Shown here: positions 1 through 64,000 of the stretch, piece after piece | Layout of the letters: every line of letters begins with the position of its first letter | Position numbering within the stretch: position 1 is the first letter of the stretch | Source of the DNA: Brevundimonas variabilis | Lineage (GTDB): Bacteria; Pseudomonadota; Alphaproteobacteria; Caulobacterales; Caulobacteraceae | Length of the DNA: 64,000 nucleotides | NCBI RefSeq assembly: GCF_014199945.1 | Contig: NZ_JACHOR010000003.1 | Span: forward strand, 248,001-312,000 | Direction: 5' to 3' | Position numbers and translations under genes: made by a program | Notes under the pieces: generated by a model | Seen by the model: the letters and a program-made list of their open reading frames with translations, nothing else | Database searches by the model: none | What the model was told of the DNA's origin: nothing

Positions 1-325
1 AGATCACAGCCACAACGGCCGAGGCGATCCGGCCTTCTGCTGCATAGGTGAAGCTGTAGCTGACCGAAAAGGCGAACATGCCTTGGAAAAGCGCGGCCAG
101 ATGCTGCTGCCGGGTCAGCTTCAGCGGTTGCCGGAAGATCAGACAACCCACGAACAGCAGGATCGCAGCCAGTCCAAACCGCCAGACGATCGAGGCCACC
201 GGATCGACCGTGCCGAGCTGGAGGGTGATCGCGAACCAGGTCGTACCCCAGATCATGGCGCAGATGGCCACCCCGCCCAGGGCAAGCAAGCCGGCAGACG
301 GGCGGAAGGGTGTCCTGGCAGTCAA
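1..325 (-). CDS. EamA/DMT-family transporter, N-terminal part (runs off left edge)
   Basis: Read on the minus strand, about 108 codons give alternating hydrophobic helices typical of the first three membrane segments of drug/metabolite transporters: a G-G-V-A-I-C-A-M-I-W-G-T-T-W-F-A helix, then a loop with RFGLAA, then a helix containing FAFSVSYSFTYAAEGRIASA. The W-G-x-x-W-F-A and A-E-x-R-I-A-S-A motifs are typical of EamA proteins. The C-terminal part lies outside the window. No ATG is in frame near the start. A TTG at 325-323 is the best candidate, and an ATG nearby at 335 hits a stop in its own frame. The substrate cannot be inferred. The coq4-like gene lies 96 bp upstream on the same strand. 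Confidence 0.7.
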   Translation of the reverse strand, partial: MTARTPFRPSAGLLALGGVAICAMIWGTTWFAITLQLGTVDPVASIVWRFGLAAILLFVGCLIFRQPLKLTRQQHLAALFQGMFAFSVSYSFTYAAEGRIASAVVAVI

Positions 326-421
326 GGCAGACTCATTTTCGGGCGGGGAGTTCCGGAGGGCTCCCGATGGACCGTTCGTACTGCGACTGCAATCACGTCC
401 CGGCGGGAATCAGCTCGGTGA

Positions 422-1171
422 TCAGCCTGCGCGGAGCTTCAGAGCCATCCGCGTCTCTGCGGGCACAGCGTGGTAGAGACTGGCCGGCCGGATTCCCAGC
501 CGGGCCCGCGCTGTCTCCAGTGGTTCGGCAAACAGAGCTTCATAGTTCAGGCCCGGCAGCCAGCGCGCGGCCCGACCGTTCCGGTACGCCTGCCAGACCG
601 CCCGTCGCGCCGGGATTGCACGGTTCTCACGCTGGATTTCGCGGGCCGCGCCCCAGCCAATGGCAAGGAAACCCAGATTGCCAGTCTGCGCATACGAAAA
701 GGACACCACACAGGCCTCACCAAGGGCGTCGGTCCCATATCCGGTCAGGACGTGCCAGATGTCATGCACGTCGCGAATTCGCCTGGAATACCAGACCACA
801 GGATGCTGGGCGTCGACCGGCGCGCCGATCTTTCGCGCCTCGTCAGCCAGTCCTTCTGCCGTAAAGCCTCGCGCATTCCGGAAGTCACGATAGGTCGCGC
901 CAACCGTCCCGGGCTCGAACTGCGCCAGCCAGGTCGGATCATCCAGATAATGAGCCAGTTCCTCGCGCAGGAACGCCTGCCGTCCGCCCTCCACCGTCCT
1001 CAGCATGCGGTTGTAGCCGCGCCCGATCGAGCGCCCCGACAGGGCACGCATGATCTCGAACACCTGCCGGGTGTCTTCCTTGTCAGCGATCAGCTTGCGG
1101 AACGCCCTGAGTGCCGTCAGTGGCCTGAGGCGCTGGGGTTCCATCCGTTGAAAATCGGCGGTGACGGTCAT
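422..1171 (-). CDS. Coq4-family ubiquinone biosynthesis protein
   Basis: A 249-residue protein of the COQ4 family. It contains the family's metal-site signature H-D-x-x-H followed by a downstream Glu, seen as HDIWHVLTGYG with a Glu 12 residues after the second His, around residues 134-150. In eukaryotes Coq4 organises the ubiquinone biosynthesis complex and is reported to act in C1 oxidative decarboxylation. The bacterial family members are soluble and assumed to act in the same pathway. The full length matches the family. COQ9 and UbiX genes lie within 16 kb, consistent with ubiquinone synthesis but not in one operon. Start chosen at the ATG giving MTVTADFQ. Confidence 0.85.
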   Translation of the reverse strand: MTVTADFQRMEPQRLRPLTALRAFRKLIADKEDTRQVFEIMRALSGRSIGRGYNRMLRTVEGGRQAFLREELAHYLDDPTWLAQFEPGTVGATYRDFRNARGFTAEGLADEARKIGAPVDAQHPVVWYSRRIRDVHDIWHVLTGYGTDALGEACVVSFSYAQTGNLGFLAIGWGAAREIQRENRAIPARRAVWQAYRNGRAARWLPGLNYEALFAEPLETARARLGIRPASLYHAVPAETRMALKLRAG

Positions 1172-1279
1172 CGTTGGCTCCGACGGTTGCTTTGTCCTAA
1201 GCCAAAACCGGGATCAGGTGAACACCGATCATGACGCAGCACATGGCCACGGTTCACGCTCCCAGCTATCGTCGACGAC

Positions 1280-1495
1280 ATGCTGAAGAAACGCTCCGTG
1301 GTCCTTGCCGGTCACGCAACATCCGTCGCTCTCGAGCCAGAGTTCTGGGCGATACTGGATCGGATCGCCGGGGAGCGCGACCTTAGCCATGCCGGTCTGC
1401 TCGTGTGGATCGACCAGACACGGGGACGACGACCGCTGGCGTCAGCCTGCCGGGTCCTTGCTCTGGAGTGGGCTGCAGCGCAACCGAAAGGATAG
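1280..1495 (+). CDS. Ribbon-helix-helix domain protein
   Basis: A 71-residue protein beginning MLKKRSVVLAGHATSVALE, with a phenylalanine-tryptophan helix (PEFWAILDRIAGE) and a second helix that includes HAGLLVWID. This beta-strand plus two-helix layout matches the short RHH_4 family common in Alphaproteobacteria, where the basic N-terminal strand would insert in the DNA major groove as a dimer. It is divergent from the coq4-like gene, with 108 bp between starts. Targets are unknown. A GC-rich region follows to 1561 without another gene. Confidence 0.65.
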   Translation: MLKKRSVVLAGHATSVALEPEFWAILDRIAGERDLSHAGLLVWIDQTRGRRPLASACRVLALEWAAAQPKG

Positions 1496-1561
1496 TCCGA
1501 CCCGCAGGCCGGAGGGTGACGATCAGCAACCCCTCGCGCGGCATCTGATCGTCATGCCTTG

Positions 1562-1849
1562 CTAGCCTGCCGGCGCGGGGCTCGGGAGTTCCGGCATCTT
1601 CGGCGCTTCCGGCAGATCGGGTACAGATGGCGCTGGAACATCAATATTGACGTCCAGATTTGTATCCCCCGCCTCCTGCGTCGGCGCATTGTTGAGGAAC
1701 AGCACGGCCGCAATGATCAGGGCGATCACGACAAGTGCCCCGATGATCAGGCCTGCGCCTCCGCCACTTGATCTTTCCGCAGCGACATTGACCGTCGTCT
1801 GATGCACCTCGGCGGGACGTTCGGGCGGGATCATGTTGGGATCAGTCAT
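1562..1849 (-). CDS. Small membrane-anchored protein with acidic tail (paralogue 1)
   Basis: A 95-residue protein starting MTDPNMIPPERP. Its Ser/Gly-rich segment is followed by one strongly hydrophobic helix (about residues 33-52), then an acidic, proline-rich C-terminal segment with the D-T-N-L-D-V-N-I-D-V motif. The next gene upstream has the same order: Gly-rich stretch, one helix, then D-T-R-D-I-N-V-D-V-D. The two genes are 10 bp apart on the same strand, so they look like a tandem duplication and a transcription unit. The topology is probably N-in with the acidic tail in the periplasm. No family with known function is recognised. A longer upstream ATG (1954) would overlap the neighbour and is rejected. 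Confidence 0.6.
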   Translation of the reverse strand: MTDPNMIPPERPAEVHQTTVNVAAERSSGGGAGLIIGALVVIALIIAAVLFLNNAPTQEAGDTNLDVNIDVPAPSVPDLPEAPKMPELPSPAPAG

Positions 1850-1859
1850 GCCAATATCC

Positions 1860-2051
1860 TCAGTTCGAGCCAGGAACGGCAGGGGCGGACACTTCGGGAA
1901 GATCGACGTCAACATTGATATCGCGCGTGTCGTCGGCCGCACCGCTGCGGCCAAACATGAACCAGGCCAGCACGGCTACGACGACCAGCAGGCCGCCTAC
2001 GATAAAGGCTAAACCGGCGTTCCCGCCGCTACCATTTGTATTTTCAGCCAT
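1860..2051 (-). CDS. Small membrane-anchored protein with acidic tail (paralogue 2)
   Basis: A 63-residue protein starting MAENTNGSGGNAGLAF, with one membrane helix (about residues 14-33) and a short acidic C-terminal tail with the DTRDINVDVDLPE motif. The tail motif and the position of the helix mirror the protein encoded 10 bp downstream. It is first in the two-gene unit, divergent from uvrD. The function is unknown. The shared acidic motif is the only lead and would sit outside the inner membrane if the N terminus is cytoplasmic. Confidence 0.6.
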   Translation of the reverse strand: MAENTNGSGGNAGLAFIVGGLLVVVAVLAWFMFGRSGAADDTRDINVDVDLPEVSAPAVPGSN

Positions 2052-2235
2052 TTGCCGCCCTTCAGGATCCGTGGATCGATAGCGACCAAACGACGCGATC
2101 CGGTCACGGTTCCGTGAGAATGCGTCGCAGAACGTTCAGGATCATGAATGGTGTTCAAGACCGTCACGCTTGGCCTGCTGCCGTGTGCTACATATGTTCT
2201 CCGAATCCGCATGCCGTCCGAGAGCGTCTGTCCCC

Positions 2236-4587
2236 GTGTCTGAACCCCTGCCCGCGCCCCGCATTTCCGACCTCGCGCGCTCGCGCGGCCCGGGCGGCGT
2301 GGACCAGGGCACCCCGGACTATCTGGCGGGTTTGAACCCGGAGCAGCGCGAGGCCGTGGAGACCACCGAGGGTCCCGTTCTCGTTCTTGCCGGCGCGGGG
2401 ACGGGCAAGACACGCGTCCTCACGACCCGTCTGGCGCACATTCTGGCCACCGGTCGGGCGCGTCCGTGGGAACTGCTGGTGGTCACCTTCACCAACAAGG
2501 CCGCCCGCGAAATGCGCGAGCGCATAACGGCCCTGATCGGGCCCTCGGCGGAGGGCCTGCGCTGGCTGGGCACATTTCACTCGGTCGCCGCACAGATCCT
2601 GAGACGCCACGCCGAACTGGTCGGCCTGAAATCCAGCTTCACGATTCTGGACACCGACGATCAGGAACGGCTGCTCAAGCAGTTGCTGGAGGCAGCCAAC
2701 ATTGACACCAAACGCTGGACGCCCAAGTCCCTTTCCGGCCTGATCGACCACTGGAAGAACCGTGGCTGGACGCCGGAAAAACTGCCGCCGTCAGAGGATT
2801 TCGCCAACGGAAAGGGTCACGCCCTTTACGCTGCCTATCAGGCAAGGCTGGCGACCCTCAACGCCTGCGACTTCGGCGACCTTCTGCTTCACAACCTGAC
2901 GATCCTGTCGAAACACGCCGATCTCGCCGAGGAGTATCGTCGGCGGTTCCGATACATCCTGGTCGACGAATACCAGGACACCAACGTCGCCCAGTATCTC
3001 TGGCTCCGGCTGTTGTCGTCCTCGACCGGAAATGTCTGCTGCGTCGGCGATGACGACCAGTCGATCTATGGCTGGCGGGGGGCCGAGGTCGACAACATCC
3101 TGCGCTTTGAAAAGGACTTTCCAGGCGCAAGGATCGTCAAGCTGGAGCGCAACTACCGTTCCACCAGCCACATCCTCGGCGCGGCCTCGGCCCTGATCTC
3201 CGCCAACAAGGATCGACTGGGCAAGACCCTGTGGACCGAGGACCAGAGCGGCGACAAGGTCCGTGTCCGCGGTGTCTGGGACGGTGAAGCAGAGAGTCGT
3301 CTGATCGCGGACGAGATCGAGACTGCCCGCCGTCCACACGCAGGCGAACCCGGCCTGAAATACAAGGACATGGCGGTCCTTGTTCGCGCATCCTTCCAGA
3401 TGCGGGCCTTCGAGGAGCGGTTCGTTCTGCTGGCTATTCCCTATGTCGTCATCGGTGGGCCGCGCTTTTTCGAGCGCGCCGAAATCCGCGATGCCCATGC
3501 CTATCTGCGGCTGATCCAGTCCGAGGATGACGATCTGGCCTTCGAGCGTATCGTCAATGTCCCCAAGCGGGGCATCGGCGAGACCAGCGTCCAGAAGATT
3601 CTGCAGATCGCGCGGCACAATGGTGTTTCGGCCATGACTGCCGTTCGCGACCTGATCACCTCGGACGAACTTCAGGCCCGCACACGCACCGCCCTGTCGA
3701 CCTTCGTGCGCGATTTCGATCGCTGGCGCGCTCTAGCGGCCGACACCCGCCACTGGTCCCTGACCGAGATCGTGCTGGAGGAGAGCGGCTATACCGACAT
3801 GCAGAAGGCCGACCGCACCACCGGCCAGACCCGCCTCGATAACCTCAAGGAACTGGTGCAGGCGATGCAGTCGTTCGAGACGCTGGGGGCCTATCTCGAG
3901 CACGTCTCTCTGGTCATGGACCTCGATCGCGGGGCTGGCGACGATGCCGTCCAGATCATGACGCTGCACGGGGCCAAGGGACTGGAGTTCCCGCTGGTCT
4001 TCCTGCCGGGCTGGGAGGAAGGCGTCTTCCCGTCACAGCGCAGCATCGACGAGAAAGGCGAAAAGGGCCTCGAGGAGGAACGCCGCCTGGCCTATGTCGG
4101 CGTGACACGAGCCAAGCAGGACGCGCGTATTTCCTTTGCCGCCAACCGCCTCGTCTATGGCCGATGGACCAGTCAGCTTCCCAGTCGTTTTGTCGACGAA
4201 CTGCCCATGGCCCACGTCGAGGCCGAGAGCGACACCGGCTATTACGGAGCCTCGGCGGGCATGAAGGAAGCCAAGTCCCGCTGGGACGACACCCCGGTGT
4301 TCGGCAGCGGCTATTCCTCACCGGGCTGGCAACGGGCCCAGGCCTATACCGCAAAGCAGAGCCCGACCGATCGTCCCGCCCGCAAGGCCCTGATCGAAGG
4401 CGAAGGCCGCCTGATCGCCACGGCCGACCCCAAGGCGGGCGGCAATTGGGCCAGGGGCGAGCGCGTGTTCCACCAGAAATTCGGCTACGGCAACGTCCGC
4501 GTCATCGAGGGCAACAAGCTGCTGATCGAATTCGAGAAGGCCGGCGAGAAGCGGGTGATCGACACCTTCGTCGAGAAGGTCACGTAA
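2236..4587 (+). CDS. uvrD: ATP-dependent DNA helicase UvrD/PcrA
   Basis: Superfamily 1A 3'-5' DNA helicase for nucleotide excision and mismatch repair. With the GTG start it has 783 residues. Visible motifs are the Q motif region (LNPEQREAV), Walker A AGAGTGKT (about 52-59), motif Ia VTFTNKAAREM, Walker B DEYQDTN (about 244), motif III GDDDQSIYGWRGA, motif IV with NYRST, motif V TLHGAKGLEFPLVFLPGWEEGVFP and motif VI EEERRLAYVGVTRAK. The C-terminal end (KFGYGNVRVIEG) is the PcrA/UvrD Tudor-like RNA polymerase interaction region. The GTG at 2236 leads straight into the family-like LPAPRISDLARSRG. In-frame ATGs at 2170 and 2194 would add a non-conserved tail. No clear SOS box was found upstream. 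Confidence 0.95.
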   Translation: MSEPLPAPRISDLARSRGPGGVDQGTPDYLAGLNPEQREAVETTEGPVLVLAGAGTGKTRVLTTRLAHILATGRARPWELLVVTFTNKAAREMRERITALIGPSAEGLRWLGTFHSVAAQILRRHAELVGLKSSFTILDTDDQERLLKQLLEAANIDTKRWTPKSLSGLIDHWKNRGWTPEKLPPSEDFANGKGHALYAAYQARLATLNACDFGDLLLHNLTILSKHADLAEEYRRRFRYILVDEYQDTNVAQYLWLRLLSSSTGNVCCVGDDDQSIYGWRGAEVDNILRFEKDFPGARIVKLERNYRSTSHILGAASALISANKDRLGKTLWTEDQSGDKVRVRGVWDGEAESRLIADEIETARRPHAGEPGLKYKDMAVLVRASFQMRAFEERFVLLAIPYVVIGGPRFFERAEIRDAHAYLRLIQSEDDDLAFERIVNVPKRGIGETSVQKILQIARHNGVSAMTAVRDLITSDELQARTRTALSTFVRDFDRWRALAADTRHWSLTEIVLEESGYTDMQKADRTTGQTRLDNLKELVQAMQSFETLGAYLEHVSLVMDLDRGAGDDAVQIMTLHGAKGLEFPLVFLPGWEEGVFPSQRSIDEKGEKGLEEERRLAYVGVTRAKQDARISFAANRLVYGRWTSQLPSRFVDELPMAHVEAESDTGYYGASAGMKEAKSRWDDTPVFGSGYSSPGWQRAQAYTAKQSPTDRPARKALIEGEGRLIATADPKAGGNWARGERVFHQKFGYGNVRVIEGNKLLIEFEKAGEKRVIDTFVEKVT

Positions 4588-5972
4588 CCGAGGACCATCG
4601 GCCCATCGAACCCTTCGTTAAGCACGATACGTCACCCTGCGCATCGTGACCCGCGCCCGCCCCGACCCCGACTTCAGCGAGCCCGCTCCGCCCCTGTGGG
4701 AACAGGTCGCGGCCCTGATCGTCCTGGTGATGCTGACCCAGGCGCTGATCGGACCCATCTTCGCACCCACCCAGGAAGAGACGCCGATCCTCCGCCTGGT
4801 CTGGTTGCCCATCTATGCCATCATCGCAGGCCTGTGCGTCTGGCGCTGGGAACGACTGGTGCGGGTCTGGCCGGCCGTCCTGATGCTGTTCCTGATGGTC
4901 CTGCATGCCTTTGCTTCGAAATACTGGTCCATCGATCCGGGCGTGACGCAGCGAAGGGTGATCGCCCTGGCCATCACCGGGGCCTTTTCGATCTATCTGG
5001 GAGCTGCGTTCCGGGGAGCCCACTTGCCGCGGCTGCTCATGATCGGCGGGCTGCTGATGGGGATCGGAAGCCTGGTCATGGTGTTCGCCTTCCCCGCAAT
5101 CGGGGTTCACCAGGCCGAGAATTTCGGGCTCTGGCGAGGCATCTGGTACGAGAAGAACCAGATGGGCATCGTCATGGTGGCGACCGGCACGGCGGCGGCT
5201 GCCGTGCTGGCGGCAAAGGATCGTCTTGACCCTGTCGCCCTGGTCACGATTGCCCTGTGCACAGGTCTCATGCTGATGACCCAGTCCAAGACCTCGCTGC
5301 TGTGCATGGTCATAGGACTCGGCGGCATCGGTGCGCTCTGGGCGATGCGCAAGGGCGGCGCGGCCTTTGCCATCGTCTGTATCTGGGTCGGCGTGATCCT
5401 GATGGCGACGGCAAGCTATCTGTTCATCACCAATCGCGAGCTCGTGCTGCAGGCATTGGGCAAGGACCCGACCCTGACCGGCCGGACTGACATCTGGGCG
5501 GCCCTGATGCGCATGGTCGATCAGCAACCCTGGACCGGGTTTGGCTACAGCGCCTTCTGGGGACGGGACTCGATCCCGGCCCTGATGATCCGTCAGGAGA
5601 CGCAATGGGCGGTGCCGAGTGCGCACAATGGCTGGATCGACCTGCTGGTCCAGCTGGGTTGGCCAGGAGCCCTTCTTGTGGGCGGGGTCATCGCGATCGC
5701 AGCGATCGGCACTGTGTTTCGTATTCCTGTCGCTGGCGCCCGCGAAGGCTATTTCAGCATCGCCTATCTAGTGCTCTTCGTGCTGCTGTCGCTGTCGGAG
5801 AGCGTGCTATTGAATCAGTCCAACCTGCCGTGGACGCTTCTGCTGGCGATCCTCGCGAGGGCACTGGCTCCGGAGCCGGAGCCGATCCGCACCCCGCAGC
5901 TTTATCGGCATCTTGCCGGTCGGACGAGACAGGCCTACCAACCCGGCTCCCGAATCGCCGCACAGTACGCCC

Positions 5973-8045
<2,073 letters not shown>

Positions 8046-8097
8046 CGGAACCGGATCGGCCCTGGCCGCGCTTCCGGCGTCCTACCGGAAGGCAAAC

Positions 8098-8691
8098 ATG
8101 TCCCAGACCGCCCTGATCCCGATCGAACTGTCCCCGCTCGAGGCGCGGGATTTCGATGCACCGCGCGTCTGCCTGACTGGCGAGGTCGACTACGCCATGT
8201 ATGACAAGTTTCGCGCCCAATGCGCTGCGGCACCGTGCGATGGGCTGATGGTCATCGAACTGTCGACCCTTGGCGGCGATCCGGAAGTCGCCCGGATGAT
8301 GGGCGAGGACATCCGCTATCAGAGCGAGCTGCACCCCGAACGTCGGATCGTCTTCCTTGGGAAGGCCGCCATTTATTCGGCTGGCGCAACCTTCATGAGC
8401 TTTTTTGCAAGGCCCAACCGCTATCTGACCCGGGGTACGCGGCTGATGATCCATGAGCGCAAGATGGACAAGACGCTGCAGATCGTCGGGCCGTTGACCA
8501 CCTGCATCGCCTCCGTTCGCGCCATGCTGCACGAACTGGAACACTCGATCATCATCCAGAACGAAGGCTTCGAGAACCTCATCAATGGTTCTGATGTGAC
8601 GATGGACGAAGTCCTGCGGCTCGCGCCATCGAACTGGTATCTGGAAGCGCAGGAAGCCCAGGCACGGGGGCTGATCGAAGGCGTGATCTGA
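8098..8691 (+). CDS. ClpP-like serine peptidase family protein with altered triad
   Basis: A 197-residue ClpP/crotonase-fold protein. The nucleophile region is AIYSAGATFMSFF (Ser94) and the histidine motif is LMIHE (His119), matching the ClpP order. Counting back from the terminal GLIEGVI, the position of the ClpP catalytic Asp is Asn in SNWYLEAQEAQARGLI, so activity may be reduced or use another arrangement. It has no signal peptide. It is 53 bp after parE and convergent with rcdA, whose product is a ClpXP adaptor in Caulobacter. It is shorter and more divergent than the housekeeping ClpP, so it is not that gene. Its role is unknown. Confidence 0.75.
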   Translation: MSQTALIPIELSPLEARDFDAPRVCLTGEVDYAMYDKFRAQCAAAPCDGLMVIELSTLGGDPEVARMMGEDIRYQSELHPERRIVFLGKAAIYSAGATFMSFFARPNRYLTRGTRLMIHERKMDKTLQIVGPLTTCIASVRAMLHELEHSIIIQNEGFENLINGSDVTMDEVLRLAPSNWYLEAQEAQARGLIEGVI

Positions 8692-8706
8692 TCCCAGGAG
8701 AGGCAG

Positions 8707-9213
8707 CTAGAGGCGGAAGGCCGCCTCAAGCAGGCCCATCTGGCTCAGCACCGGATTGACCTCGGGTTCGTCGGGCGCGTCCAGATACATGCGGCGGTCC
8801 AGATAGAGCACCCGGTCGAACAGCTTCTCGGCCCGTACGGTATATTCCACGAGGGCGATGGGCAGTTCGGGGTGGCTGGGTTGGGCGTCCAGTGGCCGCT
8901 CTGACAGGCGGTAGCGGGCATCGGCCGCAGCCTCGGGGGTCATGTCGCCTTCCCGGACAGCGCGCTGAACCAGCAACCAGGAAGCGACCTGCATCAGGCG
9001 CGTGGTAAGCTGCATGCTGTCGGCCGCGTAGGCAAGGGCCGCCGCTCTCGACAGCAGACGCGACTCGCGACGCCCATCGCCATCCAGATAGGCGGCCGTT
9101 TCCTCTACCAGATCCATGCCGTCCTGAAACGTACGCTCCAGCAGGGCCGATCGTGCAAAATCTCGGATCTCGCGAGCGCGGGCAGTCTCGGGCGGGGTCA
9201 ACGCGTCAGTCAT
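8707..9213 (-). CDS. rcdA: RcdA (DUF1465), regulator of CtrA degradation
   Basis: A 168-residue helical protein of the DUF1465 family, whose Caulobacter member RcdA links the CpdR-primed ClpXP protease to substrates such as CtrA during the cell cycle. The recognisable stretch runs from MTDALTPPETARAREIRDF through the helical core (ADSMQLTTRLMQVASWLLVQRAV) to YLDRRMYL. The family's three-helix bundle and disordered C-terminal tail fit the length. The ATG at 9213 is chosen because MTDALTPP is a natural family N terminus. MAMKDF at 9231 is an alternative. Confidence 0.85.
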   Translation of the reverse strand: MTDALTPPETARAREIRDFARSALLERTFQDGMDLVEETAAYLDGDGRRESRLLSRAAALAYAADSMQLTTRLMQVASWLLVQRAVREGDMTPEAAADARYRLSERPLDAQPSHPELPIALVEYTVRAEKLFDRVLYLDRRMYLDAPDEPEVNPVLSQMGLLEAAFRL

Positions 9214-9337
9214 GAAGTCCTTCATAGCCATGATTGGCTCGCTCGCCCATATCGTCCGGGCCAAAGCGTACCCGGACCGGATGGTCTGCAACGCCCGTGC
9301 CATGTCCCTGACAGGCGAAAAGACGTGTGCGGATCGT

Positions 9338-9544
9338 CTATTGTCCGAAATTGAACAGGGCGTCGGCCGCAGATTTCTTGGCCGACTTGGCCGCGATCGC
9401 GGCCCGGTCTCGCGCGATCTCGGCCTCGAGCGCCGCAATCCGCTCCGTCAGCTCTTCGACCGAATAAAGATCAAGATCTTCACGGCCAAGCGCCGCCAGG
9501 GCCGCCCCGCGCTGGGGACGCGGGTCCAGATCATCGAATGTCAT
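9338..9544 (-). CDS. DUF1192 family small coiled-coil protein
   Basis: A small protein (68 residues) starting MTFDDLDPRPQRG, with a heptad-like helix that includes SVEELTERIAALEAEIARD and ending ADALFNFGQ. This matches the DUF1192 family, which is restricted to Alphaproteobacteria and of unknown function. Two adjacent ATGs (9547 and 9544) are both possible. It is divergent from the quinone oxidoreductase gene, with 79 bp between the starts. Confidence 0.75.
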   Translation of the reverse strand: MTFDDLDPRPQRGAALAALGREDLDLYSVEELTERIAALEAEIARDRAAIAAKSAKKSAADALFNFGQ

Positions 9545-9623
9545 CATCGCCTCCGTCGTGGCCAGAGCCAGTCTCAATCCCTATCTCAACGCTTCGAAAG
9601 TCCAATTTGCAAGAAAGCCCGAC

Positions 9624-10601
9624 ATGCGTGTGATCGAGATCTCCGGAGGCTCCGGACCGGCGGAGGCGCTGATTGCAGGACAACGGCCGGATCCAGTGGC
9701 CGATCCGGGACAAGTGCGGGTCCGTGTTCGTGCGGCGGGCGTCAATCGTCCCGATATCTTCCAGCGTCTGGGCCGTTACCCGGCGCCTCCGGGGGCCTCT
9801 GACATTCTGGGGCTGGAGATTGCCGGGGAAATCGATCAGGTCGGAGCGGATGTCACGGACTGGAAGGTCGGAGACCGCGTCTGCGCCCTGCTGGGTGGCG
9901 GAGGGTATGCCGCGTTCGCGGTGGTGGACGCGCGGCACGTATTGGCGATCCCGAACGGGGTCGATTTTGTTCAGGCGGCCGCACTGCCCGAAACGGTCTT
10001 CACAGTCTTCACCAATGTGTTCGAGGCGGGGGCCTTGAAGGCCGGAGAAACCCTGCTGATCCATGGCGCCACCAGCGGCATAGGCGTGACCGCCATCCAG
10101 ATGGCCAAGGCAGCCGGTGCCCGGGTCATCGCCACCTCGAGAGGACCGGAGAAGACGGCAGCGGCGAAGGCACTGGGCGCCGACATCAGTCTGGATGCCC
10201 GATCCGACGATTTCGCCACCCGGATCGCCGAAGCCGGCGGCGTGGATGTGATCCTGGACATGGTCGCGTCGGACTATGCGGCCCTGAACCTGGAGGCTTT
10301 GAAACCCTTTGGCCGGTGGGTCGTGATCGCGACGCTGTCGGGGTCGAAGGCGGAAATCGATCTGGCCAAGGTCATGATGAAGCGGATCACCCTGACCGGT
10401 TCGACCCTGAGAGGTCGATCAGCCGATGAAAAGGCCCGGCTGACCCGGGCGGTTCGGGACACCGTCTGGCCCTGGGTCACCGCCGGTCTGGTCCGCCCAC
10501 CGGTCGAGGCGACCTTTCCGCTCGAACAGGCCGCTCTCGCCCACCTCCGGCTGGAAGCAGGCGAGCACATTGGCAAGATCGTGCTGACGCTGGATCAGTA
10601 G
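9624..10601 (+). CDS. NAD(P)H quinone oxidoreductase (zinc-independent MDR, PIG3 type)
   Basis: A 325-residue medium-chain dehydrogenase/reductase. The N-terminal GroES-like domain has AAGVNRPDIFQRLGRYPAPPGASDILGLEIAGEI, characteristic of the TP53I3/PIG3 quinone reductase group. The cofactor domain has HGATSGIGVTAIQMAKAAGARV. The zinc-binding cysteines of alcohol dehydrogenases are absent. The reaction is probably NAD(P)H-dependent reduction of quinones or other electrophiles. The ATG at 9624 gives MRVIEISGG, the normal family N terminus. Its 3' end overlaps the convergent secreted-protein gene by 7 bp. Confidence 0.85.
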   Translation: MRVIEISGGSGPAEALIAGQRPDPVADPGQVRVRVRAAGVNRPDIFQRLGRYPAPPGASDILGLEIAGEIDQVGADVTDWKVGDRVCALLGGGGYAAFAVVDARHVLAIPNGVDFVQAAALPETVFTVFTNVFEAGALKAGETLLIHGATSGIGVTAIQMAKAAGARVIATSRGPEKTAAAKALGADISLDARSDDFATRIAEAGGVDVILDMVASDYAALNLEALKPFGRWVVIATLSGSKAEIDLAKVMMKRITLTGSTLRGRSADEKARLTRAVRDTVWPWVTAGLVRPPVEATFPLEQAALAHLRLEAGEHIGKIVLTLDQ

Positions 10602-11206
10602 CGGCCGCGCAGGGGCCTGAGCGACGAAATCCGGTCGTTCATGCCCCAGCGGTCCAGATTGCGAACATCATTGCTGAACACCTGGCATTGCCCCCGGAAG
10701 TTGGAGTCGGTGCAGGCTTCCCATTCCCCGCGGAACGTCATGGAGCTGACCGCATCGTTGAGACCGGTGCTGCCCAGGTTGGGCACAGCGCCCTGGAATG
10801 TGGCCTGCTCACCCCGGAAATTGGCGTCACGATAGAGCGTGATGGAGTTGCGCCCGCCGTTGAAACCGCCGCCGTTGCCCCAGTCTGGCCGGTCATCCCC
10901 ACCGGGCCGCCCGGGCCGTCCCCCATCCTCGAAATCGCCGCGCTGGCCGTTGCAGACCAGCAGGCCGTTGTCATTGCCGATGTCGCTGTCCGAACAACGG
11001 TTCAGCTGGATAGAGGACTCGCGCACATTGCGCCGGGTGTCCCTGCAATCGGCATACAGGCGCCCCTGGTTCACATAGGCCCCTGTGCAGCTCTGCTGAT
11101 AGCTGCCGCGCGGCGCGCCACGCTGCTGGGCTTCTGCCGTCTGAGGCACACTGGCAAGACCTGCCATCAGGGCCAGTCCGGCGGTTGCGACGATGATCGA
11201 TTTCAT
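10595..11206 (-). CDS. Secreted CVNH plus beta/gamma-crystallin domain protein
   Basis: A 203-residue exported protein with a Sec signal of about 26 residues (MKSIIVATAGLALMAGLASV, ending TAEA). The first domain (about 30-90) has SYQQSCTGAYV and IQLNRC with paired cysteines, the pattern of the cyanovirin-N (CVNH) fold. A Gly/Pro/Asp-rich linker (about 92-118) follows. The last part is a beta/gamma-crystallin domain with ITLYRDANFRGEQATFQG and ACTDSNFRGQCQVFS Greek-key motifs. Such domains bind carbohydrate and calcium respectively, so a surface or periplasmic role is plausible but unproven. A 212 bp divergent intergenic region separates it from trcR. Confidence 0.75.
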   Translation of the reverse strand: MKSIIVATAGLALMAGLASVPQTAEAQQRGAPRGSYQQSCTGAYVNQGRLYADCRDTRRNVRESSIQLNRCSDSDIGNDNGLLVCNGQRGDFEDGGRPGRPGGDDRPDWGNGGGFNGGRNSITLYRDANFRGEQATFQGAVPNLGSTGLNDAVSSMTFRGEWEACTDSNFRGQCQVFSNDVRNLDRWGMNDRISSLRPLRGRY

Positions 11207-11418
11207 GGCGATGACTCCCTCTCCCACACTTCCATAGTGCGTCTGAAAGACCAGTGTTTACCAGTCCGCATGAACCGTGGCTGTACGGCGTCGTCGGGGA
11301 TCGTTTTCTTTTGCGCCAAAGCGGACTATAGAACGACCATCGCGCCCGGCCGAAAGGTCGGGCGCCGCCGTTTCCAGCGCCCTGTTCCGGGCTGAATCAA
11401 TCTTCGGGAATTACGCCC

Positions 11419-12084
11419 ATGACCGACATCCTCATGCCCAAGGCCACTGCGGTCTGGATGGTGGACAATACGTCGCTGACCTTTGACCAGATTGCAGATT
11501 TCTGTGGCCTGCACCCCCTCGAAGTCCGTGGCATCGCCGACGGCGACGTCTCGCGCGACATCCGCGGGGTCGATCCGATCACCGGCGGCCAGCTGACCCG
11601 CGAGGAGCTGGACAAGGCCCAGGCGGACGAGAGCTATCGTCTCAAAGCCATCGTCAGCCGCCATGCCGAGCTGCTGAAAGTTACTAAGGCTCCGCCGAAA
11701 TATACCCCGGTCTCGCGTCGCCAGGATCGCCCTGACGCCATCATGTGGTTCGTCAAGAACCACCCCGAAGTGACCGACGCCCAGATCGCCAAATTGCTGG
11801 GCACCACCAAGTCCACCATCGAAAGCGTGCGCAACCGCACCCACTGGAACAGTCCGCAGATCAAGCCGGTCGATCCCGTGACCCTGGGCCTCGTCGGGCA
11901 ACTGGCGCTGGACGATCTGGTGTCCAAGGCGGCGGCCAAGAAGAACAAGGACGATCTCAAGAAGAGCGGGGGCACTATCCAGCCCGTCGACGAGACACCG
12001 GCCGAGCCGGAGTTCGTGCCGGAAGAGCGCGAGCGCCGCGGCGCGGAGCCAACAGCCGCCTCGGTCTTCGGCACCGGAAACTGA
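11419..12084 (+). CDS. trcR: Cell-cycle transcriptional regulator TrcR (DUF1013)
   Basis: A 221-residue protein of the DUF1013 family, named TrcR in Alphaproteobacteria. The conserved opening (MTDILMPKATAVWMVDNTSL) and the helix-turn-helix region (VTDAQIAKLLGTTKSTIESVRNRTHWN, about residues 116-142) are clear. The C-terminal third is Lys/Glu-rich and probably disordered. The family is associated with cell-cycle transcription through direct contact with RNA polymerase. I recall this from family naming, and it is not shown by the sequence. A strong hairpin follows at 12092-12119. Confidence 0.85.
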   Translation: MTDILMPKATAVWMVDNTSLTFDQIADFCGLHPLEVRGIADGDVSRDIRGVDPITGGQLTREELDKAQADESYRLKAIVSRHAELLKVTKAPPKYTPVSRRQDRPDAIMWFVKNHPEVTDAQIAKLLGTTKSTIESVRNRTHWNSPQIKPVDPVTLGLVGQLALDDLVSKAAAKKNKDDLKKSGGTIQPVDETPAEPEFVPEERERRGAEPTAASVFGTGN

Positions 12085-12091
12085 AACGAAA

Positions 12092-12119
12092 ACGGCCCCG
12101 GGATCACTCCCGGGGCCGT
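12092..12119. terminator. Bidirectional stem-loop terminator between trcR and a YdcH gene
   Basis: Perfect 12-bp stem (ACGGCCCCGGGA paired with TCCCGGGGCCGT) with a 4-nt loop TCAC. It starts 8 bp after the trcR stop and ends 20 bp from the stop of the convergent YdcH gene. The flanks have A-rich sequence on the left and TGGTTT on the right, so it could serve both genes. The T tract is short. Confidence 0.75.
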
Positions 12120-12139
12120 CTGGTTTCGGTCCGGACCCG

Positions 12140-12313
12140 CTAGTGGGCGCGGCTCTCGAGACTGGTGATTTCTTCCTTCAGCCTGAGCTTTCGTCGTTTC
12201 AGCTCCCTGACTTGAAGCGGGTCCACGGACGGTCTGTTCACTTCCTGCCGGATCACCGTGTCCAGTTGGCGATGACGGTTTCCCAGTTCGCGGATTCGGG
12301 CTTCGATGGTCAT
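12140..12313 (-). CDS. YdcH-like (DUF465) small helical protein
   Basis: A 57-residue protein (MTIEARIRELGNRHRQLD...) with the DUF465 pattern: an N-terminal helix, then P-S-V-D-P-L-Q-V-R-E-L-K-R-R-K-L-R-L-K-E-E-I. These proteins form a helical hairpin of unknown function. A second DUF465 gene lies at 13560. An ATG at 12328 would extend it by five residues. Confidence 0.75.
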   Translation of the reverse strand: MTIEARIRELGNRHRQLDTVIRQEVNRPSVDPLQVRELKRRKLRLKEEITSLESRAH

Positions 12314-12428
12314 GGCTTGCGCCTCCATGTCTAACGGACGAAGGTAGAGAGCGCCGGACCTGACCGACTGTAGAATCACATTTCAGTGATTGCCGATCAG
12401 CGCCGACCCACAGAGACTGACCCCCAAT

Positions 12429-13055
12429 ATGGACCATGATGTGAACGGAGCCGTACGCAACTCCAACCCACGGATTGTGGTCGGGATTTCCGGCGCATCT
12501 GGAGTGATCTACGGAGTTCGGGTGCTGGATGCGCTGAAGGAGCTGGGGGTCGAGAGCCATCTGGTCGTGACCCGCGCCGCCCTCCTGACCCTGTCGCAGG
12601 AAACCGATCTCGGCCCGGATGATCTGACCGGGCGGGCGTCGGTGGTCCACAAGCTGGCCGATGTCGGAGCCACGATCGCTTCCGGATCGTTCCGGACCCT
12701 GGGCATGATCGTCGCACCCTGCTCGGTCAAGACGATGAGCGAGATCGCTACCGGCGTGACCTCGACCCTGCTGACCCGGGCGGCGGACGTGGTGCTGAAG
12801 GAGCGGCGGCCGCTGGTCCTGATGGTGCGCGAGACCCCGTTCCACCTTGGGCATCTGCGCACGATGACCGCTCTGGCGGAAATGGGGGCCACCATCGCCC
12901 CGCCCCTTCCCGCCTTCTATTCGCGCCCGAAATCGATCGACGACATGGTCGACCAGTCGGTCGGACGGGCACTGGACGCTTTCGGGCTCGACTGGTCTGC
13001 GGTCAGGCGCTGGGAGGGCCTCAACGGTCCGGCGGCCGCGGGAGCCGCAGCATGA
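12429..13055 (+). CDS. ubiX: UbiX flavin prenyltransferase
   Basis: Makes prenylated FMN from FMN and dimethylallyl phosphate for the UbiD decarboxylase of ubiquinone synthesis. The 208 residues include RIVVGISGASGVIYGVRVL (flavin-binding first strand and loop), the APCSVKTMSEIATG motif and RRPLVLMVRETPFHLGHL, all diagnostic. UbiD is not in this window. The stop overlaps the next ATG as ATGA, so the TIGR02444 gene is translationally coupled. The start at 12429 gives a slightly long N terminus (MDHDVNGAVRNSNP) before the flavin fold. Confidence 0.93.
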   Translation: MDHDVNGAVRNSNPRIVVGISGASGVIYGVRVLDALKELGVESHLVVTRAALLTLSQETDLGPDDLTGRASVVHKLADVGATIASGSFRTLGMIVAPCSVKTMSEIATGVTSTLLTRAADVVLKERRPLVLMVRETPFHLGHLRTMTALAEMGATIAPPLPAFYSRPKSIDDMVDQSVGRALDAFGLDWSAVRRWEGLNGPAAAGAAA

Positions 13056-13519
13056 AGACCCTTTGGGACTGGTCGTCCGAGGTCTATTCCGCCCCGGGTG
13101 TGGCCGAGGCCTGTCTGCACCTTCAGGACGAGGCCGGCCAGAATGTACCGCTGCTGCTCTGGGCGGCCTGGATGGCAAGAACCGGACGGTCTGCGGATGC
13201 CGACACGCTGGAGGCCGCCTGCGACATGGCCCGGGCCTGGACGGACACCACCATCGTGCCGCTGCGGGTCATCCGTCGTGCCATCAAGAGCCCGATCCCC
13301 GACATGGGGGACCTGGCCCGCGAGCTGATCCGGGACCGCATCAAGGCTGTCGAACTGGAGGCCGAAAAACATCTTCTGGCCGCGCTCGAACAGCTCGCCC
13401 CGCCTCCCGATGGCGCGCCGAAGCCCGCGATCGACGGGCTGGTCGACACGGCGCGCCTCTGGTCCCGTGTCGTTCCACGTCCCGCCCTGACTGCGCTCGC
13501 CGAGCGCCTTCCGGCCTGA
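13052..13519 (+). CDS. TIGR02444/DUF2390 family protein
   Basis: A 155-residue soluble protein with the family motifs LWDWSSEVYSAPGVAEACLHLQD and VPLLLWAAWMA near the N terminus. The function of the family is unknown. It overlaps ubiX by 4 bp (ATGA), so the two are very probably co-translated. This hints at, but does not prove, a link to prenyl-flavin or quinone metabolism. A second short gene follows after 40 bp. Confidence 0.75.
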   Translation: MKTLWDWSSEVYSAPGVAEACLHLQDEAGQNVPLLLWAAWMARTGRSADADTLEAACDMARAWTDTTIVPLRVIRRAIKSPIPDMGDLARELIRDRIKAVELEAEKHLLAALEQLAPPPDGAPKPAIDGLVDTARLWSRVVPRPALTALAERLPA

Positions 13520-13559
13520 ACCCAGCTGAGCTATAGGGACCGCGCGTCCGGGGCTGACC

Positions 13560-13784
13560 ATGAACGACGACCAACCGATACTGACCGATGAAGAGATCGC
13601 CCTTCAGGCACAGCTGAAACTGCTGCGGGTCGAGCATGCCGACCTGGAGGCCTCAATTGAAGCGCTCAGCCATATGCCGATCCCCGACCAGCTGCTGATT
13701 GCCCGGCTCAAGCGCAAGAAGCTTGTGCTGCGCGACGAGATCGTGAAGGTCGAGGATCAGCTGCTGCCCGACATCATCGCCTGA
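13560..13784 (+). CDS. YdcH-like (DUF465) small helical protein
   Basis: A 74-residue protein with two helices (EIALQAQLKLLRVEHADLE and IARLKRKKLVLRDEIVKVED) around a M-P-I-P-D turn, the DUF465 hairpin pattern. It is the second such gene within 1.5 kb. The basic L-K-R-K-K-L-x-L-x-D-E-I segment aligns with L-K-R-R-K-L-R-L-K-E-E-I of the gene at 12140. Probably the end of the ubiX operon. Confidence 0.75.
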   Translation: MNDDQPILTDEEIALQAQLKLLRVEHADLEASIEALSHMPIPDQLLIARLKRKKLVLRDEIVKVEDQLLPDIIA

Positions 13785-13790
13785 GCGGAT

Positions 13791-14354
13791 CTAGCGGCCG
13801 CGCTTGCGAACCCACATCGCGGCATCAGCCTCGGCCATCCAGGCTTCGGCATCCATCTGACCGCTCCAGACCCGGATGCCAAAGGATCCTCCCAGCTTTG
13901 CCGTCTCGCCGCCCCAGGTGAAGCCGTCCCGCTCGAGCGTCTCGGTCAGGCGCCGGGCCTTTTCCCGTCCCGCTTCCAGACCCGCATTGAGCATCACCAG
14001 CCCAAACTCGTCACCGCCCAGCCGCCCCACGGCATCGCTCTCGCGCACATTGGCCATCAGCAGATTGGCCACATGGATCAGGGCCGCATCCCCGGCGGCG
14101 TGGCCAAGGGTGTCGTTGACCCCCTTGAATCCGTCCAGATCCAGATAGAGCAGCACAGCCTGGGAGCCATAACGCGTGCAGAAGGCCATGGTCCGGTTCA
14201 GTGCCTGCACGAAGCCGCGACGGTTCAGGGCCGGCGTCAGGACGTCGTGATCCGCGGCCGCTTCCGCCGCCTCGGCGCGCTGTCGCAAGGCCTCGACCTC
14301 GGCGCGCAGGCGCTCGAGCTCGGCATGCAGGTCGAGAGTGGCCAGGTCGGTCAC
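13791..14354 (-). CDS. GGDEF diguanylate cyclase, short form
   Basis: A 187-residue protein: an N-terminal coiled coil ([19 protein letters not shown], about 12-32) and a GGDEF domain. The signature is intact ([11 protein letters not shown]). An inhibitory I-site RxxD (RESD) lies five residues before GGDEF, so product inhibition is expected. D[17 protein letters not shown] carries the metal and substrate residues. There is no sensory or membrane domain, so partner proteins or dimerisation through the coiled coil may control it. It converts two GTP to cyclic di-GMP. It is convergent with the ubiX operon and divergent from purE. Confidence 0.88.
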
Positions 14355-14478
14355 AGGGGGGAACGGCTCCGGAAGGACCGCGACTCAATCCAGCGCGATA
14401 GGCCATATGCTAACGCCGTCTGTTGCGGGCGCAACGCGCGTGCTGTATCGCGCCGCTTTCCCGCGAAAGGCGACGCTG

Positions 14479-14985
14479 ATGGCGACGGTCCTTCCTCCGC
14501 AGAGTTCGCCCCCCGTGGCGATCATCATGGGCAGTCGATCCGACTGGCCCACAATGAAGCACGCGGCCGAAACTCTGGACCGGCTGGGCGTGGCCTGGGA
14601 GGCCAAAGTGGTCTCGGCCCATCGCACGCCACAACGCCTGTATGATTTCGCCAACGGCGCAAAGGCAGCCGGTTTCAAGGTCGTCATCGCCGGTGCCGGC
14701 GGTGCCGCCCATCTGCCGGGCATGGCGGCATCCATGACCGACCTGCCCGTGCTCGGTGTTCCGGTGCAGTCCAAGGCGCTGAGCGGGCTCGATTCGCTGC
14801 TGTCGATCGTCCAGATGCCCGGGGGGATCCCGGTCGCGACCCTGGCCATCGGCGAGGCGGGAGCCAAGAATGCCGGCATTCTGGCGGCCCAGATCCTGGC
14901 GCTGTCGGACGAGACCCTGGCCGGACGGCTGACCGCCTTCCGTGAGGCCCAGACCGAGGCCGTGCACGAAACCGTCGAGGACTGA
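14479..14985 (+). CDS. purE: N5-carboxyaminoimidazole ribonucleotide mutase PurE
   Basis: Class I PurE of de novo purine synthesis, converting N5-CAIR to CAIR. The 168 residues have [12 protein letters not shown] (phosphate loop), [14 protein letters not shown] (catalytic His) and [16 protein letters not shown] with [28 protein letters not shown]. The ATG at 14479 gives [12 protein letters not shown] before the fold. Only 2 bp separate its stop from the TTG start of purK, the partner enzyme, so they form an operon. Confidence 0.95.
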
Positions 14986-14987
14986 GA

Positions 14988-16085
14988 TTGCCGACCCTGC
15001 CGCTTTCTCCCGGTTCGACCATCGGCATCCTGGGCGGGGGCCAGCTGGGCCGGATGCTGAGCCAGGCGGCCTCGCGACTGGGCTTCGACGTCGTCATTCT
15101 CGATCCGGAGGAGAACAGCCCGGCCGGTCGCGTCTCCCGCGGCCAGATCGTGGCGGAATACGATGATCCCACGGCCCTGACGGTACTCGGCCGGGTCTGC
15201 GATGTCGTGACCTTCGAGTTCGAGAATGTGCCCGCCGCGTCGATCGAGCGGCTGGCCGAGGCCGGGGCGCTGGTGGCTCCGGGACCAACCGCCCTGGCCG
15301 TGGCGCAGGACCGGGTCGACGAGAAGACCTTCCTGAATGCCGTGGGGGCCACCACCGTCGACTTCGTCGCCGTGGACACGCTGGACGACCTGACGGCGGC
15401 CATTCAGCATTTGGGGACGCCGTCCCTGCTGAAGACACGACGCGAGGGCTATGACGGCAAGGGTCAGGTCTGGATACGGGATGCGGCCGAAGCCGAGGCG
15501 GCTTTCGAGGCCATCGCCGGCCGCCCGGCCATTCTGGAAGCCCGGGCGGCCTTCACGCGCGAACTGTCCATTATCGCGGCGCGCAGCCAGTCCGGCGAGA
15601 TTGCAGTCTATCCGCTGGGCGAGAACACCCATACCAAAGGGGTGCTGAAGACGACCCTCGCCCCCGCCGTCACCGACGCCGCCACCGATGCCCGGGCCCG
15701 GGAGATCGCCGAGGCCATTCTGGACGGGCTGGACTATGTTGGGGTGCTGGGCGTCGAACTGTTCGACATCCCGGGGCAGGACGGACAGGCGGGTGGGCTG
15801 CTTGTCAACGAGATCGCGCCCCGGGTCCACAACACCGGCCACTGGACGCAGGACGGCTGTGGCTGCGACCAGTTCGAACAGCACATCCGCGCCATCACTG
15901 GCTGGCCTCTGGGGGCTACGGCGGCCCACGCCCGCGTCGAGATGACGAACCTGCTGGGCGACGAGATCGATCAGTGGACGAACCTGTCAGCCGAGCCCGA
16001 TGTCCGGCTTCACCTCTACGGCAAGACCGAAGCCCGGCCGGGCCGCAAGATGGCGCATGTGAACCGGGTCAGGTCGCTGGCCTGA
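14988..16085 (+). CDS. purK: N5-carboxyaminoimidazole ribonucleotide synthetase PurK
   Basis: ATP-grasp enzyme making N5-CAIR from AIR, bicarbonate and ATP, feeding PurE. The 365 residues have the nucleotide fold IGILGGGQLGRML, the FEFENVP segment, the ATP-grasp region RREGYDGKGQ and the metal-binding NEIAPRVHNTGHWT. TTG is the only sensible start given the 2 bp spacing from purE. The downstream COQ9 gene is convergent. Confidence 0.95.
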   Translation: MPTLPLSPGSTIGILGGGQLGRMLSQAASRLGFDVVILDPEENSPAGRVSRGQIVAEYDDPTALTVLGRVCDVVTFEFENVPAASIERLAEAGALVAPGPTALAVAQDRVDEKTFLNAVGATTVDFVAVDTLDDLTAAIQHLGTPSLLKTRREGYDGKGQVWIRDAAEAEAAFEAIAGRPAILEARAAFTRELSIIAARSQSGEIAVYPLGENTHTKGVLKTTLAPAVTDAATDARAREIAEAILDGLDYVGVLGVELFDIPGQDGQAGGLLVNEIAPRVHNTGHWTQDGCGCDQFEQHIRAITGWPLGATAAHARVEMTNLLGDEIDQWTNLSAEPDVRLHLYGKTEARPGRKMAHVNRVRSLA

Positions 16086-16103
16086 CCAGGCCATCGCTTT
16101 GGA

Positions 16104-16781
16104 TCAGACCTTTGCGCCGTAGCGCAATCGGCTCAGCAGTTCGGTGGCCTTGCGGATCGGTCTTTCGAAATCCTTGCCCGCCTTCCACTTTTCGAAGGCC
16201 ATGACGTTGTCGATCCGGGCGGAAACAAAGGCCTCGGCCTTTTCGCGTCCGTCGAACCATCGCAGGGTCAGGGCCGGGATCAGGATGCCCGACAGGATCG
16301 TGCGTTTCGAATAGTGGTTCCAGTCGGTGGCCGTGTCGCCCGCCCAGCGCCACAGATGGTCCGCAGTCTCCCACGCGAGGGACAGCCCCAGATCGGCATT
16401 GGTCGGCAGGGCCAGGAAGGCGGCGCAGCGTTTCGTCGCGGCCAGATCTGCGGCTCCCGCCTCCATCCGCGCCGAGACCGACACAGCGATTCGCTCGCGC
16501 ATCTTCAATGTTGCCGCCGGGGTCTGTTCCAGGGCGGCCAGGGCCCGCGCGTCGTGGCGTCGCGACAGCAGGGCCGCGAGGTCCCGCGCCCCGTTCGGGA
16601 ACAGCAGTTCTTCGTCACCCTCGGACAGGCCACTGGCCTCGCAGGCCGAACGCAGCAGGCGGCTGTTCCAGCCCAGCCGGGGCGCACGGGCGATGGCGGC
16701 GTCCAGCACGGTCTGTTCCATGCGGTCGGCCCAGTCCGGGGCTTCTGTATTCGACAGGTGTGGCGCGTCGGTCATGGTCAC
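16104..16781 (-). CDS. COQ9 family protein (rpsU-divergent)
   Basis: A 225-residue protein of the COQ9 / rpsU-divergently-transcribed family. The N-terminal part is TetR-like (VLDAAIARAPRLGWNSRLLR) and the C-terminal part has the family's LALPTNADLGLSLAWETADHLWRWAGDTATDWNHYSKR. Eukaryotic COQ9 binds lipid and presents substrates to COQ7 in ubiquinone synthesis. The position, directly divergent from rpsU, is the classic alphaproteobacterial arrangement that gave the family its name and supports the call. Confidence 0.9.
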   Translation of the reverse strand: MTMTDAPHLSNTEAPDWADRMEQTVLDAAIARAPRLGWNSRLLRSACEASGLSEGDEELLFPNGARDLAALLSRRHDARALAALEQTPAATLKMRERIAVSVSARMEAGAADLAATKRCAAFLALPTNADLGLSLAWETADHLWRWAGDTATDWNHYSKRTILSGILIPALTLRWFDGREKAEAFVSARIDNVMAFEKWKAGKDFERPIRKATELLSRLRYGAKV

Positions 16782-16982
16782 AGGATAAGCCCGAAAAACC
16801 TGCGCTGCGACCCTCCACGAACCGCCGCGACGATCTGGACAGGACGGTGTGGCTCGTGTATCAGCCCGCCTTCACCTCGCGACCCCTCCGCATTTTCGGG
16901 GATCGGCCGAGAGGAACGTGTTTATTTGTCTGCCCGACTGCCCTGAGAGGGTGCGCGGCGGGCGGCCAAAGGAGAGATACCC

Positions 16983-17222
16983 CTGGTTCAGATTTTTGTC
17001 CGCGACAACAATGTCGATCAGGCGCTCAAAGCCCTGAAGAAGAAGATGCAGCGTGAAGGCAGCTTCCGTGAAATGAAGCGCCACGTGCATTTCGAGAAGC
17101 CCTCGGAAAAGCGTGCCCGTCAAAAGGCTGAAGCCGTGCGTCGCGCCCGCAAGCTGGCTCGCAAGCGCGCCCAGCGCGAAGGCCTGCTGCCGCCGCCCAA
17201 GCCGCGCGTCCCGCGCGTCTGA
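16983..17222 (+). CDS. rpsU: 30S ribosomal protein bS21, apparent CTG start
   Basis: A 79-residue basic protein reading (M)[19 protein letters not shown], then [11 protein letters not shown] and [19 protein letters not shown], unmistakably bS21. The frame has no ATG, GTG or TTG before the conserved VQIFV. An in-frame TGA lies about 40 bp upstream, leaving only CTG at 16983. A Shine-Dalgarno AAAGGAG at 16968-16974 lies 8 nt before this CTG. A normal gene finder that excludes CTG would miss or truncate it. bS21 takes part in initiation on the 30S subunit, so a weak start codon could set its level. Followed by a strong terminator. Confidence 0.9.
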
Positions 17223-17244
17223 CGCCGATCAGGCCCTGAGGATC

Positions 17245-17276
17245 AAAAGCCGCCCCGGGAAACCGGGGCGGCTTTT
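17245..17276 (+). terminator. Rho-independent terminator of rpsU
   Basis: A perfect 14-bp stem (AAAAGCCGCCCCGG with CCGGGGCGGCTTTT), GAAA loop and T-rich tail, starting 22 bp after the rpsU stop. It also lies just past the 3' end of the convergent ABC permease gene, with A residues on the other side, so it may act in both directions. Confidence 0.9.
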
Positions 17277-17304
17277 TCTTTGGTCATCTCTCAAGCCGGA
17301 CGGA

Positions 17305-18690
17305 TCAGGACCGCCCCAGCATCGCGCTGGCAAAGCTCTTCCAGCTGAGCTTGACGTCCGACAGGGCACCCGCCCGGAAGGCGCGACCCGCCAGCCAGAT
17401 CATCAGCAGGGCAAAGGCGAACATGCCGACCATGGTGCCGATGATCTCGAACATCGGGGGCTCGGACGGCGCACGGGCACTCATCAGGAAGGGCGTGAAG
17501 AAGGGTACCCACGACAGGATCCGGACGATCGCCGCATCCGGCGTCTGCAGGGCCATCTGCATGACTAGGATTGGCACGACCAGGATCATCATGATCGGCC
17601 CCATCAGGGTCTGGGCATCGCGCGGTGTCTCGCAGAAGGCCCCGATCGCGGCGAACAGCACCGCGTACATCAGGTACCCGCCGACCGCATAGGCCAGGAA
17701 ATAGAAGATCAGCCCGCCGTCCAGCAGGACCGAGCCGATATCTACCGCTGTCTGGGGAAAGGTCGTCAGCAGGCCGAATGCGCCTATTCCCCCCCATACC
17801 AGCATGACCGTACCCGTCAGCATCGCCACGCCCAGAACCTTGCCCGTCATCATCTCGGTCGACGATGCCGACGACAGCAGGACCTCCAGGATCTTGTTGG
17901 ACTTCTCCTCCATCACGCTGTTCAGCAGGATCGAGGCCCCTGTGATGACCAGCGACCACAGCAGAAAGCCGGACGCCAGTCCGACGATCCCCGGCAGGCG
18001 ATCTCGGAAGGACACCTCCCCGCCACTGGCCGACTGGGGCGAAAGGGCGGTGATCTCGGGCCGGAACTTTTCCATCTCGCTGACGACGGTGGGATCAATG
18101 CCCGCCGTCTGGAACACGTCGCGGCGGTGGGCGTCGCGAAGGGCAGCCCGAACGACATCCTCGACAGCATCGTCCGTCGCGCGACGGGTCCAGACACGAG
18201 CCGAGGGCGCCTCTTCGCCCCTTGTCAGGAAGACCACGGCATCCAGTTGCTGGGCCTCCGGCACCTCGTCTCCGAGATACCTGCGTGCCAGGGCTTCGCG
18301 CGGCTCGCCGGACGGGGTCGTCGCCAGGTCAGACGGCACGTCCACGAACTGCATGGTTGGCCCGCTGATGCGGTTCAGGGCCTCACTGGCCGCTGTACCG
18401 CCAGCAGATCCGGCCGCCTTCTCCGCCGCCTCCTGCGCTTCCCGGCGATTTTCGAGCCTGCGTTCCCGGTCGCGCGCAAAGGAGTCCCGCACGGCAGCCG
18501 CAAGGCCGGACGCCGCAGGCCCCTCTTCGATCAGGACCACTTGCCGGACCGGCTGGCTTGTCTGCATCAGGATCGGCAGGGCTCCGCCCAGCACCGCGAA
18601 CATCGGAAAGGCCAGCAGCGACAGCCAGAAACCGACCGTCCTGGCATAGGCCATGAATTCGCGTTGAGCGATCAGCAGGATACGGTTCAT
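17305..18690 (-). CDS. ABC-2 type exporter permease (NatB/YhaP-like)
   Basis: A 461-residue membrane protein. One N-terminal helix (AYARTVGFWLSLLAFPMFAVLG) is followed by a large periplasmic domain of about 190 residues and then five to six helices. The MEEKSNKILEVLLSS motif is the hallmark of ABC-2 permeases of the NatB type. Na+ export is known for Bacillus NatB, but the substrate here is not determinable. Its ATG overlaps the stop of the upstream ATPase gene by 4 bp, so the two form an ATPase-permease pair. Confidence 0.88.
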   Translation of the reverse strand: MNRILLIAQREFMAYARTVGFWLSLLAFPMFAVLGGALPILMQTSQPVRQVVLIEEGPAASGLAAAVRDSFARDRERRLENRREAQEAAEKAAGSAGGTAASEALNRISGPTMQFVDVPSDLATTPSGEPREALARRYLGDEVPEAQQLDAVVFLTRGEEAPSARVWTRRATDDAVEDVVRAALRDAHRRDVFQTAGIDPTVVSEMEKFRPEITALSPQSASGGEVSFRDRLPGIVGLASGFLLWSLVITGASILLNSVMEEKSNKILEVLLSSASSTEMMTGKVLGVAMLTGTVMLVWGGIGAFGLLTTFPQTAVDIGSVLLDGGLIFYFLAYAVGGYLMYAVLFAAIGAFCETPRDAQTLMGPIMMILVVPILVMQMALQTPDAAIVRILSWVPFFTPFLMSARAPSEPPMFEIIGTMVGMFAFALLMIWLAGRAFRAGALSDVKLSWKSFASAMLGRS

Positions 18691-19646
18691 TGCGCGGCCT
18701 CCAGAGCCTTGGTGGAGGTGTCCTGGTCCGGATGGTCGCCCGTCAGGCCGATGAAGGCGTCATGCAGGCTGGGCTCGCGCAGTTCGAAACGGCGCACGTC
18801 CAGCCCGCCCAGGAAGGCGGCTTTCAGGGCTTCCTGCCCCCCGGCACCCGGGGCCAATGTGGCCTTCAGGATCCGAACGCCGACCTCGTCACCTCCGGTA
18901 TGCTCAACCGCAGATACACCCGGCAGGGCCGCGACCGCTGCCGTGGAAATCTCGCCCTCGAGCTCAAGCAGGCGGGGCGAGGTGGCGCGCGCTTCGGTCA
19001 CCGTGCCTTCAAAGGCCTTGCGGCCCCGCGCCAGCAGGACGACCTTGTCGCACAGCCGCTCTGCGTGCTGCATCACGTGGGTGGAGAACAGCACTGTCGC
19101 GCCGTCAGCCGCCAGGCCGCGGATCATGGCCTCGAGCCCCTGCTGATTGACCGGATCCAGACCACTGAACGGCTCGTCGAGGATCACGAACTCGGGCCGG
19201 TGCACGACAGAGGCGATCAGCTGGACCTTCTGGGCCATCCCCTTGGACAGCTCCTTCATCTTCTTGTTGCGGGCCGCGCCGAGGCCCTGCTGCTCCAGCA
19301 GATCCCGCGCCCGCTTGCGGCCCTCGGCTTGCGGCAAGCCCTTCAGGGCGCCGAAGAAGGCGATGGCGTCGATCGGGGTCATCTTCTTGTAGAGGCCTCG
19401 CTCCTCCGGCAGGAATCCGATCCGGTCACGGACCTTTCGGCCATCGTCGGCCCCGAGAATCTCGATCCGGCCTGTGGTGGCGGGCTGCAGCCCCAGGATC
19501 ATGCGAAGGGTCGACGTCTTGCCCGCGCCATTGGGGCCCAGGAAGCCGCAGATCTGGCCTTTTTCGACCTGAAAGCTGAGGTCACGCACAGCCTGGAAGT
19601 CGCCGTACCGTTTGCTGACGCTCTCGAGCGTCAATGCCGCTGTCAT
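18687..19646 (-). CDS. ABC transporter ATP-binding protein (NatA-like)
   Basis: A 319-residue ATPase: Walker A GPNGAGKTS, Q-loop near LGLQPATTG, signature LSKGMAQKVQ, Walker B FVILDEPFSGLDP and H-loop (STHVMQHAERLCDKV). A C-terminal extension of about 90 residues after the nucleotide-binding domain (RLLELEGEI onwards) matches the DUF4162-type tail of ABC-2 export ATPases. It drives the permease encoded directly downstream. The 81 bp to the next gene holds no clear terminator. Confidence 0.9.
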   Translation of the reverse strand: MTAALTLESVSKRYGDFQAVRDLSFQVEKGQICGFLGPNGAGKTSTLRMILGLQPATTGRIEILGADDGRKVRDRIGFLPEERGLYKKMTPIDAIAFFGALKGLPQAEGRKRARDLLEQQGLGAARNKKMKELSKGMAQKVQLIASVVHRPEFVILDEPFSGLDPVNQQGLEAMIRGLAADGATVLFSTHVMQHAERLCDKVVLLARGRKAFEGTVTEARATSPRLLELEGEISTAAVAALPGVSAVEHTGGDEVGVRILKATLAPGAGGQEALKAAFLGGLDVRRFELREPSLHDAFIGLTGDHPDQDTSTKALEAAQ

Positions 19647-19727
19647 GTCCGGTGCCCCTGCCCTGCCGTATCAGGGAGCCTAGCAAGCTGTCAGGGCGCG
19701 CAAAACTTTATTTCGTGTAATGCGGGA

Positions 19728-20351
19728 TCAGCCGGCTGGAAGGTCCATCTTCACGGCGAAGGTTCGTCCGGTCACCTTGGCGGGATTGATCTGCGCCCCG
19801 TTTCGCCGGACCTCGAAATGCAGGTGCGGGCCGGTAGAGAAGCCGGTCGAGCCGACCAGACCGACACGCTGGCTGGCCATGACGGTCTGTCCGCCCGCCA
19901 CGTCGATCCGGCTGAGGTGCGCGTAAAGCGTGGTCATGCCGTTCGGATGTTCCAGCTCCACGAAACGACCGTATCCTTCCGGCTGATAACCCGTCCGCAG
20001 AACCCGGCCTTCGGTCGCCGCAAACACCGACGTTCCCGTTGGTGCCGCTATATCGACGCCCTTGTGGATCCTGGCCTCCGGCTCGCCCCCCAGACGACGC
20101 ATGCCGAACCTCGAGTTGACTGCGAAACCCCTGACGGGTTCCGCAAAGGCAATCTGGCGGTAGACGGGGCCTGCGGCCTCCAACTCGGCGATCACAGGGA
20201 TGGCAGTCGGAACGGCCCCTGACTCAAGCGAACCCTCCAGGTCCGGCGTCAACGGTGCTGCCGCCATGGCCAGAACGGCAACGGCCAACAGGCCGATGGC
20301 CTGCACAGACAGGACAAGGTGGCTTCGAAGGGCGGTCAGGCGAGATGTCAT
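19728..20351 (-). CDS. M23 family peptidoglycan metallopeptidase
   Basis: A 207-residue exported LytM-type endopeptidase. The N terminus has a hydrophobic signal or anchor (VLSVQAIGLLAVAVLAMAAA, about 13-32). The M23 zinc motifs are HKGVD (first His and Asp) and HLHFE (last His), with LYAHLSRIDVAGGQ between, so all catalytic residues are present. It would cut peptide crosslinks in the cell wall from the periplasm. No LysM or SH3 domain is present. It may be released by signal peptidase after A-A-A. Confidence 0.88.
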   Translation of the reverse strand: MTSRLTALRSHLVLSVQAIGLLAVAVLAMAAAPLTPDLEGSLESGAVPTAIPVIAELEAAGPVYRQIAFAEPVRGFAVNSRFGMRRLGGEPEARIHKGVDIAAPTGTSVFAATEGRVLRTGYQPEGYGRFVELEHPNGMTTLYAHLSRIDVAGGQTVMASQRVGLVGSTGFSTGPHLHFEVRRNGAQINPAKVTGRTFAVKMDLPAG

Positions 20352-20564
20352 GGTTCCGGAAGCGTGGCGCTACATCGAGCGGACTTGGGCCCGACGGTCG
20401 CTGTATCCGCGGCTGAACGCCACCGAAGGAGCGTCGGGGGAGCCTCCATCACGCCGTCATACGGCGACTTTTGGGCCCGGTGCGTGGCAAGGCGTCGCAC
20501 CACCAAAGGAAAAGGCGCGGCAGCCGAAGCCACCGCGCCATTCCATTTCCGGCTTTGCCGTCCG

Positions 20565-22376
20565 CTACTGCAGCGGCAGTCGCAGGGTCACCCCACCCAT
20601 GTGGCTGGTGGCATGGTCACCGTAGCGGCCGTGGTAGCCGACATCGACCCGCACCGGGCCCCAGTCGCCACTGACACCAGCAGCTGCCAGCACCTGCCCG
20701 CCAAACGGCTCGGTCACCTCGCGGGACAGCACCTGGGCCGGGTTGCCGGCAATGCCGACCCGGACAGCCTCGGAACTGTCGTCCAGGCTGTCGCGATAGC
20801 CGCCCTCGATGAAGAATTCGAAGCCCGAGAAGTCGCCCTCGGCCCTCAGGGTGGCCTCGGCGGTGATGCCCTCGACGGTGCGATCGCGATAGTCGTACTG
20901 GGCCGCAATGCCCTGTTCGACATAGCCGTTCACGTCGCTGGAGCCCCAGGTGACGGCCGCACGCGGCGAGATCGACAGGCCTTCTCCGCCGCCAAACCAG
21001 AAGCCGGCCTGGGCCCGCGCGCCGACGCTGACACCGTCGGTCTCTGCGATATGGGTGATGGACTGGAGCGAGGTGACCCGGTCGATCCGGTCGTACCGGT
21101 CGTTGGCGATACCCGCCGCCGCATTCACGAAGACATTGTTCGCGCGCCAGCCGGCGTAGGCGTCGAAGGCGATGGTCTCCAGGTCGAACCCGAGGGTACC
21201 GCTCTGGACGTCGGCATTGCGATAGCTGCCTGCCGCACCGATCCGCCAGCTGGCCGACGGGCTGTGTTCGATTCCGATCGACGCGGCATAACCGGTCGAT
21301 TCGGAATCGCGGACCGTGCCTCGGGCGTCCGTGTCCGTCTGGTCGTACTGGCTGCGGAGCACGATGGCTGTGCCTTCTTCCCACGCGGCACGACCCGACA
21401 GGGCCTCGCTTGATGCGTCGAGCGAATCCTCGCGGTGACGGAAGGCGGTCTCGCCTAGCAGGGCCGACTGGGCTCCGATGTCACCATAGTAGAGGTAGTC
21501 GTTGGCGACCTGGGCCAGCAGACGGTGGCCGAGGGCAGTCGGATGGACGCCGTCGAAATAGAAATAGCCCGAAGAGTCAGCGCAGACGGTCACACCGTTG
21601 AAGCAGGCATCGGTCACATTGGTGATGCCGAAAGCCCCGGGGTTCGCGGCGATGGCATCACCGATCTTGAACAGATCCATCAGGATGATGTTGGTGCCCG
21701 GACGCGTCGCCGCTGTTGCGATCAGCTGGCTCCGGAGCGAGTCGTTGAACTGCCCCGCAGCAAAGTCGGCCAGCGGGGCTGCCGTCGTGTTGCGGAACTG
21801 GGGCGTCAGGCTGAGCTTGGGCAGATTGGAGACAAGGATGGTCCCCGCCCCGGCCCCGGCCACGCTGGTCACCAGGAAATTGATGTCGTTGGCGGCCCCG
21901 ATGGCGACGGGACTGATGGCGCCGGTCGGATTGCTGGTGGCACCTGCGATCGGCAGGCCCTGGAACAGGTTGTTGGCCCCACCCAGGATGCTGACCAGAT
22001 CACCCCGTCCGAACACGCCGCCCCGGCCGAGGTAGGCGGCCAGCTGATTGCGCATGCCTGGCGGGAAGGCTGACGAATCCGTGCGCGCGCCGCCATAGGC
22101 ATAGTTGATGCTGCCGGTGACCGAGCCCGTGAAATTGGCGGCGTTGAAGCCGAGCAGTTCCGTGAACACAGGCCCGCTCGAGAAACGGCCCTGGAAATAG
22201 GGGGGCGATGCAGGCTGGGTGCGCCCCGATGCGATGAAGAGGTTGCCGTTGTCGCTCAGGCTGTCGCCGAACACGACCAGACGGCTGTAGCTCTGGGCAC
22301 TGGCCGTGTTGGCCAGCGCGGACGCAGCGGCAAACGTCAGAACGGCCAGCGCCGCTCCGCGAAGATAACGAGACAT
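20565..22376 (-). CDS. Autotransporter GDSL/SGNH esterase
   Basis: A 603-residue outer-membrane esterase of the EstA type. A Sec signal (about 1-28, ending ANTASAQS) is followed by an SGNH hydrolase passenger: block I VFGDSLSDNGNLF, block III with GGANNLFQG and block V DGVHPTALGH carrying the catalytic Asp and His. From about residue 330 a 12-strand beta-barrel autotransporter domain starts, rich in alternating aromatic strands, and ends TLRLPLQ with terminal hydrophobic residues. It would display a lipase/esterase on the cell surface. The ATG at 22376 is chosen because it begins the signal peptide (MSRYLRGAALAVL). Confidence 0.9.
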   Translation of the reverse strand: MSRYLRGAALAVLTFAAASALANTASAQSYSRLVVFGDSLSDNGNLFIASGRTQPASPPYFQGRFSSGPVFTELLGFNAANFTGSVTGSINYAYGGARTDSSAFPPGMRNQLAAYLGRGGVFGRGDLVSILGGANNLFQGLPIAGATSNPTGAISPVAIGAANDINFLVTSVAGAGAGTILVSNLPKLSLTPQFRNTTAAPLADFAAGQFNDSLRSQLIATAATRPGTNIILMDLFKIGDAIAANPGAFGITNVTDACFNGVTVCADSSGYFYFDGVHPTALGHRLLAQVANDYLYYGDIGAQSALLGETAFRHREDSLDASSEALSGRAAWEEGTAIVLRSQYDQTDTDARGTVRDSESTGYAASIGIEHSPSASWRIGAAGSYRNADVQSGTLGFDLETIAFDAYAGWRANNVFVNAAAGIANDRYDRIDRVTSLQSITHIAETDGVSVGARAQAGFWFGGGEGLSISPRAAVTWGSSDVNGYVEQGIAAQYDYRDRTVEGITAEATLRAEGDFSGFEFFIEGGYRDSLDDSSEAVRVGIAGNPAQVLSREVTEPFGGQVLAAAGVSGDWGPVRVDVGYHGRYGDHATSHMGGVTLRLPLQ

Positions 22377-22467
22377 ATGAATCCTCCCATTCGGCTCTCC
22401 TGTCGGAACCGTTGGAGACCAGTGTGCGCCCGTTTTCCGGGCGCGCAAGATGCCGTTGCGTCAGCTT

Positions 22468-24360
22468 CTAGTGGAGCAGTCGAAAGCGCAGCGTTCCTGC
22501 AACAGTCTTCAGCGCACGGAGCGCCTCGGGTTCATAACCGTGGTCGACATCGGTGATCACATAACCGGTGCGCTCGTCGGTCTTCAGATGCTGTCCGAGG
22601 ATGTTCAGGCCAGCGGTCGTCAGCTCGCGGTTCAGCTCGGCTAGCACGCCGGGCTGGTTGCGGTGAATGTGCAGGATCCGGTGCCCGCCCGACACATCGG
22701 CGAGCTGGACGTTCGGCAGGTTGACGCAGAAGGTGGTGTCACCCCGGTTGAGGTAGCCCAGCAGCCGGTCCGCCGCGAACTCCGCGATGGCTTCCTGAGC
22801 CTCCTCGGTCGATCCCCCGATGTGTGGTGTCAGGATAACGTTCTTCAGGCCCATCAACGGGCTGTCGAAAGGATCCGAATTTGTGCGGGGCTCCTCGGGA
22901 AAGACATCCAGGGCCGCGCCGCCGATGCGTCCCGATCCGATCGCCTGCGTCAGGGCCCCGATGTCGACAACATGCCCGCGCGACAGGTTCAGCAGCAGGG
23001 TCCCGGTCTTCATCCGCGACAGCTGGGCGGCACCGATCAGGTTTTCGTTCTCCTTGCGACCATCCACATGCAGCGAAACCACATCGCTTTCAGCCAGCAG
23101 GGCATCCAGACTGCGCATCCGGCGGGCATTGCCGAGCGCCAGCCGCTCCGACAGGTCGTGGAAGACGACCCGCATGCCCAGGGCCTCGGCCAGCACAGAC
23201 AGCTGGGACCCGATGGCACCGTAGCCGACGATTCCCAGGGTCTTGCCGCGAAGTTCGCGTGAGCCGTCGGCGGACTTGTTCCATTGCCCGCGGTGCATGG
23301 CAGCCGACTTGTCCGCGACGTCTCGCATCAGGGTGATGGTCAGGCCGATGGCCAGTTCGACCACCGAACGCGTGTTCGAATACGGGGCGTTGAACACGGC
23401 CACGCCCCGCGTCGCGCAGGCGTCGAGGTCGATCTGGTTGGTCCCGATGCAGAAGGCGGCCACCGCCATCAGGCGATCGGCCTCTGCCAGCACGCGCTCG
23501 CTGACCTGGGTCTTGGACCGAATGCCAAGGACATGCACGCCCTTGAGCGCAGCAATGAGGTCGTCTTCATCCAGCGCACCCTTGCGGGTTTCGACGGTAT
23601 AGCCCGCCTCTTCCAGGCGCATGACGGCCGCCGGATGGATGTTTTCCAGCAGCAGCATGCGGACACGAGCACGGGGGTAGGACCAGCGGCCTGGAAGGCC
23701 TTCCAGATGCAGAAGCTCGTCCATCGACGGAACCTCGGCATCTGCTGCGGCGACGACAGCCTCGCGCCGTACAATCTCGGTATAGGCGTAGAAGCGGTCT
23801 GCAGCGCCAGCCAGCTTGACCTCGGCATCGGTCCAGCCGTCGCCGATCATGACCACCGGACCGGTCAGGTGCAGCGACCGAATGACCTCAGGTTTGCCGC
23901 CGGCTCTGGAAAGGGGATTGCTGTCGTCGACGCCGACCACCTGATCCTCGGCGTCATAGATCAGGTCGTTGCAGAACACCCGGTCCGCAGCGATGCCGAG
24001 ACGCTGGGCGATCGGAGCGATGATCTCGCGAAACCCGCCTGAAAGGATGATGATCCGGTCGGCATTGTCCTGAAAGAAGCGAAGGTTGCGGCGGACGGAG
24101 GGCGTTCCCTCCTCCAGAATGCGATCCGCCAGCGCTGTCACGTGGCTCTGGTTCAGGGGCAGCAACGCCAGACGCCGGCGCAAGGCGTCGCCAAAGGCAA
24201 TCTCGCCCGCCATGGCCTGGTCCGTCAGCCGCCCGATCTCCCCGCGGATGTCTGTGGCGTCGGCGCGCCCGTCCAGCGCGATATCCGCCAACACCTCCAG
24301 GGTCTCGACCCGCACCAGCGTGGAGTCAAAATCGAAAACGAGTGTGGGGGTGTCGGCCAT
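22468..24360 (-). CDS. Fused phosphoserine phosphatase and D-3-phosphoglycerate dehydrogenase
   Basis: A 630-residue bifunctional serine-synthesis enzyme. Residues 1-225 are a HAD-type phosphoserine phosphatase: DFDST (nucleophile Asp10 and Asp12), ILSGGF (Ser107), GGKPEV (Lys156) and GDGWTD (Asp174, Asp178). Residues 231-630 match E. coli-type SerA: GIRSKTQVSE, CIGTNQIDLD, FNAPYSNTRSVVELAIG, the NAD fold GIVGYGAIGSQL, then HIGGSTEEAQE with the catalytic His. A C-terminal ACT domain (HRILHIHRNQPGVLAELN) is probably for serine feedback. The middle enzyme SerC is not in this window. The ORF is continuous, with no stop or frameshift at the junction. Confidence 0.88.
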   Translation of the reverse strand: MADTPTLVFDFDSTLVRVETLEVLADIALDGRADATDIRGEIGRLTDQAMAGEIAFGDALRRRLALLPLNQSHVTALADRILEEGTPSVRRNLRFFQDNADRIIILSGGFREIIAPIAQRLGIAADRVFCNDLIYDAEDQVVGVDDSNPLSRAGGKPEVIRSLHLTGPVVMIGDGWTDAEVKLAGAADRFYAYTEIVRREAVVAAADAEVPSMDELLHLEGLPGRWSYPRARVRMLLLENIHPAAVMRLEEAGYTVETRKGALDEDDLIAALKGVHVLGIRSKTQVSERVLAEADRLMAVAAFCIGTNQIDLDACATRGVAVFNAPYSNTRSVVELAIGLTITLMRDVADKSAAMHRGQWNKSADGSRELRGKTLGIVGYGAIGSQLSVLAEALGMRVVFHDLSERLALGNARRMRSLDALLAESDVVSLHVDGRKENENLIGAAQLSRMKTGTLLLNLSRGHVVDIGALTQAIGSGRIGGAALDVFPEEPRTNSDPFDSPLMGLKNVILTPHIGGSTEEAQEAIAEFAADRLLGYLNRGDTTFCVNLPNVQLADVSGGHRILHIHRNQPGVLAELNRELTTAGLNILGQHLKTDERTGYVITDVDHGYEPEALRALKTVAGTLRFRLLH

Positions 24361-24418
24361 GATGCCTAACTACCCCCACCTTCGCAGTTGCAGCAACGAC
24401 GATTGCTGAACCTGCGGC

Positions 24419-25864
24419 CTAGAATTTGGCCAGGCGGCGAATGCGGCTTTCAGGCCGACGGGTTTCGAGCGCAGCCGCACCAATGGCAGCGGCAATCGTG
24501 GCCACAGCCAGCAGGGCTCCGCCTTCGCGTGCATGATCCTTGGCATACTGGCCGGCTTGCCCGGCATAGCGACGGGCGGACTGGCCGGCTTCGTCGGCGT
24601 AGCGGCGTGCCTCGCGCGCGTAGCGCTCGCGCTGACGCGGCGAGACAGCCTTCTTGCTCCGCTTGAACCAGCGGCGAGCCTGGTGGCTGGTGTCGTCGCG
24701 CAGATCGGACGCACGGTCGCCCAGATCCTCAACGCCATCACGCAGGCCGCGCGAGATGTCTTCGAAGCGGTGACGCAGGGCCTCGGCGTCCAGCCATCCA
24801 CGCGGGTCCAGCCGCTCACGGATACGTTCGTAGCGCATGGGCCCGGAACGCTGCGTCAGCAGGACCGTCGCGATAGCGGCCACGGCAACAAGCGCCACGC
24901 TGCCGGCGGTAATGCCAGGATGCTTGCGGGCTTCGGCGATAACACTGAAATTGCGAACCATTGGATAGAATACCTCTTCTTCGAGGCCGTCGCGGGTCGG
25001 GTCGGAGAGACCATCATCGAACGGCTGATAATCGGACGCGCGATCGCGCATGAGCCTAGGAGCGAATCTGGCGAGGAGTGGTTCCGCCAGCATCGGCAAA
25101 GCTGAGTAGAACGACGCGATGATCCGGCCGCTGCCGCCCACGGTGATCTCTCGGATCGGGTGGGTCGCGCACCAGATGATGGTGTCGGCCACGACATGCG
25201 CGGCATAGACCGGCTGGGGGTTCTGCACAGCATAGCCTGTCAGGCCCTGCCCATATTTTGGATGGGGAGTGTCAATGGCGGCCGGCTTGACCAGACTGAT
25301 CCGGACAGGGGATTTTTCTCGCACCATCTCCATGCGCAAGGCATTGGTGAAGCCCTTCACCGCATGTTTCGAAGCCGAATAGACACCCTGGGCCGGCATG
25401 GGGGCATCTGCCAGGGTCGAGGCGACATTGACGATGGTCCCGCCCCCTGGCTGGGTCCGCAGGTGTTCGGCGGCGATCATGGAGCCATTGACGACGCCCC
25501 AGTAGTTGGTCTCGAACAGACGCCTCTGGTCCTCCATCGAGGTCTCGCGGATCGGGCCGAAAACCGAGACGCCTGCATTGTTGACCCAGGTATCGAAGCC
25601 CCCGAACAGGCGTTTGCACTTTTCGGCCGCGGCCGACAGCGCCGCGTGGTCCGCAACGTCGGCGGCCGCCCAGGCGCAACGCGCGCCCTCGGCCTGAAGC
25701 GCCTCGCACAGGGCCCGCAAATCGTCCTCGCCACGCGCGATCAGAAAGACACAGGCACCCTGACGTGCTGCCCGTCGTGCCGTCGCCAGACCGATGCCGG
25801 ATGTGGCACCGGTGATCACGATGGCCTGGGTGTCCAACGGCTTCAGTGCGGTCTTGGTCGTCAT
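24419..25864 (-). CDS. SDR family oxidoreductase with long membrane-associated C-terminal region
   Basis: A 481-residue protein. Residues 10-210 are a classical short-chain dehydrogenase: VITGATSGIGLATA, NNAGVSVFG, catalytic Ser in VASTL and Y-x-x-x-K in YSASKHAVK. A hydrophobic helix near 328-346 (GSVALVAVAAIATVLL) follows. A charged region then contains amphipathic repeats (RYAREARRYADEAGQSARRY, then AGQAGQYAKDHAREG), and a second hydrophobic helix (ALLAVATIAAAIGAAAL) lies near the end. This tail is not part of the usual SDR length of about 250-330. The substrate is unknown. The head is intact and should be NAD(P)-dependent. Confidence 0.8.
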   Translation of the reverse strand: MTTKTALKPLDTQAIVITGATSGIGLATARRAARQGACVFLIARGEDDLRALCEALQAEGARCAWAAADVADHAALSAAAEKCKRLFGGFDTWVNNAGVSVFGPIRETSMEDQRRLFETNYWGVVNGSMIAAEHLRTQPGGGTIVNVASTLADAPMPAQGVYSASKHAVKGFTNALRMEMVREKSPVRISLVKPAAIDTPHPKYGQGLTGYAVQNPQPVYAAHVVADTIIWCATHPIREITVGGSGRIIASFYSALPMLAEPLLARFAPRLMRDRASDYQPFDDGLSDPTRDGLEEEVFYPMVRNFSVIAEARKHPGITAGSVALVAVAAIATVLLTQRSGPMRYERIRERLDPRGWLDAEALRHRFEDISRGLRDGVEDLGDRASDLRDDTSHQARRWFKRSKKAVSPRQRERYAREARRYADEAGQSARRYAGQAGQYAKDHAREGGALLAVATIAAAIGAAALETRRPESRIRRLAKF

Positions 25865-26027
25865 GAATAGCCTTCGTTGTCGTCAAGGTCGCGATTGCCG
25901 GAAACAGGGTGTCACGCCCGCTTGTTCCGATCGATAGCCGGCCAGGGATTTATACAGCCCTTTCAGAGTGACGCACGCATCCCTATCTTGCACCCCTTCC
26001 AACACATCCGCTTTTCAGGACACCGCC

Positions 26028-26945
26028 GTGACAGATCACGCGCCCGCCTTCACGCCCACCGACGACCTCGCCGCAGCCTTCCAGATCGAAGGCTGGCCGG
26101 TGCGTGGCCGGATCGTGCGCATGGGCGATGCCATCGACACCATCCTGTCGGCCCATGATTATCCTGAGCCCGTCGCTGCACTTCTCGGCGAGGCCTGCGC
26201 GCTGGCGGCCCTGGTCGGGTCGGCCCTGAAATTCGAGGGCCGACTGATCGTTCAGGCCCAGGGCGATGGTCCCGTCCGCTATGTCGTCGCCGATTACGAC
26301 ACCAACGGTTCCATGCGCGGCTACTGCCGATATGACGCCGATCAGGTGACCGAAGCCTCGACCGGCTTCGTCCGTCCGGGAGCCAGGGCCCTGCTCGGTC
26401 AGGGCGTGTTCGTCATGACCCTGGACCGTGGCCCCGATTTCGAGCGCACCCAGGGGATCACGCCGATCGAGGGCGAGAGCCTGTCGCTGGCCGCCGAGCA
26501 CTATTTCGAACAATCCGAACAGATCCCGACAAAGGTGCATCTGGCCGTTGGTCAGGTGACGACGGACGCCGGCACGCGCTGGCGGTCCGGCGGGGCGCTG
26601 ATCCAGCTGATTGCCGGGGACGAAGCCAGGGGCTCGACCGAGGACGTCTGGGACCGGACACGCGCCCTGTTCCACACCCTTGCGGATGACGAGCTGATCG
26701 ACCCGACCGTCCCGCCCGAGACCCTGCTGTTCCGCCTGTTCCACGAGGACGGTGTGCGGCTGGAGGATGCCCATGCCCTGAAGGCGCACTGCCGCTGCTC
26801 GCCGGATCGCATCCAGTCGGTCCTGGGTTCGTTCACCGAAGCGGAGCGCGCAGAAATGGTCGAGCCGGACGGCATGATCCATGTCACCTGCGAATACTGC
26901 GCCACCGTCTATGCGCTGGATCCGGAGGCCGTAGCGGCTCAGTAG
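26028..26945 (+). CDS. hslO: Hsp33 redox-regulated chaperone
   Basis: Redox-activated holdase chaperone in the cytosol. The C-terminal zinc switch is complete: C-x-C in AHCRCSPDRI and C-x-x-C in CEYCATVY. The N-terminal domain has the family GDGPVRYVVADYDTNGSMRGYCRYD and the GQGVFVMTLDRG segment. The product is 305 residues from a GTG at 26028, chosen because the earlier in-frame ATG (25968) adds an unrelated tail. Its 3' end overlaps the convergent ggt gene by 7 bp. Confidence 0.93.
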   Translation: MTDHAPAFTPTDDLAAAFQIEGWPVRGRIVRMGDAIDTILSAHDYPEPVAALLGEACALAALVGSALKFEGRLIVQAQGDGPVRYVVADYDTNGSMRGYCRYDADQVTEASTGFVRPGARALLGQGVFVMTLDRGPDFERTQGITPIEGESLSLAAEHYFEQSEQIPTKVHLAVGQVTTDAGTRWRSGGALIQLIAGDEARGSTEDVWDRTRALFHTLADDELIDPTVPPETLLFRLFHEDGVRLEDAHALKAHCRCSPDRIQSVLGSFTEAERAEMVEPDGMIHVTCEYCATVYALDPEAVAAQ

Positions 26946-28771
26946 GCCAGGGCGATCCCGTCCTTGCGCATCTCGGTGGCGGCTCCATAGGTCCAGGGCC
27001 CCCGGTCGTTCACCTGCCGCACCACATTCTGGTAGCCCCCGAAGCCGCCATTGGGTTCGCCAAGGGTCCAGCCCATGGCTTGCAGCGCTGCGCGGGTGTC
27101 GGCCGGCACACCGGTTTCAAGGTGCAGCACACCCTGCCCTTCCGCCGGATGCCCGGTCGGCTCAGTTGATCCTTCGTGTTGCCAGCGCGGCGCATCGCCG
27201 GCCTCCTGCGGGTCGAGGCCGTAATCAACCATGTTGATCACGATCTGGGCCTGACCCTGGGGCTGCATCCCGCCGCCCATGACGCCGTAGGCCATCCACG
27301 GCTGTCCGTCCTTGCAGGCAAAGCCGGGGATGATCGTATGGAACGGCCGCTTGCCGGGGGCATAGACGTTGGGGTGGCCATCGGTCAGGGCGAAAAGCTC
27401 GCCCCGGTCCTGGAACATGAAGCCCAGCGTCTGGCCGTCCGCGCCGTCGGGCACCAGGCCCGAGCCCATTCCGCGATAATTCGACTGGATCCAGCTGACC
27501 ATCATGCCGTCACTGTCCGCGACGCTGAAATAGGTCGTGTCGCCCTGGGTCGGGGCATCGCCGGGCATCGCCCGCTCCATGACCCGGTCCGGCCGGATCA
27601 GTCTCGCGCGCTCGGCCGCATAGGCCTTGGAGTTCAGATATTCGACCGGCGTTCGGGCGAAGCGTGGATCGGCGAACCAGCGGGCCCGGTCCTCGAACGC
27701 CAGCCGCTTGGCCTCCGCCTGATGGTGGATCGAGGCGGCGGACTGGAACCCCATCGCCTTGAGATCGAACTGTTCGCAGATGTTCAGGATCTGGTTGGTG
27801 GAAAGGCCCTGGGTATTGGGCCCGAGGCTGTAGACCTCGACCCCGCGATAGGTGGTCATGATCGGCTCGACCCATTCCGTTGCATGGGCCTTCAGGTCTG
27901 CTCGTGTCATCCAGCCGCCGATGCGACGGAAATAGCCCTCGATCTGGTCAGCGATCGGACCATCGTAGAAGGCGTCGCGGCCCCCCTCGGCGATCATCCG
28001 GTAGGTGCGGCCCAGGTCAGGATTGGCGAAGACCTCACCTGAACGGGGCGTCCGGCCGCCCGGTGCATAGACCCGCTTGCGATTGTCATTGTCCTCGATG
28101 ATCGCGGCCGACCGGTCGAAACCCGCCATGTTCCGCTCAAGATACCAGGCGATCAGCTGCGGCATCGGGATGCCGCGCTCGCACATCTCGGCGACCGGCA
28201 GCAGGACGTCCTTCCAGGGCAGTTTGCCGTACCGCTGATGAGCGCTCCACCAGGCATCGACGGTGCCCGGCACATTGACGGTGACCGCCCCGTAGCGCGG
28301 CAGAAATCCATCCGGTCCCGCCTTCGACCGGGCCGTGGCCAGTGACAGGCCCGCCGGGCTGTTGCCCGACCCGTTGAAGCCCACGACCTTGCGCTGCGCC
28401 GGATCCCACATCAGACAGAACGCATCGCCGCCGATGCCGTTGGCGGTCGGCTCCAGAAAGCCCAGGGCCGCATTGATGGCGATGGCGGCATCGATGGCCG
28501 AACCGCCGCGCCTCAGGGTATCGATCCCGATCAGGGTCGCGGCGGGATGCGCCGTTGCGGCGGCCCCCTGTGTCCCCCAGACCGTCGACCGCCCCGCAAA
28601 CGGGGCGCCCATGATCCGGTCGCCAGGCCCGATTCCGGCATAGGGGTAGGTGCGAGCGGCGCGTGCCTCTGCCGCAGTGGCCTGTGGTGTCTGTGGCGCG
28701 GCTGACGCGGCCGACGCCGCCGCCAGCACAGCCCCGGCAGGCAGGGTCTTCAGGAAGGTGCGTCGGCGCAT
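26939..28771 (-). CDS. ggt: Gamma-glutamyltransferase, Tat-exported
   Basis: A 610-residue Ntn-hydrolase precursor. A twin-arginine signal (MRRRTFLKTLPAGAVLAAAS) directs it to the periplasm. The autoproteolytic and catalytic Thr is Thr412 in GDTTYFSVAD, which would yield the large and small subunits. Other GGT motifs are present: NGIGGDAFCLMWD, GYGKLPWKDVLLP-like WKDVL and a GVMGGGMQPQGQ loop. It hydrolyses or transfers the gamma-glutamyl group of glutathione and related peptides. It lies 64 bp downstream of phoB on the same strand and could be read from the phosphate operon, although no evidence requires that. Confidence 0.93.
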   Translation of the reverse strand: MRRRTFLKTLPAGAVLAAASAASAAPQTPQATAAEARAARTYPYAGIGPGDRIMGAPFAGRSTVWGTQGAAATAHPAATLIGIDTLRRGGSAIDAAIAINAALGFLEPTANGIGGDAFCLMWDPAQRKVVGFNGSGNSPAGLSLATARSKAGPDGFLPRYGAVTVNVPGTVDAWWSAHQRYGKLPWKDVLLPVAEMCERGIPMPQLIAWYLERNMAGFDRSAAIIEDNDNRKRVYAPGGRTPRSGEVFANPDLGRTYRMIAEGGRDAFYDGPIADQIEGYFRRIGGWMTRADLKAHATEWVEPIMTTYRGVEVYSLGPNTQGLSTNQILNICEQFDLKAMGFQSAASIHHQAEAKRLAFEDRARWFADPRFARTPVEYLNSKAYAAERARLIRPDRVMERAMPGDAPTQGDTTYFSVADSDGMMVSWIQSNYRGMGSGLVPDGADGQTLGFMFQDRGELFALTDGHPNVYAPGKRPFHTIIPGFACKDGQPWMAYGVMGGGMQPQGQAQIVINMVDYGLDPQEAGDAPRWQHEGSTEPTGHPAEGQGVLHLETGVPADTRAALQAMGWTLGEPNGGFGGYQNVVRQVNDRGPWTYGAATEMRKDGIALAY

Positions 28772-28835
28772 CGGCGGTCTCCATGGGATCGGGTCCTGAC
28801 CCTAACCCGTTCGGCGACCGTGTGAAGCTATGGCT

Positions 28836-29525
28836 TCAGCCTTCGAGATCCAGCGAATAGCCCGCCGACCGCACGGTGCGGATCGGATTGGCGCTCTCGC
28901 CGACATCCAGGGCCTTGCGCAGGCGACCGACGTGGACGTCGACGGTCCGGGCCTCGACATAGACGTCGCTGCCCCAGACGGCGTCCAGAAGCTGTTCGCG
29001 GCTGAAGACCCGACCGGGATGGCGCATGAAATGGTCGAGCAGGCGGAACTCGGTCGGCCCCAGATGGACCTCCTGCCCCGAGCGCTTCACCCGGTGTGCC
29101 ACGCGGTCGATGATGATGTCGCCATGTCCGACGCGGTCATCAGCCAGACCCGGCCGGATGCGGCGCAGGACGGCCCGGATGCGGGCGATCAGCTCCGTCA
29201 TCGAGAACGGCTTGGTCAGATAGTCGTCCGCCCCGGTGTCCAGACCCCGGACGCGATCGGACTCCTCGCCCCGCGCGGTCAGCATGATGATCGGCAGGTT
29301 CCGCGTCTCGGGACGACCCCGGATGCGTCGGCAGACCTCGATGCCGGACACCTTGGGCAGCATCCAGTCCAGCAGGACCAGATCCGGCTGACGCTCGTCG
29401 ATCTGGACCAGCCCTTCCTCGCCGTCGGCAGCCACGACAACGTCGTAGCCTTCCTTTTCGAGGTTGTACTGGAGCAGTGTCGCCAGCGCGTCCTCGTCCT
29501 CCATCACCAGAATATAGGGCTGCAC
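28836..29525 (-). CDS. phoB: Phosphate regulon response regulator PhoB
   Basis: A 229-residue OmpR-family regulator. The receiver domain (1-120) has the phospho-acceptor Asp in DLVLLDWMLPKVSG and the conserved Lys in LTKPF. The winged-helix domain (about 130-229) has LGPTEFRLLDHFMRHPGRVFSREQLLDAVWG and ARTVDVHVGRLRKAL, the PhoB type. PhoR, encoded at the start of the cluster, is its kinase. It is last in the phoR-pst-phoU series, 29 bp after phoU. Confidence 0.95.
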   Translation of the reverse strand: MQPYILVMEDEDALATLLQYNLEKEGYDVVVAADGEEGLVQIDERQPDLVLLDWMLPKVSGIEVCRRIRGRPETRNLPIIMLTARGEESDRVRGLDTGADDYLTKPFSMTELIARIRAVLRRIRPGLADDRVGHGDIIIDRVAHRVKRSGQEVHLGPTEFRLLDHFMRHPGRVFSREQLLDAVWGSDVYVEARTVDVHVGRLRKALDVGESANPIRTVRSAGYSLDLEG

Positions 29526-29554
29526 TGTCAGGTCTCCGTCAGTCGTTCAGCACG

Positions 29555-30295
29555 TCAAAGGTCTGGCGTCGGCAGGGGCATCTGGCCCATGCCGGGGGCG
29601 GTATCGGACGGGGTCGGGGTCCAGCGCGGACGCTCCCCGACCATGTCGTCACCGGTGATCTCGTAGTGGATGGTTTCGGCGATATTGGTCGCGTGGTCGC
29701 CGATCCGCTCCAGGTTCTTGGCCATGAATAGCAGATGGGTGCAGGCACTGATCGTGCGCGGGTCCCCCATCATATAGGTCAGCAGTTCACGGAACAGGGC
29801 GTTGTAGTGCTCATCGACCTCGTCGTCCGATTGCCAGACCGACAGGGCCCGGTCGATTTCCGAGGCCGTATAGGCGTCCAGCACGTCGCGTAGACGCAGC
29901 GAAACCAGCCGCCCCATCCGCTCGATCGAGCGGGTCAGGGGCTGCATCGGCTCGGTCTCGGCCAGGCTGAGGGCCCGTTTGGCGATATTCTTGGCCAGAT
30001 CCCCGGTCCGTTCCAGGTCCACCGACAGCTTCATGGCAGACAGGGCCTTGCGCAGGTCCGAGGCCACCGGCTGACGCAGCGCGATCAGCCGGATGGCCTT
30101 CTTCTCGATATCGCGGTGCATGATATCGAGCTTGACGTCCCGACCGACCACGGCGCGTGCGAGGGCGATGTCGCGGCGGGCAACGGACTCGACCGCGTCA
30201 GCCACCTGGGCTTCTGCCAGGCCGCCCATGCGCGCGACCTCAGCCGTCAGCTGGTTCAGCTCGTCGCCATAGGCCTTGACCGTGTGCTGATTCAT
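29555..30295 (-). CDS. phoU: Phosphate signalling protein PhoU
   Basis: A 246-residue protein with two PhoU repeats. Each carries the metal-binding E-R-x-x-D motif: DLERTGDLAKNIAKRA and NLERIGDHATNIAE. PhoU couples the Pst transporter to PhoR and damps signalling when phosphate is plentiful. A proline-rich tail after about residue 220 is not part of the repeats. Its ATG shares one base with the pstB stop (TGATG), so translation is coupled. A longer reading frame that enters pstB was rejected because it is a shadow of pstB. Confidence 0.95.
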   Translation of the reverse strand: MNQHTVKAYGDELNQLTAEVARMGGLAEAQVADAVESVARRDIALARAVVGRDVKLDIMHRDIEKKAIRLIALRQPVASDLRKALSAMKLSVDLERTGDLAKNIAKRALSLAETEPMQPLTRSIERMGRLVSLRLRDVLDAYTASEIDRALSVWQSDDEVDEHYNALFRELLTYMMGDPRTISACTHLLFMAKNLERIGDHATNIAETIHYEITGDDMVGERPRWTPTPSDTAPGMGQMPLPTPDL

Positions 30296-31290
30296 CAGCC
30301 GAACCGTCCCGTGATGTAGTCGAGCGTGCGCCGCTCGCGCGGGTTGGTGAAGATCTCCTCGGTATTCCCGGTCTCGACCAGCCGCCCCATGTGGAAGAAG
30401 GCGGTCCGCTGGGACACGCGTGCGGCCTGGGCCATCGAGTGGGTAACGATGACGATGCAATAGCGCTCGCGCAGCTCGTCGATCAGTTCCTCGATCTTGG
30501 CCGTCGCGATGGGGTCCAGCGCCGAGCAGGGCTCGTCCATCAGGATGACTTCGGGGTTCACGGCGATGGCGCGAGCGATGACCAGACGCTGCTGCTGGCC
30601 ACCGGACAGGCCGGTGCCAGCCGAGTGCAGACGGTCCGCGACCTCTTCCCAAAGGCCCGCGCGTTTCAGTGAAGCCTCGACCACACCGTCCAGTTCGGTC
30701 TTGTTCGTCGTCAGGCCATGGATCTTGGGCCCATAGGCCACGTTCTCGTAGATGGTCTTCGGGAACGGGTTCGGCTTCTGGAACACCATCCCCACCTGGG
30801 CGCGCAGAAGGACCGGGTCGATGGCCTTGGTATTGATGTCGTTGCCGTCCATCTCGATCCGGCCGGTCACGCGGCAGCCCTGGATGGTGTCGTTCATGCG
30901 GTTCATCGTCCGCAGGAACGTCGACTTGCCACAGCCGGACGGGCCGATCAGGGCCGTCACCGTCTTGTCAGGAATATCCAGGCTGACGTCGTAGAGCGCC
31001 TGTTTCTCGCCATAGAAGACCGAGACGTCGCGGGCCATGATCTTGGTCGGGCCGGCGGTGCCGCTTGCAGCCGTAACGGCAGGGACGCGCTGGGCAGCGG
31101 GGGCACCGCGCGCGTCGGCTTCGGGCTCTGGCGTCAAGAAGCTTTCGTCCCGCGTCTCATCCGGGCGCGTCGTGTCGGTCACGCCGGGGACGATCTGGCC
31201 GCCCATCAGCGGCAAGCCGGGGTTGTCCGAGGCACCGCCTTCGCGACCGTCGGATGCCTTTGCCGGATTGTGGAAAAAGGGGAGTTTCAT
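30295..31290 (-). CDS. pstB: Phosphate ABC transporter ATPase PstB
   Basis: ATPase of the high-affinity phosphate importer. Walker [11 protein letters not shown]-loop VFQKPNPFP, signature LSGGQQQRL, Walker [14 protein letters not shown] and the H-loop THSMAQ are all present. The 331-residue frame has an N-terminal extension of about 80 residues rich in Pro, Ala, Asp and Glu before the ATPase core ([19 protein letters not shown]). Usual PstB length is about 250-270, so either the extension is real or translation starts inside it. The distance to pstA is only 4 bp, which supports the long start. Confidence 0.95.
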
Positions 31291-31294
31291 AGGG

Positions 31295-32605
31295 TTACCA
31301 CCGGCGTTCGAAGCGCCGACGCAGCAGGATCGCGGCGGCGTTCATGACGATCATGAAGGCAAGGAGCACCAGAATGGCCGCAGCCGTCCGCTCGTGGAAC
31401 GCCCGCTCCGAAGCGTTCTCCCAGATATAGACCAGCGACGGCAGGGCGCCCGTGGGCTCGGTCAGGCCGCCAGGGATGCCCGGGACGAAGCTGACCATGC
31501 CGATGAGCAGCAGCGGGGCTGTCTCGCCGAGTGCATGGGCCATGGAAATGATGGTGCCGGTCATGACGCCGGGCATCGCCAGCGGCAGGACATGCTGGAA
31601 CACCGTCTGGGTCTTCGAGGCCCCCATGGCCAGTGCAGCTTCCCGGATCGAAGGCGGCACGGCCTTCAAAGATGACCGGGTCGCGATGATGATGGTCGGC
31701 AGGGCCATCAGGGCCAGCACCAGCCCCCCGACAAGGGGAGAGGATCGCGGCAGGTTCATCCAGTTGATGAACAGCGCCACGCCCAGCAGGCCGTAGACGA
31801 TCGACGGCACGGCCGCGAGATTGTTGATGTTGACCTCGATCAGGTCGGTGAGCCGGTTCCGGGGGGAAAACTCTTCAAGATAGACGGCCGCACCGACGCC
31901 GATCGGGATCGCGATCAGGGCGGTCACCAGCAGCATCAGCGCCGACCCGACGACAGCCCCGAGCACGCCGGCCTGTTCGGGCTCGGTCGAGTCCCCGTTC
32001 TGGAACAGGGCCGAGTTGAACTTGGCCTGCACTGCACCGTCGGACTTGAGTTGATCCAGCCAGGCCATTTGCTGATCCGACACACGACGCTGGTCGGAGG
32101 GCGTTTCAGCGGTGATCTCGCCCTTGTAGTAGAGGTCCGCCTCGTCCGAGACCGGTGCCGTGACGGGCACGGTCTGGCCAATCAGTGCCGGGTTCTCGCG
32201 GATCATCGCGGCAGCGCGGAACTTCAGTTCCGACGACAGCAGCGTCCGCATCGCCGTCGCCTGGGTGCCCTGGGCATCGTCGGTGATGCCGAAGCGGGCC
32301 AGCTGCTGCTCCGCGACCAGAAGCTGGAAGTTGGTCCCTTGGGGGTAGGTCCGGTCGATGCGCGCCGGATCCATGTAGACCGGTATCGTTAGCTCATGCG
32401 CATAGAAGGCCGTGTGGCCCTGTTCGATGATCCGGCCCAGAAGCAGAAGCAGGAAGCCAACCGCGACCGCAATCGCCATCACGCCATACAGTTTGAAGCG
32501 GCGCTCGCGGGCATAGCGTGCCTTCAGCCCGGCCTGCAGCCGGTCTGTGCGGGCCTTGACCGGAGCGACGCTCATGTCGGGGGCGGCCTCAGTCATATTG
32601 CTCAC
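31295..32605 (-). CDS. pstA: Phosphate ABC transporter permease PstA with N-terminal DUF3333 region
   Basis: A 436-residue permease. An N-terminal cytoplasmic tail and first helix ([21 protein letters not shown]) lead to a periplasmic domain of about 160 residues (the DUF3333 region common in alphaproteobacterial PstA). Six helices follow, with the coupling motif [20 protein letters not shown] (EAA loop). It pairs with PstC to form the channel. It overlaps the 3' end of pstC by 17 bp. Confidence 0.93.
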
Positions 32606-34025
32606 GATATTTCTGCACGATCCGCTGGGCCACGATGTTCAGCAGGAGGGTCACGAGGAAAAGGGTCAGGCCGAGGCCGAAAGCCGCCAGCGTCTTGGGA
32701 CTGTCGAACTCCTGGTCGCCCGTCAGCAGCGTCACGATCTGGACCGTGACCGTGGTGACCGTATCCAGGGGATTGAGCGTCAGATTGGCCGCCAGCCCCG
32801 CCGCCATGGTCACGATCATCGTCTCGCCAATGGCGCGCGACATGGCCAGAAGAAGGGCTCCGGCAATCCCGGGCAGGGCCGCCGGAAGCAGGACGCGCTT
32901 GACCGTCTCGGACTTGGTCGCACCCATGGCATAGGACCCGTCGCGGAGGCTCTGCGGGACGGCGTTGATGATGTCGTCCGAAAGGGACGAGACGAACGGG
33001 ATCAGCATGATCCCCATGACGGCACCCGCGACGAGGGCCATCTGGTTCTGGACCAGCATCAGATACTGACCCAGACCATCGAGCGGCCCGCCGACCATCA
33101 AGGCTCCAAGGCCGTTGAACGCCTCCCGGAAAGCCGGTCCTACGGTCAGGGCGGCAAAGAAGCCGTAGACGACTGTGGGAACGCCGGCGAGGATCTCGAG
33201 GATCGGCTTGAACACGGCCCGCGACGTGCGGCTGGCATACTCAGACAGGTAGATCGCCGAAAACAGACCGATCGGGGCCGCAACGAGCATCGCGATCAGC
33301 ATGATCAGAAATGTGCCCGCAAACAGCGGCACAGCGCCGAAGGCACCGGTCGATCCGACCTGATCCGCCCGAATGGCGATCTGCGGGCTCCATTGCGTGC
33401 CGAACAGAAACTCGGCGATCGGCACCGACTGGAAGAAGCGAAGGCTGTCCCAAAGCAGGGAGAAGACGATGCCCAGCGTCGTCAGGACCGCCACGACCGA
33501 ACACGTGAAGAGCACCCCGCCGATCCAGCCTTCGACACGGTTTCGCGCGCGAAGGGTCGGAGAGATGCGAGTGTACACGAACAGCCCGCCAAGCGTGGCC
33601 GCCACCAGGGCCCCCACGATGCAGCCCAGGCTGAGAAGACGAGACAGGTCGCCGTAACGGCGCGCTTCCTGTGTCAGTTGTTCGGCGAGCGCCTGCGGCC
33701 AGATCTGATGCGGCTGCTGGCCAGCACTGACAAGCCGCGCATCGTTGAAAAAGGCGTCTCGCCGGAACGGCTCCAGCTGGGCAATGGAGTCCGGAGCCCC
33801 GGCCTGCATGACCGATTGCTCGATTGGACCCGAAAAGATTGCGGCTGCCAGCAGGACCACCAGGGCCGGAACACCCACCCAGATCAGCGCATAATAGCCA
33901 TGCTGGCTCGGGCGCGAATGAGCCTTGATGGCACTCGCGCCGGCCCGCCGGGACGCGATTTCACGCCCTCCGAAGAAGGCCAGCGCCGACAGCGCGATCA
34001 GAACGGGCAGAAATAACCAGATCAT
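32589..34025 (-). CDS. pstC: Phosphate ABC transporter permease PstC
   Basis: A 478-residue permease, longer than E. coli PstC because of a large N-terminal region with two to three additional helices and a periplasmic loop. The permease core ends with DGSYAMGATKSETVKRVLLPAALPGI (EAA-type loop). The ATG at 34025 gives MIWLFLPVLIALSAL, a membrane helix. An upstream frame start at 34088 is not hydrophobic. It is 128 bp downstream of phoR, and that gap holds a candidate Pho box. No pstS gene is present in the cluster. Confidence 0.92.
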   Translation of the reverse strand: MIWLFLPVLIALSALAFFGGREIASRRAGASAIKAHSRPSQHGYYALIWVGVPALVVLLAAAIFSGPIEQSVMQAGAPDSIAQLEPFRRDAFFNDARLVSAGQQPHQIWPQALAEQLTQEARRYGDLSRLLSLGCIVGALVAATLGGLFVYTRISPTLRARNRVEGWIGGVLFTCSVVAVLTTLGIVFSLLWDSLRFFQSVPIAEFLFGTQWSPQIAIRADQVGSTGAFGAVPLFAGTFLIMLIAMLVAAPIGLFSAIYLSEYASRTSRAVFKPILEILAGVPTVVYGFFAALTVGPAFREAFNGLGALMVGGPLDGLGQYLMLVQNQMALVAGAVMGIMLIPFVSSLSDDIINAVPQSLRDGSYAMGATKSETVKRVLLPAALPGIAGALLLAMSRAIGETMIVTMAAGLAANLTLNPLDTVTTVTVQIVTLLTGDQEFDSPKTLAAFGLGLTLFLVTLLLNIVAQRIVQKYREQYD

Positions 34026-34111
34026 TGCGGGCCGGTAAGGCGTCTCGGATTCAGGACGCGCCGGGAGCGGCTTGTCTGCGCCGATCACTGCCCTGAGTTG
34101 GCAAGCGGATT

Positions 34112-34129
34112 AAGACGAAGACATGACAG
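34112..34129 (-). promoter_or_regulatory. Candidate Pho box upstream of pstC
   Basis: On the minus strand the sequence reads CTGTCAT, a 4-nt spacer, then TCGTCTT. The first half matches the PhoB half-site CTGTCAT exactly; the second keeps about four of seven positions. It lies 87 bp before the pstC start, inside the phoR-pstC gap, so a PhoB-dependent promoter for pstCAB-phoU-phoB separate from phoR is plausible. Confidence 0.5.
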
Positions 34130-34153
34130 TTCCATAACACCGACGGGCAAGCG

Positions 34154-35596
34154 TCACTGCAGCTCGACGGACTCCGCCCGGTCGGCCGCCATCGGGAAGA
34201 AGGCACTGAAAATGGCCCCCTCTCCGGGCGCACTTTCGACGGACAGTCCTCCGCGATGACGATTCACGATGTGTTTGACGATGGCCAGGCCAAGCCCGGT
34301 GCCGGCCCGTTCGCCGCTCTTCTGCCCCTCGACCCGGTAGAAGCGCTCCGTCAGCCGCGGAAGATGCTCACGGGCCAGGCCAGGCCCATGATCACGGACC
34401 GTCACGAGCACATAGCGCGCACCGACCTCACGATCGGGCGTCAGGAGCGAAAGACGGGTCGCGCCCTCCATGCGAGCCTTCATCGTCTCGTCCAGAGCAA
34501 GGTCCGTTTCGACGGCGATCTCCACGGTCCCGTCGCGAGGCGAATATTTGATGGCATTATCGATCAGGTTCTGGATCACCTGGACGATCTCGTCCCGCTC
34601 TCCGTCAATGACCGCCCTGCGAGCTCCGTCAAGCACGAGCGAGATGCCCTTTTCATGGGACAGGACACTGACGGCATCCAGGACATCGGACGCCGCCCTC
34701 GGCAGATCCACGCGACCGGACGGCGGAATATGCTCGTTCAGCTCGATACGGCTGAGGGACAGCAGGTCGGCCACAAGTCGGCTCATCCGCTCCGCCTGGG
34801 TGGCCATGATGTCGAGAAACCGGTCACGCGCCACAGCGTCATCGCGCGCGTGGCCCTTGAGGGTTTCGATGAAGCCGCTGAGCGAGGCCAGCGGGGTCCG
34901 CAGCTCATGGCTCGCATTGGCGAGGAAATCGACACGCATCAGTTCCATTCGCCGCACGTCTGTCTCGTCGCGCAAGCCAAGAAGCGCGAGCGATCCTGTC
35001 GTTGCCGAAGGCAGAGGCCGAACCCAGGCCTTCCAGTGACGCGTCCTTGCGCCTGCCGCTGCATAGTCCGTCGTTCGCGAGATGCCGCCGAAAAGGGCCT
35101 CATCCACGGCTTCCAGCACATTGGGGTCCCGCACGGCCGACACCAGCAGACTGCCTTCGCGCTGGATCCGCAACAGGTCGCGGGCCGCACCGTTGGCCAG
35201 AACGATACGGCGGCCTGCGATGTCGTCCGCCTCACCGCCCGAGATAATCATGACGGGGTCGTTCAATGCCTCGAACACACTGTCCATCAAGGCCTGGGAC
35301 GCCGGAAAGCGTGTCGCCTCGCCGTCTTCGCCCTCTCCGATCGGGCTGATCTGGGTTGACCCGGAGCGACGGCTCCCCAGCCATGTCACGAATCCCACGA
35401 CCACCGCTCCGGACAAGAGCCAGGCGGCCAGCTGCGGTTGGGCGACGGCGATCAACACCATGATCATCACCGCCAGCAGGCCGCTCGCCCCTGGCGTCCA
35501 CAACCGTGACGACGCGAGCGGGGCGACAGGCGAAGGCGATTCGTCAAAGGGCATAGGCAGGGAACGGTCCGGCAGTCGCGACTCGGGCAAGGCCAT
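34154..35596 (-). CDS. phoR: Phosphate regulon sensor kinase PhoR
   Basis: A 480-residue histidine kinase. Two adjacent membrane helices (about 38-73) have almost no periplasmic loop, typical of PhoR, which senses through the transporter. A PAS-like region (about 100-210) is followed by HisKA (FLANASHELRTPLASLSGF, phospho-acceptor His230) and HATPase_c (QNLIDNAIKYSP and GTGLGLAIVKHIV). It is first in the phosphate cluster and divergent from a hybrid kinase, 57 bp between the assumed starts. Confidence 0.92.
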   Translation of the reverse strand: MALPESRLPDRSLPMPFDESPSPVAPLASSRLWTPGASGLLAVMIMVLIAVAQPQLAAWLLSGAVVVGFVTWLGSRRSGSTQISPIGEGEDGEATRFPASQALMDSVFEALNDPVMIISGGEADDIAGRRIVLANGAARDLLRIQREGSLLVSAVRDPNVLEAVDEALFGGISRTTDYAAAGARTRHWKAWVRPLPSATTGSLALLGLRDETDVRRMELMRVDFLANASHELRTPLASLSGFIETLKGHARDDAVARDRFLDIMATQAERMSRLVADLLSLSRIELNEHIPPSGRVDLPRAASDVLDAVSVLSHEKGISLVLDGARRAVIDGERDEIVQVIQNLIDNAIKYSPRDGTVEIAVETDLALDETMKARMEGATRLSLLTPDREVGARYVLVTVRDHGPGLAREHLPRLTERFYRVEGQKSGERAGTGLGLAIVKHIVNRHRGGLSVESAPGEGAIFSAFFPMAADRAESVELQ

Positions 35597-35653
35597 GTCG
35601 GGTTGGTGTTTCCTACCGATAAACCACCACGCGTTGATGACGGTGGAAGGGAA

Positions 35654-37423
35654 ATGTCCACCTTAACATTACGCGGATTTTTTACCTGTTTCAGCGATGA
35701 TCGTCATGGAACGAGGAAAAGTCCGCTTTTGCAACGTCTTCTGGACATCGTCGCGCTGCCTGAAGACCTCGCAATGACGGTCTTGGCTGCCGCTATCTGT
35801 CTTTTGGGCGTCGCAATTGTCGGCATAGCGGCATTTGTGGCCGGTGCCAGACGTCGATCCCGTGCGGATGCACTGGATCAGATGCAGGAGGCGATCGAGG
35901 CCATGTCCGACGGACTGGCCCTCTTTGATTCCAGGGATCGGCTGATCGTCTGGAACGCCGAGTATACCGAAATGAACTCCAAGGACGCGGAAAGCCTGCG
36001 CTCCGGCATGAAGTTTGAGGACGTACTCCGGATCGGGCTGAAGAAGGGCCGTTACATCGAAGCGGTCGGTCGTGAGGAGGCGTGGATCGCCGAGCGGCTG
36101 GCTGCACGCGAGGCCTTGTCCAGTTCAATGGAACAGCAGTTAGCCGACGGCCGATGGCTGCGCGTCCAGGACCGGCGAACATCGGCAGGCGGTGTTGTGA
36201 CGGTCTGTGCCGACATCACCGAGTTGAAACGCGACGCACAAGCCCTGTCCGATGCCCGGGACTCGGCGGAAGCGGCCAATCGGGCCAAATCCGAGTTCCT
36301 GGCCAATATGAGCCATGAGATCCGGACCCCGTTGAACGGCGTGATCGGGCTGGCCCAGGCCCTTGCGCGGACCGATCTGAGCCCGGGCCAGACCGAGATG
36401 CTGGATCTCATCCAGTCGTCGGGACATACCCTCCAGACCCTGCTCAGCGATATCCTGGATCTGGCGCGTGTCGAATCCGGACGACTGGAGCTGGCGGATC
36501 AGCCCTTTGATCTGACCCGAGCGGTCCACGAGGCCGCACAACTCTATCTGACGTCTGCGACGGAAAAGGGTCTGCAGTTCTTCGTCGATATTGATCCAGA
36601 GGCCGCAGTCTGGGTGCAGGGTGACGAGGTCCGGCTGAAGCAGGTGCTGACCAACCTCGTCTCCAACGCCGTCAAATTCACCTCCCAGGGCTTTGTCAGC
36701 CTGACCGTGACCCGCAGCGAGCGCGCGGACGGCGTTCCGCTGCTTCGATTCATGGTCGAGGACACGGGGGTCGGCTTTGACGCGGCCGCACGCGCCAGGC
36801 TCTTTACCCGGTTTGAACAGGCGGATGGCACGATCACGCGGCGGTTTGGCGGATCCGGCCTCGGGCTGGCGATCTGCCGACAGCTTGCGGAAATGATGGC
36901 GGGGGATCTCGACTGCGAAAGCGAGCCCGGCGGCGGGTCGGCCTTCATCCTGACGGTTCCATTGCGCGAGGCGACGGCACCCAAGGCGATCAGGGACAGC
37001 GAGGCCTCCCCCGTCGAAAGTGACGCGCGCACGGTGCGCGTCCTTGTTGCGGATGACCATCCGACCAATCGCAAGGTGGTCGAGCTGATCCTGGGTCAGA
37101 CCGGGGTCGATCTCGTTCAGGTCGAGGATGGGGCTCAGGCCCTGAACGCATTTCAGGCCGACACCTTTGATCTGGTGCTGATGGACATGCAGATGCCAGT
37201 CATGGACGGCCTGACGGCGACCCGCGAGATTCGCGCGCACGAAGCCTCTCTCGGCCGGACGCCGGTGCCCATCATCATGCTGACGGCCAACGCCTTGCCG
37301 GACCATGTCGCTGCCAGCAAGGCAGCCGGAGCCAGTCGGCATCTGGCCAAGCCTTTCGACGCCATGGAACTGCTGTCGATCGTGGCCGAACTCATTGCAG
37401 AGCCGAAGGCGCTGGCAGCCTGA
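35654..37423 (+). CDS. Hybrid histidine kinase (TM-PAS-HisKA-HATPase-REC)
   Basis: A 589-residue membrane kinase, start at ATG 35654 (MSTLTLRGFF). One membrane helix (about 43-64) is followed by a PAS domain (GLALFDSRDRLIVWNAEYTEM), HisKA (FLANMSHEIRTPLNGVIG, His221), HATPase_c (LTNLVSNAVKFTSQG, FGGSGLGLAICRQLAEM) and a C-terminal receiver with phospho-acceptor Asp511 in LVLMDMQMPVMDGLTA. There is no HPt or output domain, so a separate phosphotransferase must pass the signal on. It is divergent from phoR. Its input signal is unknown, and the neighbourhood does not prove a phosphate role. Confidence 0.88.
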   Translation: MSTLTLRGFFTCFSDDRHGTRKSPLLQRLLDIVALPEDLAMTVLAAAICLLGVAIVGIAAFVAGARRRSRADALDQMQEAIEAMSDGLALFDSRDRLIVWNAEYTEMNSKDAESLRSGMKFEDVLRIGLKKGRYIEAVGREEAWIAERLAAREALSSSMEQQLADGRWLRVQDRRTSAGGVVTVCADITELKRDAQALSDARDSAEAANRAKSEFLANMSHEIRTPLNGVIGLAQALARTDLSPGQTEMLDLIQSSGHTLQTLLSDILDLARVESGRLELADQPFDLTRAVHEAAQLYLTSATEKGLQFFVDIDPEAAVWVQGDEVRLKQVLTNLVSNAVKFTSQGFVSLTVTRSERADGVPLLRFMVEDTGVGFDAAARARLFTRFEQADGTITRRFGGSGLGLAICRQLAEMMAGDLDCESEPGGGSAFILTVPLREATAPKAIRDSEASPVESDARTVRVLVADDHPTNRKVVELILGQTGVDLVQVEDGAQALNAFQADTFDLVLMDMQMPVMDGLTATREIRAHEASLGRTPVPIIMLTANALPDHVAASKAAGASRHLAKPFDAMELLSIVAELIAEPKALAA

Positions 37424-37444
37424 GCCACCAGCGCCTGTGCGGGC

Positions 37445-37654
37445 CTATTCGTATCCGTGGGCCGCTTCGTTGATGACCTGGGAGGGCATCGACGAGAAGT
37501 CGACGGCCACCGGCTTGGCGGCCTTGGCCTGAAACGTCTTGATGACGTGTTCGAGGCGGCGACGAACCTCCTTTTCGCTGTCCGAACCGGCGTCCAGGTT
37601 CAGGGGGGCGAGGCAGAAGTCGATGATGGCGGAAGGACGGCTCAGGGGTTCCAT
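37445..37654 (-). CDS. Small conserved-looking protein downstream of aceA, unknown function
   Basis: A 69-residue protein with no recognised domain. It begins MEPLSRPSAIIDFCLAPLNL and has a charged helix (SEKEVRRRLEHVIKTFQAK). A strong Shine-Dalgarno AAGGAG lies 7-8 nt upstream of its ATG, and the aceA stop is 11 bp before it. It should therefore be cotranscribed with isocitrate lyase. It is not membrane-bound and has no cysteine pair. A role with aceA is inference from position. Confidence 0.6.
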   Translation of the reverse strand: MEPLSRPSAIIDFCLAPLNLDAGSDSEKEVRRRLEHVIKTFQAKAAKPVAVDFSSMPSQVINEAAHGYE

Positions 37655-37665
37655 GGGTATGCTCC

Positions 37666-38943
37666 TTAGGCGGCTTTGAACTGGGCGGTTTCGGTCGAAT
37701 CCTTCAGCGCCGTCGTCGACGACTGGCCGTTGGAGATCACGGTCGCGACCTGGTCGAAATAGCCGGTACCGACTTCGCGCTGGTGGCGGGTCGCGGTGTA
37801 GCCAATGGCTTCATTGGCGAACTCGCGCTGCTGCAGCTCCGAATAGGCCGACATGCCGCGCTCGCGATATCCGTCAGCCAGCTCGAACATGCCGTTGTTC
37901 AGGCTGTGGAAACCGGCCAGGGTCACGAACTGGAACTTGTAGCCCATGGCTCCCAGCTCACGCTGGAACTTGGCGATCGTGGCGTCATCCAGCTTGGCCT
38001 TCCAGTTGAAGGACGGCGAGCAGTTGTAGGCCATCAGCTTGCCGGGATGCTCCTTCTGGATGGCCTCGGCAAAGCGTTTGGCGTCGTCCAGATCCGGATG
38101 GGACGTTTCCCACCACAGCAGGTCGGCGATGTTGGCATAGGACAGGCCTCGCGCGATGCAGTGATCCAGGCCCGTGCCTTCCTTGAGCCGGAAGAAGCCT
38201 TCGGGCGTGCGGTTGTCGCGGTCGATAAAGGGCTGATCGCGCTCGTCGATGTCCGAGGTGATCAGCTGGGCGCTTTCGGCGTCGGTGCGAGCCACGGTGA
38301 TGGTCGGCGTTCCCATCACGTCTGCGGCCAGACGCGCCGCCACCAGGTTGCGCTCATGCGCCTGCGTCGGGATCAGGACCTTGCCGCCCAGGTGACCGCA
38401 CTTCTTTTCCGAGGCCAACTGGTCCTCGAAATGGACGCCGGCCGCGCCGGCCTCGATGAAGGCCTTCATGATCTCGAAGGAGTTCAGCGGGCCGCCGAAG
38501 CCGGCCTCGGCATCGGCAACAATCGGGGCGAACCAGTCACGCTTGGCACCGCCCTCGGCGTGCTCGATCTGGTCGGCGCGCTGGAGGGTGCGATTGATGC
38601 GGCGGCAAAGTTCCGGGGCCGCATTGGCCGGATACAGCGACTGGTCGGGGTACATGGCCCCGGCCGTGTTGGCGTCGGCAGCGACCTGCCAGCCCGACAG
38701 ATAGATCGCCTTCAGGCCCGCACGGACCATCTGCATCGCCTGGTTGCCGGTCACAGCGCCCAGGGCATTGATGTAGGGCTCGGTGTGCAGCAGCTCCCAG
38801 AGCCGGTTGGCTCCGCGCTCGGCCAGGGTGTGGGTAATGGGCACCGAACCGCGCAGGCGCAGAACATCCTCTGGGGTGTAGGGGCGCTGAATGCCGTCGA
38901 AACGGCCAGCGGGCGAAGGAACCAGGTCGGCGAAGGTGGTCAT
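37666..38943 (-). CDS. aceA: Isocitrate lyase
   Basis: Splits isocitrate to succinate and glyoxylate, first step of the glyoxylate shunt for growth on acetate and fatty acids. The 425 residues carry the catalytic signature [14 protein letters not shown], the [34 protein letters not shown] metal-site region and the NCSPSFNW motif. The ATG at 38943 yields [15 protein letters not shown]. Malate synthase is not in this window. It is divergent from a RamB/ScfR-type regulator, with palindromic sites between the two genes. Confidence 0.96.
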
Positions 38944-39056
38944 GACGTGCTCTTGGATCTCGAATGACGTCGCCACGATCGTCGTGACGGCACGAACCAG
39001 AGACCATGCGGCTGTCATCTTTGATACACTTGGAGGCGTCCGTTTCGTGTCATGTT

Positions 39057-39095
39057 GTCATATCGTGACCCTTGCAATCTTGTCATGATGTGACA
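39057..39095. promoter_or_regulatory. Two GTCA-N5-TGAC operators between aceA and its regulator
   Basis: Two inverted-repeat sites lie 25 bp apart centre to centre: GTCA-TATCG-TGAC (39057-39069) and TGTCA-TGATG-TGACA (39081-39095). Each is preceded by TT. A further TGTCA half-site occurs at 39048-39052. They lie 10-50 bp upstream of the divergent regulator start and about 115-150 bp upstream of aceA. Binding by the adjacent XRE-family regulator is inference. Confidence 0.6.
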
Positions 39096-39105
39096 TCGTG
39101 CCGGT

Positions 39106-40545
39106 ATGGACGTATCTGCCGACCGCAAGCTGTTCCTGGGTGCCCGGCTGAAGCGGTTGCGCCGCGAGCGCGGCCTGACCCAGACGGCCATGGCCGTGGA
39201 CCTGGGCGTTTCGCCCAGCTATCTGAACCACATCGAGCGCAACCAGCGACCTGTCTCGGCGCAGTTGCTGCTGCGACTGGCCGATGCCTATGACGTCGAT
39301 CTTCGATCCCTGGGCCAGGCCGGCGTCGCGGGCGAGGCCGAACTGGCCGAGGTGCTGGCCGATCCCCTGTTTCAGGGGCTGGACGTGCCCCGGCACGAAC
39401 TGGTCCAGATGGTGGACGATGCTCCGGGGGCGGCCGAGGCCCTCCTGCGGCTGTATCGCGCCTTTTCCGAACACCGCGACAGGGCCCGCGCCGCGCTGAT
39501 CGATGGCGACGAGGGCTCGGCCGGCCCCTCCCCGGCCGACTGGGTGCGCGACTGGATCCAGGGCCGCGCCAACTATTTCCCCGAGCTGGACGGCCTTGGC
39601 GAGACTCTTCACGCGTCGCTGGACCCCAACATGACCGGCGAAGGGTGCGAGGCCTTGGCCCGGGCGCGGCTCGCTTCGCGGCACAATCTGACCGTCCGGA
39701 TCATGCCGGCCGAGGTGATGGTGGAATGGACCCGGCGGTTCGACCCCCATCGACGCAGGCTGCTGCTGTCCGAGACGCTCGACCCGTCTTCACGGGCCTT
39801 TGCCATCGCCTACCAGCTGGCGCTCAGCGAACACGAGCCAGAGCTGAATGCCCTCGCCGATGCCGCGCGCGCGCCCGACGCGGCGACCCGGTCCCTGCTC
39901 AAGGTCTCGCTGACCAACACCCTCGCGGCGGCGATCCTCATGCCCTATGCGGCATTCCAGCGGCTGGCCGAGGCCAGCGGCTATGACATCGCCCGGCTTC
40001 AGGCCCGGTTTTCGGTGTCCTACGAACAGGTCGCGCACCGGCTGACGACCCTGTCGCGTCCGACGGCGCGCGGCGTGCCCTTCTTCCTGATCCGGGTGGA
40101 CCAGGCCGGCAATGTCTCGAAGCGCTATGCTGCCGGGGCCTTCCCCTTTGCCCGCTTTGGCGGGGCCTGTCCGCGCTGGCGACTGCATTCCGCCTTCCGC
40201 ACACCGGGGCGGCTGGTGACCCAGATCATCGAGACGCCGGACGGCGGTCGCTGGTTCACCCTGGCGCGCACCGTGGATCGTCAGGGTGCGACCATGGTCT
40301 CGGGCGGCCACCGGGAGCGTTACGACCTCGCCATCGGCCTGGGGTGCGAGCTCAAGGATGCCCACCGCCTGATCCACGCAAGGGGTCTGGACCTCGCAGC
40401 CCCGGACGTCACGCCGATCGGGCCCGCCTGCCGCCTTTGCCACCGCCACCCCTGTGCCGAACGCGCCGCACCGCCTGTCGACCGCCCCCTGACCGTCGAC
40501 GACTGGTCAAAATCGGTCAGCCCCTATCCGTTTGCCGTGGGGTAG
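39106..40545 (+). CDS. Short-chain fatty acyl-type XRE regulator (RamB/ScfR family)
   Basis: A 479-residue transcription factor. The N terminus is an XRE helix-turn-helix (GARLKRLRRERGLTQTAMAVDLGVSPSYLNHIERNQRP, about 11-50). The middle has an ImmA/IrrE-like region where FAIAYQLALSEHEPEL occupies the position of the peptidase helix. The C-terminal part is the DUF2083-type domain with ARGVPFFLIRVDQAGNVSKRY and a cysteine cluster (CRLCHRHPC). In actinobacteria RamB controls acetate metabolism and aceA. Divergent placement from aceA supports the same job here. Confidence 0.85.
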   Translation: MDVSADRKLFLGARLKRLRRERGLTQTAMAVDLGVSPSYLNHIERNQRPVSAQLLLRLADAYDVDLRSLGQAGVAGEAELAEVLADPLFQGLDVPRHELVQMVDDAPGAAEALLRLYRAFSEHRDRARAALIDGDEGSAGPSPADWVRDWIQGRANYFPELDGLGETLHASLDPNMTGEGCEALARARLASRHNLTVRIMPAEVMVEWTRRFDPHRRRLLLSETLDPSSRAFAIAYQLALSEHEPELNALADAARAPDAATRSLLKVSLTNTLAAAILMPYAAFQRLAEASGYDIARLQARFSVSYEQVAHRLTTLSRPTARGVPFFLIRVDQAGNVSKRYAAGAFPFARFGGACPRWRLHSAFRTPGRLVTQIIETPDGGRWFTLARTVDRQGATMVSGGHRERYDLAIGLGCELKDAHRLIHARGLDLAAPDVTPIGPACRLCHRHPCAERAAPPVDRPLTVDDWSKSVSPYPFAVG

Positions 40546-40561
40546 AGCGACGCGATCAAAG

Positions 40562-40714
40562 TTCCTTCTCCCCTTGCGGGAGAAGGTGCCCCGGAGGGGC
40601 GGATGAGGGGTCAGGCGGGCGGATGTGAATTGCTGGGTCAGTTCGTTTTACCGAACTGCGACCCCTCATCCGTCACGCTCCGCGCGCCACCTTCTCCCGC
40701 AAGGGGAAAAGGAA
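40562..40714. repeat. Inverted pair of dispersed palindromic repeats
   Basis: Left arm 40562-40613 and right arm 40661-40714 are near-identical copies in opposite orientation. Both share CCCCTTGCGGGAGAAGGTG and CGGATGAGGGGT, with a divergent centre. Between them lies a perfect 7-bp hairpin (CAGTTCG / CGAACTG, 40639-40658). The right arm lies inside the 3' end of the WYL regulator gene, where it encodes a PFPLAGEG-type tail. This is a dispersed intergenic repeat of the REP/palindrome type. Confidence 0.8.
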
Positions 40715-41696
40715 TTGAGAGCCCCAGCGCTCGCTGTGCCGCCGCCAGTTCCTCTGCCATCACGGTCCGCAGCCGCTCCGGCGCGACGATCGTGACCTGA
40801 CGGCCCCAGGTGAACAGATGCCACGCCAGTTCGCGCATCCCCGAGGCCCGCAGCCGCACGATCACCGACCCGTCGGGTTGGTCCTCCAGCGATTGCGAGG
40901 GATGCCAGCGCCAGGCCCGGGCCTCGGTCGCGCCGTCAGCCGAGATGCGCAGCACGACGTCCTCGATGGCGTCCTGGTAGATGCCGAAGGACTGGTCGGC
41001 GAAGGTCTGCAGATCAAACCCTTCTGGCGGAGCGGCATAGCCGGCCAGGGCCTCCAAGGCCGTCATGCGATCGAGGCGGAACGTCTGAATCTTGCCGGTC
41101 TCGCGGTCAGCGGCCACCAGATAGTTGGCGCGGCCGAACATCACCCCGCAGGCGGCCATGACCCGCCGCCGCGGCGCGGCACCGGGACGGGCATAGTCAA
41201 ACGCCAGCGGCGACCGGGCCAGCACCGCGCTGCGGATGGTCTGCAGCAGGGCATCGTCCGCAGACGGGCGGGGCCCCGCCTGGATGGCCGTGGTCTCGGC
41301 ATCTTGAAGGGCCTCGAGGTCCGGGGCCATTCGGGTCAGGGTCGCGGACCGCATGGCCGATTTCAGCTTCCGCTCCAGCCCCTCCAGCGCAGCGGCACGA
41401 CCGGGTTCGCCAGCGGTCCGCAAGGCCTGAGCCGCCTTGGACAACTCAAGCAGTTCCATCGCGGTCGGGGCCTGCTCGAAGGCCGATAATCCACCGCGGA
41501 TACGCCAGCGCTTGAACGGCGGATCGAAAACCTCTTCCACCGCAGGGAACAGCATCAGGACGGCATCGCGGAGGCGTTCGGCAGAGCGCCGCGTCGTGCC
41601 AAGGTCCCGCGCCATCTCGTCGAGGGTCAGCCCTTCAGCCGACGCCGCCAGACGCCGGGCCAGATCGATGACCACCATGGCCTTGTCATGCCGCAA
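40638..41696 (-). CDS. WYL-domain transcriptional regulator (YafY type) with repeat-derived C terminus
   Basis: A 352-residue regulator: an N-terminal winged helix (LTLDEMARDLGTTRRSAERLRDAV, about 18-42), then a WYL domain with VMFGRANYLVAADRETGKIQTFRLDRM in place of the usual ligand-binding motif, and a WCX-like C-terminal part (ELAWHLFTWGRQVTIVAPERL). Such regulators sense nucleic acid or nucleotide signals. The last 26 or so residues (SIPFPLAGEGGARSVTDEG and on) are encoded by the palindromic repeat. Its start is divergent from the next small gene by 93 bp. Confidence 0.8.
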   Translation of the reverse strand: MRHDKAMVVIDLARRLAASAEGLTLDEMARDLGTTRRSAERLRDAVLMLFPAVEEVFDPPFKRWRIRGGLSAFEQAPTAMELLELSKAAQALRTAGEPGRAAALEGLERKLKSAMRSATLTRMAPDLEALQDAETTAIQAGPRPSADDALLQTIRSAVLARSPLAFDYARPGAAPRRRVMAACGVMFGRANYLVAADRETGKIQTFRLDRMTALEALAGYAAPPEGFDLQTFADQSFGIYQDAIEDVVLRISADGATEARAWRWHPSQSLEDQPDGSVIVRLRASGMRELAWHLFTWGRQVTIVAPERLRTVMAEELAAAQRALGLSIPFPLAGEGGARSVTDEGSQFGKTN

Positions 41697-41789
41697 TCCA
41701 GACGCCTTTCACCAATACGACCGATTCTGTCGTAACAGTGCCTTACACCCTGATCATCAGCAAGACACACCGTCTTTGAGGAGATCATC

Positions 41790-42017
41790 ATGGCCTTCGC
41801 TTCCAGTGCCCACGCCGCCGTCAATGCCAGCCGCTATCTGATCGTCCCGTGCGAGGCCGACGGCTGCGGCGACCTGGCCATCATCTGGGACCGGCTGGAA
41901 GAACAGGTCATCGATGTGATCGATGCCGCCGCCAGCGCCCGCTACTCCGACGAGGACGCACTCTGGGACGAGGCGCGGTCTGACTGGGGCCGCGACGACT
42001 TCCGCATGGCCGCCTGA
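41790..42017 (+). CDS. Small protein of unknown function
   Basis: A 75-residue acidic protein beginning MAFASSAHAAVNASRYL and containing DLAIIWDRLEEQVIDVIDAAAS. A GAGGAG ribosome-binding site lies 6 nt before the ATG. There is no membrane helix and no recognised family. It is divergent from the WYL regulator gene, which might control it. Confidence 0.55.
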   Translation: MAFASSAHAAVNASRYLIVPCEADGCGDLAIIWDRLEEQVIDVIDAAASARYSDEDALWDEARSDWGRDDFRMAA

Positions 42018-42090
42018 AGGCTTCCCCTACCGGCGCGCGACCTGCTAACGCGTGGCCGCGCCCGACCGAGCGGCGTTTGAAGCCCGACGC

Positions 42091-42633
42091 ATGACAACGA
42101 AATCTTCCGTGCCGCGTACCGCCTACGTCGCCTATGCCCTCGCGATCGTGGTCATTCTCCTCGACCAGTGGACCAAATACACGGTCCTCGGCTCGGTCGA
42201 TGCCTCGGACATCGTCCTGATCCCGGATGGATACCGGTTCGCCACGATCATTCCCGGCCTGTTCGACCTGACCATGGTCCGGAACACGGGCGTGAGTTTC
42301 GGACTGTTTGGAGGCGGCGGCGCGCGGTGGGCCCTGGCGGTCTTCTCGATCATCGTTGCGGGCGGCCTGATCTGGTGGGCGACCCGCGCGGACCGGCCCT
42401 TGCTGATCGGGGCCATCGGACTGGTCATCGGCGGTGCCATCGGCAATGCGATCGACCGCATCCGCTTCGGCTATGTCATCGATTTTCTCGACTTCTCGGA
42501 CACCGGCCTGTTCCCCTGGGTGTTCAACATTGCCGACAGCGCCATCAGCGTCGGCGTGGTGTTGCTGGTTCTCGACAGCCTGATGTCGGAGCGAAAGCCG
42601 GCAACGGTTGGCGACGCCAACGAAAAGGCGTAA
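42091..42633 (+). CDS. lspA: Lipoprotein signal peptidase LspA
   Basis: Inner-membrane aspartyl protease that cleaves prolipoprotein signal peptides at the lipidated Cys. The 180 residues have four helices and the conserved motifs DQWTKY, RNTGVSFGLF, GNAIDRIRFGYVIDFLDF and WVFNIADSAISVG. The two catalytic Asp residues are in NAID and NIAD. The start at 42091 gives MTTKSSVP. A GTG at 42052 is possible. The next gene encodes a lipoprotein that LspA would process. Confidence 0.95.
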   Translation: MTTKSSVPRTAYVAYALAIVVILLDQWTKYTVLGSVDASDIVLIPDGYRFATIIPGLFDLTMVRNTGVSFGLFGGGGARWALAVFSIIVAGGLIWWATRADRPLLIGAIGLVIGGAIGNAIDRIRFGYVIDFLDFSDTGLFPWVFNIADSAISVGVVLLVLDSLMSERKPATVGDANEKA

Positions 42634-42699
42634 TCACCCGCTCTTGACTAACGTCAGACCTAGCGCCCGCACGGGCCGCCCCGGAGCCAGTCCAGACCC

Positions 42700-43266
42700 A
42701 TGCGTATCCGTAACGTCGCCGTCGTCAGCCTCGTCGCCCTGTCCACCCTCGCCCTGGGGGCCTGTGGTGGCCTGCGCCAGAGCATCGGCCTGACCAAGGT
42801 CGTGCCGGACGAGTTCCTGACCGTGTCTACCGCGCCGCTGTCGGTGCCGCCCGAGTACGGCCTGCGTCCGCCTGCACCCGGTCAGCCGCGCCCGCAGGAG
42901 CTGGCCCCCGAGAGCGCCGCGCGCCAGATCCTGCTGGGTCAGCGCCAGTCGGTGACGCGCACGCCCGGCGAACAGGCGCTCGTGACCGCTGCCGGTGCTG
43001 ATCGCGCCGACCCGCTGGCCCGCTATGTGGTCGACGACGAGTTCGGCGACATCGCGCACAAGGAAGAAAGCTTCGCCAACCGCGTCATGTTCTGGCGCCG
43101 CGACGATGCCTCCACCCAGGCCCCCACAGTCAGCCAGACCGCCCAGGGCGCCGTGACCATCGACCCGGCCACGGAAGCGGCCCGGGTCCAGGCCCTGACC
43201 GGTGGACAGCAGGGCGTATTGATCGCTCCGCGTCGTTCGAGCGGGTTCAAGCTCCCCGGGCTGTAA
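42700..43266 (+). CDS. DUF3035 (BamF-like) lipoprotein
   Basis: A 188-residue lipoprotein. The signal peptide ends in a lipobox L-G-A-C at residues 19-22, followed by GGLRQSIGLTKVVPDEFLTV. The family motif PDEFLTVSTAPLSVPPEY and the rest match DUF3035, which in Caulobacter is reported as a subunit (BamF) of the outer-membrane assembly machine. Function here is inferred from that family. It follows lspA by 66 bp on the same strand, the order seen in related genomes. Confidence 0.75.
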   Translation: MRIRNVAVVSLVALSTLALGACGGLRQSIGLTKVVPDEFLTVSTAPLSVPPEYGLRPPAPGQPRPQELAPESAARQILLGQRQSVTRTPGEQALVTAAGADRADPLARYVVDDEFGDIAHKEESFANRVMFWRRDDASTQAPTVSQTAQGAVTIDPATEAARVQALTGGQQGVLIAPRRSSGFKLPGL

Positions 43267-43340
43267 GACGGCAAAACGGCCGACTTGCCAGACGGACGTC
43301 AGTTCTTATTGTAAACGGACACCCTTCAAAGGCGTCCGAA

Positions 43341-43790
43341 ATGTCCGAACCCCTCGATCTCGCCAGCCTGTCCGGTCTCGAGCAACTGGAAGCCATCCTC
43401 GCCGGGCATATCAAGGTGCCGATTGCCGGGACCCTCGGATACGGGCCGGTAGAGGTCGAGAAGGGTCGGGTCGTGTTCGAGGGCACGCCGACGCTGGCCG
43501 CCTACAATCCGATTGGTTCGGTTCATGGCGGCTGGATGGCGACGCTGCTCGATTCGGCCTGCGCCTGCGCCGTCCATTCGATGCTGAAACCCGGCCAGGC
43601 CTATACGACCCTCGAGATCAAGACGGTCTTCCACAAGGCACTGAAGGCCGGTATCCCGGTGCGTGCCGAAGGGCGGATCGTGCAGATGGGCCGTCGTGCA
43701 GGGTTTTCAGAGGCGGATCTGCGCGGCGTCGACGGCACGCTGTATGCCACCGCGACGTCGACCTGCCTGGTGATGGAAAGACCGAGATAG
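43341..43790 (+). CDS. PaaI-type hotdog-fold thioesterase
   Basis: A 149-residue single hotdog-fold protein. The active-site region is NPIGSVHGGWMATLLDSA (HGG motif) and the later strand has TLEIKTVFHKAL. It would hydrolyse acyl-CoA esters, often aryl or phenylacetyl-type, as a tetramer in the cytosol. The substrate cannot be inferred from its neighbours. It is followed by a palindromic repeat region. Confidence 0.85.
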   Translation: MSEPLDLASLSGLEQLEAILAGHIKVPIAGTLGYGPVEVEKGRVVFEGTPTLAAYNPIGSVHGGWMATLLDSACACAVHSMLKPGQAYTTLEIKTVFHKALKAGIPVRAEGRIVQMGRRAGFSEADLRGVDGTLYATATSTCLVMERPR

Positions 43791-43802
43791 GTCCTCCGCC
43801 GC

Positions 43803-43919
43803 TCATCCCGGCGAAAGCCGGGACCCAGTCCTTGGGCTGCAATGTCCCGAGCAGCTCAGTTGTAAACGCCGAACGCCCCGCATTGCGAAAGCACTGGGTC
43901 CCGGCTTTCGCCGGGATGA
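43803..43919. repeat. Perfect 27-bp inverted repeat, dispersed REP-like element
   Basis: Arm 43803-43829 (starts TCATCCCGGCGAAAGCCGGG) and arm 43893-43919 are perfect reverse complements over 27 bp, with 63 nt between. Each arm also contains the small hairpin CCCGGC-GAAA-GCCGGG. They fill the 135-bp gap between two convergent genes and could stop transcription from both. The translation of such arms gives the PAKAG/FAGM pattern seen in many proteobacterial repeats. Confidence 0.8.
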
Positions 43920-43925
43920 ATGGGG

Positions 43926-44720
43926 CTAAACCGGCGTGGCCGGCTGCAAACGCCACGCCTGCGCGAGCCGCTCGATCCGGTCCGGCCGTGTGTCAAACAC
44001 ATGGTCGCCGATTGCCGCGACCGCGCAGGCCGGCGTAGAACTGTTGCAGAAGAAGGCCCCGTCGAACCGCGAAAGGTCCGCGACCCGGACGGGCCCGGTA
44101 CTCTGGCTTATGCCCACCTCTGCCAGACCTCGCGCAATCAGCACCTGGGTCACTCCGGCCAGCATCGGGGCCTGTGGCCAAACCACCTGGTCCCCGGACA
44201 GGAAGCCGATGTTCCAGGTCGCGCCTTCGGAAATGATCCCGTCGGCATCGGCAAACAGGGCGTCATCGAATCCGGCCGCGCGCGCCAGACGGCGCGCCCG
44301 GATCAGACCCAGGGTGGCCGTGTGCTTGAGCTCGGCGGTCTCGCGGGCGTAGGTCTGGACTTTCAGCCGGACGCTGGATGCCAAGGGCGGGGGTGGCGGC
44401 GACACCGTGGTCATGACCTTGGGCCGGACCTGTGCTGACGGCGTGCGCGGCCAGATGTCCGGCGAGAACAGGCTGATACGCAGCCAGGCGTCCTGCTGAC
44501 CGGCCAGGGCGATGCGCATCAGGTCGCGCAGCCGATCCTCGCCGATGCGTTCCCCGAAAAGTTCGGCAGCAGAGGTTTCCAGCCGCTCGAGGTGAAGATC
44601 GAGACCTCGCACCCCGCCGCCCTCCACCCGGAACGAGGTGTAGGCGCCGTAGTTGACCACGGCGAGATACTTAAGGTCGGCCTCCGTCGCCGGCTGCCCA
44701 TCGATCAGGAACGCGCTCAC
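43926..44720 (-). CDS. Class IV PLP-dependent aminotransferase or lyase
   Basis: A 264-residue fold-type IV enzyme. The PLP lysine is in ELKHTATLGLIRARR and the cofactor phosphate region in ISEGATWNIGFL. This group includes branched-chain aminotransferase, D-amino acid transaminase and aminodeoxychorismate lyase (PabC). The sequence lacks enough specific motifs to separate them. Convergent with the thioesterase gene and 24 bp downstream of gyrA on the same strand. Confidence 0.8.
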   Translation of the reverse strand: MSAFLIDGQPATEADLKYLAVVNYGAYTSFRVEGGGVRGLDLHLERLETSAAELFGERIGEDRLRDLMRIALAGQQDAWLRISLFSPDIWPRTPSAQVRPKVMTTVSPPPPPLASSVRLKVQTYARETAELKHTATLGLIRARRLARAAGFDDALFADADGIISEGATWNIGFLSGDQVVWPQAPMLAGVTQVLIARGLAEVGISQSTGPVRVADLSRFDGAFFCNSSTPACAVAAIGDHVFDTRPDRIERLAQAWRLQPATPV

Positions 44721-44744
44721 GCCCGTCCCCGATCGCAGAAGGGA

Positions 44745-47549
44745 TCAGTCCTCACCGGCCTCGCCGGCATCGCCTTCGTCCCCACCCGGCGTTTCGGCCA
44801 GACGTTCGACGGACACGACCTTTTCGCCTTCGCCGGTCTTGAAGATGGTGACGCCCTGACTGGAGCGGCCGACGATCCGGACCTGGCTGACGCGGGTGCG
44901 GATCATCTGGCCGCTCGAGGTGACCAGAAGCAGGTCGTCGGTCTCCTCCACCGGGAAGGCCGCTGCCAGACGCGTGCCTGCGCGACCACCCAGACCGTGA
45001 GCCGTCAGCCCCTGCCCGCCCCGGCCTGTGCGCCGGTATTCATAGGCCGAGGACCGTTTGCCGAAGCCGGTGTCCGTGACCGTCAGGATGAACTGTTCGG
45101 CCGCACCCAGGGCTGCGATCCGTTCTGGCGAGATCGGGGCGTCGCCGCCCGCCTCTGCGCCTTCGTCGTCAGCCTCTACGACCGGCGCCTCGTCCTCGAC
45201 GGTGCCTTCGCTGGCGCGACGCATGGCATTGGCGTGTTTGACATAGGCCGCGCGCTCGTCCGGGGTGGCGTCGACCCGGCCGAGGACAGCCATGGAGATG
45301 ACCGCGTCATCGCCCTGAAGCCTTACGCCGCGCACGCCGGTCGAATCCCGGCCCTTGAAGACACGGACGTCGTCCGCCTTGAAGCGGATGGCGCGACCGA
45401 GGGCCGTCGTCAGCAGGACATCGTCCTCGCTGGTGCAGATCGCGACGCCGACCATATGGTCCCCGTCTTCCAGCTTCATGGCGATCTTGCCGGCACGGTT
45501 GACGCTGGCGAAGTCGGACAGCTTGTTCCGGCGCACATCGCCCGAGCGGGTGGCGAACATGATGTCGTAGTCGTGCCAGGTCGTCTCGTCCTCGGGCAGC
45601 GGCAGGACGTTCATGATGCTGTCGCCCGGCTCGATCGGCAGCAGGTTGACGAAGGCCTTGCCGCGCGAGGTCGGTCCGCCCAGCGGCAGGCGCCAGACCT
45701 TCAGCTTGTAGGCCTTGCCATTGGTCGCAAAGAACAGAACCGGGGTGTGGGTCGAGGCCGAGAAGACGCCCGTGATGGCATCCTCGTCCTTCATCGTCAT
45801 GCCGGACTTGCCCTTGCCGCCGCGATGCTGGGTCCGGTAGGCGTTCAGGGCCACGCGCTTGACGTACCCGCCGTGGGTCACGGTCACGACCATGTCCTCG
45901 CGGGGGATCAGGTCCTCGTCCTCCATGTCGGCATCGCCTTCACCGATGGTGGTGCGGCGCGGCACGGCGAACTGCTCCTTCACATCCAGCAGGTCCGCCC
46001 GGATGATGGCCAGGATGTTGGCGCGGTCCGACAGGATGGTCAGGTGACCCTGGATCGTGTCGGCCAGTCCCTTCGCTTCGCCGAAGATGTCATCACGGCC
46101 GAGGCCGGTCAGGCGGCTGAGGGTCAGGGCCAGGATGGCCCGGGCCTGCTCATCCGTCAGGGTCAGCTTGTTGCCCTCGACCAGCATCGAGCGCGGGTCG
46201 GCGATCAGCTCGACCAGAGCGATCATGTCAGCCACGGGCCAGGGCTTGGCCTGCAGGCGTTCGCGCGCCTCGGCCGGGTCCGCGGACGACCGGATGATGT
46301 GAATCACCTCGTCGATGTTCGCCACGGCCACAGCCAGGCCGACCAGGACGTGGCCCCGGTCCCGCGCCTTGGCCAGCTCGAATTTCACGCGCCGGACGAC
46401 CACTTCCTCGCGGAACTCGAGGAAGACCTCGAGCATCTTGCGAAGGCCCATCTGCTCGGGACGCCCGTGGTTCAGCGCCAGCATGTTGACGCCGAACGAG
46501 GACTGCATCGTCGAATAGCGCCACAGCTGGTTCAGCACGACATCGCCGGATGCATCGCGCTTCAGCTCGATGACCAAGCGCATGCCCTGACGGTCGGATT
46601 CGTCGCGGACGTCGCTGATGCCCTCGATCCGCTTCTCGCGAACCATTTCGGCGATCCGTTCCTGCAGGGTCAGTTTGTTGACCTGGAACGGCAGCTCGGT
46701 GACCACGATCGCTTCGCGGTCCTTGCGGATCTCCTCGATCGTGGCCTTGCCGCGCACGATGACCGAGCCACGGCCTTCGCGCAGGGCGTTGCGGGGCGCC
46801 GTCCGGCCCATGATCTCGCCGCCCGTCGGGAAGTCGGGACCCGGCACGATGTCCAGCAGGGTGTCGTCGGACACCTCCGGATCGTCCAGCAGGGCAACGG
46901 CCGCGTCGATGATCTCGCCCAGATTATGCGGCGGGATGTTGGTGGCCATGCCGACCGCGATGCCACCGGCCCCGTTGACCAGCAGGTTCGGGATCCGGCT
47001 GGGCAGGACGACAGGTTCGAGTTCCTTCTCGTCGTAGTTCGGCTGGAAGTCGACGGTGTCCTTGTCGATGTCGGCCAGCAGGGCGACGGCCGCGGGGGCC
47101 ATCCGCGCCTCGGTGTAACGCATCGAGGCCGGGGTATCGCCGTCGACGGAGCCGAAATTGCCCTGGCCATCGACCAGCATCAGCCCCATCGAGAACGGCT
47201 GGGCCATGCGGACCAGCGCCATATAGACCGACAGATCCCCGTGAGGGTGATAGCGGCCCAGCACGTCGCCCACGACCCGCGCGCATTTCGAATATGACCG
47301 CTCCGGGGTCATGTTCATCTCGTGCATCGCATACAGGATGCGGCGGTGAACGGGCTTCAGACCGTCGCGCGCATCCGGCAGGGCCCGGGACACGATGACG
47401 CTCATCGCATAGTCGAGATACGAGCGTTTGAGCTCGTCCTCGATGGTGATGGTCGAGATGTCGCCACCCTCGCCGGCAGGCGGGCGGGGAGGCGTGCCGC
47501 CACCCGTCTCAGGCACCGGAGGGTTGTCTTCGTAGGAGTCGTCGGTCAA
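44745..47549 (-). CDS. gyrA: DNA gyrase subunit A
   Basis: A 934-residue breakage-reunion subunit of gyrase. The quinolone-determining region reads [19 protein letters not shown]. Aligned to E. coli (HPHGDSAVYD), Ser83 is Leu (residue 106) and Asp87 is Met (residue 110). The catalytic Tyr lies in [10 protein letters not shown]. The C-terminal domain contains the GyrA box (QHRGGKG), which separates it from ParC, plus the six-bladed wrapping repeats and an acidic tail. An insertion of about 40 acidic residues (around 750-800, [18 protein letters not shown]) sits in a propeller loop. GyrB is not in this window. Confidence 0.97.
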
Positions 47550-47671
47550 GGATTTTGGGCTTTAACTGGCCGGAATCGGAACGTGATCCGCTGGCAGGAT
47601 TTCTAGCATCCGAGGCCTCAATAGGCAAAGTTCGACAGGCATTGCCGCTTGTCCGTGAAAGGAAAGTTTCC

Positions 47672-48241
47672 ATGCGCATGATCCCCCTCGTCGCCATCGC
47701 CGCTCTGGCTGCGGGCTGTGCAACAGCCCAGACGCCAGCCCCCAATGCTGCGCCTGCCCCTGCATCCACAACCGCTCCCGCGCCGACACCCGTCGCCACG
47801 GCCAGCCTGAAGACCGCCAGCGGTGCCGATGCGGGTACGGTGACGATGTTCGAAGGTCCGTCGGGCTTCCTGATGCGCGTCGAGGGCCAAGGCTGGCCAC
47901 AGGGCTGGCATGGCGTGCACCTCCACGCGGTCGGAACATGCGAAGGCCCCGGATTCACTTCAGCCGGGGCCCACGTCAATCATTCGGAAGGCGCACGCCC
48001 GCACGGTTTGCTGAACACCAATGGCGGACCTGACCTGGGCGATCTCCAGAACGTCTGGGCGGGTGCCGACGGCATGGCGAAGGCCGAGGTCTATCTGGCC
48101 AACACGGGCCAGGCCCCGGACCTGATGGACGCGGACGGCCTGTCGTTCCTCGTGCATGCCAATGCCGACGATCACGTCAGCCAGCCCATCGGCGGCGCCG
48201 GCGCTCGCATTGCCTGTGGGGTGTTCCAGCCCGCTGGCTAG
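47672..48241 (+). CDS. sodC: Cu/Zn superoxide dismutase, lipoprotein form
   Basis: A 189-residue periplasmic enzyme. The signal ends in a lipobox (LAAGC, Cys16) followed by an Ala/Pro/Thr-rich linker of about 30 residues. The copper/zinc ligands are present: HGVHLHAVG, GAHVNHSEGARPHG and VHANADDH, together with the disulfide cysteines (GTCEGP and ARIACG). It removes superoxide outside the inner membrane. It is divergent from gyrA, with 122 bp between the starts. Its last 4 bp overlap the convergent EamA gene. Confidence 0.92.
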   Translation: MRMIPLVAIAALAAGCATAQTPAPNAAPAPASTTAPAPTPVATASLKTASGADAGTVTMFEGPSGFLMRVEGQGWPQGWHGVHLHAVGTCEGPGFTSAGAHVNHSEGARPHGLLNTNGGPDLGDLQNVWAGADGMAKAEVYLANTGQAPDLMDADGLSFLVHANADDHVSQPIGGAGARIACGVFQPAG

Positions 48242-49158
48242 GCCTTCGCGGCCCCGGCCCTGAGCCCCCGTTCGGCCAGGGCCACCACGGCAACCCCGCC
48301 CATCGTCAGGGCGGCCCCGGTCAGGATCTGGATTGTCAGCACGTCGCCGACAAAGAGCCAGCCGATCAGGACCGACACGACCGGCGTCGCGAGGAAATAG
48401 GGCGTCACCCGCCCGGCCTCGCGGCGCTGAACCAGCCAGAAGACGAGACTGGTTGCCAGAACCGACGACAGAACACCGGCCCAGGCCATGCACATCCAGA
48501 TCAGCGGCGTAGCCTGCCGGACGGCATCGACCTGACCGGTCTCGGTGAAGGCCGAGGCGAAGGCCAGCGTCGGCAGGGCCACCAGCGCCAGCAGACCCTG
48601 CATCTTCAGCGGCGGGATGGACGTCGTCCGGCGCGCGATGACCGTGGTGATCGCCCAGGCGGCGCTGGCCCCGATCACCACGAGGATCGCCTTCCAGTCC
48701 TCCAGCGCATGCGGATCGGCCGTCATCCAGGCCACGCCTACGAAAGCAATGATCAGGCCTGAAAGCGCCGCCCGTGACAACTTCTCGCCGAGCAGGAGAA
48801 AGGCAAACAGGGCGGTGAACGGAATCCAGAGCTGGGCCGCAACCGAGACCGGGCTGACGTCATTGGCCAGCCAGAACGCCAGATAGATCAGACCATAGTG
48901 GATGGGCCCTCCGACCAGAACGATGATCAGAAGGCTTTTCCAGTTCGGGAACGGTGGCCGCACGAACCAGACGAGACACACAGACGCGATGGCAAACCTC
49001 AGCGCGCCCGTAAACATCGGCGGCAGGACCTCGGTCGCCACCTTGGCCGCAGCATTATTGACACCCCAGATGATGATGATCGCCACGATGGCGGCGATCT
49101 CCAGCAGGGTCAGGGCATGCGGTCGAACGGGAGGTCGAGCGGGGGCTTGCGTCGTCAC
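48238..49158 (-). CDS. EamA-family (DMT) transporter
   Basis: A 306-residue protein with ten predicted membrane helices in two EamA repeats. First-repeat signature: IIIWGVNNAAAKVATEVLPPMFTGALRFAIA; second: AWMTADPHALEDWKAILVV followed by SAAWAITTVIARR. The family exports small metabolites such as amino acids or nucleosides. The substrate is unknown. It is distinct from the truncated EamA gene at the left edge. Confidence 0.9.
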   Translation of the reverse strand: MTTQAPARPPVRPHALTLLEIAAIVAIIIIWGVNNAAAKVATEVLPPMFTGALRFAIASVCLVWFVRPPFPNWKSLLIIVLVGGPIHYGLIYLAFWLANDVSPVSVAAQLWIPFTALFAFLLLGEKLSRAALSGLIIAFVGVAWMTADPHALEDWKAILVVIGASAAWAITTVIARRTTSIPPLKMQGLLALVALPTLAFASAFTETGQVDAVRQATPLIWMCMAWAGVLSSVLATSLVFWLVQRREAGRVTPYFLATPVVSVLIGWLFVGDVLTIQILTGAALTMGGVAVVALAERGLRAGAAKA

Positions 49159-49207
49159 GCGGCCGCTATCGCACGGCGAGACGCGGAACGCCCATCACGA
49201 TCGGCGA

Positions 49208-49717
49208 CTAGAACGGGATATCATCGTTCAGGTCATAGCTTTCCTTGGGACCCGACGGCTTGTTGGACCCACCCGTGGAGAAGCCGGACGAATAGTCGTC
49301 GTCGCCACGCCCGCCCCCGCCCTGACCGCCGCCGTAGCCGCCGCCGCCACCCTGCGACCCGCCTTCGCGGCCGCCCAGCATGGTCAGTTCGCCCTTGAAC
49401 TTGCCGACGACGATCTCGGTAGAATACTTCTCGACACCGTCCTTGTCGGTCCACTTGCGGGTCTGGAGCGCGCCTTCGATATAGACGGTCGATCCTTTTT
49501 TCACATAGTTTTCAACGACCTTGACGATGTTGTCATTGAAGACGACGACCCGGTGCCACTCGGTCTTTTCCTTGCGCTCGCCACTGGACTTGTCGCGCCA
49601 CTGTTCGGACGTGGCGATCGAGAGGTTGGCAATACGGTCGCCGTTCGGCATGGAGCGGATTTCCGGATCGCGGCCCAGGTTTCCCACCAGGATGACCTTG
49701 TTGACGCTGCCTGCCAT
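49208..49717 (-). CDS. ssb: Single-stranded DNA-binding protein
   Basis: A 169-residue SSB. The OB fold ([21 protein letters not shown] through [15 protein letters not shown]) occupies residues 1-110. A Gly-rich linker follows ([16 protein letters not shown]), then the acidic protein-interaction tip DLNDDIPF. It coats single-stranded DNA and recruits repair proteins. An SOS box lies 95 bp upstream of the start. Confidence 0.96.
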
Positions 49718-49811
49718 GGAAAGTCTTTCTGTCTTGAGCCCGCGCCGTTCAGGCGACCAAAGGCGATGAAGGGTCGTCGCTGGTCAATTGACTAGCAGAC
49801 ATTAACGAAAT

Positions 49812-49826
49812 GTTCCAGCTTTGTTC
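49812..49826. promoter_or_regulatory. SOS (LexA) box upstream of ssb
   Basis: GTTC-CAGCTTT-GTTC, an exact match to the alphaproteobacterial LexA operator GTTC-N7-GTTC. It lies 95 bp upstream of the ssb start and 14 bp beyond the 3' end of the lipoprotein gene on the same strand. It is most likely the operator for ssb induction after DNA damage. Confidence 0.75.
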
Positions 49827-49839
49827 CCGGCAAGCCAGG

Positions 49840-50250
49840 TCAGGGAGCCGGGGCGGGTTGGTCTTTCATGGCCTCGCTGAAATCGATCGCACCCGGCACC
49901 GCCAGACGACCGTCGCCCGTGCGCGCCAGGGCAAAGAAGCGGGGACCATCGATACGCTGGCTGAACGAAATGCCGCGGCGGTCGACGAAGATGAAGCGAC
50001 CCTGATAGGCCCCCACCACGTCACGGTTTGTGCCGCCGAGCCGCAGGAAGTTGAGACGCATCTCCTCCAGCCGGGCTGCACAGGTCTCGATCTGGGGCTG
50101 GTCGCGGGCAAGAACGTTGAAGGCCATCTCCTGCCCTTCCTTCTGGGCCACGCTGTAGCAGATGCCGGGATCGTTGGGGGCGCGCGCAGCAGTCTCGCAG
50201 GCGGAGAGCAGAGGCAACAGGGCCACAGCCATCAGGGGAAGCCAGCGCAT
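49840..50250 (-). CDS. Putative lipoprotein, unknown function
   Basis: A 136-residue protein with a short signal peptide and lipobox L-S-A-C (Cys18) followed by ETAARAPNDPG. The mature part has a conserved-looking CYSVAQKEGQEMAFNVLA segment and Cys57, giving two cysteines for a possible disulfide. The family is not recognised. Its ATG shares one base with the stop of the upstream gene (TGATG), so the two envelope proteins are made together. It precedes ssb but is separated from it by the SOS box. Confidence 0.65.
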   Translation of the reverse strand: MRWLPLMAVALLPLLSACETAARAPNDPGICYSVAQKEGQEMAFNVLARDQPQIETCAARLEEMRLNFLRLGGTNRDVVGAYQGRFIFVDRRGISFSQRIDGPRFFALARTGDGRLAVPGAIDFSEAMKDQPAPAP

Positions 50251-50927
50251 CAGCCGAGCCCCGGGAACTGGCAGTCACGATCCTGGTCGGCGAGGACCCG
50301 GAAACGGCTGTTGTCATCGGACTGTTCGACCCGGCGCGGGACCAGGCGAAGGGTGGTCTCGCCCCAGCGACCATACTGGGCGTCGCCGGGCCGGACACAG
50401 GTGCCGGCGTAAAGGGCCTGAACGCAGGCATTGAGGCCCATGTTGCCGGACAGGGTGCGCCAGTCCGAGCCAGAGTATCGGAGACACGCACTCCCGGAGG
50501 CCTGTTTCACGACCGGACGCGATGGCTCGGCCGGCAGAGCTTCGGGGAGCATCGGATCAAGCTCGGTGATGTCGATCTCGGGAACCGCCGGCGGAGGCGA
50601 GAAGGCAGCGGTCGGCGCAGCGGCCAGGTTGCCGCTCTCATCGAGCCCGACATCGAGTGCGTCCGTCGCCAGCCCGTTGCGCTGGGCACATTCGGTCAGG
50701 GTCGCCATCCCCACGAACTGGCCATCGACGAAGCACCGGAGGGCCCGGGTGGGTTCAAGTCCCGGCGCATCGGCCAGGGAGACGGTCAATCCCCCCCGCG
50801 CCGCCGGAGGGGCCTCGTCCGAGGGTTCGCGACCGCTGCCGAACACCAGCGCCAGAACCACGGCAGCCAGCACGGCCAGTCCGGCGCCAATGACGATGAT
50901 GATACGGTTGTCGTTGGGCAGCGCCAT
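50250..50927 (-). CDS. Membrane-anchored periplasmic protein, unknown function
   Basis: A 225-residue protein with one N-terminal membrane helix (IIIVIGAGLAVLAAVVLALVF, about 9-29) and a periplasmic part. That part has a Pro/Ala linker (about 100-130) and six or so cysteines, for example RCFVDGQF, ECAQRN, SACLRYSGSDW and ACVQALYAGTCV, which could form disulfides. No family with known function is recognised. It is coupled to the lipoprotein gene downstream by a one-base overlap. Start taken at 50927 (MALPNDNRI). Confidence 0.65.
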   Translation of the reverse strand: MALPNDNRIIIVIGAGLAVLAAVVLALVFGSGREPSDEAPPAARGGLTVSLADAPGLEPTRALRCFVDGQFVGMATLTECAQRNGLATDALDVGLDESGNLAAAPTAAFSPPPAVPEIDITELDPMLPEALPAEPSRPVVKQASGSACLRYSGSDWRTLSGNMGLNACVQALYAGTCVRPGDAQYGRWGETTLRLVPRRVEQSDDNSRFRVLADQDRDCQFPGLG

Positions 50928-51014
50928 TTTGGGTCCGTGCGGTTCGCGCCTCAATAACCCTGCCCGCCCCCACCGCGTCAACCGTTGTGACGACCCGGGG
51001 CACAACGACCGCTG

Positions 51015-53738
51015 CTATCCCGTGAGACGCGCGAGGGCCGCCTGATAGTTGGCGATCTGGGACGCCTGATAGGCCGGTGCGGGTCCCGCGATGGCTGCCG
51101 TCTTGGATTTGGGTTTGAGGGCGTCATAGGCATCCTTGACGCTCTTGATGGCGAGTTCGACAGCCTCGTCGGCGGCCTTGATCGAAGCCGGGTCACTGTC
51201 GAATCTCAGATTGCGGGCCAGGTTCAGCCCGAAGGTCTTCAAGGTGTCGGTCCCGGACGTCTTGCCGATGAAGCCGGGCGAAAGGCCCAGGCCCGCCAGC
51301 GCGTCCCGACCTGGCTCTCCGGCTTTCAGGATGGCGCCGCGACCCTCGACAGCGGTGATCGACAGTCGCTGAACGCCTCCACCCGAACTGTTCACGGCCG
51401 CGGGACTGTCGGCTGCAAACGCCCCTTCGGACAGGAGGGTGACCTTCAGGGTCCGGCCGGAAGCCCTGGTGATCTTGTCCTGCAGGGTTTGCAGGGTGTC
51501 GCGGGCGTCGATGGTGACGACCGTGCCGCGTCGTCCATCGGCCGGCGTGACGGTGAAGCGATCGCCGGCCCGGAGTGAGGTGGCCGCGGTCAGCAGCTTG
51601 GAGTCGCTCTGGGCGATCGGGCCGGTCGGCAGGCCCAGTCGGTCCAGGACGCTGGCCCCGCCAGCCGCAATGGCGAGGGTCCGGGGCGTGGCCTGCAGAT
51701 CCTTGCCGGACCAGCTTCGGCTGTACTCGATCGCCCCGGTCGTGGGGTCCAGACGTGCGAGATAGCCCTGTGTCGGATCTTCGGGCTTGGCGGCCCGGTC
51801 GCGATCCGAGACGCCCGTGATCCAGACCTTTCCGGCATGGACCTTCACATCGGCGGCGGAGTCCTCACCAGCCGATCCGTGGAAGGTGAGCCGATCCGCC
51901 GTCGAGGCCACGAGATCGCTCCCCAGACTGGCGATGAAGACATCGGTTCCGCCGGAATGGGCCCGGGTGACGGTGCCGGCGTCCAGCGCCTCGTTCCCGG
52001 TCTGCCCCGTGACGATCACGCGGCCGCCCGACACGGCAATGCCGGCGATCTCTCCGGCGATGAAGCCAAGGTCGCGCGTCTGGGCCAGGGTTGCGACGCC
52101 GTTCGTATCGAGGCTGAACCGACGAAGAACCGCTCGCCCGTCCTCGACCCCGGCCGTGTAGAGGTTCGAGCCATCGACGGTCAGAGCCTGGACGCCGTCG
52201 TCGCTGCCGGTGCCGAACTGGCTGGCGGTGGCCGTGATGGTCGGGGGCGTGTTGGCCGTGACGGCCGCGGTCTCGGTGAAGGTCTGGACATAGCCGTCCC
52301 AGCCCCCCAGAGCTCCGGCTCCAGGGATGGCCGACTGGGACCGGCCGCCCACAAAGACCTGGCCATTGTTGCCAAAGGCGACGGACGTCGCCTCGTCGGC
52401 GGCCGTCGCGCCCCGTCGCTGGGACCACTGCTCCAGGCCGTCGGCATCGAAGACGGTGACGAAGCTGTCGGCCAGCCGCGCGTCGGCACCTGCCTCTCCG
52501 GGCACGAGTGCGCCGGTCACCGAGCCCGCAACCGCCACACGGCCGTTGGCATCGACGGCCAGCGCATAGCCGCTTGCGCTATCGGCCGCCCCCAGCGCGC
52601 GGGTAAACAGCAGTCGCCCCGAGGAATCATACTTCTGCAGCGCGACATCCTGCCGGCCCTTGATCGGCTGGTTTGCCGTGCCGGCGTCGACATCGGCAAC
52701 CACCCACAGACTTCCGTCGGCGCCCGTGGCGCTGGCCCGAACCGTCTCCAGGCCCTTGTCGAGACCGGTCTGCGAGACCCGACCCTCGACCCAGTTGGTC
52801 TCACCCAGCCGAGGCCCGGTGGGAGCGTCTGCCGAGCCGCCGTCGCTCTGGAATTTCAGGAGTTCGTGGACACCGTCCTTGCCAGCCGACTGGACGACAT
52901 AGACGGCGTCCGCGGTCCGGGCGGCCGCAAAGGCGACGGTTTCGGTCGACGAACCATTGAGCGTCAGCGAATAGCGCGCAGGCCCATCCGGCAGGGTGAC
53001 CTTGGCCGAGCCATAGGTCACGACCTTGGTCGGGCTGGCGATCGGCGTATAGCCCAGACGCGTTTCGACGCCCGCCGCAGCAAGCTTGTCATTGGCATAG
53101 TTGACCACGGCCTCGAGGGTGCGTGGGGCCGCGCCGAGTTCGGCCAGGTCGAGGGCGATCGTGCTGGTCTGGCCGCTCAGGCTGGTCACGGAGATATTGA
53201 AGGCGACGTCGCCCTGGAAGGCCGCGACCGCATCGGTCAGCCCGCCTTCGTGGATGCCTGCCGTGATGACCTTGGTGCTGTCACGCGCGACGCCGGCCGT
53301 GGTCTTGCTGGTCGACTGGGACACGCCCTGGGTCAGTCGCACGCCTTCGAGCCGGTTGGCATCGAGATAGGCCGAGACCTCGGCGATGCCGGCTTCGAAC
53401 CGTTTGGCCAGAAGCGCCTGTTCGGATCCCGAGATGCCCCTCACCCCGGCACGGGCGGTCAGGCCACGCAGAGTTTCCAGCCCCTGATACAGGGCAAACA
53501 GCTTCTTGTAGTCATTCGACGCCCCCGGCAGATCGAGCTGGGTCGTGCCTTCGTTGATCACCCTGCGGCCGGCAAGGGCCGCGCGGAGGCTGGCGCTTTG
53601 ATCGGGGACCTTGGCACCTGCGCTCCAGGGGGCGGTCGGCTGAACCTTCTTGCGGGCAGCCGTCGGCGCAGAGGATCCAGACGACGTTGCCGTCGATGCC
53701 CCCCCGAACAGGCCAAGCAAGAAGCTGTTGTCGACCAC
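51015..53738 (-). CDS. flaEY: FlaEY-like flagellar regulatory protein with beta-propeller repeats
   Basis: A 907-residue protein next to the flagellin genes. The N terminus (MVDNSFLLGLFGG) lacks a signal peptide. Residues 60-150 are helical and flagellar-like (YKKLFALYQGLETLRGLTA). The middle (about 270-700) contains repeated beta-propeller blades with D-G-S-L-W-V-V-A-D-V type and YALAVDANGRVAVAGSV, AGGRSQSA and VFGRSGS-like strands (SBBP type). The C-terminal 200 residues have FlgL/flagellin-like features (LQTLQDKITRASG, then DEAVELAIKSVKDAYDALK). Caulobacter FlaEY sits in the same kind of flagellin cluster and is needed for proper filaments. The name is by position and resemblance. Confidence 0.55.
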   Translation of the reverse strand: MVDNSFLLGLFGGASTATSSGSSAPTAARKKVQPTAPWSAGAKVPDQSASLRAALAGRRVINEGTTQLDLPGASNDYKKLFALYQGLETLRGLTARAGVRGISGSEQALLAKRFEAGIAEVSAYLDANRLEGVRLTQGVSQSTSKTTAGVARDSTKVITAGIHEGGLTDAVAAFQGDVAFNISVTSLSGQTSTIALDLAELGAAPRTLEAVVNYANDKLAAAGVETRLGYTPIASPTKVVTYGSAKVTLPDGPARYSLTLNGSSTETVAFAAARTADAVYVVQSAGKDGVHELLKFQSDGGSADAPTGPRLGETNWVEGRVSQTGLDKGLETVRASATGADGSLWVVADVDAGTANQPIKGRQDVALQKYDSSGRLLFTRALGAADSASGYALAVDANGRVAVAGSVTGALVPGEAGADARLADSFVTVFDADGLEQWSQRRGATAADEATSVAFGNNGQVFVGGRSQSAIPGAGALGGWDGYVQTFTETAAVTANTPPTITATASQFGTGSDDGVQALTVDGSNLYTAGVEDGRAVLRRFSLDTNGVATLAQTRDLGFIAGEIAGIAVSGGRVIVTGQTGNEALDAGTVTRAHSGGTDVFIASLGSDLVASTADRLTFHGSAGEDSAADVKVHAGKVWITGVSDRDRAAKPEDPTQGYLARLDPTTGAIEYSRSWSGKDLQATPRTLAIAAGGASVLDRLGLPTGPIAQSDSKLLTAATSLRAGDRFTVTPADGRRGTVVTIDARDTLQTLQDKITRASGRTLKVTLLSEGAFAADSPAAVNSSGGGVQRLSITAVEGRGAILKAGEPGRDALAGLGLSPGFIGKTSGTDTLKTFGLNLARNLRFDSDPASIKAADEAVELAIKSVKDAYDALKPKSKTAAIAGPAPAYQASQIANYQAALARLTG

Positions 53739-53858
53739 CGAAACCTCCGGACCCGACCTTAGGCCCGCAGCGGTAATGGGGTCTTAACGCCCGGCGGGAA
53801 CCCCGACGTGACACCGTTCGTTGGCAAGGCTGGTAAAGCAACAGCAGGCGTGACCCCG

Positions 53859-53984
53859 ATGTCGTTGGCCGCACGAGTCATCCAGGCCTTTCTGGCGCTA
53901 TATGGACTGGGGCGGCGACGCGGGTTGCGCAGAAGCCCGGTCGACCTGAGCGCCCTGCACGGCTGGACCAGCCGGCAGCCCTGA
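53859..53984 (+). CDS. Possible 41-residue ORF between flaEY and flagellin genes (low support)
   Basis: An ATG-started frame on the opposite strand to its neighbours, reading MSLAARVIQAFLALYGLGRR and ending WTSRQP. It has a hydrophobic helix followed by arginines. The ribosome-binding site is weak (AGCAGGCG). It fills half of the 255-bp gap, which otherwise holds no gene. It may be a chance frame in GC-rich DNA. Confidence 0.2.
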   Translation: MSLAARVIQAFLALYGLGRRRGLRRSPVDLSALHGWTSRQP

Positions 53985-53993
53985 GGCCCCGCC

Positions 53994-54914
53994 TTAATTC
54001 TGGAAGAGCGAGAGCAGGACCTGCGGGGCCTGGTTGGCGATCGACAGGGCCTGGACACCGAGCTGCTGCTGGACCTGCAGGGCCTGCAGCTTGGCGCTTT
54101 CCTTGGCCAGGTCGGCGTCGACCAGGTTGCCGATCCCGACTTCGAGAGCGTCGACCAGCTTGGAAACGAAGGTCGTGTGGTTCTCGATCTGCTTGGCCTG
54201 GGCACCGAGTTCGGCAAGACCGGCGCTCACTGCCGCCAGGGCCGTATCGATGACGCCGAGCGCCTCGGTCGCATTCTCGATGGAGTCGAGCAGTGGCGGG
54301 CCTGCCGGGCGCGCGGTCACGGCCGGAACGGGCGGCGGCCCTGGGCTTGCGGCCACGGCTGCACGGGCAGGAAGATCAAGTCCCAGCCCGTTGAGGGAGA
54401 AATCCTGACGGTTCAGCGAGATGACCTCGGTCGCATTCTCGCCGCTGGCCAGGAAGTTGAGCGGGGCCGTGGTCGGAGTCACGCCGTCGTCGTCGAAGCC
54501 GTTGAGAATGTTCTTGCCGTCGAAACGGGCGTTGTCGGCGAAGGACTGGACCGACCGCAGCAGGGCCTGAAACTCGTTGTTGTAGGCGGTCCGGCTGGCC
54601 GTGCTGCCGCCGGGATCCGACGCCGCGGTCGCCTTCTGCTTGAGCTGGATCAGCAGGTCGGAGATGGACTCGCCGGCGGCAAGGGAGACGTCAGCGATGG
54701 ACGTTGCACGGTTCAGACTGGTCGTCACCGCCTCATAGGCACTGGTGTTGGACCGCTGGTTCTGCGCGACGGCCCAGACCGCCGCATTGTCCTTGGCCCC
54801 CGAGACCTTCAGGCCGGTGCTCACCCGGTTCTGGGTCAGATCCAGTCGACTGTTCGTCGCATTCAGGTTCTGCAGGGCGACAAGCGCCGAGGTATTGGTG
54901 TTGACACTGGCCAT
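53994..54914 (-). CDS. Flagellin with proline-rich central insert
   Basis: A 306-residue flagellin. The N-terminal D0/D1 helices read MASVNTNTSALVALQNLNAT and the C-terminal D1/D0 helices ANLVDADLAKESAKLQALQ-type (GIGNLVDADLAKESAKLQAL) to LLSLFQN. The middle replaces the usual surface domain with a Pro/Ala stretch (about 191-215: AAVAASPGPPPVPAVTARP then AGPPLL). It is longer than the flagellin at 55418 (267 residues) mainly because of this insert and a loop with DDDGVTPTTAP. Export is by the flagellar type III system with no cleaved signal. The promoter is not obviously sigma-54 type. Confidence 0.92.
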   Translation of the reverse strand: MASVNTNTSALVALQNLNATNSRLDLTQNRVSTGLKVSGAKDNAAVWAVAQNQRSNTSAYEAVTTSLNRATSIADVSLAAGESISDLLIQLKQKATAASDPGGSTASRTAYNNEFQALLRSVQSFADNARFDGKNILNGFDDDGVTPTTAPLNFLASGENATEVISLNRQDFSLNGLGLDLPARAAVAASPGPPPVPAVTARPAGPPLLDSIENATEALGVIDTALAAVSAGLAELGAQAKQIENHTTFVSKLVDALEVGIGNLVDADLAKESAKLQALQVQQQLGVQALSIANQAPQVLLSLFQN

Positions 54915-54970
54915 TGGGTCTTCGTTCCCGGTCGATTTCAGGACGAAGTTATGACGTGAGTCGTATCCGT

Positions 54971-54992
54971 ATGGTTAATGGCCAATAACCAT
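54971..54992. promoter_or_regulatory. 22-bp near-perfect palindrome upstream of flagellin (CtrA-like half-sites)
   Basis: Sequence from ATGGTTAA to ATAACCAT around a central GGCC, symmetrical at 20 of 22 positions. The minus strand contains TTAACCAT, the consensus CtrA half-site. It lies 57 bp upstream of the flagellin start and 54 bp beyond the flaG stop. A role in transcription of the flagellin is plausible. CtrA binding is inference, because the second half is only TTAT. Confidence 0.45.
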
Positions 54993-55045
54993 GAATTCCG
55001 CCTCCGGTATGATCCGGCGCGGTTGGCGGAAGTTTTACAGCCCGA

Positions 55046-55324
55046 TCAAACCTTTGTGTTGGCGATCGTGCCTGTGGCGTAGAGCGGGTCGTTGATGAGC
55101 TTGACCACTTCCTCGCGGGGGAACTGCTTGATGGTCTCGCCCGTCGAGCGATCCACGGTCTTGTAGACATAGGTCCCCGCACGGGGACCCTGCTCGATCA
55201 CCAGGCGATAGTCCGCAGCCCGGGGTTCAGGCTCGCCCCGGGGGCGGCTGTCGGGAAGGTTCGTGCCGATCGACGGCGTCGGAAACGCGGCGACGGGGCT
55301 GACGGCGGAGGCTTCGCTGGACAT
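55046..55324 (-). CDS. flaG: FlaG-family flagellar protein
   Basis: A 92-residue protein. The C-terminal half (DYRLVIEQGPRAGTYVYKTVD, then GETIKQFPREEVVKLI) is the FlaG domain, and the N-terminal third is Pro/Ser-rich and disordered. FlaG proteins affect filament length. It has an AAGGAG ribosome-binding site 4-9 nt before the ATG. It lies between two flagellin genes on the same strand. Confidence 0.85.
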   Translation of the reverse strand: MSSEASAVSPVAAFPTPSIGTNLPDSRPRGEPEPRAADYRLVIEQGPRAGTYVYKTVDRSTGETIKQFPREEVVKLINDPLYATGTIANTKV

Positions 55325-55378
55325 CTCTCCTTACGCCGGACTTCAGGCGCCTTCTTGTTGCACGGGCCGGACGCGGTT

Positions 55379-55402
55379 GGGCGGAACCTTGCGGCTCCGC
55401 CC
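55379..55402 (-). terminator. Stem-loop after the 267-residue flagellin gene
   Basis: 10-bp stem with one mismatch (GGGCGGAACC / GGCTCCGCCC) and loop TTGC, 15 bp after the flagellin stop on the minus strand. No T tract follows, so it may protect the mRNA 3' end or pause transcription rather than act as a strict intrinsic terminator. Confidence 0.45.
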
Positions 55403-55417
55403 TCGCGTCTTGCGGCT

Positions 55418-56221
55418 TTAGCGGAACAGCGACAGCAGGATGCTGCTCGACTGGTTGGCGATCGACAGCGCCTGGACACCCAGCTGTTGCTTGGTCTGCA
55501 GGGCGGTCAGCTTGGCGCTTTCCTTGGCCAGGTCGGCGTCGACGAGGTTGCCGATACCGGTCTCGATCGAGTCCTGAAGCTTCGAGGTGAAGGTCAGGCT
55601 GCGCTCGAGCGACTGCGACTGGGAACCGAAGCCACCCAGCACGGCCGTGAAGGCCGTGATCGCGGTGTCGACGGCAGCAGCCGTGGCACCGGCACGCGCA
55701 ACGGCACCACCGGAAGTCGCGACCGTGATCGCTGCGCCGGTACCGATGTTCGAGGTGTTGCCGGTAGCACCCGTGCTGGTCAGCACGGTCTGTTGGGCCG
55801 TGTTGGAGAACAGGTTCACGCCGTCGAAGGACGAGCCAGCCAGCGCCTTGGTGATTTCGTTGCCGAGGGCATTGAAGTCAGCCAGGTAGGCGGTTTCGGC
55901 AGCCGTACCGGCTGTCGAGGACTGGATGGAGACCGCGAGGGCCTTCTGTTTTTCGAGAGCTTCGACGATGGTTTCACCACCGGCCAGGGCAACGTCCAGG
56001 ATGGACTGACCGCGCTGGATGGAGCTCTTGACGGAGTTCAGGGCGCCTTGTTCAGCGCGCTGGGCCGTCGAGATGGCGAAAATGGCACCGTTGTCCTTGG
56101 CGGACGAAACGTTCTTGCCGGTATTGATGCGGTTCTGGGTTGTGGCCAGATCGCGGTTCGTCTGGTTCAGAGCCTGCAGAGCGATCTGCGAGCCAGTGTT
56201 CGTATTGATGCTGTTAGCCAT
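55418..56221 (-). CDS. Flagellin (short type)
   Basis: A 267-residue flagellin close in length to Caulobacter FljK/FljL. It begins MANSINTNTGSQIALQALNQ, has a middle with TAAETAYLADFNALGNEIT and ends IGNLVDADLAKESAKLTALQ through NQSSSILLSLFR. It is exported unfolded by the flagellar apparatus and polymerised into the filament. A sigma-54 promoter with three upstream ftr-type sites precedes it, so expression should depend on RpoN and FlbD late in flagellar assembly. The longer frame starting at 56302 is rejected because it runs through the promoter leader. Confidence 0.95.
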   Translation of the reverse strand: MANSINTNTGSQIALQALNQTNRDLATTQNRINTGKNVSSAKDNGAIFAISTAQRAEQGALNSVKSSIQRGQSILDVALAGGETIVEALEKQKALAVSIQSSTAGTAAETAYLADFNALGNEITKALAGSSFDGVNLFSNTAQQTVLTSTGATGNTSNIGTGAAITVATSGGAVARAGATAAAVDTAITAFTAVLGGFGSQSQSLERSLTFTSKLQDSIETGIGNLVDADLAKESAKLTALQTKQQLGVQALSIANQSSSILLSLFR

Positions 56222-56297
56222 TTTGGCTGTTCCTTCTGTCTTCGACATGTCCGACGCCATTTTGGCAGCCGGGAGCATTTTGCTCAGGGAGACCCAC

Positions 56298-56313
56298 AGC
56301 AATCGCCGGGCCA
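56298..56313 (-). promoter_or_regulatory. Sigma-54 promoter for the flagellin
   Basis: On the minus strand TGGCCCGGCGATTGCT: the invariant GG and GC are separated by exactly 10 nt as required for a -24/-12 promoter, with TTGC as the -12 element. Predicted transcription start is near 56286, giving a leader of about 65 nt before the ATG. Confidence 0.8.
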
Positions 56314-56386
56314 GTCGGCTGGCAATCTACGCGTTTCCTCACACCGCTGAAAAACCTACGGTACTTCTGCTTAACCACGACCCTGA

Positions 56387-56454
56387 CCCGGCAAATCCTG
56401 CCGAAATTGCGGTTCACCCGGCAAAAACTGCCGGGCACCCGGCAAGTCCTGCCG
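56387..56454. promoter_or_regulatory. Three ftr-type FlbD enhancer sites
   Basis: Three copies of a CCCGGCA-N5/6-TGCCG palindrome: CCCGGCAAATCCTGCCG (56387-56403), CCCGGCAAAAACTGCCGGG (56417-56435) and CCCGGCAAGTCCTGCCG (56438-56454). They lie about 100-170 bp upstream of the sigma-54 promoter start, the usual enhancer distance, and resemble the Caulobacter ftr elements bound by FlbD. Confidence 0.65.
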
Positions 56455-56581
56455 CTTCCGCATCGCGAGTCGCCCGCCCTGACGACCCGATCGCGGATCG
56501 GAGCTCACGAAAAAACAGTCTTGATCGTCCTGATCGTCCTGTTCTTCCTGGTCGGGACCAGCCGCCCCTGGATCGGCCCCG

Positions 56582-56965
56582 TCACGGATAGTGTCTCCGG
56601 TCGAGTTCGAAATGCGGCCCGTCGCGCAGACGGGGCCAGTCGCCGCCCCAGACGATCGGCACGCCAGCCCTGACGGCCGCCGTCTTGAAGGCAGCGGCGA
56701 TGCGCGGATACAGCGGCCAGTCCCAGCGCAGATGGCCGTCGACCACGGCGGCGACGTCCACTGCATGCCCGGTCAGATGCCGGCTGTTCAGGGTCCGCGA
56801 GGCGCCGCTGCGGACCAGGGCCGACTGTCGCTTGGCGTCTCTCAGACCTTCGGTGACGATGAAGTCGACGGGGGTCAGGGCGATCGCCGCCTCGACGACC
56901 GCGACAAGATCGGGATGGACCCCCTTCATTCGGGCACGGGATCGGTTGGACAGGCGAAAGCTCAT
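56582..56965 (-). CDS. M15-family endolysin (peptidoglycan peptidase)
   Basis: A 127-residue peptidase of the M15 (VanY/phage L-Ala-D-Glu or D-Ala endopeptidase) type. The zinc ligands are S-R-H-L-T-G-H-A-V-D-V (His and Asp) and G-P-H-F-E-L (last His). The opening NRSRARMKGVHPDLVAVVEAA is typical of phage endolysins. It has no signal peptide, so it needs a holin, encoded directly upstream with a 4-bp overlap. It is the last gene of a four-gene cassette. Confidence 0.8.
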   Translation of the reverse strand: MSFRLSNRSRARMKGVHPDLVAVVEAAIALTPVDFIVTEGLRDAKRQSALVRSGASRTLNSRHLTGHAVDVAAVVDGHLRWDWPLYPRIAAAFKTAAVRAGVPIVWGGDWPRLRDGPHFELDRRHYP

Positions 56966-57237
56966 GGCCGTCCCCCCGTCCCGAGCCGCAGCTTCAGATT
57001 GGCCAGCAACTCGACCAGTTGCTGGGCCGTCGGCGCGACGAGATAAATCACCAGCACGAGAGCCTGCAGCCCCATCAGCCCCTCGGCGATCGCGGGCAGA
57101 TGGCCGGGCTCGGCCCGCCGCACGACGAAGACCAGCAGGGTCCAAAGACCCAGGCTGACGGTGAACACATACAGGCGTCGCCACAGCCAGCGGCCTTCGA
57201 CCAAGGGGGAAACGCTGTCAGGTCCGGGTTCGGTCAT
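56962..57237 (-). CDS. Holin-like small membrane protein
   Basis: A 91-residue protein with two membrane helices (RLYVFTVSLGLWTLLVFVV, and AEGLMGLQALVLVIYLVAPT) separated by a short loop, and a basic C terminus (NLKLRLGTGG). Size, topology and coupling to an endolysin gene (ATGA overlap) point to a class II-type holin. The sequence family is not recognised, so the role is by context. Confidence 0.6.
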   Translation of the reverse strand: MTEPGPDSVSPLVEGRWLWRRLYVFTVSLGLWTLLVFVVRRAEPGHLPAIAEGLMGLQALVLVIYLVAPTAQQLVELLANLKLRLGTGGRP

Positions 57238-57425
57238 TCGTCATCCTCCGATCGATCAAGGTGGGGCAGGGTCTGGCGGCCAGCGGGGCAAAGGCCGTCG
57301 CGGGGATCCTGCGGGCCGAGCTGCCACGGACAGTCCTGGATCTCGAGGTCCAGCAGGGCCGGTCCGGGGTCACTGAGACGGGGATGCCAGGGTGAGCGGT
57401 CCGGGTGTCTGCGGCGCCCGGTCAT
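57234..57425 (-). CDS. Small Cys/Trp-containing protein in phage-like cassette, unknown function
   Basis: A 63-residue protein with no recognised domain. It has two cysteines (DCPWQLG and LCPAG) in a pattern that resembles the C-terminal metal-type motif of GcrA-like proteins (C-x-W-x-L-G...C), but the match is short. It overlaps both neighbours by 4 bp (ATGA), so it is translated between the tail-fibre-like protein and the holin. Confidence 0.5.
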   Translation of the reverse strand: MTGRRRHPDRSPWHPRLSDPGPALLDLEIQDCPWQLGPQDPRDGLCPAGRQTLPHLDRSEDDE

Positions 57426-58903
57426 CCGAAAGCCGTGATACGGACGAAGCCCGCGCCGCCCCTGCCGCCGGGTCCCGGGACGGTCGTGCCCGCCCCGCCA
57501 CCGCCGCCGCCCGAGCCTGTCGTACCATCGCCGCCCGCATGACCGGGGCCGTACGCATTTGCGCCGCCCCCGCCACCGCCACCCGAAGCACCGAGCCCAA
57601 GGTCCGGGGCCCCGCCGCCGGCCGCTCCAGGCGCTCCCGTGCCACCCCCGCCGCCGCTGGCCGAGCGGCCCAGCACACTGCCAGCGCCCCCAGGCCCTCC
57701 CGATCGCGCCGTCGCCGCGCCGTCCAGCCCGCCCCCTCCCCCGCCGCCGCCGGGTCCGACGGGGCAGATCAGGCTGTGACCGGCCGATGCCGTCGTCGCG
57801 ACCGAGGAGCCACCCCCACCGTTGGCCAGCATGGTCCCGCGGCCACCGGCCCCGCCGGGACCGCCCGCCGCGGTTCCGCCGCTGCCGCCAAGGCCGCCAT
57901 GAGCGGTCAGGAGAACCACACCGCCGCTGGCAACGGTGGTGGAGGTGCCATCGCCGCCGTCCGCGCCAACGACTGAGCCACCGGTTCCCCCGGGACCGAT
58001 CGTGACCGTCAGGGGACCGGCGAGGCTGGTCAGGTCCCAGTGCGCCGTCGAAACGCCACCCGCCCCGCCGCCACCGCCGCCGAACCGGATGCCCGAGGAT
58101 GAAGCTGCACCGGCGCCGCCGCCGCCACCACCGCCCACGGCCAGAACCTCCAGTCGCCGGGCCCAGGGGGGCAGGGTCACGCGCTCACTGGCCTTCAGCG
58201 TCGTGGTCTCGACCCGGGTCGCTCCCCGCTCGAACCGGACAGCGCCCGTCGCCGGATCGACAGCGAGGGCCTCGTGCCAGTGGAGACCGTCCGGGCTGAC
58301 CTTGAGCCGGAAACTGTCATCGCCGAGCAGGCCGAATTCGGCGCGCCCGCTGTATCCGCTCTGGAACAGGAACGAGAGCGTGTCCCCGACGCCCTCCTTG
58401 TTCCAGGCGATGCGCAGATCGCCGTTGCCGCCCGAGGCCGAGTCGATGGCTGTCCACAGGGCGTCGTTCAGCCGTGCGGCAAAGGGATTCCCTGAATCCG
58501 CTTCGGTGTTCACGCCCAGACGGGTCAGGTTCTGGGCCACGTCCGCCTTGTCGACCGGCAGAGGCGTCCATCGCCCGCCGCGATGGACGAGGGCTGCAGG
58601 CGGAACGAGGACAAGGACGATCATCCCCTCCACCGGAGGGACCAGGGTCCATCCACCGCCCCCGGCACGGACCAGATCGCCAGCCTTGCGCGATGACCAG
58701 TCGGCCCCGGTCGCGCCCTCGGGCAGGATATAGAGATGGCCTTCGGTCGGCCGTGCGGGCTGCGCCTTCAGCGTCCGGGTGACGACGGTTGTCTGGACCA
58801 AGGCATCGAGCCGGGTCAGGGCCTCGTTCAGGGTGACGTGTTTCTGAAGCTGGCCCGCCGCCAGATAAGGCAGGTTGAGCCGGGACGAGGCCTGGGTGGA
58901 CAT
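57422..58903 (-). CDS. DUF2793 tail-fibre-like protein with glycine-rich tip
   Basis: A 493-residue protein. Residues 1-170 match DUF2793, seen in phage and gene-transfer-agent tail fibres: RLNLPYLAAGQLQKHVTLNE, LDALVQTTV and a GHLYILPEGATG segment. Residues 170-250 form a beta-rich part (SFRLKVSPDGLHWHEAL). From about 255 to the end the chain is more than 40% Gly in GGGGGG and GGAGG blocks and ends GGRGGAGFVRITAFG. Such tips form polyglycine bundles that bind host receptors. It is the first gene of the cassette. No packaging, portal or capsid genes are near. Confidence 0.8.
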   Translation of the reverse strand: MSTQASSRLNLPYLAAGQLQKHVTLNEALTRLDALVQTTVVTRTLKAQPARPTEGHLYILPEGATGADWSSRKAGDLVRAGGGGWTLVPPVEGMIVLVLVPPAALVHRGGRWTPLPVDKADVAQNLTRLGVNTEADSGNPFAARLNDALWTAIDSASGGNGDLRIAWNKEGVGDTLSFLFQSGYSGRAEFGLLGDDSFRLKVSPDGLHWHEALAVDPATGAVRFERGATRVETTTLKASERVTLPPWARRLEVLAVGGGGGGGAGAASSSGIRFGGGGGGAGGVSTAHWDLTSLAGPLTVTIGPGGTGGSVVGADGGDGTSTTVASGGVVLLTAHGGLGGSGGTAAGGPGGAGGRGTMLANGGGGSSVATTASAGHSLICPVGPGGGGGGGGLDGAATARSGGPGGAGSVLGRSASGGGGGTGAPGAAGGGAPDLGLGASGGGGGGGANAYGPGHAGGDGTTGSGGGGGGAGTTVPGPGGRGGAGFVRITAFG

Positions 58904-59045
58904 GGACGATCTCCGTGGATGACGAAGATCAGTGTCCGTGTCGGTGGACCTCAGGCGCGGCGGAGACCACGAGAATCCTCCCGCCCCCTGATAATCCGGG
59001 GGTTCTGACGGATCATCCGGTGGAATACAGGGGCGTAGCCCGAAT

Positions 59046-59084
59046 GCGGGGAGGCCATTTGGAAGGGCTTGGTGACCTCCCCGC
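59046..59084. terminator. Stem-loop 105 bp after the anti-sigma gene
   Basis: Perfect 9-bp stem GCGGGGAGG / CCTCCCCGC with a 21-nt loop. On the minus strand it lies 105 bp downstream of the anti-sigma stop and 140 bp before the start of the DUF2793 gene, so it could separate the two units. The large loop and lack of a T tract make it weak. The rest of the 285-bp gap holds a 12-bp palindrome CCGTATATACGG at 59153 and no gene. Confidence 0.35.
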
Positions 59085-59188
59085 GGACCGGCTCGTGGCT
59101 GTCAGGACCCGGTGCGAACGGAAACCGTCCGCCCGCTTACGAGCCGGCCATGCCGTATATACGGGCCGCAGGATGCGCCGGATGCGGA

Positions 59189-59917
59189 TCAGAGTTGCTG
59201 AATTTCTCCGGACGCCACCACGGGGCCGCCCGGCGTGTCCTGCGCTGGCGTTGTGCCGCGCGGTTCGATCGAGATCGCCACAGCCGTGGCTTCGCCCGCG
59301 ACACCCGACAGGATGTTCGTCAGGGCCAGCCGAGACGAAGCGCCCGGCGTGATCGCACCGACCAGCTGCACGCCCCCCTCGGGCTTGACCAGCCAGAGAT
59401 GAGGCACTCCGTCCTGGCCAGCCAGCTGGGTGGTCGGGGCCAGGAACAGGTTTCCGGTCGCCGTGTCATAGGCGATCGTCAGGATCGGGGCACCGTCTTC
59501 CAGCGCCAGGGTGGCGACGCGGGTCACGCCGCCCTGCACGACGGCGGGCGGTGCCGGCGGAACGACCGGGTCAGGCTGGGCCACGAGGAAGGCGACGGCC
59601 CCCACGCTGGCAGCCAGCAGGCCCGTGGCGCCGATGGCCCAGGTTCGCCAGAAGGCCGCTACCCGGCCATTGTCATTGGCGGTCGGGGCGGTCGCGGCAT
59701 CGATCCGCGGCCAGAGACCGGCCGAAGGCTCGACCGGCGCAATCCCGTCGGCGAAAGCCGCGAGGTGGGCGTTCCAGCCCTCGACCTGGTCCGCGAAGTC
59801 GGGATCGGTGTTCTGAAGGGCGCGGGCCCTGACCTCTTCCTCGGGCGACAGAAGGCGCAGGGCCAGTTCGCCCGCCAGAACGTTCCGTTCGTCATGATCG
59901 TTGAAAGCGTCGGTCAT
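59189..59917 (-). CDS. Anti-sigma factor, RskA/anti-sigma-K type
   Basis: A 242-residue membrane protein. The N-terminal cytoplasmic part (LAGELALRLLSPEEEVRARAL, about 11-35) binds sigma. One membrane helix (about 95-114, AIGATGLLAASVGAVAFLVA) is followed by a periplasmic RskA domain (LTIAYDTATGNLFLAPTT, PHLWLVKPEGGVQLVG). It would hold the ECF sigma factor encoded immediately upstream until a signal triggers release. The start at 59917 overlaps the sigma stop by 4 bp. MPRPMTDAF is a possible longer start. Confidence 0.85.
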   Translation of the reverse strand: MTDAFNDHDERNVLAGELALRLLSPEEEVRARALQNTDPDFADQVEGWNAHLAAFADGIAPVEPSAGLWPRIDAATAPTANDNGRVAAFWRTWAIGATGLLAASVGAVAFLVAQPDPVVPPAPPAVVQGGVTRVATLALEDGAPILTIAYDTATGNLFLAPTTQLAGQDGVPHLWLVKPEGGVQLVGAITPGASSRLALTNILSGVAGEATAVAISIEPRGTTPAQDTPGGPVVASGEIQQL

Positions 59918-60471
59918 TGGTCGAGGCACGTCCTCAGGCGCAGCAGGCCACGGCGGATCCAGCTCTTCATCGTGCCCAGCGGCACATTCTCCCGCTGGGC
60001 CAGGGTATCGTAGGTGACGCCGTCCATGAAGGCCGTGCGGATGACCCCGCGAACCTTGTCGTCAAGCTCGCTCAGGCAGACATTCAGGCGTTTGACCTCA
60101 TCGCTGTGCTCGAGAATGTCGGACGCCAGCGGCGCGGCATCGGCCAGGTCATGAGCGTCCTCGACCGGTGTCGTCTTGCGCATCGGCGCAGCGGACCGCA
60201 GCCGGTCGATCGACCGGTTGCGCGCGATCGTCACCAGCCAGGTGATCGGGCTTGCGCGCGCCGGGTCAAAGGTCTCGGCCTTCCTCCAGACTGTGAGATA
60301 GATGTCCTGCAATACGTCCTCGGCCAACTGGCGGTCAGCCAAGATACGCAGGCACACCCCCAATAGCTTCGCGGAGGTCGCTTCATAGACGATGCGGAAC
60401 GCCGCGCGGTCCCCGAGGCCCGTCCGGCCCAGCGCCACCGCCAGTTCATCCCGCGTCAAAGTCGCCGCCAT
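59914..60471 (-). CDS. ECF-family RNA polymerase sigma factor
   Basis: A 185-residue SigK-like ECF sigma factor. Region 2 has LLGVCLRILADRQLAEDVLQ, then DIYLTVWRKAETFDPARASP and ITWLVTIARNRSIDRLRS. Region 4 has VRGVIRTAFMDGVTYDTLAQ and NVPLGTMKSWIRRGLLRLRT. The anti-sigma factor is coupled directly downstream (ATGA). The start at 60471 (MAATLTRDEL) is chosen because the longer frame to 60729 reads through the upstream gene. Target promoters unknown. Confidence 0.9.
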   Translation of the reverse strand: MAATLTRDELAVALGRTGLGDRAAFRIVYEATSAKLLGVCLRILADRQLAEDVLQDIYLTVWRKAETFDPARASPITWLVTIARNRSIDRLRSAAPMRKTTPVEDAHDLADAAPLASDILEHSDEVKRLNVCLSELDDKVRGVIRTAFMDGVTYDTLAQRENVPLGTMKSWIRRGLLRLRTCLDQ

Positions 60472-60544
60472 GTAATCCCCTGAGAATACTGCGAAGGATG
60501 AGTGCGGACGCGGGCCGGGTTCGTCAAGCCGCGATCTGCCACAC

Positions 60545-61006
60545 TCAGTCGTGCAGATAGACGAGGCGCCGGAGATGGGGTTTCGACCGGATCGTCTCGA
60601 GATGGCGCTCGTGTTCGCCGCTGGCTCTCGATGACGCCTCGTCAGCCTCGACCCAGTGGGTGGACTCGATCTCCTTCTGCAGGGCTCGGGCGGCCATAAG
60701 GTGACCCGGGAAGAAGGTATCGACCGCATCGCCGATCAGCGGCACCGCACCCGTGGCCGTGTCGAAGGCCAGATAGCCGACCATCTTCGCGATCGTGCCC
60801 GGCGTCGCCCGTGCCTGCTGTGCCTGGTAAAGCAGCCATCCTGCGGCGCCAACGGTGTAGGCCGTGCCGACGACCGGGACCCAGGTCAGCAGGGCATCCA
60901 GACCGAAACCGACCGGCCCCACGCCGATGACACGGTCGGACAGTTTCCTGATCCCCTCGACACTGGACCAGATTTTCTCGATATCCCCGACGGTCCGCCT
61001 GGCCAT
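60545..61006 (-). CDS. DUF4112 domain membrane protein
   Basis: A 153-residue protein with the DUF4112 pattern: IRKLSDRVIGVGPVGFGLDALLTWVPVVGTAYTVGAAGWLLYQAQQAR, then LAFDTATGAVPLIGDAVDTFF. It has two hydrophobic segments and Pro/Gly-rich turns, so is probably membrane-associated. The function of the family is unknown. The start at 61006 (MARRTVGDIEK) is preferred. Divergent from the EEP-family gene. Confidence 0.75.
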   Translation of the reverse strand: MARRTVGDIEKIWSSVEGIRKLSDRVIGVGPVGFGLDALLTWVPVVGTAYTVGAAGWLLYQAQQARATPGTIAKMVGYLAFDTATGAVPLIGDAVDTFFPGHLMAARALQKEIESTHWVEADEASSRASGEHERHLETIRSKPHLRRLVYLHD

Positions 61007-61085
61007 GGTGTTTCCCTCTGAAGCGGACATCAACGCGCCATCATCATGGGCGTTCAAGACCGCCTTTTTGCAGAGCCTCCGCCGC

Positions 61086-62033
61086 ATGTCTGTCTTTCGC
61101 GTGATCCTGAACCTGCTGGCCATCGGTGTGCTCGGCGCACCACTGGCCGTGGCTCTGTCCGCCCTGAGCGGGATCGGCCATCGCTGGCCTGACATCCTGG
61201 CGCAGTTCGCCGCCCCGGCCCTGTTCGCGACCGGAGGTGTGCTCGTCGTCCTGGTGCTGCTGAGGCTCTGGCCGTCCGTTCTGGTGGGGGCGGTGACCCT
61301 GGGGCTGCTGGCCATCGCCGTCTGGCCACAGTGGATGCCGGAACGGGGGACACCGGCTGGGGATGGACCCACGCTGAGCCTGTACTCCGCCAATGTGCTC
61401 TGGAAGAACAACGACGTCGAGGCGATCGCAGCCTCGGTCCGTGAGGCGGATGCCGACGTCGTCATCCTGATTGAACTGGGCAATGGACCCACCGCCCGGA
61501 TCGAGGACGTCCTGGCCGACTACCCGTACCGGGTCGGTTCGCCGGCGATCGCCCGCGCCGGGAAGCCGGCGCGCACGATCATCGGCTCGCGCTATCCCCT
61601 GACCGAAATCCCCGACCGGCCGGACGGGCTGCATGCCGTCGGAGCCGTCGTCCGGACGCCCCTGGGGCCGGTGAACATCCTGGGTGTGCACCTGACCCGG
61701 CCCTGGCCCTACCAGTACCAGTGGGGGCAGATCCGCCACGTCATGGCCCTGACCGAGGTCCGCCGTGACCTGACCGGACCGGTCATCGTGGCCGGCGATT
61801 TCAATGCCGTCTCCAGTGCAAGGATCGGCAGACAGGTTCAGGCCGAGCTGGGTGTCATCCCGGCACCGGGCTTTCCGGGCACCTGGCCGACAGGGATCCC
61901 GGCGTTCGCGGGCATCACGATCGACCAGGTCTACCGGTCTGCGGATCTGGTGCTGCTGGAGCGGCGGCTGGGTCTGGAGAACGGGTCGGACCACCGGCCG
62001 GTCGTGACGCGGTTCGGGCTGGCGCAGCCCTAG
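61086..62033 (+). CDS. Endonuclease/exonuclease/phosphatase family membrane protein
   Basis: A 315-residue protein. Three N-terminal helices (about 5-85) anchor it. The EEP catalytic domain then has LSLYSANVLWKNN, VILIELGNG (metal-binding Glu), GVHLTRP, VAGDFNAVSS (Asp-Asn) and GSDHRPVVTRFG (Asp-His). All catalytic residues are present. Substrates of this membrane group are not known, but it could act on lipids or phosphodiesters in the periplasm. It overlaps the CCA transferase gene by 4 bp at the 3' end. Confidence 0.85.
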   Translation: MSVFRVILNLLAIGVLGAPLAVALSALSGIGHRWPDILAQFAAPALFATGGVLVVLVLLRLWPSVLVGAVTLGLLAIAVWPQWMPERGTPAGDGPTLSLYSANVLWKNNDVEAIAASVREADADVVILIELGNGPTARIEDVLADYPYRVGSPAIARAGKPARTIIGSRYPLTEIPDRPDGLHAVGAVVRTPLGPVNILGVHLTRPWPYQYQWGQIRHVMALTEVRRDLTGPVIVAGDFNAVSSARIGRQVQAELGVIPAPGFPGTWPTGIPAFAGITIDQVYRSADLVLLERRLGLENGSDHRPVVTRFGLAQP

Positions 62034-63229
62034 CCCGCGGCAATCAGCGCCCGAAGCCGGTCCTCGTGGCCATCGGCAGGGAAGTCGTCGGCGATCCAGC
62101 TGTCCTCGAAGGCCTTGAGGATACGACCGGTGTCGGGCCCCGCCGCAACACCCGCCCGAGCGACCTCACGGCCCCCTATGGGCAGGCGCGGGATGGGCCA
62201 GTCGCGGGCGATGGCCGAAATGTCACCCGGACAAGCCTCCGGATGGTCGGCAGCCGTCCGGGCAAGGCGGTCGAGCACGGGCTGACGTCCGGCGCGGTAG
62301 AGCATGGCCCGGATGTCGGCCGCGCTCGCGCTCGGGGCCAGGGTGCCGGACACGGCATCGATCAGCCGGTTGCGCAGGGCATTGGACAGGCGCAGCGCGA
62401 CCGCAGCCTTCATGACGGCCTCTGATGTATCCGGCAGGAGGGCGGACAGGCGCAGGGCGACCTCATCGGACACCACGACCATGGCCTCGAACCGATCGAG
62501 GGAGACAGGCTCCGGCAGGATCTGGCCAAGGACTCCGGTCTTCGACATCGCGCGGACGGCGTCGCGGGGGTCGGGGGCAGCGAGGAGCTTGAGCAGTTCC
62601 TTCGAAACCCGCTCGGCCGACAGCCTCGCCATGCCCTCGTGCAGGGCGGCGCAGGCGGCCAGCCCATCGGCATCGGGCTCGCCGCGACCGTACCAGGCGT
62701 GAAACCGGAAGAAACGCAGGATGCGAAGGTAGTCTTCCTGAATGCGCGTCGCCGGGTCGCCGACGAAGACGATGCGGCCGGCAGCAGCGTCGGCCTGGCC
62801 CTGCCCGGTCGGATCGAAGATGCGGCCGCTGCGGTCGGCGTACAGGGCGTTCAGACGAAAGTCGCGGCGGGCGGCGTCCTGATCCCAGTCATCGGTGAAG
62901 GCGACCGTGGCATTACGCCCGTCGGTCGAAACGTCCTGTCTCAAGGTCGTGATCTCGAACGGCTGGCGGCGGGCGATGGCGGTTACCGTGCCGTGCGCCA
63001 GGCCGGTCGGAACCGATTTCAACCCGGCCGTCTTCAGGGCTGCGACCACGGCATCGGGTTTCAGGGTCGTCGACAGATCAATGTCATCGACAGGCTGGCC
63101 CATCAGGGCATTGCGGACGCAGCCTCCAACGAACCGCACGCAGCCGGGACCGCCCGCTGCCTCGAGCGCATCGAGAACGGCGACCGTTGCCGCATCGCTC
63201 AGCCAGGGCTGTCCGGCCAGCTCGGTCAA
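62030..63229 (-). CDS. CCA tRNA nucleotidyltransferase / poly(A) polymerase family
   Basis: A 399-residue class II nucleotidyltransferase that adds or repairs the 3' CCA of tRNAs, or a close relative. The active site has VRFVGGCVRNALMGQPVDDIDLS (G-G-x-V-R and D-x-D), ARRDFRLNALYAD and the RNA-binding segment RIQEDYLRILRFFRFHAWYG. The lengthy C-terminal domain is helical. It ends the DUF1285-NUDIX-cca operon, each gene overlapping the next by 4 bp. Confidence 0.9.
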   Translation of the reverse strand: MTELAGQPWLSDAATVAVLDALEAAGGPGCVRFVGGCVRNALMGQPVDDIDLSTTLKPDAVVAALKTAGLKSVPTGLAHGTVTAIARRQPFEITTLRQDVSTDGRNATVAFTDDWDQDAARRDFRLNALYADRSGRIFDPTGQGQADAAAGRIVFVGDPATRIQEDYLRILRFFRFHAWYGRGEPDADGLAACAALHEGMARLSAERVSKELLKLLAAPDPRDAVRAMSKTGVLGQILPEPVSLDRFEAMVVVSDEVALRLSALLPDTSEAVMKAAVALRLSNALRNRLIDAVSGTLAPSASAADIRAMLYRAGRQPVLDRLARTAADHPEACPGDISAIARDWPIPRLPIGGREVARAGVAAGPDTGRILKAFEDSWIADDFPADGHEDRLRALIAAG

Positions 63230-63885
63230 GCCGCGTCCTCCGCGATCGCCGGGTCCAGATCCGCATCGTCATAGAGCCGCGCACGCAGGCCCCGGATGAT
63301 GCCCGCCGTCGCGCCCCAGATGTAGCGATCCTGCCAGGGCATGGCCCAGAAATGGCGGACGGGACCCTCTGCAGGCTGGAAGCTGTCGCGGCGATGGTTG
63401 GCGACATCCATCAGGAAGTCCCACGGCGTCTCGAACAGGTCCGCGACTTCGCCCGGCGAGGCTGTCAGGGACGGGGCACTGGCGATCCAGCCGACCACCG
63501 GTGTCACCAGAAAGCCGGTCACGGTCTCGTAGGGTTCTGCAAAGCCCAGCACCTCGACACAGGCCGGGTCGAGGGCGACCTCCTCCATGGCCTCACGCAG
63601 CGCCGCCTGCGCAGCCGTCTCGCCGGGATCCAGACGGCCACCGGGAAAGGCGATCTGGCCGCTGTGGCTGGTCAGGGCATCGGCGCGGCGCGTCAGGAGC
63701 ACGGTCGCCCCTTCGGCGTGGGCAATGATGGGTACCAGCACCGCCGCCTCGCGCAGGGTACGGTCGGCACGGGGAGCCTCGGGATTGAGGTCGAAATCCG
63801 ATCGCGCAGCGCGTCCCAGCGGCTGCCAGGCCTGTATCGGCAGGAGGCGCTCCGTCAGCCGGCGTTTCAGGGTGGCATGGCTCAT
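63226..63885 (-). CDS. NUDIX hydrolase, CoA pyrophosphatase type
   Basis: A 219-residue NUDIX enzyme. The Nudix box is complete: G-R-L-D-P-G-E-x7-R-E-A-M-E-E-V in FPGGRLDPGETAAQAALREAMEEV. The upstream LTRRADALTSHSGQIAFPGG matches the CoA diphosphatase subgroup (NudL/YeaB type). It would split CoA or related nucleotide diphosphates with Mg2+. It overlaps cca by 4 bp and the DUF1285 gene by 4 bp. Confidence 0.88.
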   Translation of the reverse strand: MSHATLKRRLTERLLPIQAWQPLGRAARSDFDLNPEAPRADRTLREAAVLVPIIAHAEGATVLLTRRADALTSHSGQIAFPGGRLDPGETAAQAALREAMEEVALDPACVEVLGFAEPYETVTGFLVTPVVGWIASAPSLTASPGEVADLFETPWDFLMDVANHRRDSFQPAEGPVRHFWAMPWQDRYIWGATAGIIRGLRARLYDDADLDPAIAEDAA

Positions 63886-64000
63886 TCCACGCCGGCTCCC
63901 ATGGGCCCCAGGGCAAAGGCCTGGCCACCGGACCGGACCGTCAGCCGCCCGTCCTCGACCCCGGCCATCTCGACCAGATCATAGAAGATCGCCCGGACGA
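63882..64000 (-). CDS. DUF1285 family protein, C-terminal part (runs off right edge)
   Basis: Only the last 39 codons are in the window. They read VRAIFYDLVEMAGVEDGRLT then VRSGGQAFALGPMGAGVE and stop. This matches the C-terminal end of DUF1285 proteins. The stop overlaps the NUDIX ATG (ATGA). The function of the family is unknown. The start lies beyond 64000. Confidence 0.65.
   Translation of the reverse strand, partial: VRAIFYDLVEMAGVEDGRLTVRSGGQAFALGPMGAGVE

What the first reader, a model, noticed from the sequence alone, without database searches (positions are those of the whole stretch)
56582..58903. Four-gene phage/GTA-like cassette: tail fibre, unknown small protein, holin, endolysin
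All four genes overlap by exactly 4 bp (ATGA), so they are one translationally coupled unit encoding recognition (DUF2793 with glycine-rich tip) and lysis (holin, M15 endolysin). No capsid, portal, terminase or integrase lies near. In Rhodobacter-type gene transfer agents, tail-fibre and lysis genes sit apart from the main cluster. This could be a satellite locus of a domesticated particle, or a remnant prophage used as a lysis or killing module.
Basis: partly seen in the sequence, partly recalled or inferred. Interest (0 to 1): 0.65.

Follow-up and report, generated by a model that had tools for sequence, protein, structure and literature searches.

The report
Gene-transfer-agent tail fibre and lysis operon
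Beside the tail-fibre gene of a domesticated virus-like particle, Brevundimonas bacteria keep a small set of cell-bursting genes that probably opens the cell to release the particles, a job that its well-studied cousin Caulobacter crescentus does in another way.

Summary
The four overlapping genes are real. The genome carries an RcGTA-like head-tail cluster on another contig. The first gene belongs to the GTA tail-fibre family DUF2793; then come a conserved small acidic protein, a two-TM holin-like protein and an M15 endolysin. A strong endolysin match occurs in 110 of 131 Brevundimonas genomes. In 24 of 25 long loci the operon lies between the same upstream gene and flagellin genes. In 63 of 69 loci a spanin-like gene follows; all 25 complete copies enclose a lipoprotein-type frame. 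This is a phage-type lysis cassette; the window's copy lacks the spanins. C. crescentus is reported to lack holin/endolysin and to lyse through LypABC (PMC13236601); LypB was found in 0 of 40 Brevundimonas. In some relatives other lytic enzymes sit behind the fibre. Best reading: a GTA accessory locus that releases particles by phage-type lysis. Nothing was measured. The link is not strict: genomes with a broken GTA often keep the cassette, and three with a full-length hub gene lack the endolysin there.

The parts
58904..58937 (-). Leader inverted repeat over the Shine-Dalgarno of the DUF2793 gene (GGAG at about 58911-58914)
   Evidence: Predicted hairpin, -16.2 kcal/mol, all 4 SD bases paired; a paired SD in 55 of 57 Brevundimonas leaders against 60 of 99 control gene starts. 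Function inferred; covariation not decisive
57422..58903 (-). DUF2793 protein with glycine-rich C-terminal half, 493 aa: GTA tail fibre family
   Evidence: PF10983 E=5.8e-22, PF21722 1.5e-10; tail-fibre assignment of DUF2793 from PMC10883770
57234..57425 (-). Small acidic protein, 63 aa, function unknown; conserved in place across the genus
   Evidence: Small ORF in 68 of 70 Brevundimonas loci; pooled dN/dS 0.18 over 14 close pairs of relatives. The window's own copy is a divergent member (read by eye)
56962..57237 (-). Holin-like protein, 91 aa, two hydrophobic segments
   Evidence: Hydropathy; relatives in 36 of 40 Brevundimonas of the family sample; no Pfam match. 'Holin' rests on place, size and topology
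56582..56965 (-). M15 peptidase, 127 aa: endolysin (L-Ala-D-Glu or D-Ala-D-Ala peptidase type)
   Evidence: PF13539 E=4.1e-11, PHROG 465 endolysin E=1.2e-56; motif SxHxxGxAxD and a C-terminal H-F/W-E/Q in 70 of 70 relatives

Best explanation
This is an accessory locus of the Brevundimonas gene transfer agent. It makes the tail fibre of the particle and, from the same overlapping operon, the proteins that break open the producing cell: a holin to open the inner membrane, an M15 peptidase to cut peptidoglycan and, in most species, Rz/Rz1-type spanins to disrupt the outer membrane. Placing lysis behind the tail fibre would tie cell bursting to a structural gene, and a leader hairpin over the fibre's ribosome-binding site could delay the unit. 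Shown here by sequence: gene content, order, conservation, common chromosomal place, purifying selection, co-occurrence of DUF2793 and GTA, spanin-like genes in relatives, no LypB match in the genus sample. Inferred: activity of each lysis protein, co-regulation with the GTA, the hairpin acting in RNA. The role of the small protein is unknown; lysis regulator or fibre chaperone are guesses.
For: GTA cluster in the same genome. DUF2793 is the RcGTA tail fibre and co-evolves with GTA genes; the C. crescentus tail-fibre homologue is induced together with its GTA. DUF2793 in 40 of 40 Brevundimonas of the family sample. Endolysin strong match in 110 of 131. EEP-like gene upstream and flagellin downstream in 24 of 25 long loci. 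Spanin-like frame overlapping the endolysin by 4 nt in 63 of 69, lipobox frame inside in 25 of 25 complete copies, Rz-like spanin by PHROGs in 3 of 4 tested. Catalytic motifs 70 of 70. In R. capsulatus tail fibre and lysis genes rise with the GTA, and GafA binds the lysis promoter (passages of PMC6363796). LypB in 0 of 40 Brevundimonas.
Against: No expression, lysis or particle data. Several genomes whose GTA cluster is broken keep the cassette. G222, G210 and G276 have a full-length hub gene, but flagellin follows the holin region and no strong M15 match exists. G083, G092 and G282 have other genes behind DUF2793, and G174 shows no lysis gene there. The window's copy lacks spanins. The holin has no family match. 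No shared upstream motif with the main GTA cluster was found.
Confidence: 0.72

Rival explanations
1. The holin-endolysin-spanin part serves a purpose independent of GTA particles (programmed lysis, release of DNA or vesicles, killing); only its neighbour, the tail fibre, belongs to the GTA.
For: Cassettes with open frames persist in several genomes with broken GTA clusters, for example G183, G289, G143, G107, G270. G255 has small protein, holin, endolysin and spanin-like gene but no DUF2793 match.
Against: Broken clusters still hold several GTA genes, so the losses may be recent; three of these genomes have lesions in the cassette: G288, G155, G189. The cassette is tied to the fibre gene by overlaps in most loci.
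Confidence: 0.14
2. Remnant of a prophage or recent phage debris.
For: Each recognised part is of phage type; weak holin-like matches exist in Caulobacter phages beside tail genes.
Against: Common chromosomal place in 24 of 25 long loci; strong endolysin match in 110 of 131 genomes; dN/dS about 0.26 for the endolysin and 0.18 for the small protein; no holin relative in viral contigs by the pattern scan.
Confidence: 0.05
3. The M15 protein is a particle-borne or entry peptidase that helps the tail fibre during DNA delivery, not a release enzyme.
For: It is encoded in the operon of the tail fibre; in G263 the enzyme behind the fibre matches a baseplate-hub/tail-lysozyme PHROG (phrog_1259, E=7.6e-30).
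Against: A membrane protein before it and overlapping Rz/Rz1-like frames after it is the order of a lysis cassette.
Confidence: 0.06

Closest known systems
RcGTA accessory loci of Rhodobacter capsulatus (tail fibre rcc00171 and a GafA-bound lysis cassette)
   Same: DUF2793 tail fibre outside the head-tail cluster; holin-endolysin type release
   Different: Here fibre and lysis genes share one overlapping operon; the endolysin is M15 type; the GTA_holin_3TM family (PF11351) is absent from the genus sample. That the R. capsulatus fibre and lysis genes lie apart is recalled
CcGTA of Caulobacter crescentus with LypABC
   Same: Related GTA cluster and a distal tail-fibre gene
   Different: C. crescentus is reported to have no holin/endolysin and to need LypABC (PMC13236601); Brevundimonas has the cassette and no LypB match
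Gram-negative phage lysis cassette (holin, endolysin, Rz/Rz1)
   Same: Gene order, overlaps, and a lipoprotein frame inside the Rz-like gene in relatives
   Different: Chromosomal, at one place in the genus, with a small acidic protein before the holin; the window's copy lacks the spanins

Membership tests
RcGTA-like GTA accessory tail-fibre locus | DUF2793 tail-fibre homologue outside the head-tail cluster | tested here: met
   PF10983 E=5.8e-22 on contig C3, GTA cluster on C4
RcGTA-like GTA accessory tail-fibre locus | RcGTA-like head-tail cluster in the same genome | tested here: met
   TIGR02218 over its cut-off; the other cluster genes are named by recall from sequence and found in order in relatives
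RcGTA-like GTA accessory tail-fibre locus | Co-regulation with the GTA cluster | tested here: inconclusive
   No shared upstream motif found with one matrix; expression not testable here
Phage-type lysis cassette | Endolysin with intact catalytic residues | tested here: met
   PHROG 465; motifs in 70 of 70 relatives, which include the frameshifted G155 read in the aligned frame
Phage-type lysis cassette | Holin: small membrane protein next to the endolysin | tested here: inconclusive
   Two hydrophobic segments, overlap with the endolysin, but no holin family match
Phage-type lysis cassette | Spanins (Rz/Rz1) in the same unit | tested here: not met
   Absent from the window's copy; spanin-like frame in 63 of 69 relatives' loci counted (window included)
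LypABC (CARD-NLR-like) GTA lysis system | LypB homologue in the genome | tested here: not met
   LypB of G130 by the genome search: 0 of 40 Brevundimonas, own genome included; PF01223 absent from own genome
GTA_holin_3TM | PF11351 match | tested here: not met
   91-aa protein has no Pfam match; PF11351 in 9 of 199 genomes, own genome and genus not among them

The most novel reading that the evidence does not exclude
In Caulobacteraceae GTAs the position behind the tail-fibre gene is a conserved lysis slot that has held unrelated phage-type modules (M15, GH24, Tlde1, CHAP-like, with or without spanins), tied to the fibre by overlapping genes and gated by a leader hairpin over the fibre's ribosome-binding site, so that a late structural gene switches on lysis. 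LypABC would be a later substitute in a few Caulobacter-like genomes whose slot is empty.
Probability: 0.38. Interest if true: 0.68.

Novelty: new variant of a known kind. Interest (0 to 1): 0.52.

Why it matters
How GTA particles leave the cell outside Rhodobacter is open, and became a sharper question when C. crescentus was shown to need an immunity-like system. This locus is a concrete, genus-wide candidate for phage-type release in the related genus Brevundimonas, testable by simple deletions. It suggests that LypABC is the exception: a clear LypB match in 5 of 95 family genomes that have the GTA marker TIGR02218. It also shows that the window alone would hide the spanins that complete the cassette in most relatives.

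Tried and rejected
Prophage debris: rejected on place, selection and distribution.

Shared promoter motif with the main GTA cluster: a matrix from 43 leaders gave five scattered hits (scores 13.1-14.7) on 17 stretches of or near the cluster, below most training scores.

Leader as RNA hairpin: pairing is 79.6% of cells against at most 51.9% when slid, and 0 of 500 shuffles reach it; but two-sided changes (17 cells) are no more than in slid versions (up to 34), further pair types are not unusual (104 of 500 shuffles), RNAalifold returned no structure, and 60 of 99 control gene starts also pair their Shine-Dalgarno. I keep it as likely, not proved.

Phage source of the holin: six phage records at E up to 0.01, 27-32% identity, beside tail or hypothetical genes in the two read; none in viral contigs. 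Plasmids: no DNA match to part of the G127 operon.

Small protein: no Pfam or NCBIfam match, and in PHROGs one weak match for one of the relatives tried (E=0.027). Structure prediction and fold search were not run.

Strict link of cassette and intact GTA: expected, only partly found. Of 40 Brevundimonas in the family sample, holin and TIGR02218 occur together in 30, holin only in 6, TIGR02218 only in 3, neither in 1. The 'neither' genome, G097, is probably an assembly break: its hub is full length and its contig ends inside the holin.

Full report
Observation. Pfam names the first DUF2793 plus a glycine-rich domain and the last Peptidase_M15_4; PHROGs names the last endolysin. The two middle proteins have no useful family match.

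Where it lies. The window is part of contig C3 of a 3.4-Mb genome. The genus is Brevundimonas: a scan of named genomes with a 12-row holin alignment found 90 relatives and kept 80, most titled Brevundimonas, the rest Caulobacteraceae, Caulobacterales, alphaproteobacterial or unnamed assemblies and one labelled Bordetella. That genus g22 is Caulobacter is my inference.

The GTA. Contig C4 holds frames that I name terminase, portal, protease, capsid, tail genes and a 1250-aa hub (names recalled from sequence; only TIGR02218 was tested by family), in order, next to DnaJ-like, aminotransferase-like and purA-like genes that are also neighbours in relatives. Of 131 Brevundimonas genomes 126 have some match to the hub, fragments included. 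DUF2793 is listed as the RcGTA tail fibre and co-evolves with GTA genes (PMC10883770, passages). C. crescentus induces ccna_02456, a homologue of the R. capsulatus tail-fibre gene, with its GTA (PMC9632790, passages); C. vibrioides carries a PF10983 match (control). In 199 Caulobacteraceae, TIGR02218 and DUF2793 are both present in 90, both absent in 88, TIGR02218 alone in 5, DUF2793 alone in 16; relatedness makes these dependent.

The cassette in the genus. The endolysin has a match with E at most 1e-50 somewhere in 110 of 131 genomes, the holin a match in 36 of 40 of the family sample. I read cassette loci of 72 places in the genus, chosen by me, not at random. In 24 of 25 loci of 15 kb or more an EEP-like gene lies upstream and flagellin genes downstream; the exception is the second M15 locus of G285. 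DUF4112-like was not detected in 5 of the 24, and the sigma/anti-sigma pair is variable (these gene names are recalled). The same EEP-like, DUF4112-like, DUF2793 order is seen in G068 of another genus, g14 (by eye). The small ORF is present in 68 of 70 loci. Over 14 close pairs, which share genomes, pooled dN/dS is 0.18, with pN/pS 2.27 and 1.54 in the other two frames; two pairs (G002-G254, G024-G270) show little or no constraint on their own. Endolysin motifs are intact in 70 of 70, and median dN/dS is about 0.26.

Spanins. In 63 of 69 loci with at least 150 nt downstream, a frame overlapping the endolysin stop by 4 nt encodes a protein with an N-terminal hydrophobic segment. Of these, 25 are complete and 38 run off the stretch held; all 25 complete ones contain in the +1 frame a short protein with a lipobox. 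PHROGs calls three of four tested 'Rz-like spanin' (E 6e-6 to 1.5e-4; the fourth gave nothing); Pfam gives no spanin match to the two tested. The window's genome, G058, G117, G131, G238 and G267 lack the frame. So the usual form is DUF2793, small protein, holin, endolysin, Rz, Rz1, and the window has a shortened one.

Other enzymes in the slot. GH24 lysozymes lie behind the fibre in G161 (g22), G011 (g11) and G028 (g12) by Pfam and, read by eye, in G150 and G176. G199 has a Tlde1-domain protein and a spanin-like protein there, but no hub match. G263 has a weak CHAP match that PHROGs groups with tail lysozymes. A 159-170 aa protein with hydrophobic segments (phrog_6637, unknown function) follows in g14 and g2 genomes read. 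In 23 of 26 g22 loci an exporter-like gene follows and no lysis-like frame was seen. In the four g20 genomes read a carboxylase-like gene follows; these four carry GTA_holin_3TM elsewhere, as a separate lysis locus would predict.

Caulobacter comparison. PMC13236601 (passages, sections 7 and 13) reports no holin/endolysin in C. crescentus and lysis through LypABC. I found a lypABC-like operon in G130 through PF01223 (2 of 5 genomes searched; frames) and searched its LypB in 199 genomes: 8 matches, two of them marginal fragments, none in the 40 Brevundimonas.

Results against the reading. Genomes with broken GTA clusters often keep the cassette, three of them with lesions: G288, G155, G189. G222, G210 and G276 have a full-length hub but no endolysin behind the holin. 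G083, G092, G282 and G174 show no lysis gene behind DUF2793; G083 has an M15 with a spanin-like gene elsewhere. G255 has the lysis part but no DUF2793 match. The association is strong, not strict.

Leader. An inverted repeat covers the Shine-Dalgarno of the fibre gene: at least 3 of 4 bases paired in 55 of 57 leaders, mean z -3.05, against 60 of 99 control starts. Start codons were chosen partly by presence of a Shine-Dalgarno. Pair counts favour the helix, covariation does not decide. In other genera a hairpin is seen near the same place by eye, not always over the Shine-Dalgarno.

In print. Searches (open-access papers only) listed no title or abstract on lysis genes of a Brevundimonas GTA. 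Of the papers listed I opened seven and saw passages, with two sections of one; most listed papers were not opened, so this is not proof. Papers seen as passages: PMC13236601 (sections in 19, 20), PMC9632790, PMC10883770, PMC11150451, PMC6363796, PMC11409702, PMC9662315.

Conclusion. The finding is a real accessory locus of a domesticated virus-like particle: tail fibre plus phage-type lysis cassette in one operon. The parts are of known kinds; the arrangement, and this release route for the genus, I did not find described.

Noticed in passing
L003 about 3100-15460 (G000:C4): In the window's genome about 12 kb of other genes (CheW- and chemoreceptor-like frames among them, names recalled) lie between the GTA protease and capsid genes; in four relatives read the gap is about 0.2 to 4 kb.
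   Followed up: no
L106-L117, L119, L120: In 14 of 15 loci with damaged GTA clusters the 3' end of the hub gene remains beside the DnaJ-like gene. The loci were picked through hub matches, so the count is biased.
   Followed up: partly
window 58904-58937: Leader inverted repeat over the tail-fibre Shine-Dalgarno, seen in 55 of 57 relatives; a possible translational gate.
   Followed up: partly
L084:7117-7901 (G000:C5:295520): A second M15 gene (66% identical) in the window's genome, followed by an overlapping single-TM protein; similar M15 copies (67%) in G195 and G171.
   Followed up: partly
window 56380-56475: Repeated CGGCA..TGCCG inverted repeats between endolysin and flagellin gene; they recall flagellar ftr sites (recalled, not tested).
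   Followed up: no
G000:C4:167327-167725 (L237): A DUF6456 (PF20057) match, E=2.2e-44; I recall this family from GTA activators of the GafA type, but the papers opened do not name it.
   Followed up: no
L225 (G255): Small protein, holin, endolysin and spanin-like gene directly behind a sigma/anti-sigma pair, with no DUF2793 match in the genome.
   Followed up: no
L179 (Caulobacter phage Kronos 23069-23416): A weak holin-like match (32%) lies between a fibronectin-type tail gene and a tail-fibre gene, so a similar fibre-lysis neighbourhood may exist in phages.
   Followed up: partly
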